From: Oscillospiraceae bacterium
GTDB lineage: Bacteria; Bacillota; Clostridia; Oscillospirales; Acutalibacteraceae
Assembly (NCBI GenBank): GCA_015065505.1
Contig: SVQE01000014.1
Location: forward strand, 1 to 44,028
Reading direction: 5' to 3'
DNA: 44,028 nucleotides
Shown here: piece after piece, positions 1 to 44,028 of the stretch
Position numbering within the stretch: position 1 is the first letter of the stretch
Layout: each line of letters starts with the position of its first letter
Program-made: the position numbers and the translations under genes
The notes under the pieces: generated by a model
Database searches by the model: none
What the model was told of the DNA's origin: nothing
The model's input: the letters and a program-made list of their open reading frames with translations, nothing else

Positions 1-116
1 ACACCTATAACCTTATCAATATAGAGCTTTGCAAGGTCCACGCATTGAACGCCGCTTGTATTATCGTAATCCGTTGCTTTAGTCAGATATTTCTTAACAA
101 ATTCATCATAAGTAAT
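1..116 (-). CDS. CHAP-domain protein, N-terminal fragment
   Basis: About 38 codons of a minus-strand gene that runs off the left edge. The frame reads TYDEFVKKYLTKATDYD and then a QCVDLAKLYID motif, which matches the beginning of CHAP (cysteine, histidine-dependent amidohydrolase/peptidase) domains, where this Cys is the nucleophile. The catalytic His lies outside the window. There is no in-frame ATG. The ribosome site GAGGTGG lies 5 bases before an ATT codon at 116-114, which gives the family-like start M-T-Y-D-E-F, so I chose ATT. A GTG at 125-123 is the alternative but overlaps the ribosome site itself. Such proteins usually cut cell-wall peptides, as phage or autolysin-type endolysins. 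With only the first domain visible, the role here is open. Confidence 0.55.
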   Translation of the reverse strand, partial: MTYDEFVKKYLTKATDYDNTSGVQCVDLAKLYIDKVIG

Positions 117-178
117 AATTACCACCTCAAAAATATTATTTCACAATATTATATTCCGAAACGGCATAAAATATAATA

Positions 179-206
179 GAACCTCTTTCATTAACAAAAG
201 AGGTTC
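179..206 (-). terminator. Intrinsic terminator of the ExbD-like membrane protein gene
   Basis: A perfect 10-bp stem (179-188 pairing with 197-206, GAACCTCTTT/AAAGAGGTTC) has an 8-base loop. On the minus strand it is followed by the T-rich run TATTATATTTTAT. It starts 9 bases past the stop codon at 215 and separates that gene from the CHAP gene. Confidence 0.8.
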
Positions 207-214
207 TTGAGTAG

Positions 215-907
215 TTAGTCGTTATTTTCTTTAGTTGTTGTTTTCTTTGCTTTCTTTGATGTTGACTCAGTTGTTTCGGGCGGAAGCGTTGTTGTTTCTT
301 CATATGCTATCAAGCCCGTTGATTCCTTATGTGTTATAACCGTGTCACTTCCGTAAAAGCCCATCTGCTGAAGTATTTGCAAAACTTCAAAATTAAGAAA
401 TTCATTATTTGCGTTTTCATCAATAATTGTATACGCAGTAGTGCTTTTATCTTCATATTCAAGCGCCTTTTGCAAGCCCTGAATACCGTCAACTTCAACA
501 CCGTCAACAAAAATATATGTGTCTTTAACAACAATAGTATTCTTATATTGCTCTTCTAATGAAGTTACGGTTTCTGTCTGAGTTGTCTTTTTTGTCTTAG
601 TTGTTTCCTGATTAGTAAATCTTATATTACCCGTATAGTACAGCGCAGCAAAAACACCCGAAAGAACAACAATTATAACAAGAACAATAATTAAACCGCG
701 ATGGCCCTTATGCTCTTTACGAAAGCGATGACGGTTAAGAGTTGGTGAATCGTCCTCAGCGTGAGTTTCGTTCATCTCAACATATGATTTGCTCTCTTTA
801 TATGAGGCATCGCCTTTTTTATGTACTACAAGAGGACTTTCAAGCTCTGCAATGCTTTCAGTTTTCTCCTCGGTTACTTCTGCGTCTTTAATAATTTCTT
901 CGCTCAT
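215..907 (-). CDS. Single-pass membrane protein with ExbD/TolR-like extracytoplasmic domain
   Basis: This protein has 230 residues. The start is the ATG at 907, preceded by AAGGTGA at good spacing; an in-frame GTG at 916 lies inside the ribosome site. Residues 1-70 are charged and end in a basic patch (RHRFRKEHKGHR). One membrane helix follows at about residues 71-92 (GLIIVLVIIVVLSGVFAALY), then a Thr-rich linker, a folded region of about 70 residues and a Thr/Lys-rich tail. In the folded region, segments such as YIFVDGVEVDGIQGLQKAL, a central 'DENAN' turn and 'EVLQILQQMGFYGSDTVIT' follow the beta-alpha layout of the ExbD/TolR periplasmic domain. No ExbB/TolQ/MotA-type partner is seen nearby, and the ExbD transmembrane Asp is absent. 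The family link is inference; the safe description is a membrane-anchored protein of unknown function. Confidence 0.75.
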   Translation of the reverse strand: MSEEIIKDAEVTEEKTESIAELESPLVVHKKGDASYKESKSYVEMNETHAEDDSPTLNRHRFRKEHKGHRGLIIVLVIIVVLSGVFAALYYTGNIRFTNQETTKTKKTTQTETVTSLEEQYKNTIVVKDTYIFVDGVEVDGIQGLQKALEYEDKSTTAYTIIDENANNEFLNFEVLQILQQMGFYGSDTVITHKESTGLIAYEETTTLPPETTESTSKKAKKTTTKENND

Positions 908-934
908 ATTATTCACCTTAATTAAGTTTATATA

Positions 935-963
935 ATAATATCATATTTTGACATTGTTTTCAA
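935..963 (-). promoter_or_regulatory. Sigma-A-like promoter of the ExbD-like gene
   Basis: On the minus strand, TTGAAA (963-958), a 17-base spacer and TATTAT (940-935) lie upstream of the ATG at 907. The -35 box is back to back with the divergent promoter at 971-999. Confidence 0.65.
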
Positions 964-975
964 TAATATATTGAA
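959..975. promoter_or_regulatory. Perfect inverted repeat spanning two divergent -35 boxes
   Basis: TTCAATA-ATA-TATTGAA is a perfect 7-bp inverted repeat with a 3-base centre. It covers most of both -35 boxes of the divergent promoters at 935-963 and 971-999. It could be an operator that controls both genes together. Part of the symmetry comes simply from two opposed TTGAA boxes, so a role as a protein site is inference. Confidence 0.35.
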
Positions 976-999
976 TTTTAGATTTTGAGTTGATATAAT
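971..999 (+). promoter_or_regulatory. Sigma-A-like promoter of the ROK kinase gene
   Basis: TTGAAT (971-976), a 17-base spacer and a consensus TATAAT (994-999) lie about 30 bases upstream of the ATG at 1029. Confidence 0.75.
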
Positions 1000-1028
1000 T
1001 AATTTAACTAATGAATCGGAGGAGAAAA

Positions 1029-1910
1029 ATGAAGATACTTTGCTTTGATATCGGCGGAGATTTTATTAAGTACGGCGTTTGCAATGAGAAATTCAAGCTG
1101 CTTGAAACACATAAAATTCCGACGCAGGCTGAAAAAGGCGGTCAGGTTCTTATTGAAAGAATTATTTCATTAATTGAAAGCTATGACGATATTGACCGCG
1201 TAGCAGTTTCAACGGCAGGTCAGGTTGACAGCAAAAACGGAATTGTTGTTTATTCAACCGCTAAAATCCCCTACTACACCGGAATGATGGTTAAAAAAAT
1301 TATCGAGAATAAAACGGGAATAAAAACCTTTGTTGAAAACAATGTTAATGCTGCGGCAATCGGCGAGGCTGTTTTCGGCGCTGCAAAGGGTGAAGATAAC
1401 TTCATCTGCCTTACCTACGGAAACGGCATAGGCGGCGCTCTTTATATCGACGGCGAGGTATATAAGGGCTCTCGTTCTTCCGCAGGTGAAATCGGACATA
1501 TGGTTGTTCACTCGGGAGGCAAGCAGTGCAAATGCGGCGGTGAAGGCTGTTATGAGTGCTATGCCTCAGCAACCGCTTTGATTAACTCTGTTAACAAGGT
1601 TGTTAAAGAGCCACTTGACGCTTTTCAGATTTTCGAAAAGGAAAATATTGAAAAGCCTGAAATCAGGTCGGAAATCGATAAATGGATTGATGAAATCATT
1701 TCGGGACTTATCAGCGTTATTTACATTTTCAATCCTCCGCTTATTGTTCTTGGCGGCGGCATTATGAATGAAGATTATATCATTGATTTGATAGACAGAA
1801 AAATCTATAACAAATTGATGGATAATTTCAGGAATGTAAACATTGTGCGTTCGCGTCTCGGAAACGATGCAGCGCTTCTCGGCGTTTCATACGAAGCTTC
1901 AAAATTATAA
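1029..1910 (+). CDS. ROK-family sugar kinase-like protein
   Basis: This protein has 293 residues. The start at 1029 follows CGGAGGAG directly; an upstream in-frame ATG at 1011 has no ribosome site. The ROK fold is clear: the N-terminal phosphate motif FDIGGDFIKYG (residues 6-16), the GNGIGGALY stretch near 131-139, and the zinc-site signature CKCGGEGCYECYAS (167-180) with H157. ROK proteins phosphorylate glucose, N-acetylglucosamine, N-acetylmannosamine and similar sugars, or act as repressors; this one has no DNA-binding N-terminus. Two key positions deviate. The usual Thr of DIGGT is Asp11, and the catalytic Asp of the ENDxN motif is Asn105 (ENNVNAAAIGE; codon AAT). The sugar is not predictable and activity is uncertain. 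The gene is a single-gene unit, convergent with cdaR. Confidence 0.88.
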   Translation: MKILCFDIGGDFIKYGVCNEKFKLLETHKIPTQAEKGGQVLIERIISLIESYDDIDRVAVSTAGQVDSKNGIVVYSTAKIPYYTGMMVKKIIENKTGIKTFVENNVNAAAIGEAVFGAAKGEDNFICLTYGNGIGGALYIDGEVYKGSRSSAGEIGHMVVHSGGKQCKCGGEGCYECYASATALINSVNKVVKEPLDAFQIFEKENIEKPEIRSEIDKWIDEIISGLISVIYIFNPPLIVLGGGIMNEDYIIDLIDRKIYNKLMDNFRNVNIVRSRLGNDAALLGVSYEASKL

Positions 1911-1918
1911 CATAACAA

Positions 1919-1951
1919 AAAATAACGGTGCCGAGCACCGTTATTTTTTTG
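1919..1951. terminator. Bidirectional terminator between the ROK gene and cdaR
   Basis: A GC-containing stem of about 11 bp (AATAACGGTGC at 1921-1931 with GCACCGTTATT from 1935) has a CGA loop. It is flanked by A-runs on the left and a T-run on the right. It sits between two convergent stop codons and can serve both genes. Confidence 0.9.
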
Positions 1952-1954
1952 TTT

Positions 1955-3229
1955 TTATGAAATATCAACTGTTGCGGTATAGGTTGAATATACCCATGCG
2001 TTATCGTTATTTAAAACAGTTACCGTTATCGGATATTTATTATCGTCGGACTTTTTGGAGACATCAACTTTCATTTCAATCTCGAGTGATGATGCACTGA
2101 TATCCTCAGGCGCTATTACGCTGATACTATACTTGTCAAGACCTCTTACTTTTGCAGTCTGAGAATCAGAAAGTCCTTCAACTATAACATTACTTGTGTT
2201 AACACTAATTGTGTTTACTCTGTATGAAGAGCTGACATCAATAGTTACGGTAATCTTATCCAGTTCTTCATCAATGGGCTTTATTCCCTTAAGCTTATTA
2301 ACATCAAAGTCAAATGTGTTTGTTCCCAGATGAATCTGACTGAAATTGATTGTTCCGAGAACTGCGGTTGAAATATTTGCACTGTCGAGAACGCCTGCCT
2401 CAAAGCTTTCCTGCGAGAAATTAACAGTGATTAAGCCTTCGTCAAGTCCTTCGGGCTGTGTGTCAAATTCAACGGATACGGGTAGCGTAACGATTTTCAG
2501 AACGGGCAGTGTTACCGAAACACTACTGATAGCGGTTTTCTGGTCTGTTCTTGATGTTACTGTTAAATAATTTGATTCAATGCCGATGCCGTCAAACTTA
2601 ATATCGCATTCAGCTTTATAAGGCTCTGTTAGCTCCTTATTGCTACCAAAATCAACATCAACATAGCACTTTTCAATTTTATCAACAAATGTCTTCGGAC
2701 CGTTTACAACAACTTTGTCCTCACTGAGAACGGGGTCGCCGAAAGTATAGCCCTCGGCTACATTTGATTCATCGTAATCAAGATGAATATCAAATGTTTT
2801 TGTCATATTAACATCAAAGAATGCATCTATTGATGAAGGATAGGTGCTTGCAATGCTGAAATCAAGATTTGAACTGTTCGTAACAAGAATTGGAATGCTT
2901 TGCTCGCCCGTTCTGTTAACCGAGCTTGTGTCAAAATTAACAGAAAAATCATTTTCGTCAACCTGACCTATAACATACTTGGCACCGCTTATTGTTACGC
3001 TGATTTCAACAGAATCCTGCAAAGAATAATACTGCATTGAAAGCTGCTCTGAAACCTCATCGCCAAGTGATATCGGCGCATTGACCTTAATTGTTTTTGT
3101 TTCAACATCACCGATATTAATTGATGTTACTATCCAGACAATTATTGCAATAAAAAGTGAAAGGATTAAAAGATACTTATCATTAAAAACAATTTTCTTT
3201 AATAGTTTTCTTACTTTTTTATCCGGCAT
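1955..3229 (-). CDS. cdaR: CdaR, YbbR-domain regulator of diadenylate cyclase
   Basis: This protein has 424 residues. A short basic N-terminus is followed by one membrane helix (about residues 19-37) and a long outer part made of repeated YbbR-type beta domains. One repeat, for example, has the 'VNGPKTFVDKIEKCYVDVDF' pattern, and similar V-x-V-x-G-P/L stretches recur. YbbR proteins of this type (CdaR) bind CdaA at the membrane and tune its c-di-AMP output. The start is the ATG at 3229 behind AAGGAGGA. It shares one base with the cdaA stop (TAATG), which implies translational coupling. In many Firmicutes glmM follows; here the gene instead ends at the convergent terminator before the ROK kinase. 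Confidence 0.9.
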   Translation of the reverse strand: MPDKKVRKLLKKIVFNDKYLLILSLFIAIIVWIVTSINIGDVETKTIKVNAPISLGDEVSEQLSMQYYSLQDSVEISVTISGAKYVIGQVDENDFSVNFDTSSVNRTGEQSIPILVTNSSNLDFSIASTYPSSIDAFFDVNMTKTFDIHLDYDESNVAEGYTFGDPVLSEDKVVVNGPKTFVDKIEKCYVDVDFGSNKELTEPYKAECDIKFDGIGIESNYLTVTSRTDQKTAISSVSVTLPVLKIVTLPVSVEFDTQPEGLDEGLITVNFSQESFEAGVLDSANISTAVLGTINFSQIHLGTNTFDFDVNKLKGIKPIDEELDKITVTIDVSSSYRVNTISVNTSNVIVEGLSDSQTAKVRGLDKYSISVIAPEDISASSLEIEMKVDVSKKSDDNKYPITVTVLNNDNAWVYSTYTATVDIS

Positions 3230-4143
3230 TATCTTTTCATCCTCCTTACAAACTTTTTAACTGCTGATTCATTTGAAGAAGAAGGATCAACTAAGAAATT
3301 CTCTGCAAGAATATCTCTGAGTTCACCTGATGAAACGCCTGTTTTAAGATTACCCGAAATGGCAACGCTGATATTTCCGGTTTCCTCACTTACTACAACA
3401 ACTATAGCATCACTCTGCTGAGATACGCCTATAGCCGCTCTGTGCCTTGTTCCGAGCGAAGAGGAAATATTCTTATTGTTTGTTAGCGGCAAAATACAGC
3501 CTGCAGCATAAATCTTAGAGCTTCTAATAATCATTGCTCCGTCATGAAGCGGTGATTTCGGGAAGAAAATATTTTCAATAAGCTCCTTTGTTGCAGTTGC
3601 CTGAACAACTGTTCCGCTTGCAATAATATCGCCAAGCATTGTTTCTTTTTCAAAAACTATAAGAGCACCTGTTTTTGAATCGCTCATATCAGCGCAAGCC
3701 TTGCAGGTTGACTCTATTGTTTTTTTCATTTCGTTAACCTCAACGGCAACGCCTGAATCAAGAATAGCCATAAGATTGCTTCTTGCAGCGCCCTTACCCA
3801 TTTCTTCAAGAATATTTCTTATTTCAGGACCGAAGAGGATAACAACAATTATCAGTATATTGGTGAAAATTCCTTTAAGAATATAGCTTGAAGCGTCCAT
3901 ACCGAGGAAGTTAACAATAATATAAAGAGCCGCAAGGAACAAAAGACCCTTTGTGAGCTGCATAGCCCTTGTGTCTCTGATAATTCTTATAACCATATAA
4001 ATAACCACAGTAACAAAAAGGATATCAAAAACATCGATAAAACCGAAGGTTCCAAGCAATCCTTTAACCTGCGAAAAGAAGTCAACAATACTATTGCCGA
4101 GATTCTTTATATATCTGAATCTTAATGCTAAATCTATTGGCAT
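3229..4143 (-). CDS. cdaA: CdaA, membrane diadenylate cyclase (c-di-AMP synthase)
   Basis: This protein has 304 residues. Three membrane helices (about 34-53, 64-82 and 87-104) are followed by the DisA_N/DAC catalytic domain. Both catalytic signatures are intact: the DGA motif in SPLHDGAMII (residues 201-203) and the RHR motif in GTRHRAAIG (233-235). The enzyme joins two ATP molecules into cyclic di-AMP, a second messenger for potassium and osmotic balance and cell-wall homeostasis, and acts at the membrane. Length and layout are normal for CdaA. The ribosome site is weak (GGGAATG some way upstream), and I saw no clean promoter in the 83 bases before it. It may therefore be read from the upstream cysteine desulfurase transcript. 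Confidence 0.95.
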   Translation of the reverse strand: MPIDLALRFRYIKNLGNSIVDFFSQVKGLLGTFGFIDVFDILFVTVVIYMVIRIIRDTRAMQLTKGLLFLAALYIIVNFLGMDASSYILKGIFTNILIIVVILFGPEIRNILEEMGKGAARSNLMAILDSGVAVEVNEMKKTIESTCKACADMSDSKTGALIVFEKETMLGDIIASGTVVQATATKELIENIFFPKSPLHDGAMIIRSSKIYAAGCILPLTNNKNISSSLGTRHRAAIGVSQQSDAIVVVVSEETGNISVAISGNLKTGVSSGELRDILAENFLVDPSSSNESAVKKFVRRMKR

Positions 4144-4226
4144 TTTTTCAACATTCCCTATAAATTATTATTCTAACTGTTATATTAACATAAATTTTAT
4201 AAGAAATAAAGCGAAATCAAACATTT

Positions 4227-5357
4227 TTATAACTTTTTTACAACATTAATAAATCTATAACAATCTTCATATGAGTTAAATAACCCGGGACTGATTCTAA
4301 CAGTGCCCGTGCTTTCTGTTTTAAAATGCTTGTGTGCAAGCGGTGCGCAGTGGTAGCCCGCTCTTGTGCATATACCCTTCTGAGAAAGCAAGTCTGCGAT
4401 ATATTCACTTGATTTATCTTTTACATTGAATGATATTATCGGCATTGATTTATTCTTTTTCGGCTTCGGTGTATACAGCTTAATTCCGTCAATATTCAGT
4501 AAGCCGTCATAAAGCACATCGCAAAGCTGCAATTCGTGTTCATATATATTTTCAATACCGATTTTCTTTATCTGATTAATTCCCTCACCCAATCCGATTA
4601 TTGCAGGGTTATTCAGCGTTCCGGACTCAAATCTGTCGGGCGAATAATCGGGCTGATTGGCGTTGAAGGATTCGCTGCCCGTTCCTCCATACATCAACGG
4701 GTCAATTTTTACTCCTTGCTTAAACGCGAGAAATCCGCTGCCCATAGGTCCCATTAAGCATTTATGACCTGCACAGCAAAGAACATCAATATTATCCCTG
4801 TTTGCATTAATATCTGCAACGCCTGCGCCCTGAGCAGCGTCAACGATAAAGGTTATTCCCCTCTTACTGCAAAGCTCGCCTATTTTTTTAATCGGGAAGC
4901 ATACACCAAAGACATTGCTTGAATGCATACAGACTATTGCAGCTGTGTTATCTTTGATAAGCTTTTCAAAATTGCTGACAGTTTCATCCTCATCAAACGA
5001 AAAGGCGGCTATATCATAATCTATTGTATCATTAATAAACATTGAATGAACAACTCTGTAAACGCTGTTGTGTTCAAGTGAAGAAATGATGATGTGCTCA
5101 CCCTGTTTAACACTGCCTCTAATGGCAATATTGAGAGCTTCTGTGCAGTTTTTGGTAAAAACTATATTGTTAATCGGAAAATCAAATAACCCGGATATTT
5201 CGCTTCTTGTTTCAAATATTTTCTCTGATGCAGCGATTGACTGCTTATATCCTGCGCGGCCGCTGTTAAACGAAAAGTTATTAAGTCCTTTAATCGTCTG
5301 GCTAATAACTGATTTCGGCTTCGGATAACTTGTTGCGCTGTTATCAAAGTAAATCAT
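4227..5357 (-). CDS. Cysteine desulfurase family protein (class V aminotransferase)
   Basis: This PLP enzyme has 376 residues and opens with the family start YFDNSATSYPKP. It carries the cofactor Asp173 (IVDAAQGAG), the Schiff-base Lys199 (CCAGHKCLMGPMG) and a candidate active-site Cys337 in the loop RAGYHCAPLAHK. Such enzymes remove sulfur or selenium from cysteine or selenocysteine and hold it as a persulfide for transfer. The sequence fits the stand-alone family found beside DUF3343 carriers rather than the IscS of Fe-S assembly. Its ATG overlaps the DUF3343 stop (ATGA), so the two are translationally coupled and probably partners. The substrate (S or Se) cannot be told from the sequence. 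Confidence 0.9.
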   Translation of the reverse strand: MIYFDNSATSYPKPKSVISQTIKGLNNFSFNSGRAGYKQSIAASEKIFETRSEISGLFDFPINNIVFTKNCTEALNIAIRGSVKQGEHIIISSLEHNSVYRVVHSMFINDTIDYDIAAFSFDEDETVSNFEKLIKDNTAAIVCMHSSNVFGVCFPIKKIGELCSKRGITFIVDAAQGAGVADINANRDNIDVLCCAGHKCLMGPMGSGFLAFKQGVKIDPLMYGGTGSESFNANQPDYSPDRFESGTLNNPAIIGLGEGINQIKKIGIENIYEHELQLCDVLYDGLLNIDGIKLYTPKPKKNKSMPIISFNVKDKSSEYIADLLSQKGICTRAGYHCAPLAHKHFKTESTGTVRISPGLFNSYEDCYRFINVVKKL

Positions 5358-5572
5358 TCATTCTCAACCCCGAGAATGTTTATGCCCGAATTATTAAGAA
5401 TATGAATAATCTTTTCTCTGTCGGCACTTTTAGCTCTTAAAACATATCCGCAGCCGTCGCCTGCTTTCGGATTTGTAAGCCTTGATACTTTTGTTACTAT
5501 ACCGTTTTTCAAAAGCAGCTTGTTTGCGTTTTGAGCAGTAGTTATTGAACCGAGCTTAATTACAAAAGACAT
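5354..5572 (-). CDS. DUF3343 putative sulfur/selenium carrier-like protein
   Basis: This small protein has 72 residues and matches the DUF3343 pattern. It opens with a beta strand (SFVIKLGSITTAQNANKLL), has a loop with a single conserved Cys in 'GDGCGYVLRA', and ends in an amphipathic helix with a short strand. The family is annotated as a putative Se/S carrier, and the Cys would be the carrier site. An AGAGGTG ribosome site precedes the ATG. The gene overlaps the cysteine desulfurase by 4 bases, which supports a donor-acceptor pair. The biochemical role of DUF3343 is not established, so the function is inference from the family name and neighbour. Confidence 0.8.
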   Translation of the reverse strand: MSFVIKLGSITTAQNANKLLLKNGIVTKVSRLTNPKAGDGCGYVLRAKSADREKIIHILNNSGINILGVENE

Positions 5573-5588
5573 AAAAAATCACCTCTCT

Positions 5589-5614
5589 TTATTCATACTT
5601 CATTATATGAATAA
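5589..5614 (-). other. AT-rich hairpin in the DUF3343 leader
   Basis: A 9-bp perfect stem (TTATTCATA/TATGAATAA) with an 8-base loop lies directly before the ribosome site of DUF3343. No T-run follows, so it is a poor terminator. A TATAAT-like hexamer on the minus strand (5607-5602) lies inside it. It could be a weak end for the DUF308 transcript or a leader structure. Confidence 0.3.
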
Positions 5615-5638
5615 GGAGAAGTGAAAGTGCTAGTATTA

Positions 5639-6238
5639 TTATTCTTCGTTTGAATCCTCAATAATATATCCGTCGGGATTGATTCCCTGCTGTCTGTCTA
5701 TTTCAGCTTCAACTTCTTTAAAATACTTCTTAACCTGAAGGTAAAGCATTACATCAAGAACAGCATATGCTATCAACGCAGAGCCAACAAGTATAATAAT
5801 TGCATTAGCAGTTGATTTCAAGTTGAAAATAGCAACAATACCAAGAACTGTGATAACTAATGATATTGCAAAATCTATCCACCCAAAAATTGCAGTTTGT
5901 GCAATAATCTTAATTGAGGTGAATAGGTTGAACAAGCCTGTTACAAGTATAAACACGCCGAAGAAAAGAACAATTCTTGTTACAACGAATTCATAGTATA
6001 TACAAACCACTATTCCTATAACCGCAAGAATTATTCCCATAACAAGAGCAAAGGTATCAACCTTGTTTTCATAAAAGCAAAGCGCTGCATATATGCCGAT
6101 TAAAATGAATGTTATTCCCGTTGCAAGAGCAATGAATTTAAGACTTTCTTCGGGAAAAACTATCATCAGTATGCCTATAACTGCGGCAACACCTGCGGAA
6201 GCAAGCGACAATTTTTTGATTCCGTTAATAATCTTCAT
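5639..6238 (-). CDS. DUF308/HdeD-like membrane protein
   Basis: This protein has 199 residues, almost entirely hydrophobic. Six membrane helices are separated by very short loops, and a charged tail (about 165-199, with 'EVEAEIDRQQG') follows. Repeated glycine-rich helices ending in 'G..I.I.G' and the short Lys/Asn-containing loops are typical of the DUF308 (HdeD) family. HdeD is linked to acid resistance in enterobacteria, but Firmicutes members have no agreed role. The ATG follows AAGGATG. The gene lies 24 bases after a GC-rich hairpin that ends the EF-G-like gene, with no obvious promoter between them. Confidence 0.8.
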   Translation of the reverse strand: MKIINGIKKLSLASAGVAAVIGILMIVFPEESLKFIALATGITFILIGIYAALCFYENKVDTFALVMGIILAVIGIVVCIYYEFVVTRIVLFFGVFILVTGLFNLFTSIKIIAQTAIFGWIDFAISLVITVLGIVAIFNLKSTANAIIILVGSALIAYAVLDVMLYLQVKKYFKEVEAEIDRQQGINPDGYIIEDSNEE

Positions 6239-6261
6239 ATTTTCACATCCTTAAATAAATG

Positions 6262-6286
6262 TCGGGAGGACAATATGCCCTCCCGA
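6262..6286 (-). terminator. Hairpin between the EF-G-like gene and the DUF308 gene
   Basis: An 8-bp GC-rich stem (TCGGGAGG at 6262-6269 with CCTCCCGA at 6279-6286) lies just after the EF-G-like stop. The downstream minus-strand tail (CATTTATTTAAGG) is only moderately T-rich. Termination may therefore be partial, and read-through could feed the DUF308 gene. Confidence 0.65.
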
Positions 6287-6295
6287 TTACTGTTA

Positions 6296-8338
6296 TTATT
6301 CCTCGTTTGCAGCTTCCTCAATAATTTTCTGAGTAACCTGTTCGGGGCATCTTTCATATCTTGCAAATTCAGTTGTGAATGAGCCTCTGCCCTGGGTAAT
6401 CTGACGCATTGCTGTTGAGAAAGTGGTCATTTCTGCCTGCGGAACCTCAGCAACGATTTCCTGCATTCCGTCTGCAGTGGGATTCATACCTAAAACTCTT
6501 CCTCTTCTCTTGTTGATATCACCGATGATATCGCCCATTGCCTCATCATTACAAATTGCATTAAGAGTGATGATGGGTTCAAGAAGAACAGGACCTGCAT
6601 TGGGAATACCGTTTTTGAATGCGATATTTGCTGCCATCTTGAAACTCATTTCGCTTGAATCAACGGGGTGATATGAGCCGTCGAAAAGAGTAGCCTTAAC
6701 GCCAACCATCGGATAGCCTGCAAGAACGCCTCTTTCCATTGATTCCTTAAGTCCCTTTTCTACTGCAGGGAAGAAGTTCTTAGGAACTGAACCGCCGACA
6801 ACTCTTTCTGCGAAAATAAGCTCATCGCTGTCGCAGGGTTCAAACTCAATAAATACATCACCGAACTGACCGTGACCGCCCGACTGCTTCTTATGTCTGC
6901 CCTGACATTCAACTTTTCTTGAAATAGTTTCTCTGTATGCAACTCTGGGCTGAATAAGAACTGCGGTAACCTTATATCTTTCCTTGAGCTTTGAAAGGGC
7001 AACATCAAGATGCTGCTCGCCAAGACCGGAAATAATTGTCTGATGGGTTTCTGTGTTTGATTTGAAGGTGATTGAAGGATCTTCTTCAATAAGCTTGTTA
7101 ACTGCGTTAGCAACCTTTTCTTCATCGCCCTTCTTCTCAGGAGCGATAGCCATTGAATAAGAAGCACCGGGAATATCAACTCTGTTAAGAGTTACGATAT
7201 TATTAGGAGCACACATTGTGTCACCTGTTTTGAAGGTTGAAAGCTTTGCAATAGCGCAGATGTCGCCGAGGCAAACATCCTTAGTGTCGCTCTGCTTTGC
7301 ACCGAGCATTGTTACAAGCTTGCCGACTCTTTCTTCATCGCCTGTTCTTGCGTTAACAACATTAGTTCCCTGATTAAGTGTTCCGCGGATAACCTTGAAG
7401 AAATTAAGTTTTCCGATAAACGGGTCTGCAACAGTTTTGAAGCAAATAGCTGCAAGAGCGCCTGAAGCGTCAACATTAATTTCAACGGGCTCATCGTTTT
7501 CATTGCTTGCATACTCTGATTTCGGTGAAGGAGCACAGTCAGCAATGAATGAAAGAAGCTGGTCTACGCCTTCGCCTGTTAATCCTGAAAGAGCAAATAC
7601 GGGAACAATGCTTCCGTCTGCAAGACCGATTGAAAGTCCCTTAACCTTTTCTTCCTGAGTTAAAGCTTCGCCCTCGAAGTATTTTTCCATAAGCTCTTCA
7701 TCAGCGCCTGCAACAGCTTCATTGAAAACTTCTTTAATAGCTTCAAATCTGCCCTCGTCATCGTGTGAGATATTGGCAGGAGCTGCTTTTGTTCCGTTAT
7801 ATGAATAAGCCTTATCTTCAATCATATTATAATAGCCTGCAACTTTTCCGCCGCTGATAACAGGAACAACAACGGGACAAACGGAAGTTCCGAATTTTGC
7901 AACAAGACCGTTGAAAGCTTTATAGAAATCAGCTCTTTCATCATCCATCTTTGTTGTTACAAAAATTCTTGCCTTGCCCTTCTGAGTTGCCGCTTTAAAT
8001 GCCTTTTCAGCACCTGCAGCAATGCCTGAACGCGATGATACAACAATAATTGCAGTATCAGCAGCACGCATTCCCTCTGCAGGACCGAGTGCAAAATCGA
8101 AAAGACCCGGAGTATCGATTGCATTAATCTTTGCGTCTTTGTAGTTAAACTGAAGAACTGATGAGGAAATACTTACGCCTCTTTTCTTTTCTTCGGCATC
8201 AAAGTCTGAGACGGTGTTTCCATCCGCAATTCTGCCTATTCTCTCTGTTGCGCCTGCAACATTAAGCATTGCTTCTGCAAGAGAAGTTTTACCCTTGGAA
8301 GCGTGACCGAGAATGGTTATGTTTTTAATTTTACTCAT
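6296..8338 (-). CDS. Elongation factor G-like translational GTPase
   Basis: This protein has 680 residues with the full EF-G layout: a GTP-binding domain (1-270), a beta-barrel domain II, domain III, domain IV (near 'GGHGQFGDVFIEFEP') and a C-terminal domain V ('RRGRVLGMNPTADGMQEIVAEVPQ'). It belongs with the second EF-G-like group, whose start reads GH(x)xGKTSLAEAML, rather than canonical FusA. The P-loop is GHASKGKTS (11-19) and G3 is DTPG (75-78). The G4 motif is T129-K-M-D instead of NKMD. The usual 'GEVxEALR' after G3 is replaced by 'LGPAEGMR'. The group is thought to interact with ribosomes, but a defined role is lacking. An ideal GGAGGAAAA ribosome site and a consensus promoter suggest strong expression as a single-gene unit. 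Confidence 0.9.
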   Translation of the reverse strand: MSKIKNITILGHASKGKTSLAEAMLNVAGATERIGRIADGNTVSDFDAEEKKRGVSISSSVLQFNYKDAKINAIDTPGLFDFALGPAEGMRAADTAIIVVSSRSGIAAGAEKAFKAATQKGKARIFVTTKMDDERADFYKAFNGLVAKFGTSVCPVVVPVISGGKVAGYYNMIEDKAYSYNGTKAAPANISHDDEGRFEAIKEVFNEAVAGADEELMEKYFEGEALTQEEKVKGLSIGLADGSIVPVFALSGLTGEGVDQLLSFIADCAPSPKSEYASNENDEPVEINVDASGALAAICFKTVADPFIGKLNFFKVIRGTLNQGTNVVNARTGDEERVGKLVTMLGAKQSDTKDVCLGDICAIAKLSTFKTGDTMCAPNNIVTLNRVDIPGASYSMAIAPEKKGDEEKVANAVNKLIEEDPSITFKSNTETHQTIISGLGEQHLDVALSKLKERYKVTAVLIQPRVAYRETISRKVECQGRHKKQSGGHGQFGDVFIEFEPCDSDELIFAERVVGGSVPKNFFPAVEKGLKESMERGVLAGYPMVGVKATLFDGSYHPVDSSEMSFKMAANIAFKNGIPNAGPVLLEPIITLNAICNDEAMGDIIGDINKRRGRVLGMNPTADGMQEIVAEVPQAEMTTFSTAMRQITQGRGSFTTEFARYERCPEQVTQKIIEEAANEE

Positions 8339-8368
8339 AAATTTTCCTCCAAAAAATCAATTGTATAA

Positions 8369-8397
8369 ATTGTATAATAATTTATAATATATGTCAA
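8369..8397 (-). promoter_or_regulatory. Sigma-A-like promoter of the EF-G-like gene
   Basis: On the minus strand, a consensus TTGACA (8397-8392), a 17-base spacer and TACAAT (8374-8369) lie about 30 bases upstream of the ATG at 8338. The surrounding sequence is very AT-rich. Confidence 0.8.
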
Positions 8398-8440
8398 TAT
8401 AATTTGAATATTTTCAACATATCGCATAAAAATGAGCTGA

Positions 8441-10567
8441 CTATTTTGTTAGTATTACTGATACAACAGACTGATAGGGTACTGTAAGTGTGCTTGACAT
8501 ATAGAAATTACCGTTTGATTTAAGCTTCAAATCATCTGTCGCTGTGGTCTGATAAAGCTTATACTTCGAATAACCTGCCGCATTAATGTTTACCTTCTTA
8601 CTGCTTTGTGTCTGATTAACATATACAATAACCGCAGAGCCGTCAGGATTCTTGAATGCGCTGACATTCAAGTCCTTCTGCGCACAGTTTACATCAATTC
8701 TCTTTGCGCCTTCCTTTATAAATTTTGAATACTGGCCGAGACACCAGAGGCGTTTTGTAAGTTTTATATCACTATGGTTTGAATCGTTTATATAAACAAG
8801 TCCGTCGGGATAAATTCCGTTTGAAACTCCTGTCCACCAATTCCATTGAGTTGCATTGAGAATTGTTAAATCTTCATTGATGATTCTTGCCATCTGAACT
8901 CCAAAATCAATCGTATATCCGTTAAGAGCTTCACCCTGCAGGTTTTTGCAGGTTTCAAAAACACCTGTGTTGACATCATTATACATCTGGCAATATTCCG
9001 TGCAGGAAATATTCAGCGAGGAATCCAATGAATCAACATAGTCCCTGCACTGCTGTTTACCGTGAGCGTCTGCCCAATAGGAATGGCAGGAAATGCAGTT
9101 GTAATATCTTTTATTAAGAGTATCTTTGAATATTTCGTTAACATAATCAACAAAATATGTGTTGTTTCCGTTATCATCTATTCCCTCGGCTGCTCCGCCT
9201 TCAAACATAGAGAATTTATATGGCTTGCCGTATCCCTTCTTCGCCATTTCATTATATAGTTTTTTAAGTTCATACGGCTTATAATGACAGCCCTCCTGCC
9301 CCATATATCCTTCTCTGTTGCAAGCCCATTCAAACTGAGGCTCGTTTACAGGGGAAACATCAAAAACATTGTATCCCTGTGAAACAAAGTAATCGGCAAC
9401 ATCGCTTTCAAACTGAGCGTATAGCTTGTAATTCTTTTCATCAAGATTTGAATTATAATACCAATACCCCCAGTTTTCATATTGCTGAGTTTCTTCATTG
9501 AAAATCTCATTATTTGAGCAATATGCCTTCCCGTTTTTGGTCAGTTGAACAGGCGGAGAATTTGAAAACAAACAGAGCTTTAAATCGTCTCCTGCAAATT
9601 TCTTTGCAATTCTCAGGCTGTTTTGCGCTTCGGCATCGCGTGAGAAATCATAGGTAAGCTTACCGCTTTCAAAATCAACATCAGTTAAAAAGCCGTCCGT
9701 TCTCGCCCAGTAGTTCCACATTTTATCATCGTCGCGCGAACCTGTTCCGACATTATAGCGATAAATATTCAGTCCAATTCCCTCGGTCGGGCTGTAGAGA
9801 TACTTGATAATATCCTGAGCGTTTTCCCATCCGCCGACTTTGTGTCCCCACCAGCATGCAGAAGCGCCGAAGCCTTCCATCGTCTGATAGGTTTTTGATG
9901 TGTTGATTTTTGTTATATTGCATGCGCTTATCGCGTCAGCACTGGCAGTCGACGAAACCGCAGAATAGTAGTTTTTCTTACTTACCGTTCTGTAGGCATA
10001 TACTCTGAAATAGTATTTCTTTGAAGAAGATACCGAAACAGAAATCTTATTTGATGAAACAGATTTTGGTTTAACGTCCTTTTTAAAGCTACTGTCCGTT
10101 GAATATTCAAACTTATAACCGAGTGCATTCTTCACCTTATTCCAAGTTAAGTAAACGGAATTTGAATTTCTTCCGAGAACTTTTAGCCCCGTTACCTTAT
10201 CGGGAAGTGTTGATACGGAAAGCTTGGATGAATACCCCGAGTAATTCTTTTTCTTTTTAACTGTTTTATATGCTTTAACAGCGTATGTGTAGGTTGTTCC
10301 CGATGATAGCTTTGTTATCTTATATGTGGTTTTGCTGAGCGTTTTAATCGCTTTATATTTATTTGTTTTACTGTTGTAATTATATACAGTATAACCAGAA
10401 GCTCCGCTAACCTTATTCCATTTCAGCGTAACTGTTGATATTGTGGTTACAGCTGATAATGAAGTTGGCTTTGCAGGAGCTGCATTTTTTGCAACAGCTT
10501 CAAGGGGAAATGCCGTTAAAATAATAACAGCGCTTAATAAAAGCATAAATAATCTTTTAATCTTCAT
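8441..10567 (-). CDS. Secreted GH30-type glycoside hydrolase with two FN3 domains
   Basis: This protein has 708 residues. The start is the ATG at 10567, giving MKIKRLFMLLL and a signal peptide of about 25 residues. A longer frame upstream overlaps the promoter. Two fibronectin type III repeats (about 31-121 and 123-213) precede a GH30 (beta/alpha)8 catalytic domain (about 221-620) and a beta-sandwich end. Signatures are 'TMEGFGASACWWG', the acid/base Glu409 in VSPVNEPQFEW and the probable nucleophile Glu524 in ISCTEYCQMY. GH30 enzymes hydrolyse beta-glycans such as xylan, beta-1,6-galactan or beta-1,6-glucan; the exact linkage cannot be told. No dockerin or sortase motif is present, so it is probably released. 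It is a single-gene unit with its own promoter. Confidence 0.88.
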   Translation of the reverse strand: MKIKRLFMLLLSAVIILTAFPLEAVAKNAAPAKPTSLSAVTTISTVTLKWNKVSGASGYTVYNYNSKTNKYKAIKTLSKTTYKITKLSSGTTYTYAVKAYKTVKKKKNYSGYSSKLSVSTLPDKVTGLKVLGRNSNSVYLTWNKVKNALGYKFEYSTDSSFKKDVKPKSVSSNKISVSVSSSKKYYFRVYAYRTVSKKNYYSAVSSTASADAISACNITKINTSKTYQTMEGFGASACWWGHKVGGWENAQDIIKYLYSPTEGIGLNIYRYNVGTGSRDDDKMWNYWARTDGFLTDVDFESGKLTYDFSRDAEAQNSLRIAKKFAGDDLKLCLFSNSPPVQLTKNGKAYCSNNEIFNEETQQYENWGYWYYNSNLDEKNYKLYAQFESDVADYFVSQGYNVFDVSPVNEPQFEWACNREGYMGQEGCHYKPYELKKLYNEMAKKGYGKPYKFSMFEGGAAEGIDDNGNNTYFVDYVNEIFKDTLNKRYYNCISCHSYWADAHGKQQCRDYVDSLDSSLNISCTEYCQMYNDVNTGVFETCKNLQGEALNGYTIDFGVQMARIINEDLTILNATQWNWWTGVSNGIYPDGLVYINDSNHSDIKLTKRLWCLGQYSKFIKEGAKRIDVNCAQKDLNVSAFKNPDGSAVIVYVNQTQSSKKVNINAAGYSKYKLYQTTATDDLKLKSNGNFYMSSTLTVPYQSVVSVILTK

Positions 10568-10591
10568 AAATTCAACTCCTTTTCCACAATT

Positions 10592-10620
10592 ATTATACAC
10601 GAACACATAATTTTTTTCAA
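10592..10620 (-). promoter_or_regulatory. Sigma-A-like promoter of the GH30 gene
   Basis: On the minus strand, TTGAAA (10620-10615), a 17-base spacer and consensus TATAAT (10597-10592) lie about 25 bases before the ATG at 10567. Confidence 0.75.
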
Positions 10621-10647
10621 CCACAATACTAACTTATAACAATTTAC

Positions 10648-10676
10648 TTGAAATGAATTCAAATATTATGTATTAT
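10648..10676 (+). promoter_or_regulatory. Sigma-A-like promoter of the oxidoreductase operon
   Basis: TTGAAA (10648-10653), a 17-base spacer and TATTAT (10671-10676) lie about 30 bases before the GTG start at 10708. The promoter diverges from that of the GH30 gene. Confidence 0.65.
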
Positions 10677-10707
10677 ATATGGTATATTAAATAAAGGAGT
10701 GATTATT

Positions 10708-11190
10708 GTGGCGCAAACAAATAAAGTTGATTTATCTCTATTAACAAACGTGTTAAATGAATATGCGTCTGTTAAAGGAAGCCTTATAACAATTTTACAG
10801 CACACTCAGGAGATATACGGCTATCTTCCTAAGGAAGCAATTCAGCTTATAAGCGAAAAAACAGGCATTGCGGAGTCTGAAATAATGGGTGTCGGAACAT
10901 TTTATACCCAGTTTCGTTTTGAGCCCGTCGGCAAGTATTTAATAATGCTCTGCCAGGGTACTGCCTGTCACGTTAATTCATCCGAGCTTATTCTTCAGAC
11001 AATAAAGGATGAGCTTGGTATTGATGACGGGCAAACAACTGAGGACGGATTATTCTCGCTTAAATGCGTTGCCTGCCTCGGATGCTGTTCATTATCCCCC
11101 GTTATGATGATTAATGAGGACACATACGGAAGTCTTACTCCCGATAAAACAAAGAAGATTTTGAAAGAATTAAGGGAGGCGGCACAATGA
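10708..11190 (+). CDS. NuoE-like [2Fe-2S] subunit of NAD(P)H oxidoreductase
   Basis: This protein has 160 residues. I place the start at GTG 10708, 8 bases after GGAG (10696-10699); the earlier in-frame GTG at 10699 overlaps the ribosome site. The protein has an N-terminal helical part and a thioredoxin-like domain that holds one [2Fe-2S] cluster. The four ligands are C82 and C87 (CQGTAC) and C123 and C127 (CLGCC). This is the NuoE/HydC family, found in complex I, in electron-bifurcating hydrogenases and in related transhydrogenases, where it passes electrons to or from the NuoF-like flavoprotein. The next gene overlaps it by 4 bases (ATGA), a sign of a stoichiometric complex. Confidence 0.92.
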   Translation: MAQTNKVDLSLLTNVLNEYASVKGSLITILQHTQEIYGYLPKEAIQLISEKTGIAESEIMGVGTFYTQFRFEPVGKYLIMLCQGTACHVNSSELILQTIKDELGIDDGQTTEDGLFSLKCVACLGCCSLSPVMMINEDTYGSLTPDKTKKILKELREAAQ

Positions 11191-12929
11191 GAATAGTTAT
11201 CGGAGAAGGCTCCTGCGGAATTGCTGCAGGCGCTGAAAAGGTTTACAAGTCTCTTAAAAACACAGATGTTTCCTGCGATATTTCTATTACGGGCTGCATT
11301 GGTATGTGTTATCTTGAGCCCATTGTTGATATTTACGACGATGAAAACAATTTAACAAGGCTTGTTAAAGTAAGCGAAGCAGATGCACCAAAGATTGCAG
11401 AATATGTTAAAACTTGCGATAAAAACGCAGTTAAAGATTTAATCGTTTCTGATGAGGACAGCGAATTCTTAACAAAGCAAACAAGAATTGCCCTTCGCAG
11501 ATGCGGTATTATCAATCCCGAAGAAATAAGCGCGTATGAAGAGGCGGACGGATATACCGCACTTAAAAAAGCTCTCTGCGAAATGACACCTGAAGAGGTT
11601 ATTGAAACAATAAAGGTTTCAGGTCTTGCAGGCAGAGGCGGCGCAGGCTTCCCCACATGGTTTAAATGGAACGCTGCGCGTCAGAGCGAAGGTGAAGAAA
11701 AATATCTTATCTGCAATGCCGATGAGGGCGATCCGGGCGCATTCATGGACAGAGCAGTTATTGAGTCCGACCCTCACAATCTTATTGAGGGTATGCTCAT
11801 TGGCGCTTACGCAATCGGCGCAAAGCACGCCGTTGTTTATGTTCGTGCCGAATATCCCCTTGCTATTAAGCGCCTTAAAAGAGCTATTGAACAGGCAAGC
11901 GAAAAAGGTATTATCGGAAACAATATTTTCGGTTCGGATTTCTCTTGCGATTTCACAATTAAAGCTGGTGCAGGCGCTTTTGTATGCGGCGAGGAAACAG
12001 CGCTTATTGAAAGCCTTGAGGGTCACAGAGGTATGCCTCGCTTAAAGCCCCCCTTCCCTGCTCAGTCAGGCTTCTGGAGAAAGCCTTCAAATATCAACAA
12101 TGTTGAAACCTTTGCTAATGTTTCCTGGATTATTAATAACGGCGGCGAGGCTTTTTCAGCAATGGGAACAGAAGGCTCTAAGGGAACGAAGGTATTCGCA
12201 GTAACAGGTAAGGTTAAAAGAAGCGGACTTGTTGAAATCCCGATGGGCAAAACCCTTCGCGATGTTATATTCGATATCGGCGGCGGAATGAAGGGTGAAA
12301 AGGAATTCAAGGCTGTTCAGATGGGCGGTCCTTCAGGCGGATGTATTCCTAAGGAGCTTATAGACACAGTTATTGATTATAAAGCACTCGGCGCAACCGG
12401 CGCTATTATGGGCAGCGGCGGTATGGTTGTAATGGATGAATCAACCTGCATGGTAGGCATGGCAAAGTTTTTCCTTGACTTCACTGCTAAAGAGAGCTGC
12501 GGCAAATGTATTCACTGCCGTATCGGAACAAAGCGTATGCTTGAAATGCTTGACAGAATTACTAAGGGCGAAGGCAAGGAAGGAGATATTGAGCTTCTTG
12601 AAGAGCTTTGCTATTCAATTAAGGACGGCGCTCTTTGCGGTCTCGGTCAGACAGCTCCCAACCCTGTTTTAACAACAATCAAGTATTTCAGGGATGAATA
12701 TGAAGCACATATAAACGATAAGAAATGTCCTGCAGGCGAATGCAGTGATTTAATTGAATACAGAATAGTTGCAGATAAATGTAAGGGCTGCACACTTTGT
12801 GCAAGAAACTGCCCCGTTGACGCAATCAGCGGAACTGTTAAGCAGCCGCATAAAATTGATACTGAAAAGTGCATTAAATGCGGAAAATGCTATTCATCCT
12901 GCAAATTTGATGCAATAGTTAAAGAGTAA
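11187..12929 (+). CDS. NuoF/HydB-like NADH-binding flavoprotein with extra ferredoxin domains
   Basis: This protein has 580 residues. Domains in order are a thioredoxin-like [2Fe-2S] part (1-85, Cys at 10, 37 and 41) and the NADH/FMN domain with GRGGAGFPTW (149-158) and AGAGAFVCGEETA (260-272). An SLBB segment follows near 340-385, then the [4Fe-4S] site CGKCIHC (438-444) with C484, and a C-terminal 2x[4Fe-4S] ferredoxin (CKGCTLCARNC at 532-542 and CIKCGKCYSSC at 562-572). The layout equals the HydB subunit of [FeFe]-hydrogenase complexes and related bifurcating enzymes, in which FMN takes NADH electrons. No hydrogenase large subunit (H-cluster) follows. It overlaps the NuoE-like gene and lies 13 bases before the third subunit. 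Confidence 0.93.
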   Translation: MRIVIGEGSCGIAAGAEKVYKSLKNTDVSCDISITGCIGMCYLEPIVDIYDDENNLTRLVKVSEADAPKIAEYVKTCDKNAVKDLIVSDEDSEFLTKQTRIALRRCGIINPEEISAYEEADGYTALKKALCEMTPEEVIETIKVSGLAGRGGAGFPTWFKWNAARQSEGEEKYLICNADEGDPGAFMDRAVIESDPHNLIEGMLIGAYAIGAKHAVVYVRAEYPLAIKRLKRAIEQASEKGIIGNNIFGSDFSCDFTIKAGAGAFVCGEETALIESLEGHRGMPRLKPPFPAQSGFWRKPSNINNVETFANVSWIINNGGEAFSAMGTEGSKGTKVFAVTGKVKRSGLVEIPMGKTLRDVIFDIGGGMKGEKEFKAVQMGGPSGGCIPKELIDTVIDYKALGATGAIMGSGGMVVMDESTCMVGMAKFFLDFTAKESCGKCIHCRIGTKRMLEMLDRITKGEGKEGDIELLEELCYSIKDGALCGLGQTAPNPVLTTIKYFRDEYEAHINDKKCPAGECSDLIEYRIVADKCKGCTLCARNCPVDAISGTVKQPHKIDTEKCIKCGKCYSSCKFDAIVKE

Positions 12930-12942
12930 GGAGGTGTGGGAA

Positions 12943-15147
12943 ATGATTAATTTAACAATAAACGGTAAAGCCATTCAGGCAAAAGAGGGTTCAACAATTC
13001 TTGAAGCTGCAAGAGAGAACGGCATATATATTCCCACGCTCTGCTATGATGAGGCTGTTGAGGTATACGGTGCCTGCGGTCTTTGTGTTGTTGAGGCTGA
13101 GGGTATTCCGAAGCTTCTTCGCTCCTGCTCTGCAAAAGTAAGCGAAGGTATGGTTGTTAACACTGAAAGCGAAAGAGTTATTCAGTCAAGAAAAATAGCT
13201 CTTGAGCTTCTTATGTCCGCTCATGACGGCGACTGCATTGCTCCCTGTCAGCTTAACTGCCCTGCAAAAACTGATTGCCAGGGTTATGTTGGCTTAATTG
13301 CAAATGGCGAATACAAAGACGCGTTAAAGCTAATTAAAAACAGAATTCCACTTCCTGCTTCAATAGGAAGAGTTTGCCCCCACCCCTGTGAAAAGGCTTG
13401 CAGAAGGGCAAATGTTGAAGAGCCTATCAATATCGTTCAGTTAAAAGCCTTTGTTGCTGATCTGGATTTAAACAGCGATTCATATATTCCCGATATAACA
13501 CCTTCAACAGGTAAGAAAATCAGCATTATCGGCGGCGGTCCTGCGGGCTTAACTGCTGCATATCACCTTGCAGCAATGGGCCACGAGGTTACTATTTACG
13601 ATATGATGGAAAAAATGGGCGGAATGCTGCGCTACGGTATTCCTCAGTACAGACTTCCCAAAGAGGTTCTTGATAAGGAAATAGCTATAATCGAGAAAAT
13701 GGGCGTTAAAATGGTTAACGGCAAAAAGCTCGGTGTTGACTATACAATTAAGAGCCTTAAGGATGAAAGCGACGCTGTTATAGTTGCTATCGGCGCATGG
13801 AGCTCAAGCTCTATGAGAACGCCCGGTGAAGAGCTGGAGGGTGTTTTAGGCGGAATTGATTTCCTCCGCGGAGTTATTCAGGGCAACCCTGCCGATATCG
13901 GTGATAAGGTTGCAATCTGCGGCGGCGGAAATACTGCTATGGACGCTTGCAGAACTGCTGTTCGTCTTGGTGCAAAAGAGGTTTATGTTGTTTACAGAAG
14001 AACAAGAGCCGAAATGCCTGCCGACGAAATTGAAATTGAAGAGGCAGAGGAAGAAGGCGTTATCTATAAATTCTTAACCAATCCCCTCTCCTTCAATGGC
14101 GAAAACGGTAAGGTTAAATCAATAACACTTCAGGTAATGGAACTCGGTGAGCCTGACGCATCCGGCAGACGCAGACCTGTTCCCGTTGAGGGTAAAACCG
14201 AGACCATTGAAGTTAGCAGCGTTATTATGGCAATCGGTCAGAAGCTTGTTGCCGCTGATGCAAGTGAGCTTGAGCTTACTGACAGAGGCAACATCAAGGC
14301 TGATGAGGATAGCTTTGAAACAAATCTTGAAGGCGTTTTTGCTATCGGCGATGCAACAAACAAGGGCGCTTCAATAGCTATTGAAGCAATAGGTGAAGCA
14401 GACCGCTGTGCTAAATCAGTTGATGCATACCTTAAAGGCGAAAGCTTTGAAACAAGAGTGCCATACATCAGCAAGCGCGACGAAAGCACAATTGATTATT
14501 CTCAGAGAGAAAAGCATAATATGATTACGGCAAAGGTTTTACCTGCCGAGGAAAGAAAACACAGCTTTGACGAGGTTTCCTTAGGTCTTACCGAGGATGA
14601 AGCAAAAGAAGAGGCTTCAAGATGCCTTGAATGCGGATGCCGTGAATACTTCAAGTGCCGTCTTCTTAATGTTGCACAGAGATATGATATTAAGCCCGAA
14701 CGCTGGGCAGGTGAAATGCCGCAGAAATATAACGAGCATTCCAATGAATTCATTGAGAGAAACACAGCAAAATGCATTCTCTGCGGACTTTGCGTAAGAG
14801 CCTGCAAGGAAGTTATGAATCTTTCTTCAATCGGACTTCTCGGCAGAGGCTTTTCAACAAATATTGCCCCTGCCTTCAGTCTTCCTTTGAATGAAACAAA
14901 TTGCACCAACTGCGGTCTTTGCGTTTCTGTTTGCCCGACAGGCGCATTAACAGAGCGCAGCACACTTAAAAAGCAGGTTCCGCTTGAAGAAAAGTATGAA
15001 GAAAAGACCATCAGCATTAACGGAAAAGATGCAAAAGTGCTTGTTTCATATTATAACGGCAAGCTTCTGAGAGTTATTCCAAATGATGAAGTCAGCAGAA
15101 ATTGCGGACTTTCAAGAGAAGAGTTAATTGAATTATGCCAAAAGTAA
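12943..15147 (+). CDS. 2Fe-2S / GltD-NfnB-like flavoprotein / ferredoxin fusion
   Basis: This protein has 734 residues. The start is the ATG at 12943 behind AAGGAGGTG. The order is: a NuoG/HydA-like [2Fe-2S] domain (about 1-80, CGLC); a GltD-type Cys-rich helical domain ('CQLNCPAKTDC', 'RVCPHPCEKACRR'); an FAD-binding Rossmann fold (IIGGGPAGLTAAY, about 195-210); a second NAD(P)-binding fold (ICGGGNTAMDACR, near 323); the FAD-closing motif 'VFAIGDATNKGASIAIEAI'; and two C-terminal [4Fe-4S] sets (CILCGLCVRAC near 608 and CTNCGLCVSVC near 653). NfnB-type proteins bifurcate electrons between NADPH, NAD and ferredoxin. With the NuoE/NuoF pair this matches a Sporomusa-type Nfn (Stn) transhydrogenase better than a hydrogenase. 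Assignment of the physiological reaction is inference. Confidence 0.88.
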   Translation: MINLTINGKAIQAKEGSTILEAARENGIYIPTLCYDEAVEVYGACGLCVVEAEGIPKLLRSCSAKVSEGMVVNTESERVIQSRKIALELLMSAHDGDCIAPCQLNCPAKTDCQGYVGLIANGEYKDALKLIKNRIPLPASIGRVCPHPCEKACRRANVEEPINIVQLKAFVADLDLNSDSYIPDITPSTGKKISIIGGGPAGLTAAYHLAAMGHEVTIYDMMEKMGGMLRYGIPQYRLPKEVLDKEIAIIEKMGVKMVNGKKLGVDYTIKSLKDESDAVIVAIGAWSSSSMRTPGEELEGVLGGIDFLRGVIQGNPADIGDKVAICGGGNTAMDACRTAVRLGAKEVYVVYRRTRAEMPADEIEIEEAEEEGVIYKFLTNPLSFNGENGKVKSITLQVMELGEPDASGRRRPVPVEGKTETIEVSSVIMAIGQKLVAADASELELTDRGNIKADEDSFETNLEGVFAIGDATNKGASIAIEAIGEADRCAKSVDAYLKGESFETRVPYISKRDESTIDYSQREKHNMITAKVLPAEERKHSFDEVSLGLTEDEAKEEASRCLECGCREYFKCRLLNVAQRYDIKPERWAGEMPQKYNEHSNEFIERNTAKCILCGLCVRACKEVMNLSSIGLLGRGFSTNIAPAFSLPLNETNCTNCGLCVSVCPTGALTERSTLKKQVPLEEKYEEKTISINGKDAKVLVSYYNGKLLRVIPNDEVSRNCGLSREELIELCQK

Positions 15148-15938
15148 ATAATACAAAGCTGAACAAAGCTATATTTGCTGTTGCATTTACGCTATCTTGT
15201 TTAACTATGAACAGCGATACTTTCAGGCTTTATCTCGGCTCACATTCAATATGGTTCATTCTCTGGCGCTTCTTTCTGATTATCGGTGTTTTATCTATAA
15301 TCACTTTACAGATTCAAAACGAAACAGATTTCATATCTAAAACAGTTCAAATAGTGCTTTTATCAATAACGCCATTACTGATTTTTGACTACTATGTTAC
15401 TCAAATCAGCGGAAGTCTGTTTCTGTTTAAGGTATGGTGGATAGCCTATATTATGGTTGCAGGCTTAACTGTTTTTTCCGTGCTAACCATTGTTAAAGCA
15501 AAAAACTACAAGCTGTTTTACAATCGGTTTTGGCATAGCTTCACACCGCTTTATATATTCACTCTGATAATCGGATTTCTAAGAACGCCGAATACAAAAT
15601 TAACAACGAATTTCAAACTCGGTCAGGGAACATTTTTAATGCTTAAGGCAATTCTTAAAAATCCTAATATCGATTTTGAACCGTATCTTTTATTCGTTGG
15701 AAATGTTATTATTTTCCTTCCCCTTCCCTTTATTATTTCGTCTTTTATCAAAAAAATAAAACCATATCAGCTTGCACTGATAGGTATAATTGTTCCTTTC
15801 ATAGCTGAAGGATATCAGTATTTCTTTAAATGCGGAGATGTTGATATTGACGATATTGTTTTGAACTGGTTGGGATATTTCATAGGATTAATAATATACC
15901 TGATAATCAAAAAGAGATTACTCAAAGCTTCTGAGTAA
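15135..15938 (+). CDS. VanZ-like membrane protein
   Basis: This protein has 267 residues and about seven membrane helices. The C-terminal half carries the VanZ-like pattern: 'VGNVIIFLPLPF', then 'EGYQYFF' and the acidic DVDIDDIVLNWLGYFIG motif, where VanZ proteins typically have R/D-x-x-DIDD-x-x-x-N-x-x-G. VanZ lowers susceptibility to teicoplanin in enterococci; the many chromosomal relatives have no clear role. Its ATG lies 13 bases inside the preceding oxidoreductase gene, so it is co-transcribed and probably translated by coupling. Its last codons form the left arm of the terminator. The link to a redox complex is unexplained and may be only operon packing. Confidence 0.85.
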   Translation: MPKVNNTKLNKAIFAVAFTLSCLTMNSDTFRLYLGSHSIWFILWRFFLIIGVLSIITLQIQNETDFISKTVQIVLLSITPLLIFDYYVTQISGSLFLFKVWWIAYIMVAGLTVFSVLTIVKAKNYKLFYNRFWHSFTPLYIFTLIIGFLRTPNTKLTTNFKLGQGTFLMLKAILKNPNIDFEPYLLFVGNVIIFLPLPFIISSFIKKIKPYQLALIGIIVPFIAEGYQYFFKCGDVDIDDIVLNWLGYFIGLIIYLIIKKRLLKASE

Positions 15939-15945
15939 TCTCTTT
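15911..15945. terminator. Bidirectional terminator overlapping the 3' end of the VanZ-like gene
   Basis: A perfect 14-bp stem (AAAGAGATTACTCA at 15911-15924 with TGAGTAATCTCTTT at 15932-15945) has a 7-base loop and is followed by TATTCTTTTT. The left arm and loop are coding and the stop codon sits in the right arm. It serves both the plus-strand oxidoreductase operon and the minus-strand glycan cluster. Confidence 0.9.
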
Positions 15946-15952
15946 ATTCTTT

Positions 15953-16834
15953 TTAATAAAACTCTTTAATATAATCCAGAACATCCTCCCTCGTTCCTTT
16001 AAACGGTCCGGGGGTTTCCATTTTTAATGAAACAAGCGCCGTGCAATACAGAAGCGCATCTTTAATACCAGCTCTCTGACGCTCGGTTATATAGCCTGCA
16101 AAGGTAGTGTCTCCCCTGCCTGTTCTGCCCGAAAGATTACGTGCTTTAATCGGGAAGGTGTAAATTTCCTTGCCGTCATATGCAAGCACCTCAGTATTAT
16201 GGGTTATCAAAACCTCTTTTGCGCCCCAGGAATAAAGAAGCTTAGCAGCCTCGGCTCTGTCAGTTAAGCCCGTTAATATTTCAGCCTCTGCAGCGTCGGT
16301 TTTAAGATAATCAATATATTTAAGATATTCCTTCTTTTCTTCCCAATCATGGAAAGCCATGGATTTATCTTCTTCAACATGGCGAAGAAGGCACTGAACA
16401 TCAACTGCAACCTTGCCGTGCTTTGAAGCCTCTTTAAACAGCTCGCCGTAAAAATCGCCGTAAACAAGCCCTGCAAAATGATAAATCTTTGTCTGAATAT
16501 CGGGAAACTCGTCAAATTTAAAGGTGTCGCAAACGCCCATTGAAGTGCATTCGCGCTTTTCCTTATCAGCTGTGAAATACTGATTTTTTATTGAGCAGGT
16601 ATCCTTTGATTCACCCCAATATAAATCGGCACCCGAATCTTCAAAGCGTGTCTGAACGGCAGCTTTATCTTCAGTCTTTGACTTTGTAAACAAAGCAGTT
16701 TTATTCCCGCTCTTTGCAGCTGCAAATCCCGAAGCAACAACAGCGCCGCCGAGCTCCTCGCGCTTGTTTCCCTGATAGTCAATATTGCAATCCCACGAAA
16801 CGGGACCTATAACCAAAACATCATAATCTTTCAT
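15953..16834 (-). CDS. PfkB/ribokinase-family sugar kinase
   Basis: This protein has 293 residues. The opening 'DVLVIGPVSWD' and the early 'GGAVVASGFAAAKSG' segment match the substrate side of PfkB-family kinases. The C-terminal signature GRTGRGDTTFAGY holds the catalytic Asp, with Arg where the usual GAGD has Ala. The family phosphorylates ribose, fructose, adenosine and many other small molecules, so the substrate stays open. It is the last gene of the minus-strand glycan cluster, 14 bases after the GHMP kinase, and ends at the bidirectional terminator. A role in sugar salvage beside the uronic-acid genes is plausible but is inference from position. The start is the ATG behind TAGGAG. Confidence 0.85.
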   Translation of the reverse strand: MKDYDVLVIGPVSWDCNIDYQGNKREELGGAVVASGFAAAKSGNKTALFTKSKTEDKAAVQTRFEDSGADLYWGESKDTCSIKNQYFTADKEKRECTSMGVCDTFKFDEFPDIQTKIYHFAGLVYGDFYGELFKEASKHGKVAVDVQCLLRHVEEDKSMAFHDWEEKKEYLKYIDYLKTDAAEAEILTGLTDRAEAAKLLYSWGAKEVLITHNTEVLAYDGKEIYTFPIKARNLSGRTGRGDTTFAGYITERQRAGIKDALLYCTALVSLKMETPGPFKGTREDVLDYIKEFY

Positions 16835-16848
16835 AGTTAACTCCTATA

Positions 16849-18021
16849 TTAAAAGCTAAGTCCGTCAACACTATGGCAAAATTCAATTTTAAAGCTGTCT
16901 TTATATTCCGGAAACTGCTTTAAGTATTCCTCTTCAATCCTCTTTGCAATTTCATCCTTATACTCAGGATTAATCAGCGACATACAGCAGCCCTTAAAGC
17001 CGGCACCTGAAAAGCGTCCGCCATAGATTCCGGGCGTTTTAACCATAATATCATAAATCGCTTTAAGTTCGGGTGAGCCTGTTTCATAATTAACAATTGA
17101 GCTGTTTCCGCTTTCAAAAATCTTCTTTCCGAAATTCTCAAGGTCGCCTTTTTCCCAAAGCTTAACTCCCTCTTCAACTCTCTGATATTCGGTGTACCAG
17201 TGTTCTGCTCTTTTTGCCCAGTTTAGAGGAAGTTTTGATTTATATTCATCATAAATACTTCTTGAAACATCTCTTAAATAGGTATCGCTGAATTTGCCGT
17301 ATTCACTGTCTGAAAACGCCAACAGTGCATAACCTGCACTTCTGCATTCATCAACCCTCATATTGAATTTTGAGCCTGCAAGACTTCTTTCAACGCCGCT
17401 GAAAACAATCATAATTTCGTAAGGCGGAATGTTTTCACTTTGAGGAATATTTTCATATTCGCCTGTTTTAGTGTCAAGATAAAGAAGTGAATTTGCCTTA
17501 CAATAACACTCACATGACTGGTCAAGTGTTCCGCTTGATACGCCAACATATTTGTTTTCAGCCCACACAGACATCTGAATAAGCTCTTCCTTGCTTGGAT
17601 GAACATCATTAACCTTACAAAGAGCAACAAGAAAAGTAAGTGTTACGGCTGCCGAGGATGATAATCCGCCTATCGGAAGACTTCCTTCAATAACTCCGCA
17701 AAGTCCGACGCTGAGTCTGTATTTCTTACCGAGAGCTATTGTAGCTCCTCTTAAATAATCTGCCCAGTCATTTTCTTTAGTTCTCGGAACTCTGTCAACA
17801 AAGAACTGTGCGCGCTTATCAAAATCAAGAGAAATAAGCTCGATAACTCCATTCCTTTTAGGACCGAAAGCAATATTGATGCCTTTGTTAATTGCAATAC
17901 CAGTAACCTTGCCGTGCTGATGGTCGCTGTGCGCTCCGAGAGGACAAACTCTGTACGGACAGAAAACTGTGTCAAAAGCCTCGTGTTTATATATTTCTAA
18001 AAACTTTTCCTGACATTTCAT
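16849..18021 (-). CDS. GHMP kinase of the galactokinase family, galacturonokinase-like
   Basis: This protein has 390 residues and carries all three GHMP motifs: the sugar-binding start YRVCPLGAHSDHQHGKV (23-39), the phosphate loop LPIGGLSSSAA (115-125) and the C-terminal 'GAGFKGCCMSL'. True galactokinases read RVNLIGEHTDY at the first motif. The CPLGAHxDHQ version instead recalls plant galacturonokinase, which makes galacturonate-1-phosphate, and some uronate or arabinose kinases. The next genes encode GalU and a UDP-glucuronate 4-epimerase, which fits a path from free galacturonate to UDP-galacturonate and UDP-glucuronate. The substrate is inferred from this motif and the neighbours; galactose or another sugar is possible. 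An AAAGG ribosome site lies 8 bases upstream. Confidence 0.82.
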   Translation of the reverse strand: MKCQEKFLEIYKHEAFDTVFCPYRVCPLGAHSDHQHGKVTGIAINKGINIAFGPKRNGVIELISLDFDKRAQFFVDRVPRTKENDWADYLRGATIALGKKYRLSVGLCGVIEGSLPIGGLSSSAAVTLTFLVALCKVNDVHPSKEELIQMSVWAENKYVGVSSGTLDQSCECYCKANSLLYLDTKTGEYENIPQSENIPPYEIMIVFSGVERSLAGSKFNMRVDECRSAGYALLAFSDSEYGKFSDTYLRDVSRSIYDEYKSKLPLNWAKRAEHWYTEYQRVEEGVKLWEKGDLENFGKKIFESGNSSIVNYETGSPELKAIYDIMVKTPGIYGGRFSGAGFKGCCMSLINPEYKDEIAKRIEEEYLKQFPEYKDSFKIEFCHSVDGLSF

Positions 18022-18042
18022 AATAATAACCTTTGCTGAGAA

Positions 18043-18918
18043 CTAAAAACTTTTTGCTATTTCTTTTATATATTCCTTTGTCTGCTGAGATAACTCGGGA
18101 TGTTCAAGAGCATAATCAATATTTGCTTTAAGAATACCGAATTTGTTGCCCATATCGTGAACAGTTCCGTCAAATTCAACTGCAATAACACCCTCGGTCT
18201 GTGCAAGGGTTTTCATAGCATCTGTAAGCTGAAGCTCATTGCCCTTACCCTTTGGAGTGTTTTCCAGAATTTCAAAGATGCTCGGCGGCAAAACAACTCT
18301 GCCCTTAATGGAATAGTTAGACATTATTTCGTCCATACTCGGCTTTTCAATCATATCAGTGCAATTATATTCATTATTCTCAATATGACTAACTTTAAGC
18401 GAGCAATACTTCATTATTGCTTCACCGAGAATTTCTTTGACACCAACTACACCTTTATCGTACTTTTCATATGTTTCAATAAGCTGTTTTGTAACAGGCT
18501 CGTCAGACTGAATAACATCGTCGCCATACAGAACAGCAAACGGTTCGTCACCGACAAAATTTTTGGCGCACAATACTGCGTGTCCTAAGCCGCCTGTTTC
18601 CTTCTGACGAAGGAAATATATGTTGCCGAAATTTGAGCAAGCCTTAACGCTATCAAGTATTTCCTTCTTATCTTCCTTACCCTCAAGCTTAGTTTCAAGC
18701 TCAAAGGCATGGTCGAAATGGTCCTCCATTGCCTCTTTACCGCGATTTGTAATTATCAGAACCTCTTCTATTCCGCTGTTGAAGGCTTCTTCAACTATGT
18801 ACTGCATAGCAGGCTTATCAACGATATTAAGCATTTCCTTCGGAACTGCCTTTGAAGCAGGCAGAACTCGTGTTCCCAGACCTGCTGCAGGAATTATTGC
18901 TTTTCTGACTTTTTTCAT
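18043..18918 (-). CDS. galU: UTP-glucose-1-phosphate uridylyltransferase
   Basis: This protein has 291 residues. The start is the ATG at 18918 behind AAGGAG; an upstream in-frame start would overlap the epimerase gene. The nucleotide-binding signature AAGLGTRVLPASKAVPKEML opens the protein. 'DKPAMQYIVEEA', 'RQKETGGLGHAVLCAK' and the metal-binding 'LYGDD' follow, all typical of GalU. It turns glucose-1-phosphate and UTP into UDP-glucose and pyrophosphate in the cytoplasm, supplying precursors for glycans. In this cluster, between the galacturonokinase-like gene and a UDP-uronate epimerase, it might also accept uronic acid 1-phosphates, which I cannot judge from sequence. No UDP-glucose 6-dehydrogenase is present in the window. 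Confidence 0.95.
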   Translation of the reverse strand: MKKVRKAIIPAAGLGTRVLPASKAVPKEMLNIVDKPAMQYIVEEAFNSGIEEVLIITNRGKEAMEDHFDHAFELETKLEGKEDKKEILDSVKACSNFGNIYFLRQKETGGLGHAVLCAKNFVGDEPFAVLYGDDVIQSDEPVTKQLIETYEKYDKGVVGVKEILGEAIMKYCSLKVSHIENNEYNCTDMIEKPSMDEIMSNYSIKGRVVLPPSIFEILENTPKGKGNELQLTDAMKTLAQTEGVIAVEFDGTVHDMGNKFGILKANIDYALEHPELSQQTKEYIKEIAKSF

Positions 18919-18940
18919 ATGTATTTCTCCTTGAACATTA

Positions 18941-20005
18941 TTACATATAAAATTCTTTATACCACTGCGCAAAGCTTTTTAAGCCGTCTCTCAGCGGTGT
19001 ACTCGGTTTAAATCCGAAATTCTTTTCAAGCTCGGATGTATCGGCAAAAGTAACCGGAACATCACCAGCCTGCATGGGAACAAGCTCTTTGTGTGCTTCA
19101 AAATCATAATCAGGCGGAAGAACGCCTGCGCTTATGAGCTCTTCCTGAAGAATGTTGACAAACTCAAGTAGATTTTCAGGTGAGCTGTTGCCTATGTTAT
19201 AAACAGCATATGGCGGAATCGGAAGTCCGTCCTCGCCTGTTTTCTTTTCGGGTGCACCCTGCATAACCCTTATAACGCCTTCAACAATATCATCAACATA
19301 TGTGAAATCGCGCAAACAGTTTCCGTAATTGAATATCTGAATTTTTTCGCCTTTAATCAGCTTATTTGTGAACCCGAAATAAGCCATATCAGGCCTTCCT
19401 GCAGGACCATAAACAGTAAAGAAGCGAAGTCCTGTCGACGGAATATTATATAGCTTACTGTATGCATGAGCCATAAGCTCATTTGATTTCTTGGATGCCG
19501 CATATAACGATACTGGATTATCAACCTTATCATCAGTTGAATACGGAACCTTCTTATTAGAGCCGTACACCGATGAGCTTGAAGCATAAACAAGATGCTC
19601 AACGGGATGATTCCTGCAAGCTTCAAGAATATTATAAAAGCCGATAATATTGGATTCGATATAAACATCGGGATTCGTTATTGAATAACGAACCCCAGCC
19701 TGAGCAGCAAGATTAACAACAACCGAAGGCTTATAATCATTAAATACTTGATTTATAAGCTCCCTGTCTGCAATGCTGCCCTTGATAAAAATAAATTCAC
19801 TTTTTCTGTCTTTAAGAGAAATGTTATCAATCTCAGATAAACGGAACTCCTTTAAACTAACATCGTAGTAGTCGTTCATATTATCAATACCGATAACCTT
19901 AATATTACTAAAATCACTTAACAAGCGCTTTGTTAAATTCGCACCGATAAAGCCGGCTGCACCTGTTACTAAAACTGTTGTGTTATCTAATTTAATACTG
20001 TTCAT
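18941..20005 (-). CDS. UDP-glucuronate 4-epimerase (extended SDR)
   Basis: This protein has 354 residues. An N-terminal NAD-binding motif TGAAGFIGANL (14-24) is followed by 'NLAAQAGVRYSI', 'SSSSVYGSNKKVP', the catalytic Y-x3-K in SLYAASKKSNE, and 'RFFTVYGPAGRPDMAYF'. This set is diagnostic of the bacterial UDP-glucuronate 4-epimerase group (CapI/LspL/WbnF type) rather than GalE. The enzyme interconverts UDP-glucuronate and UDP-galacturonate. It sits between galU and the thiolase gene, with 22 bases to galU, and so belongs to the cluster's nucleotide-sugar block. The ATG follows GGTGAG. Length is normal and no key residue is missing. Confidence 0.93.
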   Translation of the reverse strand: MNSIKLDNTTVLVTGAAGFIGANLTKRLLSDFSNIKVIGIDNMNDYYDVSLKEFRLSEIDNISLKDRKSEFIFIKGSIADRELINQVFNDYKPSVVVNLAAQAGVRYSITNPDVYIESNIIGFYNILEACRNHPVEHLVYASSSSVYGSNKKVPYSTDDKVDNPVSLYAASKKSNELMAHAYSKLYNIPSTGLRFFTVYGPAGRPDMAYFGFTNKLIKGEKIQIFNYGNCLRDFTYVDDIVEGVIRVMQGAPEKKTGEDGLPIPPYAVYNIGNSSPENLLEFVNILQEELISAGVLPPDYDFEAHKELVPMQAGDVPVTFADTSELEKNFGFKPSTPLRDGLKSFAQWYKEFYM

Positions 20006-20033
20006 TGAATCTCACCGGGAATAAAGAATTAAA

Positions 20034-21290
20034 TTATTTTCCAACTATAAATACATAATTTGTTGTTGCGGTGCCGCCTATATTAAGCATAAGTGCATTC
20101 TTAGGAATTTCACCGTTATGCTTAACCTGATAGCTTCCTGCACTGCCGTTAACCTGCTTGAAAATATCAAGAAACATTCTGCATCCGCTTGCGCCAACAG
20201 GATGACCGCAGCCAATAAGACCGCCGCTTGGATTTATTGGCTTTTCACCGTCAAAAGCAATCACACCGTTTTTGATAGCTTCGGATTCCTTGCCTGGTTC
20301 AGCTATACCAAAAGCAGAAATTGCCGCATATTCGGAAGATGTGAAGCAATCGTGTGTTTCAAAAACACCAATATCATCAACGCTGAGTCCTGAACGACGA
20401 TAAGCGTCCAGAACAGCCTGTCTTGTCCACGGAAGGATATACGGGCTGTCGGGCTGTTCGTGAACCTTTGTTTCGAAAAGCATGGGCGCTGTTCTGTGAC
20501 CGTAGCCCTTAACATACGGCAAATCCTTTTTGCCAAGCTTTTCAATCATTGCTTCACTTGCAAGAACAACAACGGCTGCGCCGTCGGTAACCTGCGAGCA
20601 GTCCGAAACGGCAAGCATTCCGCCTATTGACGGATTTGTTTCATTATTTCTGTTGCTTGCCTGCTCAAAATCCATAAACCAGCTTCTTGTCTGTGCTTTA
20701 GGATTGCGCTTTGCATTACTGTAGTTAATAACGGAAATTCTTGCAAGATTATCAAGGTATTCCTTCTCGTCAAGGTTATATTTTTTTACAGTTTCATCAG
20801 CAAGCTTTCCGAATAACGTCGGGAAGGGATAAGGTATTCCCTTTCCCTCTGTTTCGTAATAAGCCGCCCTTCCGAGAATATCTCCGCAAACATCTGAAGC
20901 AACTGTTTTCATCAATTCAAATCCTACAACAATTGCTAAATCGTAATCTTCGCTTTTAATCTTTGTTATAGCTGCATCAAGTGCAACAGAACTTGATGCG
21001 CATGCAGCCTCATATCTTCCGGAAGGAACACCGTAAAATGCAGGTGATGCCTCGGTCAATAAAGCTCCGAGATGTCCCTGGTCAATATAGTGTTCGGCAA
21101 TAAAGTTACCAACAAAACAAGCAACCTTGTTTTCTTTATTTAAATCAATAATATTCTGATAAGTTATTCCTACCTCATTAAGAGCATCGTCAATTGATTC
21201 CCTTAAAAGAGCAATAACATTTTTTCCTTCTTTAGTCCAATTGCGCTCAAAATCAGTCTGAGCACCGCCAAGCACGAAAACTTTACTCAT
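20034..21290 (-). CDS. Thiolase-family protein (SCP-x-like)
   Basis: This protein has 418 residues with the thiolase fold. Cys97 in [15 protein letters not shown] is the acyl-accepting nucleophile, His313 in [12 protein letters not shown] and His363 in [10 protein letters not shown] are the catalytic histidines, and 'NPSGGLIG' precedes the latter. The HDCF form is typical of the SCP-x-like group (lipid-transfer-type thiolases). These often have less certain chemistry than degradative thiolases: cleaving 3-ketoacyl-CoA or joining two acyl-CoA units. It is coupled to the 3-hydroxyacyl-CoA dehydrogenase gene with a 21-base gap, inside a sugar-nucleotide block. That setting suggests it supplies a short acyl-CoA for sugar decoration; this is inference. 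Confidence 0.88.
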
Positions 21291-21311
21291 ATTCTTCTAC
21301 CGCCTTTCCGA

Positions 21312-22634
21312 TTACTTTGCAAGGATGAATCTTCTGTAGTCATACTTTGATTTTTCAACATTTTCCAGAAGATTGTTTTTGATTATTATTTCGTTTATAT
21401 CACTTGTAAGGCGTTCTTTGCACAGTTTATTGAAATCACAAACTGCACTGAAAGCTTCATACATTGCAATTGGAGGACACCAACGGAAACCTGTAGCCAT
21501 AACGTCATCAGCAGATGAATAGGGACAGCCGGTTTCTTTTGATGCATTCATTGAGTATACAATATATTTAAGCAGCATTTCACAACAGATTTTTGCTTCC
21601 TGTGAATCGCTTTCAATCAGAGTTTTAAACGCACCTGCATAATCACCGAGTTTTAAGCTGTTTTTCATAGATAAAGCAAAATCAAATGTGTAACGCGATT
21701 GATTTCTGTATTCATCCGACTTTATGTCATAAACAAGATGCTGTTTTGTGCCATCATCATTTTTAACGGTTTTATAAACACCGCCTCCGGCTTTTCGACC
21801 GGTTTTGCCTTCGTCAACAAGCTTATTTATATAATCCGGGCAAACAAAAGTGCTTCTTGCATAATCGTTGGTATTTTCATAAATATTATCAACAATGGCC
21901 TTATGCACATCGAGTCCTACAAAATTCGCAGTTACAATCGGAGCCATTGAACGGCCTGAATAACCGCCGAGAATTGAATCTATGTAGTCAATACCGCCGT
22001 TTTCACAGTATTTTTCAGCCTGTTGCATAGCTTCATTAATAAACTGAAAACCGATTCTGTTGCCTAAAAATGCAGCAGTATCAGGAGTTTCAACAACTGT
22101 TCTGCGAAGAACATCAGCTGCATATTTCTTCATAAATTCAAAAATGCTGCTGTCTTTTTCGGTATATTTAGTAGGAATCATTTCACACAATGTGAGTTGA
22201 TATGGCGGGTTAAAGAAATGCATACCCATAAAAGCAGCCCTGTTTTCTTCGGGATAGTTTTCAGCAAGCTTAGTAACTGAAAGTCCCGAAGTTCCCGTGC
22301 ACAATATCTTTTTAAGATTATGCTTTTTAAGTATATCGGAAATCTGCTGATGAATATCATTTTTTATAGACATATTCTCTGCACATGCTTCAAATATTAA
22401 ATCCGAATCCAGAACGCATTCTTCAAGCTGAGAATAGTCCGCAGGAATCATTCTTTCTTTAATACACTCAGCTCTTACAGAGTGATATGCATTATTCTTT
22501 GCAGCTTCAGATTTAGCAATATCGCGTGATACCAGATAAACCTTTGCACTGCCGAAGGAAGCAAATATAGCAGAAATATTCTGCCCCATTGTTCCGTTTG
22601 CACCAAGAATGGTTACTGTTTTAATCTTATTCAT
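21312..22634 (-). CDS. 3-hydroxyacyl-CoA dehydrogenase family protein
   Basis: This protein has 440 residues. The dinucleotide motif reads ILGANGTMGQNISAI (9-23), with Asn-Gly where most members have GxGxMG. 'SDLIFEACAENMSIK' and the His of MGMHFFNPPYQLTLCE (about 148) match the catalytic part. A C-terminal helical domain with 'DTAAFLGNRIGFQFINEAM', 'GLDVHKAIVDN' and 'GKTGRKAGGGVY' is typical, and an additional helical stretch follows to the end. The family oxidises 3-hydroxyacyl-CoA, or in reverse reduces 3-ketoacyl-CoA to 3-hydroxyacyl-CoA. With the thiolase next door it could make 3-hydroxybutyryl-CoA from acetyl-CoA. No enoyl-CoA hydratase or acyl-CoA dehydrogenase accompanies them, so full beta-oxidation is unlikely here. 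Confidence 0.88.
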   Translation of the reverse strand: MNKIKTVTILGANGTMGQNISAIFASFGSAKVYLVSRDIAKSEAAKNNAYHSVRAECIKERMIPADYSQLEECVLDSDLIFEACAENMSIKNDIHQQISDILKKHNLKKILCTGTSGLSVTKLAENYPEENRAAFMGMHFFNPPYQLTLCEMIPTKYTEKDSSIFEFMKKYAADVLRRTVVETPDTAAFLGNRIGFQFINEAMQQAEKYCENGGIDYIDSILGGYSGRSMAPIVTANFVGLDVHKAIVDNIYENTNDYARSTFVCPDYINKLVDEGKTGRKAGGGVYKTVKNDDGTKQHLVYDIKSDEYRNQSRYTFDFALSMKNSLKLGDYAGAFKTLIESDSQEAKICCEMLLKYIVYSMNASKETGCPYSSADDVMATGFRWCPPIAMYEAFSAVCDFNKLCKERLTSDINEIIIKNNLLENVEKSKYDYRRFILAK

Positions 22635-22652
22635 TAAAAATACCTCACTAAT

Positions 22653-23198
22653 TTATTTTAAAGGCTGCCAAGCCTTATCTTTATCAGAAAGATTCAGTTC
22701 CATTCCTTCAGGAATAGGCCACTGAACATTTATTGTCGGGTCGTTATAAGCAATACCGCCCTCATCGTTTGGATGGAAGAAATCGTCAACCTTATAACAG
22801 AATTCAGCATAATCCGAAAGGACCAAAAAGCCATGTGCAAAGCCCTTGGGAATAAGAAACTGCTTTTTGTTTTCGGCGCTGAGCTCTATGCCGTACCATT
22901 TCAGGTATGTCGGACTGTCTTCCCTCATATCAACAGCAACATCAAAAACACATCCATTTATTACTCGAACAAGTTTTGACTGGGGGAAATTTATCTGACG
23001 GTGAAGTCCTCTTAACACACCCTTTGTTGAAGCAGACTGATTATCCTGAACAAATTTTATATCAATTCCTGCTTCCAGCAAATCTCTTTCATTATAGGTT
23101 TCCATGAAATAACCTCTGCTGTCGCCATGTACTGCCGGTGTAATAACGCAAAGACCTTCAATTCCGCCAACATTTTTTTCAATAGTTATCTGTCCCAT
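22653..23198 (-). CDS. rmlC: dTDP-4-dehydrorhamnose 3,5-epimerase
   Basis: This protein has 181 residues. I chose the ATG at 23198, six bases after AAGGAG; a longer frame begins 7 codons upstream without a ribosome site. The cupin fold shows the expected 'DSRGYFMETYNE', the catalytic His66 in VLRGLHRQ, 'FDVAVDMREDSPTY', 'IPKGFAHGFLVLSD' and the catalytic Tyr135 in EFCYKVDDF. RmlC epimerises dTDP-4-keto-6-deoxyglucose at C3 and C5 on the way to dTDP-L-rhamnose or 6-deoxy-L-talose. It lies with rmlA and rmlB in the same transcription unit, though separated from them by a reductase-like gene and a glycosyltransferase. Confidence 0.95.
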   Translation of the reverse strand: MGQITIEKNVGGIEGLCVITPAVHGDSRGYFMETYNERDLLEAGIDIKFVQDNQSASTKGVLRGLHRQINFPQSKLVRVINGCVFDVAVDMREDSPTYLKWYGIELSAENKKQFLIPKGFAHGFLVLSDYAEFCYKVDDFFHPNDEGGIAYNDPTINVQWPIPEGMELNLSDKDKAWQPLK

Positions 23199-23208
23199 AT
23201 TCTGCTCC

Positions 23209-24120
23209 TTAAAAATCAATCTCTTTAAGCCAGTCTGACAGCTTTAATACAGATTCCTTAAAATCACATTTAGCCTGAAATCCTGTATCACGGTAGAGCT
23301 TAAAGGTATCTATGCTTGAATAATCGCACTTAAATGCCTCTTTATATTTACCGACATTAATCTTACCTTCGGGATAAATAACTTCTCTGATATCATTAAC
23401 AATATCAATAAGAGGTCTGACATTGTTTGAACCTATGTAATATAACTCGCCTGCTTTTCCTTTTTCAGCAGCAGCAAGTAAGCCATCAACCGTATCATCA
23501 ATGAATGTCCATTCATATAAATCAACGCCTTCGGTTAAATCAACATCTTCATGCTTCTGGAACTTAGAAATAAATAAATTGGGTGTTCTTGTTGAATAGT
23601 CACCGGGTCCGAATGTATTAGAAAATGCAACGCTGACCATTTCAATACCCTTCTGATATGCAACAGCCTGAGCAGTCAGCCTTGCGGACTCCTTAGTCGC
23701 TCCGTAAACATTGCAGACTCCGTTATCATTATGTGATTTTTCGTTTCCTACAGGAATCATAAACTCCGAGAACGAGCTTGAAAAAACAAATCTTTTGCAG
23801 CCAACTTCTTTTGCAGCTGCAACAGCATCGCATGTTGCCTTTACATTCATCAGCTGAACTCTGTAATCATTTGTTGCCTTACCATATCCACCCCATGCAA
23901 GATGAAACATAATATCATAGTCATCATGAGGAATCATTTCTCCGAGCTTTTCATAATCCTCAAAACCCGCTTTAATAATTTTCAGATTGTTACATTTTAT
24001 GTCGTCCAGGTTTTCGGGGTCGAAAACAACCGCAGTAACTTCAACATTTTCTGCAAGAAGCTTTTTTGCTAAGTTTTTTCCGATAAATCCCGTTGCACCG
24101 TTAATTATAACTTTTTTCAT
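23209..24120 (-). CDS. NAD-dependent epimerase/reductase of the extended SDR family
   Basis: This protein has 303 residues. The NAD(P) motif INGATGFIGKNLAKK starts at residue 6, the active-site Ser cluster is at 114-116 (FSSSFSE), and Y139-x3-K143 is in NVYGATKES. It lacks the RmlD-specific pattern but sits directly upstream of rmlC, 10 bases from its start, where the final 4-keto reductase would be expected. It may therefore reduce the RmlC product to dTDP-L-rhamnose or dTDP-6-deoxy-L-talose, or act on another 4-keto sugar such as the RmlB product. No canonical rmlD is present in the window. The enzyme class is secure; the reaction is inferred. Confidence 0.82.
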   Translation of the reverse strand: MKKVIINGATGFIGKNLAKKLLAENVEVTAVVFDPENLDDIKCNNLKIIKAGFEDYEKLGEMIPHDDYDIMFHLAWGGYGKATNDYRVQLMNVKATCDAVAAAKEVGCKRFVFSSSFSEFMIPVGNEKSHNDNGVCNVYGATKESARLTAQAVAYQKGIEMVSVAFSNTFGPGDYSTRTPNLFISKFQKHEDVDLTEGVDLYEWTFIDDTVDGLLAAAEKGKAGELYYIGSNNVRPLIDIVNDIREVIYPEGKINVGKYKEAFKCDYSSIDTFKLYRDTGFQAKCDFKESVLKLSDWLKEIDF

Positions 24121-24157
24121 TTTTTTACCTCAATGTATGATAAATTATTAATAAAAA

Positions 24158-25081
24158 CTATATTGCTAACTTACTTTTTATTAGTTTGACGCCTCTCCTG
24201 AAAATACTTACTCCGAAAATTCGTCCCACAACGTCGCATTTTCTTCCAAAACTCAGTTTTTTATAATATTCCTTTTCAGTCTCTGTCATAGATTTATGAC
24301 CAAATAATATGGCATCTGCTAAAATATTATCCATCATACGATTTGTATTAATTTTATCACCAAATTTTTCATCAATAAGCAATCCACAATTAAAGAGTAA
24401 CAGGGCTTTTTTTTCTATAGGTAACGAAGAGTAATTTTCACCGTGGAAGTGAACAATCCGATAAGTTGCAGTTATATCCGGCAGAATTCCGATATTGCCA
24501 TCACAAAGCAACATTGCCTGTGTATAGTTATCCAATCTATTTCTTTCGTGCAAAAGATCTATATACTTTTCCTTATTGCGAAATAAAAGAGATTGTAAAA
24601 AAGGAGAAATAGGCTTCTTTTCGTAGTCTTTAATAGAAAATTCTTCTTTATTAATATTCTTATCCCAATCCTTTGGCATTTTTAATGGATTACCAAATTC
24701 ATCAACCGCATTCAGATGTGTTACCACAGCTGATTTTTCAGGATGCGCTTCCATATAATCATACTGCATCTGCAACTTGTTTTCATTGCACCAGAAATCA
24801 TCGCCTTCAAGGATAGCAATATATTTTCCTTTTACTAATTCAAGTGCTCTAATTTGAGTAAAAGCTCCCTTTGTATTTTCCGGAAGTAATACAAGTTTAA
24901 TTAAATCAGGATATTTTCTTTTGTACTCGAGTAATATTTCCTGTGTTTTATCACTTGAGCAATCATCCGAAACAATAATTTCGTATTCAAAATTAGTCAT
25001 TTGCGCCAAAACGCTATCTAAGGTCTGGGAAATATATTTTTCAAAATTATATGATATCACACAAACGCTTACTTCAACCAT
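24158..25081 (-). CDS. Family 2 glycosyltransferase
   Basis: This protein has 307 residues with a GT-A fold. The opening VSVCVISYNFEKYISQTLDS, the nucleotide-binding DDCSSD (39-44) and the metal site EGDDFW (92-97) are intact. The C-terminal part is less conserved and determines the acceptor. It would add one sugar from a nucleotide donor to the lipid-linked repeat unit on the inner membrane face. It lies between rmlB and the SDR gene, so rhamnose or a related 6-deoxysugar is a plausible donor, but GT2 sequences do not reveal this. The ATG follows AAAAGGAG. Confidence 0.88.
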   Translation of the reverse strand: MVEVSVCVISYNFEKYISQTLDSVLAQMTNFEYEIIVSDDCSSDKTQEILLEYKRKYPDLIKLVLLPENTKGAFTQIRALELVKGKYIAILEGDDFWCNENKLQMQYDYMEAHPEKSAVVTHLNAVDEFGNPLKMPKDWDKNINKEEFSIKDYEKKPISPFLQSLLFRNKEKYIDLLHERNRLDNYTQAMLLCDGNIGILPDITATYRIVHFHGENYSSLPIEKKALLLFNCGLLIDEKFGDKINTNRMMDNILADAILFGHKSMTETEKEYYKKLSFGRKCDVVGRIFGVSIFRRGVKLIKSKLAI

Positions 25082-25122
25082 ATGTTCTCCTTTTCAAAGC
25101 TAAATCAATTTGAATTTTGCTT

Positions 25123-26142
25123 TTATCTGTTTAAATACATTTTCTCGTAATAATCTTGATATTCACCTGAAATAATGGTTTCCCACCACTCTTTGTTATC
25201 AAGATACCATTGAATTGTTTTTTTAATTCCGTCTTTAAACATTGTTTCGGGCAGCCAACCAAGCTCATTATGAATCTTTGTAGGATCTATAGCATAGCGC
25301 ATATCGTGACCCTTTCTGTCTGCAACATAAGTAATAAGACTCTCGGGCTTGCCAAGCTCTTTACAAATCAGCTTAACAATATCGATATTCTTCATTTCAT
25401 TATGACCGCCGATGTTATAAACCTCGCCAACTCTGCCTTTGTGAATAATAAGGTCAATTGCCTTGCAGTGGTCCTCAACATAAAGCCAGTCACGAACATT
25501 AAGTCCTTCACCATAAACGGGAAGAGGCTTATCATTAAGCGCATTTGCAATCATAAGCGGAATAAGCTTTTCAGGAAAGTGATATGGTCCGTAGTTATTT
25601 GAGCAGCGGCTGATTGTAACAGGCAACCCAAATGTTCTGTAATATGCCAGAACAAGAAGGTCTGCGCCTGCCTTTGATGATGAATATGGTGAGGATGTAT
25701 GAATCGGGGTTTCCTCTGTAAAGAATAAATCAGGTCTGTCAAGAGGAAGGTCGCCGTATACCTCATCCGTTGATACCTGGTGGTATCTCTGAATACCGTA
25801 TTTTCTGCAGGCATCCATAAGAGTCTGAGTGCCGAGAATATTTGTTTTAAGGAAAACACCCGGGTCTTCAATAGAACGGTCTACATGGCTCTCTGCAGCA
25901 AAGTTTACAACAATATCGGGATGCTCTTCTTCAAAAAGCTTTTCAACTGCTTCCCTATCGCATATATCAGCTTTAACAAATCTGAAATTCGGGTTGTCCA
26001 TAACAGGAGCAAGAGTTGAAAGATTTCCCGCATATGTAAGCTTATCAAGACAAACAATTCTATAATCGGGATGTTCCTTAAGCATATGGAATATGAAATT
26101 CGAGCCAATAAAGCCTGCTCCGCCTGTTACTATAATAGTCAT
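25123..26142 (-). CDS. rmlB: dTDP-glucose 4,6-dehydratase
   Basis: This protein has 339 residues of RmlB type. The NAD motif [11 protein letters not shown] starts at residue 6, followed by '[12 protein letters not shown]', the catalytic T125-D126-E127 in [11 protein letters not shown]153-x3-K157 in SPYSSSKAG, and '[19 protein letters not shown]'. It converts dTDP-glucose to dTDP-4-keto-6-deoxyglucose, the branch point for rhamnose (via RmlC) and for 4-amino sugars (via the VioA-like aminotransferase in this cluster). The start overlaps the rmlA stop by 4 bases (ATGA) and has an AGGAGG site, so rmlA and rmlB are coupled. Confidence 0.97.
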
Positions 26143-27038
26143 TCTTTTATTCCTCCTAATGTTTCATCAGTTGCAACCTTTTTAAGATACTTACCGTAAT
26201 CTGATTTACCGTATTTATCGGCAGATTCAATAAGCTTTTCTTTTGATATCATTCCCATACGGAATGCTATTTCTTCAGGTGCAGAAATACGGATACCCTG
26301 CTGCTTCTGAATTGTCTGAACAAAATCAGCTGCATCAATAAGGCTTTCCATAGTTCCTGTGTCAAGCCAAGCAAAGCCTCTTCCAAGAAGCTTAACATCA
26401 AGCTCACCGCTTTCAAGGAAAACTCTGTTTAAATCGGTTATTTCAAGCTCACCACGAGCAGACGGTTTCTGTGCCTTTGCATATTCAACGCAGCGGTTAT
26501 CATAGAAATATAATCCTGTTATTGCCCAGCTTGATTTCGGATGCTCGGGTTTTTCTTCAACAGAAAGCACCTTACCTGTTTTATCAAACTCAACAATTCC
26601 GAAACGCTCGGGATCGTCAACGTGATAACCGAAAACAGTTGCTCTGTGATTCTTTTCTGCATTTTCCTTTGCCTTTGCAAGAATAGAACCAAAGCCTGCG
26701 CCATAGAAGATATTATCCCCTAAAATCATAGCACAGCAATCGTCGCCAATGAACTCTTCACCGAGAATGAATGCCTGAGCAAGTCCGTCCGGTGAAGGTT
26801 GAACCTTATAACTGAGTTTTATTCCATACTGGCTGCCATCACCGAGCAATCGCTCAAAATTCGGCAAATCAGTAGGAGTTGAAATGATAAGAATATCATC
26901 AATTCCTGCAAGCATCAAAGTGCTGAGAGGATAATAAACCATAGGTTTATCATAAATAGGAAGCAATTGCTTCGAGGTTACCATTGTCAGCGGATATAGC
27001 CTTGTTCCGCTGCCGCCTGCTAAAATAATACCTTTCAT
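26139..27038 (-). CDS. rmlA: Glucose-1-phosphate thymidylyltransferase
   Basis: This protein has 299 residues. The signature '[16 protein letters not shown]' opens the protein. '[18 protein letters not shown]', the metal site 'ILGDNIFYG' and '[22 protein letters not shown]' complete the RmlA pattern. It joins glucose-1-phosphate and dTTP into dTDP-glucose, the first step for the dTDP-deoxysugars here. It overlaps rmlB by 4 bases and follows the VioA-like gene by 9 bases. Length and motifs are normal. Confidence 0.97.
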
Positions 27039-27047
27039 AATAGTTCC

Positions 27048-28142
27048 TCACTTCTTTAAGATTACATCACAGATTCTTTCAACATCTTCAACGCTTAAAT
27101 CAGCATATAGCGGAAGAGTTAAAACCTTTTGGGATATTTCAAGCGCAACAGGAGTCTGATTTGCATCATATATATCCTTATAACAATCAAATGTATTGGT
27201 TATCGGATAGAAATATTTTCTTGCAAGAATTTCATTATCAAGTAAATTATTTGCAACTTCATCCCTTGTAAGTCCGAATACATCCTTATCAAACAAAACG
27301 GGAAAATATGCATAATTTGTCTGAACATCATCCTGTGGCTTGCATATAGCGATACCTTCAATACCGCTAAGTCTTTTTCTGTATTTCTCAACAACTTTTT
27401 TTCTTTTTGCAATTTCATCATCAAGGTGGCGAAGATTGCATATTCCCATAGCAGCACAGAATTCATTCATTTTTGCATTTGCGCCAACAGCATCAACGGT
27501 TTCAGGTCCGCGGATACCAAAGTTTTTAAGTCGGTATAAATCAAGACCGTATGCGTCATCACTAAAACACACTGCTCCGCCTTCTATGCTGTGGAAAACT
27601 TTAGTAGCGTGGAAAGAAAACATTGAAGCATCTCCAAACGAACCTATTCCCCTGCCCTTATATTTAACACCGAAAGCATGGGCAGCATCATAAATTACTT
27701 TAAGATTATGCTCCTTTGCAATTCTTTCTATTTCTTCAATATTGCAGATATTCCCATATACATGAACAGGAATTATAGCACTTGTTTTTTCTGTTATGAG
27801 TGCTTCAATCTTACCGACATCAATTGTATAAGTATCGGGGTCAATATCGCAGAAAACGGGAGTTAACCCGTTACGAACAATAGCATGGGTTGTTGAAGCG
27901 AAGGTAAACGGAGTTGTTATAACCTCGCCGGTTAATCCCATTGCCTGAATTGCCATTTCAAGCGCCATATGACCGTTGCAGAATAAATCAATCTTTTCTA
28001 CGTCAAGATATTCAATTAAATCAGCCTGAAACTTTTTATGCTTCGGACCCATATTGGTTAGCCATCGGCTATCCCATATTTCTTTAATTTCATTGCAGTA
28101 TTCTTCAAAATACGGCATTGAAGAACGGGTTACATTAATCAT
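27048..28142 (-). CDS. DegT/DnrJ-family sugar aminotransferase, VioA-like
   Basis: This protein has 364 residues. The PLP site has Asp152 (VIYDAAHAFGV) and Lys181 in SFHATKVFHSIEGG. 'RWLTNMGPKH' near 26-35, 'GEVITTPFTFASTTHAIVRN' and 'IIPVHVYGN' resemble VioA-type aminotransferases, which transaminate dTDP-4-keto-6-deoxyglucose to dTDP-4-amino-4,6-dideoxyglucose (viosamine). The gene lies just before rmlA and rmlB, which make that substrate. Alternatives within the family are the 4-amino-galactose (Fuc4N) or 3-amino isomers. The acylating enzyme that usually follows could be the GNAT protein at 40815-41891. The start, ATG at 28142, has a TAGGA site. Confidence 0.87.
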   Translation of the reverse strand: MINVTRSSMPYFEEYCNEIKEIWDSRWLTNMGPKHKKFQADLIEYLDVEKIDLFCNGHMALEMAIQAMGLTGEVITTPFTFASTTHAIVRNGLTPVFCDIDPDTYTIDVGKIEALITEKTSAIIPVHVYGNICNIEEIERIAKEHNLKVIYDAAHAFGVKYKGRGIGSFGDASMFSFHATKVFHSIEGGAVCFSDDAYGLDLYRLKNFGIRGPETVDAVGANAKMNEFCAAMGICNLRHLDDEIAKRKKVVEKYRKRLSGIEGIAICKPQDDVQTNYAYFPVLFDKDVFGLTRDEVANNLLDNEILARKYFYPITNTFDCYKDIYDANQTPVALEISQKVLTLPLYADLSVEDVERICDVILKK

Positions 28143-28151
28143 AATATTATC

Positions 28152-29561
28152 CTACTCAATTACGTAATTGCCTCTATATTTTTTATAACTTCTAATAGCA
28201 AATATTATTCCTAACAAAACCCATCCGGCAACAATTATCCATTCCTGCCATGTTAATGAGCAATTAGTTCCCGGAATAATATACATTCCTGCCATTACGC
28301 CGGACATCAAGACAGCAATTGTACCAACAATTCTATAATGCTTTATTTTGTACGGTCTGTTCATATCAGGCATCTTTTTTCTAAGTCTCAAAAATGAAAG
28401 AGAAACCATGCAATATGCTAAACAACAAGTAAAGTTAGCAGCGTCAACAACCCAAATCAACATAGTTCTTCCGAAGAAAGGAGAAATAATCGACAATGCA
28501 CCAATTAATAATAATGCAGTTATTGGTGTTTTATTTTTACTATGTAATTTTGAAAAAACTTTAGGAAGCATATTTGATTCAGCCATCGAATATATTGCTC
28601 TACTTCCACCGATAAGAAATGAATTCCAGCTGGTAATAATACCGCAAAGACCCCCTATGATTAAAATCTTTGCCATTGCACTACTATTAAAAGCTTTTGC
28701 CATTGCATCAGCAGTTACGAGACCTGTTGTATTCATAGAAGTTGAAATATCTTCTGAATTAAGTATATATCCAACTGCAAAAACTATTAAAACATAGAAT
28801 GCAACTGCCAGAACAATTGAAAGAAGCATAAGTTTTCCGATTTTCTTCAAAGGCACTTTAATCTCTTCTGCTGCCTGAGGAATAACATCAAATCCAAAGA
28901 AAAAGAACGGAGTCATAATAGCTACTTTCAAAATATTCATAGTAACTTCATTACTGTTTGAACCGATAAAAACCTGACCGTTTAAGTTGCTTATATCACC
29001 TGAAAAAGCAGAAGCAGCTACTAGAACAATACCAACAGCAGCAATTATAATTGTAAGTAATTTTTGGAGAATCGCTGCCTTCTTTGTACCTATAATATTT
29101 AGAATAACTACCAACGCGCTCATTACAATTGATACAATTACCCAACTCCAATATACATCAAAACCGTTAACAGTATACATGTATCCTTTTAAAATATTTG
29201 GAAAGATATACTGGAGTATTGTTGGAAATGAAACTGCTTCATAACAAACAACACCTATATAACTGAGTATTATTGCCCATGTGCATATATATGAACCTAC
29301 AGGTCCAAATGCCTTGAAACTAAAAACATGCTCGCCTCCGCATAACGGCATTGCTGTTGTTAATTCAGCATAACATAGTCCAACGAAATAAATCATTATT
29401 CCGCCAATCAAAAACCCGATTATAGTACCTAAAATTCCGCCTTGCTGAATCCACATTCCCGATGAAACTACCCAGCCCCAACCAATCATTGCTCCAAAAG
29501 CAACAACGAGAATGTCACTGGATCTTAACACCGGATTGAATTTGCTCTGGTTATCATTCAT
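28152..29561 (-). CDS. APC-superfamily amino-acid permease
   Basis: This protein has 469 residues and about twelve membrane helices. The start is the ATG at 29561, six bases after GTGGAGGAG; an upstream GTG lies inside the ribosome site. The first helix carries 'AFGAMIGWGWVVSSG', the unwound substrate site of APC transporters, followed by 'YAELTTAMPLCGGEHVF' and 'FFFFGFDVIPQAAEEIK', common to the family. It would import or exchange an amino acid or amine at the cytoplasmic membrane. A permease in the middle of a glycan cluster is unusual. Lying 27 bases after the opine-type dehydrogenase, it probably serves the amino-acid branch formed with the two ATP-grasp enzymes. Confidence 0.9.
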   Translation of the reverse strand: MNDNQSKFNPVLRSSDILVVAFGAMIGWGWVVSSGMWIQQGGILGTIIGFLIGGIMIYFVGLCYAELTTAMPLCGGEHVFSFKAFGPVGSYICTWAIILSYIGVVCYEAVSFPTILQYIFPNILKGYMYTVNGFDVYWSWVIVSIVMSALVVILNIIGTKKAAILQKLLTIIIAAVGIVLVAASAFSGDISNLNGQVFIGSNSNEVTMNILKVAIMTPFFFFGFDVIPQAAEEIKVPLKKIGKLMLLSIVLAVAFYVLIVFAVGYILNSEDISTSMNTTGLVTADAMAKAFNSSAMAKILIIGGLCGIITSWNSFLIGGSRAIYSMAESNMLPKVFSKLHSKNKTPITALLLIGALSIISPFFGRTMLIWVVDAANFTCCLAYCMVSLSFLRLRKKMPDMNRPYKIKHYRIVGTIAVLMSGVMAGMYIIPGTNCSLTWQEWIIVAGWVLLGIIFAIRSYKKYRGNYVIE

Positions 29562-29588
29562 TGATAACTCCTCCACATCATTTATTCT

Positions 29589-30686
29589 TTATTCAACAAC
29601 TCCGGTCTGAAGATAATTCTTAATTTGATCAACTGTCATATTATCCAGACCAACCTTTTCTAATGTGCGTCCGGTTGCCCAGTAATTTTCATTCTTTAAA
29701 GCACCTGCAAGATTAACAACAGATTGCATTAAAGGCGTTTTTACTCCGGCTGAGGCAGCAACACTCGACATACATACCAAAGTGTAAGGAGCATCCTCAA
29801 CTAAATATCTTCCGTTCAAATCATTAGGACCTTCGAGGGGTAAAAAGATATCTGTGCTTCCTTGAATACATTCATAGACAGTATCTTTTCTCGGACAATA
29901 GCCCATATTGTAAAGCCTGTCTTTAATATCAATTTCTTCATATCCAAACGCTTTGCATATATTTTTGCGCTCATCATCAATTAACTGAATAACATTTCCG
30001 ACCGATGGAGTAATACCTTCTTTATAGTGATAGTGCTTTTTGTAGTATTCAATCTTACCTGCATTTAATACTACCGGTGCCGGATGTGTTGTTCCGTTAC
30101 CGTTATTAAGTCCGGTTTCTAAAACATCACTCATCATCTTTAAATTTGGATATAAAGGATGAATCAAATCATACATTTCCTGGTTATAAACAGCCGGAAA
30201 AGCCGCAAAGTACATAACATCAGTAATAAGAGATATATTAACACCGTCTGTACCAACTCTTCTTGCTGTATATGGCAATGTGTGTACCTCGGCGAGTTTA
30301 ACACCTTCAAGTTTGTTGTTATCTCTTAATACCTTAGCAAAAACAAGTGCACCGCCTGTGCTTCCGGGTGACAAGAATATCTTATCACCTTTCTTAATAT
30401 AAGGCGCAATTTTTTTGGCAACATCTTCATGTGCAAAAGATGGTAAAACGGGGATTATTAAATCATAGTCACTCATTGCAACATCGATATCATTAGTTAT
30501 TTCATAAATCGGAATGTCACCTACTGGACCAACTCCGGTAGTTTTAATAATTTTAGTATCTCTTATTGCATCGAAATTCTTTTTGTGTTCTTCCTGAACA
30601 AACAAGGTTATTTGGTGTCCTCTTGATGAAAGATCGGCAGCAGTAGCAAAAGCACCGTTTCCACATCCAATTACAGTTATTTTCAT
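29589..30686 (-). CDS. Opine/octopine dehydrogenase family protein
   Basis: This protein has 365 residues. An N-terminal NAD(P)-binding fold (VIGCGNGAFATAADL, 5-19) is followed by the opine-dehydrogenase domain, including the catalytic-type His201 in NGTTHPAPVVLNAG. Family members reductively join the amine of an amino acid to a 2-keto acid such as pyruvate, giving an N-(1-carboxyalkyl) amino acid, or run the reverse. The gene is flanked by an APC permease and two ATP-grasp ligases, with 16-27-base gaps and an AGGAGGT site. No nicotianamine-synthase-like partner, as in staphylopine-type metallophore loci, is present. Glycans decorated with N-(1-carboxyethyl)-alanine or -lysine are known in enterobacteria, so a sugar-decorating role is possible; this is inference. 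Confidence 0.87.
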   Translation of the reverse strand: MKITVIGCGNGAFATAADLSSRGHQITLFVQEEHKKNFDAIRDTKIIKTTGVGPVGDIPIYEITNDIDVAMSDYDLIIPVLPSFAHEDVAKKIAPYIKKGDKIFLSPGSTGGALVFAKVLRDNNKLEGVKLAEVHTLPYTARRVGTDGVNISLITDVMYFAAFPAVYNQEMYDLIHPLYPNLKMMSDVLETGLNNGNGTTHPAPVVLNAGKIEYYKKHYHYKEGITPSVGNVIQLIDDERKNICKAFGYEEIDIKDRLYNMGYCPRKDTVYECIQGSTDIFLPLEGPNDLNGRYLVEDAPYTLVCMSSVAASAGVKTPLMQSVVNLAGALKNENYWATGRTLEKVGLDNMTVDQIKNYLQTGVVE

Positions 30687-30702
30687 AATATACCTCCTAT
30701 TA

Positions 30703-31986
30703 TTACAATTCTATACTTTCGGGATTAAACTTTTCCATTAACATGGATTTACCATCTTTGTTTAATACATCAAAAATTCCATTCATATAGTTAATTGTTG
30801 ATTTTACATCATCAATAGATTTCTCAACAAAATGAATAGTTAGAGCGGGCTTGTCAACGATTCTATCATTATAGTAATTATTGCCTTCAAAAGCGTTTTG
30901 AATTGTTGCAGCAACAGAGTCGATTTTTCTTATATCTTCAAGACCGATAATCTTGTTCACTGTCTCATCTTTTCCGCTAAGTAAAAAATTATACGAAACT
31001 GCAAAATCTTTGAAAATTGCTATCTTCTTATCAATACAATCAATATCATTAATCATTTTTCCCGTTAAAGCATATCGGATTACCATATCAATTGAATTGA
31101 ATTTCAGAACTTCTTCCTCAAGATTATAAAAAGCACCGCCCAATCTACAACCCATTTCATAAAATGTTATCTTATTCCCATCGAAATGACCCTGTAGGAA
31201 TATTAATCCATCGGTAAAGCCTTCTGCTTTAAACATATTAATTACTTTATCATTGATTTCTTCATAGTATTGATTCAGAAACAGAGATGGTGCAATACTG
31301 AAATTTGCGTAATTTACGGCACTTAATCTATCTGAACAAGTATATCTGTCAAAGCTCTCAAGAAGTCTAAATTCTCCATCAACAGCAATATAATCAAGTA
31401 AGAATTCTCTTCCTGTGATATATTGCTCAACTAAAACAATATCCGTATCAGAAAAACTCTTTGCCTTAGAAAACTGTTCTTTAAACTCACACACATTATA
31501 ACATACACCCGCACCTCTTGAACCGCTTGCATCAAGAGGCTTAACAAAAACAGGAAAAGCAATACTCTCAATAAGCTCATCACTTAAGTCACTTCCAATA
31601 AAAAGTGTTTCTGGAACCGGGACATCATACTTTTTACAAGTTTCTTTAAAAACAGTTTTATTTGTTGCCATATTTATCATTTTTTCTGTTGCATAATATG
31701 GCAAGTTCAATCTTTTACAAACCTCATAACATGGTTTCAATAATACATCAAAAAAGCCTGTAGTGACTCCGTCGACCTTTTCTTTTCTGCAAAAAGCAAC
31801 TATTGCATCAACATCAGTGGCATCAATATCAACACCTCTATCCGCAATTTTTTTTCCAATCGAGTCTTCGTAGAAGTCAGCTGCAATAACATATGCGCCC
31901 ATTGCTTTTGCATGATTAATTATTTCTACAGCAAGACCCTTTGCTCCAAGCACTAAAAGCTTTTTACCCTCAAATTCTTTGCTCAT
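30703..31986 (-). CDS. ATP-grasp ligase (first of two)
   Basis: This protein has 427 residues. An N-terminal Rossmann-like domain (LLVLGAKGLAVEI near 10-22) is followed by an ATP-grasp domain with the nucleotide Lys in 'FPVFVKPLDASGSRGAG' and a metal site reading EMGCRLGG. In the usual E-x-N-x-R the Asn is replaced by Gly; related glycan-cluster proteins that I recall show a similar EMGxRL form. A C-terminal extension of about 130 residues follows. ATP-grasp enzymes activate a carboxylate as acyl phosphate and join it to an amine or thiol. It lies 16 bases upstream of the opine dehydrogenase, so an amino acid or opine may be its substrate. The ribosome site is AAAAGGAG. Confidence 0.85.
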   Translation of the reverse strand: MSKEFEGKKLLVLGAKGLAVEIINHAKAMGAYVIAADFYEDSIGKKIADRGVDIDATDVDAIVAFCRKEKVDGVTTGFFDVLLKPCYEVCKRLNLPYYATEKMINMATNKTVFKETCKKYDVPVPETLFIGSDLSDELIESIAFPVFVKPLDASGSRGAGVCYNVCEFKEQFSKAKSFSDTDIVLVEQYITGREFLLDYIAVDGEFRLLESFDRYTCSDRLSAVNYANFSIAPSLFLNQYYEEINDKVINMFKAEGFTDGLIFLQGHFDGNKITFYEMGCRLGGAFYNLEEEVLKFNSIDMVIRYALTGKMINDIDCIDKKIAIFKDFAVSYNFLLSGKDETVNKIIGLEDIRKIDSVAATIQNAFEGNNYYNDRIVDKPALTIHFVEKSIDDVKSTINYMNGIFDVLNKDGKSMLMEKFNPESIEL

Positions 31987-32030
31987 TAATTCACTCCTTT
32001 TTTGCTTTCAGATTATTAATGCATTTAGAT

Positions 32031-33056
32031 TTATTCATTAAGAAAAATGATATTTATATCCTTTTGTAATAAACAATTTTCTTTGTAATCAAATATTCTT
32101 TTATCATTTTCTTCATTATTAATCCAATTAATTATTGCTTTAGGTAAGTTTACACCTGCCATATGGCTAAAAGGATATCCTCCACCGAAACGAGCATTCA
32201 TTTCCAATACAAACACTTCATTATTATCCGATAGAAAAACATCAACATCTAAATTTGATATATGTTTTATATGCTTCGACAGCTCTCTACCCGTTTTTTC
32301 GAAAACTCCGTTATTAACTGTTTGTGCACAATCAGTTTCACCGGCACGCATAGCAATTTTCTTCTTAACAATTGTATTTTGATATAAACCATCTAAATCA
32401 TTAATAACATCCATGCCATATTCCTGTCCATTAATCTTTTGTTGGATTAACACACAATGGTCTTTATCAATTGAAGATTCATATTTCAAATAAGTGTTAT
32501 GAACTTCTCTTTTCACTTTTTTATAGAATACAGTTAATTCATCAATATTATCAGCTTTAAAAACTGAAATTGAACCCATTCCCCAACGAGGCTTAACGAA
32601 TAACGGAAATGATAATTCACCTTCTTTAATATCTTTTTCAGCTTCTGCTAAATCTATATAGGTTTTAGGAACATTAAAATTGTTTTTTAAAAGAAATAAA
32701 TACGTTTTCCATTTATCATTGCAGATTTCGACGGTACTAAGATTAGAAACAATTACATTTATACCATTTTTGTTAAACAATTCCTTATTTTTAGACAAAA
32801 TCGGCAAATCAATATCAAAAAGAGATATAATTACTTTAATATTATTCTTTTTACAATATTCAATTAGAAAAGGAATATAATTTTCATCATATATCAAAGG
32901 GGTAACAACGCATCCGTCTGCAACTCTAAATGCAGGACTTAATTCTGAACTGTTAGCCACAAATACCTTGCCTTTTCCATTTAACACATCTTTAAAATAG
33001 TTCACCATATAACTTCTTCGGCCAACAGAAGTTAATAGAATGTTCACATTATTCAA
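32031..33056 (-). CDS. ATP-grasp ligase (second of two), CarB-like
   Basis: This protein has 341 residues. No ATG suits the ribosome site; the TTG at 33056, seven bases after TGGAGGA, gives the start M-N-N-V-N-I-L-L-T-S. The N-terminal 'LLTSVGRRSYMVNYF' and the ATP-grasp domain match short CarB-like ATP-grasp proteins. The domain carries the lysine in 'FPLFVKPRWGMGSIS' and an intact metal motif 'VLEMNARFGGGYPFSHMAG'. Such proteins occur in capsule loci of many bacteria, with mostly unknown substrates. It pairs with the other ATP-grasp gene 44 bases downstream and differs clearly from it. Two ligases could form two successive amide bonds, for example opine to sugar amine, or amino acid to amino acid. 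Confidence 0.84.
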   Translation of the reverse strand: MNNVNILLTSVGRRSYMVNYFKDVLNGKGKVFVANSSELSPAFRVADGCVVTPLIYDENYIPFLIEYCKKNNIKVIISLFDIDLPILSKNKELFNKNGINVIVSNLSTVEICNDKWKTYLFLLKNNFNVPKTYIDLAEAEKDIKEGELSFPLFVKPRWGMGSISVFKADNIDELTVFYKKVKREVHNTYLKYESSIDKDHCVLIQQKINGQEYGMDVINDLDGLYQNTIVKKKIAMRAGETDCAQTVNNGVFEKTGRELSKHIKHISNLDVDVFLSDNNEVFVLEMNARFGGGYPFSHMAGVNLPKAIINWINNEENDKRIFDYKENCLLQKDINIIFLNE

Positions 33057-33103
33057 AGCACAATCCTCCACATATTAAGTCAAAAAGAAATATTTACATA
33101 TAT

Positions 33104-34660
33104 TCAATTTCCCATCTTCAATACTTTCATCTTAATAATATTGAGATAATACCTCAGATACGGACTTTTTATATTAACTAATAAAAATACTAAATTCGGA
33201 ATAATAGCAGTTGCAACCATCATAATTATTAAATTTAAAATATTTGAATCAGTAAAACAAAGTATCGGCTTTATAAACTGCAGCAGCAATGATATTCCGA
33301 TAATTAAAGCAACTCTGTAAATATACAGCGCATAATATGAAAACGGCTTTTTGCCAAATGCGTGTTTTAAGATAATATATGGGTCATACCAACCGCTTAC
33401 GCCTAATCTTGAAACAAGCGTTCCTAAGAATACGCCGATAATTCCGAGAGGTTTTGCCAGAATAATCGATACAGCAAGATTAACTACTGCTGTGAAAATA
33501 TATCTGTATTTTCCCTGAACAAATAAGCCGAGTGTTGCCCTGATAGTCCATAGCGTTCTCATTATTCCGCATACATAGAAATTTGCACAAATAATTGCTA
33601 CGCATAAATTATCAAGAATATAATTCTCTCCAAGCCATAAAACAATAAACTCATTATATAATGTGTATAAAGCAATTGTTGAAAAGCCATAGAGCCAGAA
33701 ATTTAAAAAGTCAACGCGTTTAAACAAATTATAATTAGACTCATTGTCGTTGTTGGCAAAGAAATGCCCCAAACTTGCCTGAATAGATTTAAACAACTGG
33801 ACAAGCACCATCTCAACAGAACCCATAATAAGAACATAGTTTGAATATATTCCAACTATTACAGTGCTTATCATTGATGAAATAATAAGGTTATCCGTTC
33901 CGTTTAAAGCAACATTACCTATGTTTTGCAAAAACAGCGCTTTAACATCTTCAATAATTTTATTCTTATCAGCCTTATCAATCGGTACTGCCGATTCAAA
34001 CATATATGGATAAAGTTTATCAACCTTTCTTGCAACTAAAACATTTTTAATCAGAGTGCAGCAAACCTGCGTAACAAGGAAGAATATATATGCCTTGAAA
34101 ACAATAATCAGTATTACCTGAACAACAGACTTAATTACATTTGTGATGAATTCATATCTTGATACGAGGTAGTTCCTTTGATCTGCATTTAGAAAGGTCT
34201 GTTTATATGCAAAAAACAGATATGACGCAACCGTGTCTGCCAAAAATAGCGAATAATAAACAATAAGCTGAGTGTTATTTACAAGTGTGATATCAGTAAC
34301 CAAATACTTGAGAAAAGGTATCAAAGCACAGCCAACGGCTAATACGATTAAGCCAATAACCCTGTAAACCTTTTTGAAGAACTGCATTATTGCCTTTATT
34401 CTTTCCTTATCATCATCAACAATCGGCTTATATAAGCTATAAACAACTGCAGCACCAAAACCGCATTCAGCAAGCGATAAAATTGTTAAAACATTTGTGT
34501 ATAAACCGTTTATACCTAAATACTGTTCACCCAGAAATTTGATAAAAACAGTTCTTACGCCAAATTTTATAACAATATTCAACACTTGAGATATTGTGCC
34601 ATATGCAAAATTCCTTGAAGAATTCTTAATATAGCTACTTCTGTCTAATGAATCTTTCAT
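33104..34660 (-). CDS. Wzx-type polysaccharide flippase
   Basis: This protein has 518 residues and about 12-14 membrane helices. The start has the typical flippase pattern: a basic 'SSYIKNSSRNFAYG' before helix one, then 'RTVFIKFLGEQYLGINGLYTNVLTILSLAECG', seen here in pieces within residues 35-68. Charged loops such as 'KQTFLNADQRN' mark the cytoplasmic side. Members of this MVF/MATE-like family move undecaprenyl-linked repeat units across the membrane. It belongs with the EpsG-like polymerase as the export and polymerisation pair of a Wzx/Wzy-type pathway. The ribosome site is weak. Confidence 0.9.
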   Translation of the reverse strand: MKDSLDRSSYIKNSSRNFAYGTISQVLNIVIKFGVRTVFIKFLGEQYLGINGLYTNVLTILSLAECGFGAAVVYSLYKPIVDDDKERIKAIMQFFKKVYRVIGLIVLAVGCALIPFLKYLVTDITLVNNTQLIVYYSLFLADTVASYLFFAYKQTFLNADQRNYLVSRYEFITNVIKSVVQVILIIVFKAYIFFLVTQVCCTLIKNVLVARKVDKLYPYMFESAVPIDKADKNKIIEDVKALFLQNIGNVALNGTDNLIISSMISTVIVGIYSNYVLIMGSVEMVLVQLFKSIQASLGHFFANNDNESNYNLFKRVDFLNFWLYGFSTIALYTLYNEFIVLWLGENYILDNLCVAIICANFYVCGIMRTLWTIRATLGLFVQGKYRYIFTAVVNLAVSIILAKPLGIIGVFLGTLVSRLGVSGWYDPYIILKHAFGKKPFSYYALYIYRVALIIGISLLLQFIKPILCFTDSNILNLIIMMVATAIIPNLVFLLVNIKSPYLRYYLNIIKMKVLKMGN

Positions 34661-34693
34661 AATTAAATCTATAACCTGACCTGATAATTGTAA

Positions 34694-36889
34694 TTAAAGA
34701 TTTGAAGAGTAATAATAAGAAGGATTTTGCCCCATTGCAATTACGCAATCAAATTCTTTAACTATTTCAACATTATTTTTAATTAACTCTCTTCCCTTTT
34801 CGCTGTGAATTGTAACCACCGACATTCCTTTATCGTCATCAAGGGAATTATCAAGCATATTCAGTCCCCAGAAATCTCCGATAATAATATCTGCACCGCA
34901 ATTACCTGCCTTGAAATGGCAGTTATGACAGGATGGACGGAGTGATTTGTTGTGATAAAAAGCATTCATATAGCTATCATTTGCAGGAGCAACGCTGAGC
35001 TTTTCGCCACTCTCAAAGCAATATGTCATATAATAAGCTTTCCATCCCGTTGTTTTGTCTCTGAAATCAACTGAAATAATTTTGCTTTTGTGTTCCTCTT
35101 CAAGCTTTTGTAAATGTTCTTGCCACAGCTGAGGAGAAGGCACTCCGTGACAAACAACTCCAGCAGTAAAGAATCCATCTTGGTTACCAACAATTCTCTT
35201 AACAGCAGCAACCTGACAGGGAGTTCCGGTAAATAGAACTCTTTTACCGCTGCTTAAATCACTTTTTATTGATTCAAAAGCATCTGCTATTGAACTCTGA
35301 ACATATTTTGCTTTTCTGATTTTTGATAATTCATCGTTACTGCGAACTCTTATGTGAGACACCGAGAAGTCATCGTTAAATGCGGCTCCGTAAACTGAAT
35401 CCCCGTTAATGAAACCATTGCTGATTGCTGTTATTACGCCGCCTGAAGAGCTCAGTTTCATCACTTCTTCATTGTCCTTAATTCGCATAGCATATGCTTT
35501 TTGCGGTTTTTCAGCTTCTTTTGCATTAAATACAGGACAAATTTTTTCGCATTTATTGCAATTTATGCACAGCTCGTTGTTTAACTCCGGATAATAGAAA
35601 CCGTCTTTTAATACACTGCTAAGTGCCTTTGTCGGACAAGCCGAAACGCAAGCCATGCAACCTGTGCAATCATTTGTGTTGTATATATCAAATTTTGTGT
35701 TTACAAAAGCAGAATTATTATCAGCAGCTTTAAATACTTCATCAAAATAGCCTTTAGCTTTTGATTTTATCTTTTCAAGCTTATCATCAATTCCCGTATA
35801 ATCAATATTAATTGCATCATCATTGATGTTTTCAAATTTTCTGCATTGAAGCTCAAGACTACCAAGAAGAGTGTTTAGTCTTGAACCCATTGAGCGTTTG
35901 CCTTCAACCCTGTCAAAGGTTACAAACGCCTTCTTATACAGAATTGAAAATACAGTTGAATGAAATGAATCAGTACAAATCATCTGAGCGTTTTTAATAC
36001 AGTAAACAAACTCAGCGGGATCGCAGGTAAGATATTCCGGAGACAAAATATCAAGAAGATTAATAATTTCTAGATTATACTTCTTGGAAAGCTTATTAAT
36101 GTATTTCTGATAACGCTTTGTTCGGTTTCCGAGGAAATAGGTTAATAAGTATTTCTCCGGTAACTCGAAATCGGGCTTTTTGGCAAGCTTGTCCCAGGCG
36201 GAAATATCAACAAGCATTGTCGGGTCTGCTGTTACAGCAGAATCTCTGCCTGTTAATTCTTTAATAATCTGCTGACCCGCTTCCTCTCTTACCGAAAGAA
36301 AACGAAAGCTGTTTAACCATTTTGAATAATCCTCTCGCCTGAGCTCGGGAATTTCACTCACACCAAAGCTTGCAGATAATGAAGCTCGCTTTTCTTCAGG
36401 AGCAAATTGCAGAAAATTGTTCCCCGCTACAAAGGGATAATACGGATTCCATACCTGGTCCGAGCCAGCAAAGAACATAGCAAACTCATTAGTCCATGCA
36501 TTATCTCTTTCATTATACGGAATTATTTTCTGAGCAAAATTCAGATATTTATAATCAAAGGAATTATACTTGTTTTCTCTTATTTTGAATTTTTTTGCAA
36601 GCATTCCCCTGTTATTATACCAATATGAAAACTGACTGATTACGCCTGTATCTGTGTTTTTTATCTGGCATCTGTTTATCAAAAACGACTTTGCAAATGC
36701 CTTTATGTAAGATGGATTAAGCTTTTTTATTGTGCTTATATTTTCTGCTGCATTTTTTGATACAATTTCATACTTAAATGTGTAAGGTGAAAATCCGTAT
36801 TCAAGGCATAACTGCTCTGCAGCATAATTCTGAAGCTTATTTCCGAAGTTCTGTCCGTTATATAAGCTTACTATTCCAACCTTTTTCAT
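34694..36889 (-). CDS. Polysaccharide pyruvyltransferase fused to FrhB-like iron-sulfur protein
   Basis: This protein has 731 residues in two parts. Residues 1 to about 395 are a WcaK/CsaB-type pyruvyltransferase (start 'GIVSLYNGQNFGNKLQNYA', and 'MFFAGSDQVWNPYY'). They are followed by a two-cluster ferredoxin (about 403-450, CTGCMACVSACP and CINCNKCEKICP) and an F420-hydrogenase-beta-like domain (about 455-725, 'SSSGGVITAIS', 'FTGTPCQVAAVKR', 'VCHGVPSPQLW', 'RPSCHNCHFK'). The first part puts pyruvate ketals on sugars from phosphoenolpyruvate. FrhB-like proteins bind flavin and iron-sulfur clusters; in glycan loci their substrate is unknown. Fusion or adjacency of the two is known in gut Firmicutes and Bacteroidetes. 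A redox step on the sugar or acyl group is possible but inferred. Confidence 0.9.
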   Translation of the reverse strand: MKKVGIVSLYNGQNFGNKLQNYAAEQLCLEYGFSPYTFKYEIVSKNAAENISTIKKLNPSYIKAFAKSFLINRCQIKNTDTGVISQFSYWYNNRGMLAKKFKIRENKYNSFDYKYLNFAQKIIPYNERDNAWTNEFAMFFAGSDQVWNPYYPFVAGNNFLQFAPEEKRASLSASFGVSEIPELRREDYSKWLNSFRFLSVREEAGQQIIKELTGRDSAVTADPTMLVDISAWDKLAKKPDFELPEKYLLTYFLGNRTKRYQKYINKLSKKYNLEIINLLDILSPEYLTCDPAEFVYCIKNAQMICTDSFHSTVFSILYKKAFVTFDRVEGKRSMGSRLNTLLGSLELQCRKFENINDDAINIDYTGIDDKLEKIKSKAKGYFDEVFKAADNNSAFVNTKFDIYNTNDCTGCMACVSACPTKALSSVLKDGFYYPELNNELCINCNKCEKICPVFNAKEAEKPQKAYAMRIKDNEEVMKLSSSGGVITAISNGFINGDSVYGAAFNDDFSVSHIRVRSNDELSKIRKAKYVQSSIADAFESIKSDLSSGKRVLFTGTPCQVAAVKRIVGNQDGFFTAGVVCHGVPSPQLWQEHLQKLEEEHKSKIISVDFRDKTTGWKAYYMTYCFESGEKLSVAPANDSYMNAFYHNKSLRPSCHNCHFKAGNCGADIIIGDFWGLNMLDNSLDDDKGMSVVTIHSEKGRELIKNNVEIVKEFDCVIAMGQNPSYYYSSNL

Positions 36890-36902
36890 ACTAACTCCAA
36901 AA

Positions 36903-37844
36903 TCATATGAGTTTTAAAAGTTTTATAGAGATTGATGTAAGGATAAACTTAATTTTAGTCTTTTTATCAACACAGGAATCTGAGCCCAGCTCTTTCTTAC
37001 ATTTCAAAATAATACTTCTCAAATATTTTAAGTCTTCTTTTTTTTCGGGATAATCTTCTGTGTTGAGAATAATTTTTGCAAGCTGAACTGCCAGATTTGC
37101 AAGTGATTTTCTTGAAATCATCGCAACATCGTTATACCCTAACTGTTCGCATAATTCAACAACACCATGATAAGCCTCAACGCCCGAAAGCTTTTTTCGG
37201 TTAAAAGCGGAATTTGTTGCGCTGCCATCTCTGAGAACATAATGATAGTAAGCTTTTTCTGTATAAACTACTTTATTCGCTTTTGAAAGAACCTCACAAA
37301 TAAAAAGTGTGTCTTCACCGAGAATTATGTCGGTATTGAAAAAAACATTTTCGGCAAGCTCCTTTTTGAATATTTTTGTTGTAGCAAACCTATTTTCAAC
37401 ATCAATACTGTACTGAATAACTTTTTCAGTATCCAGTACTCCATAAAACGATTCATCAACGCTATGCCTTGTGCAGCCGTTTTCATCATCAACAAAGTAT
37501 TCAAACATAAACACATCGGAATCATTCTCGATCATTGCATTAATTGCGTCCTCAAACAGTGTTTGCTCAACATAATCATCACCGTCAATGATTGATACGT
37601 ATTCGCCGCATGCATTTTTCAACGCAGTATTTCTTGCATTCGAAACACCTTTGTTTTCAATATGAAAAACACGAACGCGGTTGTCTTTCTCTGCAAGCCT
37701 GTCTGCTATAATGGGAGTTTCGTCAGTAGAGCCGTCATCAATCAGAAGAACTTCAACATCTTTATATGTCTGATTTAATATACTGTTTATACAGCGTTCA
37801 ATATATGGGGCAATATTATATGCCGGAACTATTACAGAAATCAT
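36903..37844 (-). CDS. Family 2 glycosyltransferase
   Basis: This protein has 313 residues. 'ISVIVPAYNIAPYIERCI' starts the GT-A domain; DDGSTD (36-41), 'NKGVSNARNTAL' and the DGDD metal site (87-90) are intact. The C-terminal region contains 'GEDTLFICEVL', a common acceptor-side motif of this subgroup. It would transfer one sugar to the growing lipid-linked repeat. The gene is 14 bases downstream of the pyruvyltransferase fusion's neighbour set and continues the same operon. Donor and acceptor are not predictable. An AAAGGTG ribosome site precedes the ATG. Confidence 0.88.
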   Translation of the reverse strand: MISVIVPAYNIAPYIERCINSILNQTYKDVEVLLIDDGSTDETPIIADRLAEKDNRVRVFHIENKGVSNARNTALKNACGEYVSIIDGDDYVEQTLFEDAINAMIENDSDVFMFEYFVDDENGCTRHSVDESFYGVLDTEKVIQYSIDVENRFATTKIFKKELAENVFFNTDIILGEDTLFICEVLSKANKVVYTEKAYYHYVLRDGSATNSAFNRKKLSGVEAYHGVVELCEQLGYNDVAMISRKSLANLAVQLAKIILNTEDYPEKKEDLKYLRSIILKCKKELGSDSCVDKKTKIKFILTSISIKLLKLI

Positions 37845-37853
37845 TTTTCACCT

Positions 37854-38852
37854 TTATTTTGAAAGATATGTGTATCCGATATCAGCTTTAAACGGATGTT
37901 TCCAGTCATCAAGATTAACAACTGTCATTTCATAGCAATCCTTATACTTCAAAAGCTTTGGAATAACAAAAGGATTTTTTGTATTAAAGAGCTTCAATCT
38001 TAATTCCCAGAGTTCAATTGTTTTTTTCATCAAATCAAGCTTTTTATCAGACGCGCCGTCTCTGAAAAACTCGTTTTCATAGAAATACTTGTGTGCGTAA
38101 ATTGTTTCGTTTAAATAAAGAGCTCTTTTTTCCTTATCTCCCTTTAACAGCTTATTTTTTCTGAAGCCCTGCATTGAAAGATTTGATGTGTGAAATCTTC
38201 TGAGAAGCAGTGGTCGATTTAGTCTGAATTCTTTTCCCGAGCACATTGCACACATATGCAAAAACCAATCATTACCGAGAGATTTGTTCAAATCAATCAT
38301 ACCAATATTCTCTATAACCTCTCTGATTGAACCACGAACCGAAAGCGCACACCCCGGAATAAAAGATGTCCCTAAAAAGTATTCTATTCCAAGTTCATCA
38401 TAATCGCCGGTATCCTTGGAGCAATCTTTTTCTCCAAACGGGTCATTTATAAACTCATCATCCTGATTGATATACTTAAATCTTGTTGAAACTACCATTG
38501 CATCAGTTTCAGCTTTGTAAACCTTAACAACCTCTTCAATCTTTGTTTCAACCCAGATATCGTCCTGGTCTGCAAGAAAAACAACATCTCCGCTTGTTTT
38601 CATAATTGCGCCGAGTGAATTTTTTGTAAATCCCAAATTTTTTTCATTTGAATAAACACTCCAACCTGAAAGCTTGTTGTCGCTTATATATGATTTGATT
38701 ATCTCAACAGTATTGTCACTTGAACAGTCATCAGCAATAATAACCTCATCGGGTTTAACAGTTTGATTTTTGATACTGTCAAGCTGTTTTATTAAAAACT
38801 CTACACCGTATTTTTCACTGCAGTATGTAATCATGGCAACTGAAGTTTTCAT
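37854..38852 (-). CDS. Family 2 glycosyltransferase, rhamnosyltransferase-like layout
   Basis: This protein has 332 residues. The GT-A domain shows 'VAMITYCSEKYGVEFLIKQL', DDCSSD (41-46), 'NEKNLGFTKN' and the metal site DQDDIW (95-100). The DQDDxW form, with the 'LGNDWFLHMC' segment downstream, is common in glycosyltransferases annotated as rhamnosyl- or alpha-L-sugar transferases, which would fit the rml genes in this cluster. That specificity is inference. The start is an ATG 12 bases after GGAG, a rather long spacing, and no better start is visible. It lies 9 bases before the next glycosyltransferase. Confidence 0.87.
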   Translation of the reverse strand: MKTSVAMITYCSEKYGVEFLIKQLDSIKNQTVKPDEVIIADDCSSDNTVEIIKSYISDNKLSGWSVYSNEKNLGFTKNSLGAIMKTSGDVVFLADQDDIWVETKIEEVVKVYKAETDAMVVSTRFKYINQDDEFINDPFGEKDCSKDTGDYDELGIEYFLGTSFIPGCALSVRGSIREVIENIGMIDLNKSLGNDWFLHMCAMCSGKEFRLNRPLLLRRFHTSNLSMQGFRKNKLLKGDKEKRALYLNETIYAHKYFYENEFFRDGASDKKLDLMKKTIELWELRLKLFNTKNPFVIPKLLKYKDCYEMTVVNLDDWKHPFKADIGYTYLSK

Positions 38853-38885
38853 AGAATCCGGTAACTCCTTATCAATCGTTTTGCT

Positions 38886-39995
38886 TTATCTGAAGTTTCT
38901 AACTTCATCCATATCAGTAATAAATGTATATGGCAGATAGTTTCCTTCTCCGTGCAATAACAGTGCAGTCATATAGGTGAAATACAGCACAACAATTGCT
39001 ACTGCAACAAAGTATTTATTTTTATCTTTATTGAACATATGCGGAATCTTAGGTATAAGAATAATTGATGCGGAAGAGAAATAGTAAGCAATTCGCGCAA
39101 ATATCCAGGTTTTCATACTGAACATCATAAATATTGCGGAAAAAAGGCACAAGATGATATCTCCATCTATATCCTCTCTGCTCTCTTTAAGCTTTCTGTA
39201 AAACACCAGAGAAAGTGCAACCGGAAGTATTGCAACTAAGAATCTTGTAAAGGAAGATCCCTCCAAAGTAATTGAGGCATAATCGTTTGCAAGCTTTTCC
39301 TGACCTGTTGCTTCAAACAACTTTACAATATTTCCCCACAGAGATCCAATAGCAAAATATGAAGCAGTAATAACTCCGATAATTACCCATAAAAATTTAT
39401 TATTAATTTTAAGATTACTTAACAGGAAAAAAGGAATTACAAATAAAACTGTTGAATGAAATCCGAATGCAATTAATACGACAATTACATATTTAATATA
39501 CTTTTTTCGTTTAAATAGAATATAGTGTGCATAGAAAAGCAAACTAACAGCAATTCCCTGACGTACACCATTAAACGGATTGTAAAAATTCATTATAAAA
39601 ATGAATAACAAAACCGAAAAAGTATAGTCTTCACTTTCCTTATGACAAACTAAAAGAACAGGTAAATAAGAAAGAATTGCAAGAACTGCTTCATACAAAA
39701 CAAAGTTGCCATTGAATAATTTATTTAGAAAGAAAGTCAATGAGTAAAAGGCAACATCTCTGGTGTTTGCGATGTATGATGAATAGCTTTCATTAGTAGC
39801 CAAGTTAAAACTTCTCAGATATCCACCAAAATCTGTTCCCGTCATATATCTTAAAGAATATACTAAAATCCAAACAATAAGAACAGTCCATATTTCAAGA
39901 TTGAGAGACTTATTTGTTTCCAATGTTTTTTTATTATGAGTAAATATATAACTGAATATCAAAGTCAACACAGTCATACTTATATAAACGACCAT
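38886..39995 (-). CDS. EpsG-family polysaccharide polymerase-like membrane protein
   Basis: This protein has 369 residues and about ten membrane helices. It carries the EpsG marks: 'RYMTGTDFGGYL' in an outer loop, 'NPFNGVRQGIAVSLLFYAHY' with the conserved N-x-x-RQ, and 'AFGFHSTVLFVIPFFLL' with the conserved H-x-S/T. EpsG-type proteins are thought to polymerise exopolysaccharide repeats on the outer membrane face (Wzy role). Its single copy here, together with a Wzx-like flippase, supports a Wzx/Wzy-like pathway. The ATG follows AAGGAG at good spacing. Confidence 0.88.
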   Translation of the reverse strand: MVVYISMTVLTLIFSYIFTHNKKTLETNKSLNLEIWTVLIVWILVYSLRYMTGTDFGGYLRSFNLATNESYSSYIANTRDVAFYSLTFFLNKLFNGNFVLYEAVLAILSYLPVLLVCHKESEDYTFSVLLFIFIMNFYNPFNGVRQGIAVSLLFYAHYILFKRKKYIKYVIVVLIAFGFHSTVLFVIPFFLLSNLKINNKFLWVIIGVITASYFAIGSLWGNIVKLFEATGQEKLANDYASITLEGSSFTRFLVAILPVALSLVFYRKLKESREDIDGDIILCLFSAIFMMFSMKTWIFARIAYYFSSASIILIPKIPHMFNKDKNKYFVAVAIVVLYFTYMTALLLHGEGNYLPYTFITDMDEVRNFR

Positions 39996-40011
39996 AATTG
40001 CTCCTTATACA

Positions 40012-40812
40012 CTATTTCTGTAATTTATGCTTATGATAGATTTTCATTGCAAAGCTTGGAATAAAAGCTTTCATATATGTTCTGATAACAGCCAAATATT
40101 CTTTTGGTCCAAATCCCATCTGCCTGTGCCAACGTTTGATAAGCCTTGCAGTTTCAAGTTTAGTTTTAAATGGTCTTCTTGAATAATAATTATCCCTGTC
40201 CCATCTAACCTGATAAATCTTATCGGGAATCGACATCAGTTTATAACCGTTTAAAACCATTCTGCACCACAAGTCATAATCCTCGGCTCTTGCTTTATCT
40301 GTTTCAATATCATATCCGCCGACGGCTCTTAAAGATTCGGTTTTCATAATAACAGTTGCATGAGAAACTGTCATAGCATAAAATGCGTCAAGTTTATTCG
40401 GCTTATAATTCAATGAAACCTCACCCCATACTCCTGTTTTATCAAACAGGTCACAAGCTGAACCTATAACATCGTAATCGGGATTTTCATCCATTGCTTC
40501 AAGCAGTCTTTCAAATCTGTTTGGCTTTGAGATATCGTCGCCATCCATACGGATGATGAATTCGCCCTTAACATATTCAAGACCGTGGTTAAGAGTATAT
40601 GCAAGACCGTGATTTCTGTCGTTTTCAATAAAAACTATTCTGTCGTCTTTTATTTCAAATTCCTTAACTATTTCAGCCGTGTTATCGGAGGAACCGTCGT
40701 TAACAATAATGAATTCAAAATCCTTAAAGGTCTGATTCAATACGCTGTCGATAGCTTCCTCAACATACTCAGCGCAATTATATGCACCCATTAAAACTGA
40801 TACCTTTGGCAT
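40012..40812 (-). CDS. Family 2 glycosyltransferase
   Basis: This protein has 266 residues. 'PKVSVLMGAYNCAEYVEEAI', the nucleotide site NDGSSD (38-43), 'NHGLAYTLNHGLEY' and the metal site MDGDD (89-93) are intact. 'RAEDYDLWCRMVLNGYKL' is the typical acceptor/base motif (ED-x-D-L). It is a short member of the family, all catalytic domain, without membrane helices. It would work at the inner face of the membrane on a lipid-linked acceptor. It sits 3 bases after the GNAT gene in the transcript; the ribosome site AAAGGAG lies in that gene's 3' end. Confidence 0.88.
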   Translation of the reverse strand: MPKVSVLMGAYNCAEYVEEAIDSVLNQTFKDFEFIIVNDGSSDNTAEIVKEFEIKDDRIVFIENDRNHGLAYTLNHGLEYVKGEFIIRMDGDDISKPNRFERLLEAMDENPDYDVIGSACDLFDKTGVWGEVSLNYKPNKLDAFYAMTVSHATVIMKTESLRAVGGYDIETDKARAEDYDLWCRMVLNGYKLMSIPDKIYQVRWDRDNYYSRRPFKTKLETARLIKRWHRQMGFGPKEYLAVIRTYMKAFIPSFAMKIYHKHKLQK

Positions 40813-40814
40813 AA

Positions 40815-41891
40815 CTACTCCTTTACATTGCTGTCGAGCACATAATCAGCCTCGATAAATGAAGGCTCCCATAGCTCTTTATTCAATAAAATTTCTTTCT
40901 TCTTTTCATCTTCAGTTAATATCTTAACAATAAACGGACTTCCTTCTTTTTCGGAGAAGTTTGCAATAAAGCCAAGCTTTGTAAGGCTTTCATTTACAAT
41001 ACCGTCTTCCTGCTGCCAGACGCTGAGAATATCATATTCTTTGCTTAACTGCTTGAGTATCATTGCAGCGCCTGTTTTAAATGATGAAGCGTCTGTATTC
41101 TTTGTGCGATGCATAAGAAGAATATTACCTCGTTTATAGCTTTCGCTGATAACAAAGTCACAAACAAGCAAACGGCAAACTTCAATGTCGTTTTTATTTT
41201 TTGCGATATATAAACTGTATCCTGCGCTGAGCTTCCAGTTCATATAATCATCAGTCATTTTTATATGTATTTTTTCAGGATTCTGCATTGAGATAAACTC
41301 ATCGGCATCAATCTTCGTTTTTTTCTCAACGCTGTAACCGCTGCTTTTGATGAGGTATCTGCCGCAGAAAAGATTTCTCCAGACTGAAGCCATGGGATTG
41401 AGAATTGCAGGAACATTTTTATCAAGCATATTCTTTGCAACACTTTTAACCGTATTCGGATAAAAGTATTTCATTGTTCTGTGCATTTCAATCCATCCGA
41501 GTTTTTTGGTGAAACCATGGTAGGAATTCTGATTCGGAAATCCGACAACTGCATCAAAGCCCTCTTTTTGAAAATGATTCTGAGCTTCGGCAATCATTTT
41601 TGTGAATATTCCCTGACCTCGGTAATTCGGATTAACTGCTGTATCGCAGGATTGAACTGTGTGAAAAACCTGTCCTTTATATTCATAATCCATCGGAAGA
41701 AAGCCGTTAACGCCTACAACCTTATCTCCGTCAAAGGCACACATAACTGTGCATTTTCCGCTCAGAGGATTGTCGATATGCTTTCTCTTCCAGCCTTTAA
41801 CAGTTGAATTGGTGTTAAAGGTTTCATCAAAAAGCTTTACCTGCTGGTCTATGGTATTTATGTCGCCAATTCTGTATACAAGTTTAGACAT
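40815..41891 (-). CDS. GNAT-family N-acyltransferase
   Basis: This protein has 358 residues, about twice a minimal GNAT domain. The acyl-CoA loop is NYRGQGIFTKMIAEA (89-103), preceded by 'VVGVNGFLPMDYEYKGQ' and followed by 'GFPNQNSYHGFTKKLGW', a layout shared with two-domain GNAT proteins. The second half has a weaker GNAT-like pattern. It would move an acyl group from CoA to an amine. In this cluster the 4-amine of a viosamine-type sugar is a good candidate acceptor, with acetyl or 3-hydroxybutyryl as the donor group. Neither is shown by the sequence. It lies between a glycosyltransferase and a deacetylase gene, 2-3 bases from each. Confidence 0.82.
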   Translation of the reverse strand: MSKLVYRIGDINTIDQQVKLFDETFNTNSTVKGWKRKHIDNPLSGKCTVMCAFDGDKVVGVNGFLPMDYEYKGQVFHTVQSCDTAVNPNYRGQGIFTKMIAEAQNHFQKEGFDAVVGFPNQNSYHGFTKKLGWIEMHRTMKYFYPNTVKSVAKNMLDKNVPAILNPMASVWRNLFCGRYLIKSSGYSVEKKTKIDADEFISMQNPEKIHIKMTDDYMNWKLSAGYSLYIAKNKNDIEVCRLLVCDFVISESYKRGNILLMHRTKNTDASSFKTGAAMILKQLSKEYDILSVWQQEDGIVNESLTKLGFIANFSEKEGSPFIVKILTEDEKKKEILLNKELWEPSFIEADYVLDSNVKE

Positions 41892-41893
41892 TA

Positions 41894-42871
41894 TTAATTC
41901 TCCTTAAAAATTGTGGCAAGTTCACCGATATTTGCGCTCTGCATACCGTAATCTTCCTGAAGCTTTTCAAAATACTTAAGAATTTCTTCAAGTGTTTTAA
42001 GATTCTGCTCTGTGAATGCGCCGAAATTATGAGGATGCCACCAGATATGAAAAAACTTATTATGCTTTGCAGCATATTTCATCTGGCCTTTGATTCTTTT
42101 AAGCTTAAAGGACTCTAAAAAAGAAAGTTTTTGATTATACGGCTTTAAAATTCTTGAAGCACAGACATTAATCAATCCGCCGTTTATTACAGGCTCATGG
42201 CAATTAGCACCGCTTATAGGGAAATAAGCATCAGCAAATCTAAGGATTTTCTTTATTATCAGCGGCAGATTTGAATTATAAATCCAGTTGCTTTCAATTC
42301 CTCTGTATGCTTCAATTCCAAGCTTACTGCTTGCCTCAAGATAAGAAACATCTATTTCATTTTTCGGATAAACTATGCTTTTTAGTTCAATTTGATTGTC
42401 TTTAGCAATTGCAATTGCTGCTTTTAAATCAGCTTTGAACTGTTCTACGCTCTGACCGGGTTCATTGCAATAATAATGTGAGAATGTGTGAGTTCCTATT
42501 TCCTGATGAGGAACGGACATTATTTTCTCTAATTCATTACCTGCAAGAAAAGCAGATGGCCTTTCTCCGTCTTCATCAATTACATTTTCTTCAAATAAAT
42601 GATAAGGTGAGCGGATTTCATTTTCGTATGTCGGCAATAAGTCTTTTGAAGGAATATATTTATCAAGCTCATTAAGCTTCCTTGCAAATGCAGCTCCGAC
42701 AATAGCCCAGGTTGTGTGAACGCCGTATTTATTAAAAAGCTCCAGCATACCGGGTATTGCTTTTTCTCTTGCACTCTTTATGTTTTCAAAATATTCAAAT
42801 GAACCGGTATCGTGAACGCCCCAATATAATTCCATATCGAGCGAAACACAGAAATAACCATTATTCAGCAT
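41894..42871 (-). CDS. NodB-type polysaccharide deacetylase family protein
   Basis: This protein has 325 residues. The ATG at 42871 follows TTAGGTGA; an in-frame GTG at 42880 lies inside that site. The first motif is SLDMELYWG (10-18), where the usual TFDDG is D-x-E. The second is the metal pair H128-x3-H132 in IGTHTFSHYY. Then come 'IVYPKNEID' and a C-terminal 'FHIWWHPHNFG' with the catalytic-type His. This is the subgroup often found in surface-glycan loci that removes an N-acetyl group from hexosamine or acts on a lipid-linked sugar. There is no signal peptide, so it acts in the cytoplasm, unlike peptidoglycan deacetylases. The upstream glycosyltransferase stop lies one base before its ATG. 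Confidence 0.88.
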   Translation of the reverse strand: MLNNGYFCVSLDMELYWGVHDTGSFEYFENIKSAREKAIPGMLELFNKYGVHTTWAIVGAAFARKLNELDKYIPSKDLLPTYENEIRSPYHLFEENVIDEDGERPSAFLAGNELEKIMSVPHQEIGTHTFSHYYCNEPGQSVEQFKADLKAAIAIAKDNQIELKSIVYPKNEIDVSYLEASSKLGIEAYRGIESNWIYNSNLPLIIKKILRFADAYFPISGANCHEPVINGGLINVCASRILKPYNQKLSFLESFKLKRIKGQMKYAAKHNKFFHIWWHPHNFGAFTEQNLKTLEEILKYFEKLQEDYGMQSANIGELATIFKEN

Positions 42872-42872
42872 A

Positions 42873-44006
42873 TTATTCACCTAAAAGCATTTTCTTTCTT
42901 TCAGCTATTTTTTTGCATAATTCTTCGGAATCAAAATGACTCTTTATAAATTCATGGCAGTATTCGGGACTTGATAATGAGTTATTTTCGATTACATCAT
43001 CAAGTTTTTCTTTTAAATCTTCCCAATCACCTTTATTTACAACAATTCCGGTTGTTCCTAATTCAACCGCATCAATCGGACCTGGAATATTGCTGATTAT
43101 TGCCGGCGTTCCCATAGCAGCTGCTTCAATAATTACATTACCGAAGCCTTCCCTGTAGCTCGGGAGTGCAATAACATCCAATGCAGGAAAGTATTTTTCT
43201 ATTTCATCGGTAAAATCAACAAATGTGATATTTTCATCACTCTGTGCTCTCGACCACAAATCCTTGTTAAGTGTTTCAATGCCCTCTTTATCTCCGATAA
43301 ACATCAGTTTGGCTTTGTTTTTCATTTCAAAGAATGCATTTAACAGCTCATCAATACCCTTATCCTTAGTTATCCTTCCGACAAAGCCTATAACAAAATC
43401 ATCGTCGTTGAAGCCGTATTTGTTGCGAATTTCATTTCGCCATAATTCTCTTTTGCTGAAGTCAAATTTATTTAAGTCAACACCGCCTGTGCTTCCGTTC
43501 CAAACAACGGTTCCCTTTGATGCATCAAATAAGCCTTCCTGAATACCCGTTTTAAGATTTGAATTACTTACACATTCAATTGATGTTGAATTATTACACG
43601 ATATTTTTTCGATAGTTTTGAAAATCTTTCTTATAATTCCGCTGAAGCCTAAATACCTGATACCCATCAAGTGATAGTTTCTAAGCTTAATACCCGCCTT
43701 CCTTGATGCGATACTTGAATAGAATGCAGCATTAGCGGTTGAATACTGAACTAAATCGAATTTTTCCCTCTTAAAAATCTTTTTAAGCTGAACAATCGCT
43801 TTCATTGAACCGAAAACAGAAATACCTCGCGGAATCTCAGCAGGAATAAAGCGTATTCTTTCCCCTAATTCATCCTGAAGAGTATCATCAGGACAGCAAA
43901 TAACCGAAACATCAAATCCGTTATCGGCTAAATACTTCAACTGAGGCATAAAGAATGCTCTGAAGGAAAGCGGAATTGTTACAACATAGCAGATTTTTTT
44001 CATCAT
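42873..44006 (-). CDS. Family 4 glycosyltransferase (GT-B)
   Basis: This protein has 377 residues. The N-terminal domain begins 'KKICYVVTIPLSFRAFF'. The C-terminal donor domain has 'DFVIGFVGRITKDKGIDEL' and the E-x7-E motif 'YREGFGNVIIEAAAMGTPAI', typical of retaining GT4 enzymes such as EpsD- or CapM-like proteins. It would use a nucleotide sugar to extend the lipid-linked acceptor at the cytoplasmic membrane face. It is the first complete gene of the cluster in the window; only 22 bases precede it, with a GAGAG site and no visible promoter, so the operon starts further upstream. Priming transferase, chain-length and kinase genes may lie there. Confidence 0.9.
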   Translation of the reverse strand: MMKKICYVVTIPLSFRAFFMPQLKYLADNGFDVSVICCPDDTLQDELGERIRFIPAEIPRGISVFGSMKAIVQLKKIFKREKFDLVQYSTANAAFYSSIASRKAGIKLRNYHLMGIRYLGFSGIIRKIFKTIEKISCNNSTSIECVSNSNLKTGIQEGLFDASKGTVVWNGSTGGVDLNKFDFSKRELWRNEIRNKYGFNDDDFVIGFVGRITKDKGIDELLNAFFEMKNKAKLMFIGDKEGIETLNKDLWSRAQSDENITFVDFTDEIEKYFPALDVIALPSYREGFGNVIIEAAAMGTPAIISNIPGPIDAVELGTTGIVVNKGDWEDLKEKLDDVIENNSLSSPEYCHEFIKSHFDSEELCKKIAERKKMLLGE

Positions 44007-44028
44007 TTTCTCTCTATTCTTAATCTCT

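Follow-up and report, generated by a model that had tools for sequence, protein, structure and literature searches.

We propose, with a probability of about 0.6, that a block of genes in a Clostridia glycan locus makes an opine, the product of joining an amino acid to a keto acid, and links it as an amide to 4-amino-4,6-dideoxyglucose (Qui4N) of a surface glycan, as in the O-antigen of Providencia alcalifaciens O35. The block lies in a window of 44,028 nt, the whole stretch of DNA analysed (contig SVQE01000014.1 of GCA_015065505.1, an Oscillospiraceae bacterium MAG of the Acutalibacteraceae). An opine dehydrogenase, a putative amide ligase and a predicted Qui4N route are found together in this one glycan locus, and together also in two other Clostridia MAGs (L075 and L076). 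In the proposed pathway, the block would be a cassette that decorates the glycan's repeat unit. RmlA, RmlB and a DegT aminotransferase would make dTDP-4-amino-4,6-dideoxy-D-glucose (dTDP-Qui4N), a permease would import an amino acid, and the dehydrogenase (ODH) would reductively couple this with a 2-oxo acid (probably pyruvate) to give an N-(1-carboxyalkyl) amino acid, the opine. Two ATP-grasp ligases, AG1 and AG2, would then form one ATP-driven amide bond each, one attaching the opine, or alternatively an amino acid, to the sugar 4-amine and the other adding a second unit, and the decorated sugar would be incorporated into the glycan. The identity of the sugar and substrates, the sequence of the ligation steps and the final place of the opine on the sugar are predictions; they build on the genes and their families, intact key residues, a kept gene order, a module swap and a linkage of AG1 to aminotransferases, all of which are directly observed.

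The gene block and its conserved order

The four genes at the centre of the block are intact ORFs on the minus strand with matching Pfam domains, consecutive as originally predicted, and are transcribed in the order AG2 (32031..33071), AG1 (30703..31986), ODH (29589..30686) and APC amino-acid permease (28152..29576). The aminotransferase (27048..28142), RmlA (26139..27038) and RmlB (25123..26142) follow on the same strand. The gaps are short: 44 bases between AG2 and AG1, 16 between AG1 and ODH, 12 between ODH and the permease (27 from the likely permease start, an ATG at 29561) and 9 between the permease and the aminotransferase. The likely start of AG2 is a TTG at 33056 with GGAGG upstream, which is where the original prediction had ended the block. 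This TTG-start gene lies directly downstream, across a gap of 47 bases, of a minus-strand gene for a flippase-like membrane protein (33104..34660) that is context, outside the conserved unit. The protein has neither a Pfam nor an NCBIfam match; its general look and tblastn matches to similar proteins of other glycan loci suggest that it is a Wzx. The region has the low GC content usual for glycan loci, and its composition offered nothing further. Promoter-like sites (65 vs 77.6 expected) and terminator-like sites (14 vs 10.3 expected, SD 2.6) occurred at about chance level.

The order AG2-AG1-ODH-permease-aminotransferase-RmlA is kept in L075 and L076 at 61–88% amino acid identity to the window (L075/L076: AG2, 68/67%; AG1, 61/62%; ODH, 88/88%; permease, 81/82%; aminotransferase, 79/78%; RmlA, 78/78%). 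Because the order recurs in these two MAGs, an assembly accident is excluded. Synonymous sites are saturated (dS undefined in 10 of 12 comparisons with the window, 2.7 and 6.3 in the remaining two), so the kept order is not merely a result of recent copying. The flippase and upstream glycosyltransferases of L075 and L076 differ from those of the window, and the gene at the flippase place there matches another flippase-like reference (60–61%). The permease-ODH-ligase block had been taken for a self-contained amino-acid branch embedded in a glycan locus. Its glycan linkage holds in all three close instances, the window included, but self-contained it is not: the adjoining 4-aminotransferase and RmlA are conserved with it, and the conserved unit exceeds four genes.

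Dehydrogenase, amino-sugar genes and ligases

ODH belongs to the opine dehydrogenase family PF02317 (Octopine_DH, 1.3e-36; 126.3 bits vs a Pfam gathering score of 30) and is of the CENDH type, matching N-(1-D-carboxylethyl)-L-norvaline dehydrogenase (CENDH, 1bg6) over its whole length (1.2e-57). N197, H201 and D298 align with N198, H202 and D297 of 1bg6, which we take to be its catalytic residues, and are kept in L075 and L076 too. A clade of mutase-linked ODHs (see below) has G in place of the CENDH-aligned N. The permease matches AA_permease_2 (2.1e-39) and has counterparts in the same position in L075 and L076; its best NCBIfam match, TIGR00909, stays below cut-off (174.5 vs 556.8 bits).

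An opine dehydrogenase is also what a free, exported opine such as a staphylopine-type metallophore would call for, a reading to which we give very little credence. The close relatives sit in glycan loci, and the NAS family (PF03059) has no match in the window's own MAG, which is 88.95% complete (a control genome set gave a match in 1 of 14). The original prediction's remark that no nicotianamine-synthase-like gene is present thus extends to the genome, and a staphylopine-type metallophore was rejected for lack of it.

Relatives of ODH were found at 19 non-self loci, 9 of them near an ATP-grasp gene, 8 not and 2 cut by contig ends; the scan used five ATP-grasp references, three of them drawn from L087 and L088 themselves and confirmed by Pfam, and misses other ATP-grasp families. 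The 8 loci away from ATP-grasp genes have no match to a glycan reference gene, one weak TRAP-like match excepted. This count led us to reject ODH-family membership in general as a marker of glycan loci: relatives standing apart from glycan genes, which the original prediction had named as evidence against it, do exist in the family at large, but not for the close form. On the ODH tree, ATP-grasp linkage needs 4 changes vs 6.6 after shuffling, with 11 of 500 shuffles reaching so low a value, and the linked forms may share one origin. The same 8 loci would suit a catabolic role, with the permease taking up an amino acid or opine, ODH working oxidatively and the placement in a glycan operon being incidental, as would L124, where a related permease lies beside MmgE/PrpD and a D-2-hydroxyacid dehydrogenase. 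We consider this decidedly improbable, given an order with ligases and sugar genes kept over saturating divergence; moreover, the L124 genes themselves form a single-strand run that includes a DegT gene, two AG1 homologues and a glycosyltransferase.

The aminotransferase (DegT_DnrJ_EryC1, 8.6e-101) is a probable dTDP-4-keto-6-deoxyglucose 4-aminotransferase. Its best solved relative is 2po3 (4.1e-65), presumably DesI, and its best NCBIfam match is TIGR04427 (PLP_DesI), whose cut-off it misses (328.2 vs 650 bits). RmlA, glucose-1-phosphate thymidylyltransferase, and RmlB, dTDP-glucose 4,6-dehydratase, are over the equivalog cut-offs of TIGR01207 (474.6 vs 360.65 bits) and TIGR01181 (502.3 vs 365.1 bits), and stand beside the aminotransferase as the substrate-making genes that the DesI/VioA type requires. 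From these three enzymes dTDP-Qui4N is predicted; as the aminotransferase does not reach the DesI cut-off, the C-4 position and the gluco form stay at the level of prediction. The acceptor of the ligation is probably the Qui4N amine.

AG2 has PylC-like_N (2.4e-28) and ATP-grasp_3 (7.2e-14) domains, passes NF009404 (PRK12767, carbamoyl phosphate synthase-like ATP-grasp; 355.2 bits vs a cut-off of 316), is nearest to the solved structure 2pn1 (4.1e-45) and holds the metal-site motif EMNAR. AG1 is divergent: it matches CPSase_L_D2 (3.4e-8) and, weakly, the L-amino acid ligase structures 3vot (0.00019) and 4wd3 (0.00024), and reaches no NCBIfam cut-off among the 25 families listed of 38. K110, K149, E187 and R281 are invariant in all 32 aligned homologues. 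The ATP-grasp metal-site motif is usually ExNxR, and its Asn is absent in 32/32 of the same homologues, which counts against the opine-on-Qui4N reading. No relative of AG1 turned up in a scan of viral contigs, and structure models built for AG1 and AG2 on three-row alignments were of unusable quality (mean pLDDT 52.6 and 49.0).

AG1 linkage to aminotransferases and a proposed exchange of the acid supply

A DegT gene lies within 7.5 kb of the AG1 homologue in 14 of 24 AG1 loci vs 1 of 40 RmlC control loci (p = 5e-7, an optimistic value, since related genomes are not independent and several stretches are short contigs). The AG1 set comprised all 27 non-self rows minus L075, L076 and L086, which had been reached via ODH, and the control set 40 of 48 non-self rows, the 8 lowest-ranked being dropped. 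DegT genes at least 45% identical to the window's aminotransferase were found at 7/24 AG1 and 0/40 RmlC loci; glycosyltransferase matches were equal in the two sets (12/24 vs 23/40). A sample taken from 35 genomes with AG1 matches had a DegT match in 12 of 20 AG1 neighbourhoods, and a small, weak test in the window's genus gave an ATP-grasp match at 5/9 aminotransferase loci vs 2/8 RmlC loci. Since the AG1 family is tied to DegT aminotransferases, the acceptor missing from the original prediction is supplied, a 4-amino sugar. The weakness of the test in the window's genus counts against the opine-on-Qui4N reading, as do the 10 of the 24 AG1 loci that show no DegT gene and the presence in L124 of a permease 82% like the window's without an ODH.

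Only one of the 24 AG1 loci (L137) has an ODH, so AG1 does not require an opine, which likewise weighs against that reading. The amino sugar might instead receive an amino acid or a peptide from the ligases while ODH acts on something else, for example reductively joining the sugar amine itself to pyruvate to give an N-(1-carboxyethyl) amino sugar whose carboxyl is then extended by the ligases. In L137 ODH is flanked immediately by AG1 and the aminotransferase, and in L086 it adjoins a mutase and the aminotransferase; these positions would fit such a role, as would the frequent occurrence of AG1 without ODH. We nevertheless regard it as improbable: the closest solved relative, 1bg6, uses an amino acid and pyruvate, an amino-acid permease adjoins ODH, and no opine dehydrogenase is known to us to use a sugar amine.

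A further alternative, unlikely in our view, is that the opine (or a lysine opine) is amide-linked via its free amine to a uronic acid of the glycan, the aminotransferase serving another sugar. SDR19 (18941–20005), which by its look is a candidate UDP-uronate epimerase and passes none of the 24 NCBIfam cut-offs listed, is matched in L075 and L076 by a relative at 76%; a uronate-type epimerase nearby weighs against the Qui4N reading, and the product may be a uronic-acid amide. At L087 a TupA-type ATP-grasp gene and glycan genes flank an ODH from a different clade, with the same epimerase present and no aminotransferase match. Precedents for both the amide and the TupA-like ligase come from Gram-negative surface glycans (see below). 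However, the window's ligases are AG1 and AG2, not TupA, three loci (L018, L086 and L137; the latter two are short contigs) hold ODH, AG1 and aminotransferase with no SDR19 match within the stretches covered, and the linkage of AG1 to aminotransferases is left unexplained.

L086, a third genome, of the same genus as the L075 and L076 MAGs, shows a module swap. Its aminotransferase (91–93%), RmlA (89%) and RmlB (95%, to L076) are closely similar to theirs, whereas its upstream module differs, with AG1 33% and ODH 30% identical to L075/L076, plus a probable B12 mutase. Three ODH lineages were found with AG1 and a DegT gene: the clade of the window, that of L018, L086, L015 and L085 (the L085 contig is cut before any AG1) and that of L068 and L137. 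In other loci a different transporter occupies the position between AG1 and the aminotransferase: DctM in L065 and CitMHS in L122.

Wider reading and comparison with known systems

Tentatively, and with somewhat less than even confidence, we suggest that Oscillospirales-type Clostridia have a general, exchangeable system for putting unusual acids on surface amino sugars. Its constant half would be RmlA, RmlB and the 4-aminotransferase, served by one or two ATP-grasp ligases of the AG1/AG2 kind. The swappable acid-supply half would include at least three opine dehydrogenase lineages, a DapB-like reductase, a probable adenosylcobalamin mutase from an unnamed family together with its adenosyltransferase, and DctM, CitMHS or APC transporters. 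If true, exchange of the supply half would alter surface decoration between close relatives, much like serotype switching, and the opine forms would be the first predicted dedicated opine-glycan genes in Gram-positive-lineage bacteria. The acid-supply swap within one genus points to modular variation of surface chemistry, which may have consequences for phage and immune recognition. The cassette is compact, its dehydrogenase can be assayed and the acceptor for its two ligases is obvious, which opens the pathway to in vitro testing. The chemistry of opine amides on O-antigen sugars is already known; for the genes, we recognised no description among the open-access papers searched (most subscription papers fall outside that scope), and passages of PMC5560731, PMC11167607 and PMC2824669 hold nothing bearing on them.

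Opine-amide decoration is otherwise known from Gram-negative O-antigens and is here predicted, from gene content, in gut Clostridia. Among characterised enzymes, CENDH is matched by the window's ODH over the whole length with the N, H and D residues kept; the window enzyme differs in sitting in a glycan operon, and its substrates are predicted. AG2 resembles the PRK12767/PylC-like ligases in passing NF009404, whereas AG1 departs from L-amino acid ligases and known ATP-grasp enzymes in lacking the usual metal-site Asn and in reaching no curated cut-off among those listed. For the Campylobacter jejuni capsule, Cj1438 has a TupA-like amidoligase domain that acts on the carboxyl of the uronic acid, amidating glucuronate (PMC11800379); like the predicted AG1 and AG2 it is an ATP-grasp enzyme devoted to amide formation on a surface glycan, but of another ATP-grasp family. 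The Providencia rustigianii O14 O-antigen carries the N-epsilon-(1-carboxyethyl)-lysine amide of galacturonic acid (PMC10609480). There too an opine is amide-bound to a glycan, but via its amine to a uronic acid, unlike the window prediction, and L087, with its TupA ATP-grasp, ODH and uronate-type epimerase, looks nearer to it than the window does. In P. alcalifaciens O35, Qui4N carries N-[(S)-1-carboxyethyl]-L-alanine (alanopine) as its N-acyl group (PMC10609480, its reference 48). This is the product class predicted here, an opine amide on 4-amino-4,6-dideoxyglucose of a surface polysaccharide; the O35 structure belongs to a Gram-negative LPS, whereas the window's is a Clostridia glycan predicted from genes, likened to it by product class only and differing in its two ATP-grasp ligases and its permease.

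Composition of the glycan locus and its proteins

The genes listed on the minus strand of the window, which is the entire contig C93 from G000, a MAG of 2.31 Mb (completeness 88.95%), run from 44006 down to 15953 and look like a single surface-glycan locus. It contains glycosyltransferases, an EpsG-family protein, a flippase-like protein, two ATP-grasp ligases (AG2, 32031-33071; AG1, 30703-31986), an opine dehydrogenase (ODH, 29589-30686), an APC permease (28152-29576), a DegT aminotransferase (27048-28142), RmlA (26139-27038), RmlB (25123-26142) and more sugar genes. AG2, AG1, ODH and the permease are all intact, with short gaps between them. The locus runs off the contig end at 44028 (C93:1-44028), and its first genes are missing. 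At 34694-36889, two 4Fe-4S motifs and a C-terminal FrhB/FdhB domain are fused to a polysaccharide pyruvyl transferase domain.

ODH is an Octopine_DH protein. Among solved structures it comes closest to N-(1-D-carboxylethyl)-L-norvaline dehydrogenase (1.2e-57), and it conserves the residues at positions equivalent to N198, H202 and D297, which we take to be catalytic in that enzyme. AG2 passed the cut-off set by NCBIfam for a PRK12767 family and matched structure 2pn1. AG1 is a divergent ATP-grasp protein, below the cut-off of every NCBIfam family among the matches listed; two lysines, a Glu and an Arg were conserved in 32/32 aligned homologues, and the Asn that normally stands in the ExNxR motif occurred in 0/32. 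The aminotransferase has 2po3 as its nearest structure and DesI as its nearest model, scoring under the cut-off of the latter. Since RmlA and RmlB each exceed their own NCBIfam cut-offs, dTDP-4-amino-4,6-dideoxyglucose is the likeliest product of these two with the aminotransferase. The best-supported mechanism, which on the sequences we would put at roughly three chances in five, is that an opine is synthesized and joined, by an amide bond formed at the expense of ATP, to the 4-amine of 4-amino-4,6-dideoxyglucose (Qui4N). A second ligation would precede or follow that linkage.

Conservation of the unit and AG1 neighbourhoods

Scanning 84,980 species genomes for short exact peptides of ODH, a method that can detect only close relatives, returned two, each 88% identical: L075, in the MAG Oscillospiraceae bacterium SIG556, and L076, in the MAG Clostridia bacterium RGIG2515 from goat jejunum. 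Both genomes (G672 and G456) belong to genus g231, in the same family as the window and a different genus. The order AG2-AG1-ODH-permease-aminotransferase-RmlA is retained in both; the flippase and upstream glycosyltransferases are not the same as in the window, and RmlB is more distant. Saturation left the synonymous rate against the window undefined for 10 of the 12 gene pairs compared, and the remaining two gave 2.7 and 6.3; retention of the order across such divergence argues for a joint function. Amid the dTDP-sugar genes, 20034-22634 encodes a thiolase (PRK06289, 554 bits; cut-off 375) and a protein resembling 3-hydroxyacyl-CoA dehydrogenase, neither with a match in L075 or L076. Qui4N bearing a 3-hydroxybutyryl-alanyl group is known from E. 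coli O123 (PMC10609480).

AG1 was found at E 1e-35 or better in 28 of 398 genomes of the window's family. Of the 27 non-self loci, L075, L076 and the g231 locus L086 were set aside, and the neighbourhoods of the other 24 were compared with those of 40 RmlC control loci. A DegT gene lay within 7.5 kb in 14/24 AG1 loci versus 1/40 controls (Fisher p = 5e-7), and one of at least 45% identity was present in 7/24 versus 0/40. Glycosyltransferase matches occurred in 12/24 versus 23/40, and ODH in 1/24 versus 0/40. Within the window's genus plus genome G716, ATP-grasp matches accompanied 5/9 aminotransferase loci (one a 3.3 kb contig) versus 2/8 RmlC loci, a weak result in the same direction. ODH itself was detected in 11/394 genomes of the order at 1e-20 and 10/398 of the family at 1e-30, own genome counted in each.

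Arrangements of putative acid-supply and acceptor genes

Gene content suggests reading the AG1-bearing arrangements in other genomes as a constant acceptor half with ligases and a variable acid supply. L137 has contiguous AG1, ODH and aminotransferase (69%) genes, its ODH being 21% identical to the window's and 69% to that of locus L068. L065 carries an aminotransferase (65%), a DctM transporter, AG1 and AG2 (52%); L122, AG1 (34%), a CitMHS transporter, an aminotransferase (60%), RmlA (71%) and RmlB (84%); L130, an AMP-binding enzyme, AG2 (54%) and AG1 (31%); and L109, AG1 (43%), a DapB-like protein and an aminotransferase (61%). L124 combines, all on one strand, DegT, two AG1 homologues, a glycosyltransferase, a D-2-hydroxyacid dehydrogenase, MmgE/PrpD, a protein that matched nothing in Pfam and a permease 82% identical to the window's. 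MmgE/PrpD genes adjoin AG1-bearing loci at L124:11053-15672, flanked there by the dehydrogenase and this permease, and at L130:11453-12811. A ~321-residue protein repeatedly adjoins AG1 homologues (L057:6152-7117; L086:1-891; L122:5863-6837; L109:10743-11708); three copies were scanned against Pfam and none matched, and the protein looks like a shortened aminotransferase.

Among the seven g231 genomes in the set, three had an ODH match and four an aminotransferase match. The L086 contig (G616) begins just upstream of a run of AG1, ODH, the 631-residue c24, aminotransferase, RmlA and RmlB. Compared with the congeneric L075 and L076, its aminotransferase (91-93%), RmlA (89%) and RmlB (95%) are closely similar but its AG1 and ODH are only 33% and 30% identical (31% and 28% to the window's), so the supply half has been exchanged beside a constant acceptor half. 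The ~630-residue c24 family (L018:8962-10863; L015:6550-8457; L085:1209-3098; L086:3299-5194) was without Pfam, NCBIfam or PDB match. Its four copies are 66-78% identical to each other, all adjoin ODH and all have DAHTMG, an instance of DxHxxG, which we take to be a B12 motif; an ATP:corrinoid adenosyltransferase gene (BtuR-type) follows c24 in L085 and L015. The family is probably an unnamed B12-dependent mutase of glycan cassettes.

Opine dehydrogenase clades and known opine glycans

An ATP-grasp gene was nearby in nine of 19 non-self ODH loci and absent nearby in eight; two were cut by contig ends. In the tree, the nine linked ODHs and that of L085 form three fully supported clades: the window's, the mutase-linked clade of L018, L086, L015 and L085, and one paired with TupA or ATPgrasp_ST ligases (L087:7096-10215; L088:4898-9550; L021:651-2823; L023:3140-8420), which possibly makes opine amides of a different kind. 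PGA_cap-like matches occur in L087, L088 and L023. The main rival to Qui4N linkage would have the opine amide-linked to a uronic acid, which an excerpt of PMC10609480 describes for P. rustigianii O14; this reading suits L087 better than the window.

Linkage to the Qui4N 4-amine stays our preferred reading for the window. The same excerpt gives alanopine on Qui4N for P. alcalifaciens O35 (PMC10609480). The pathway predicted for the window would resemble the one that must exist in P. alcalifaciens O35 for placing alanopine on Qui4N.
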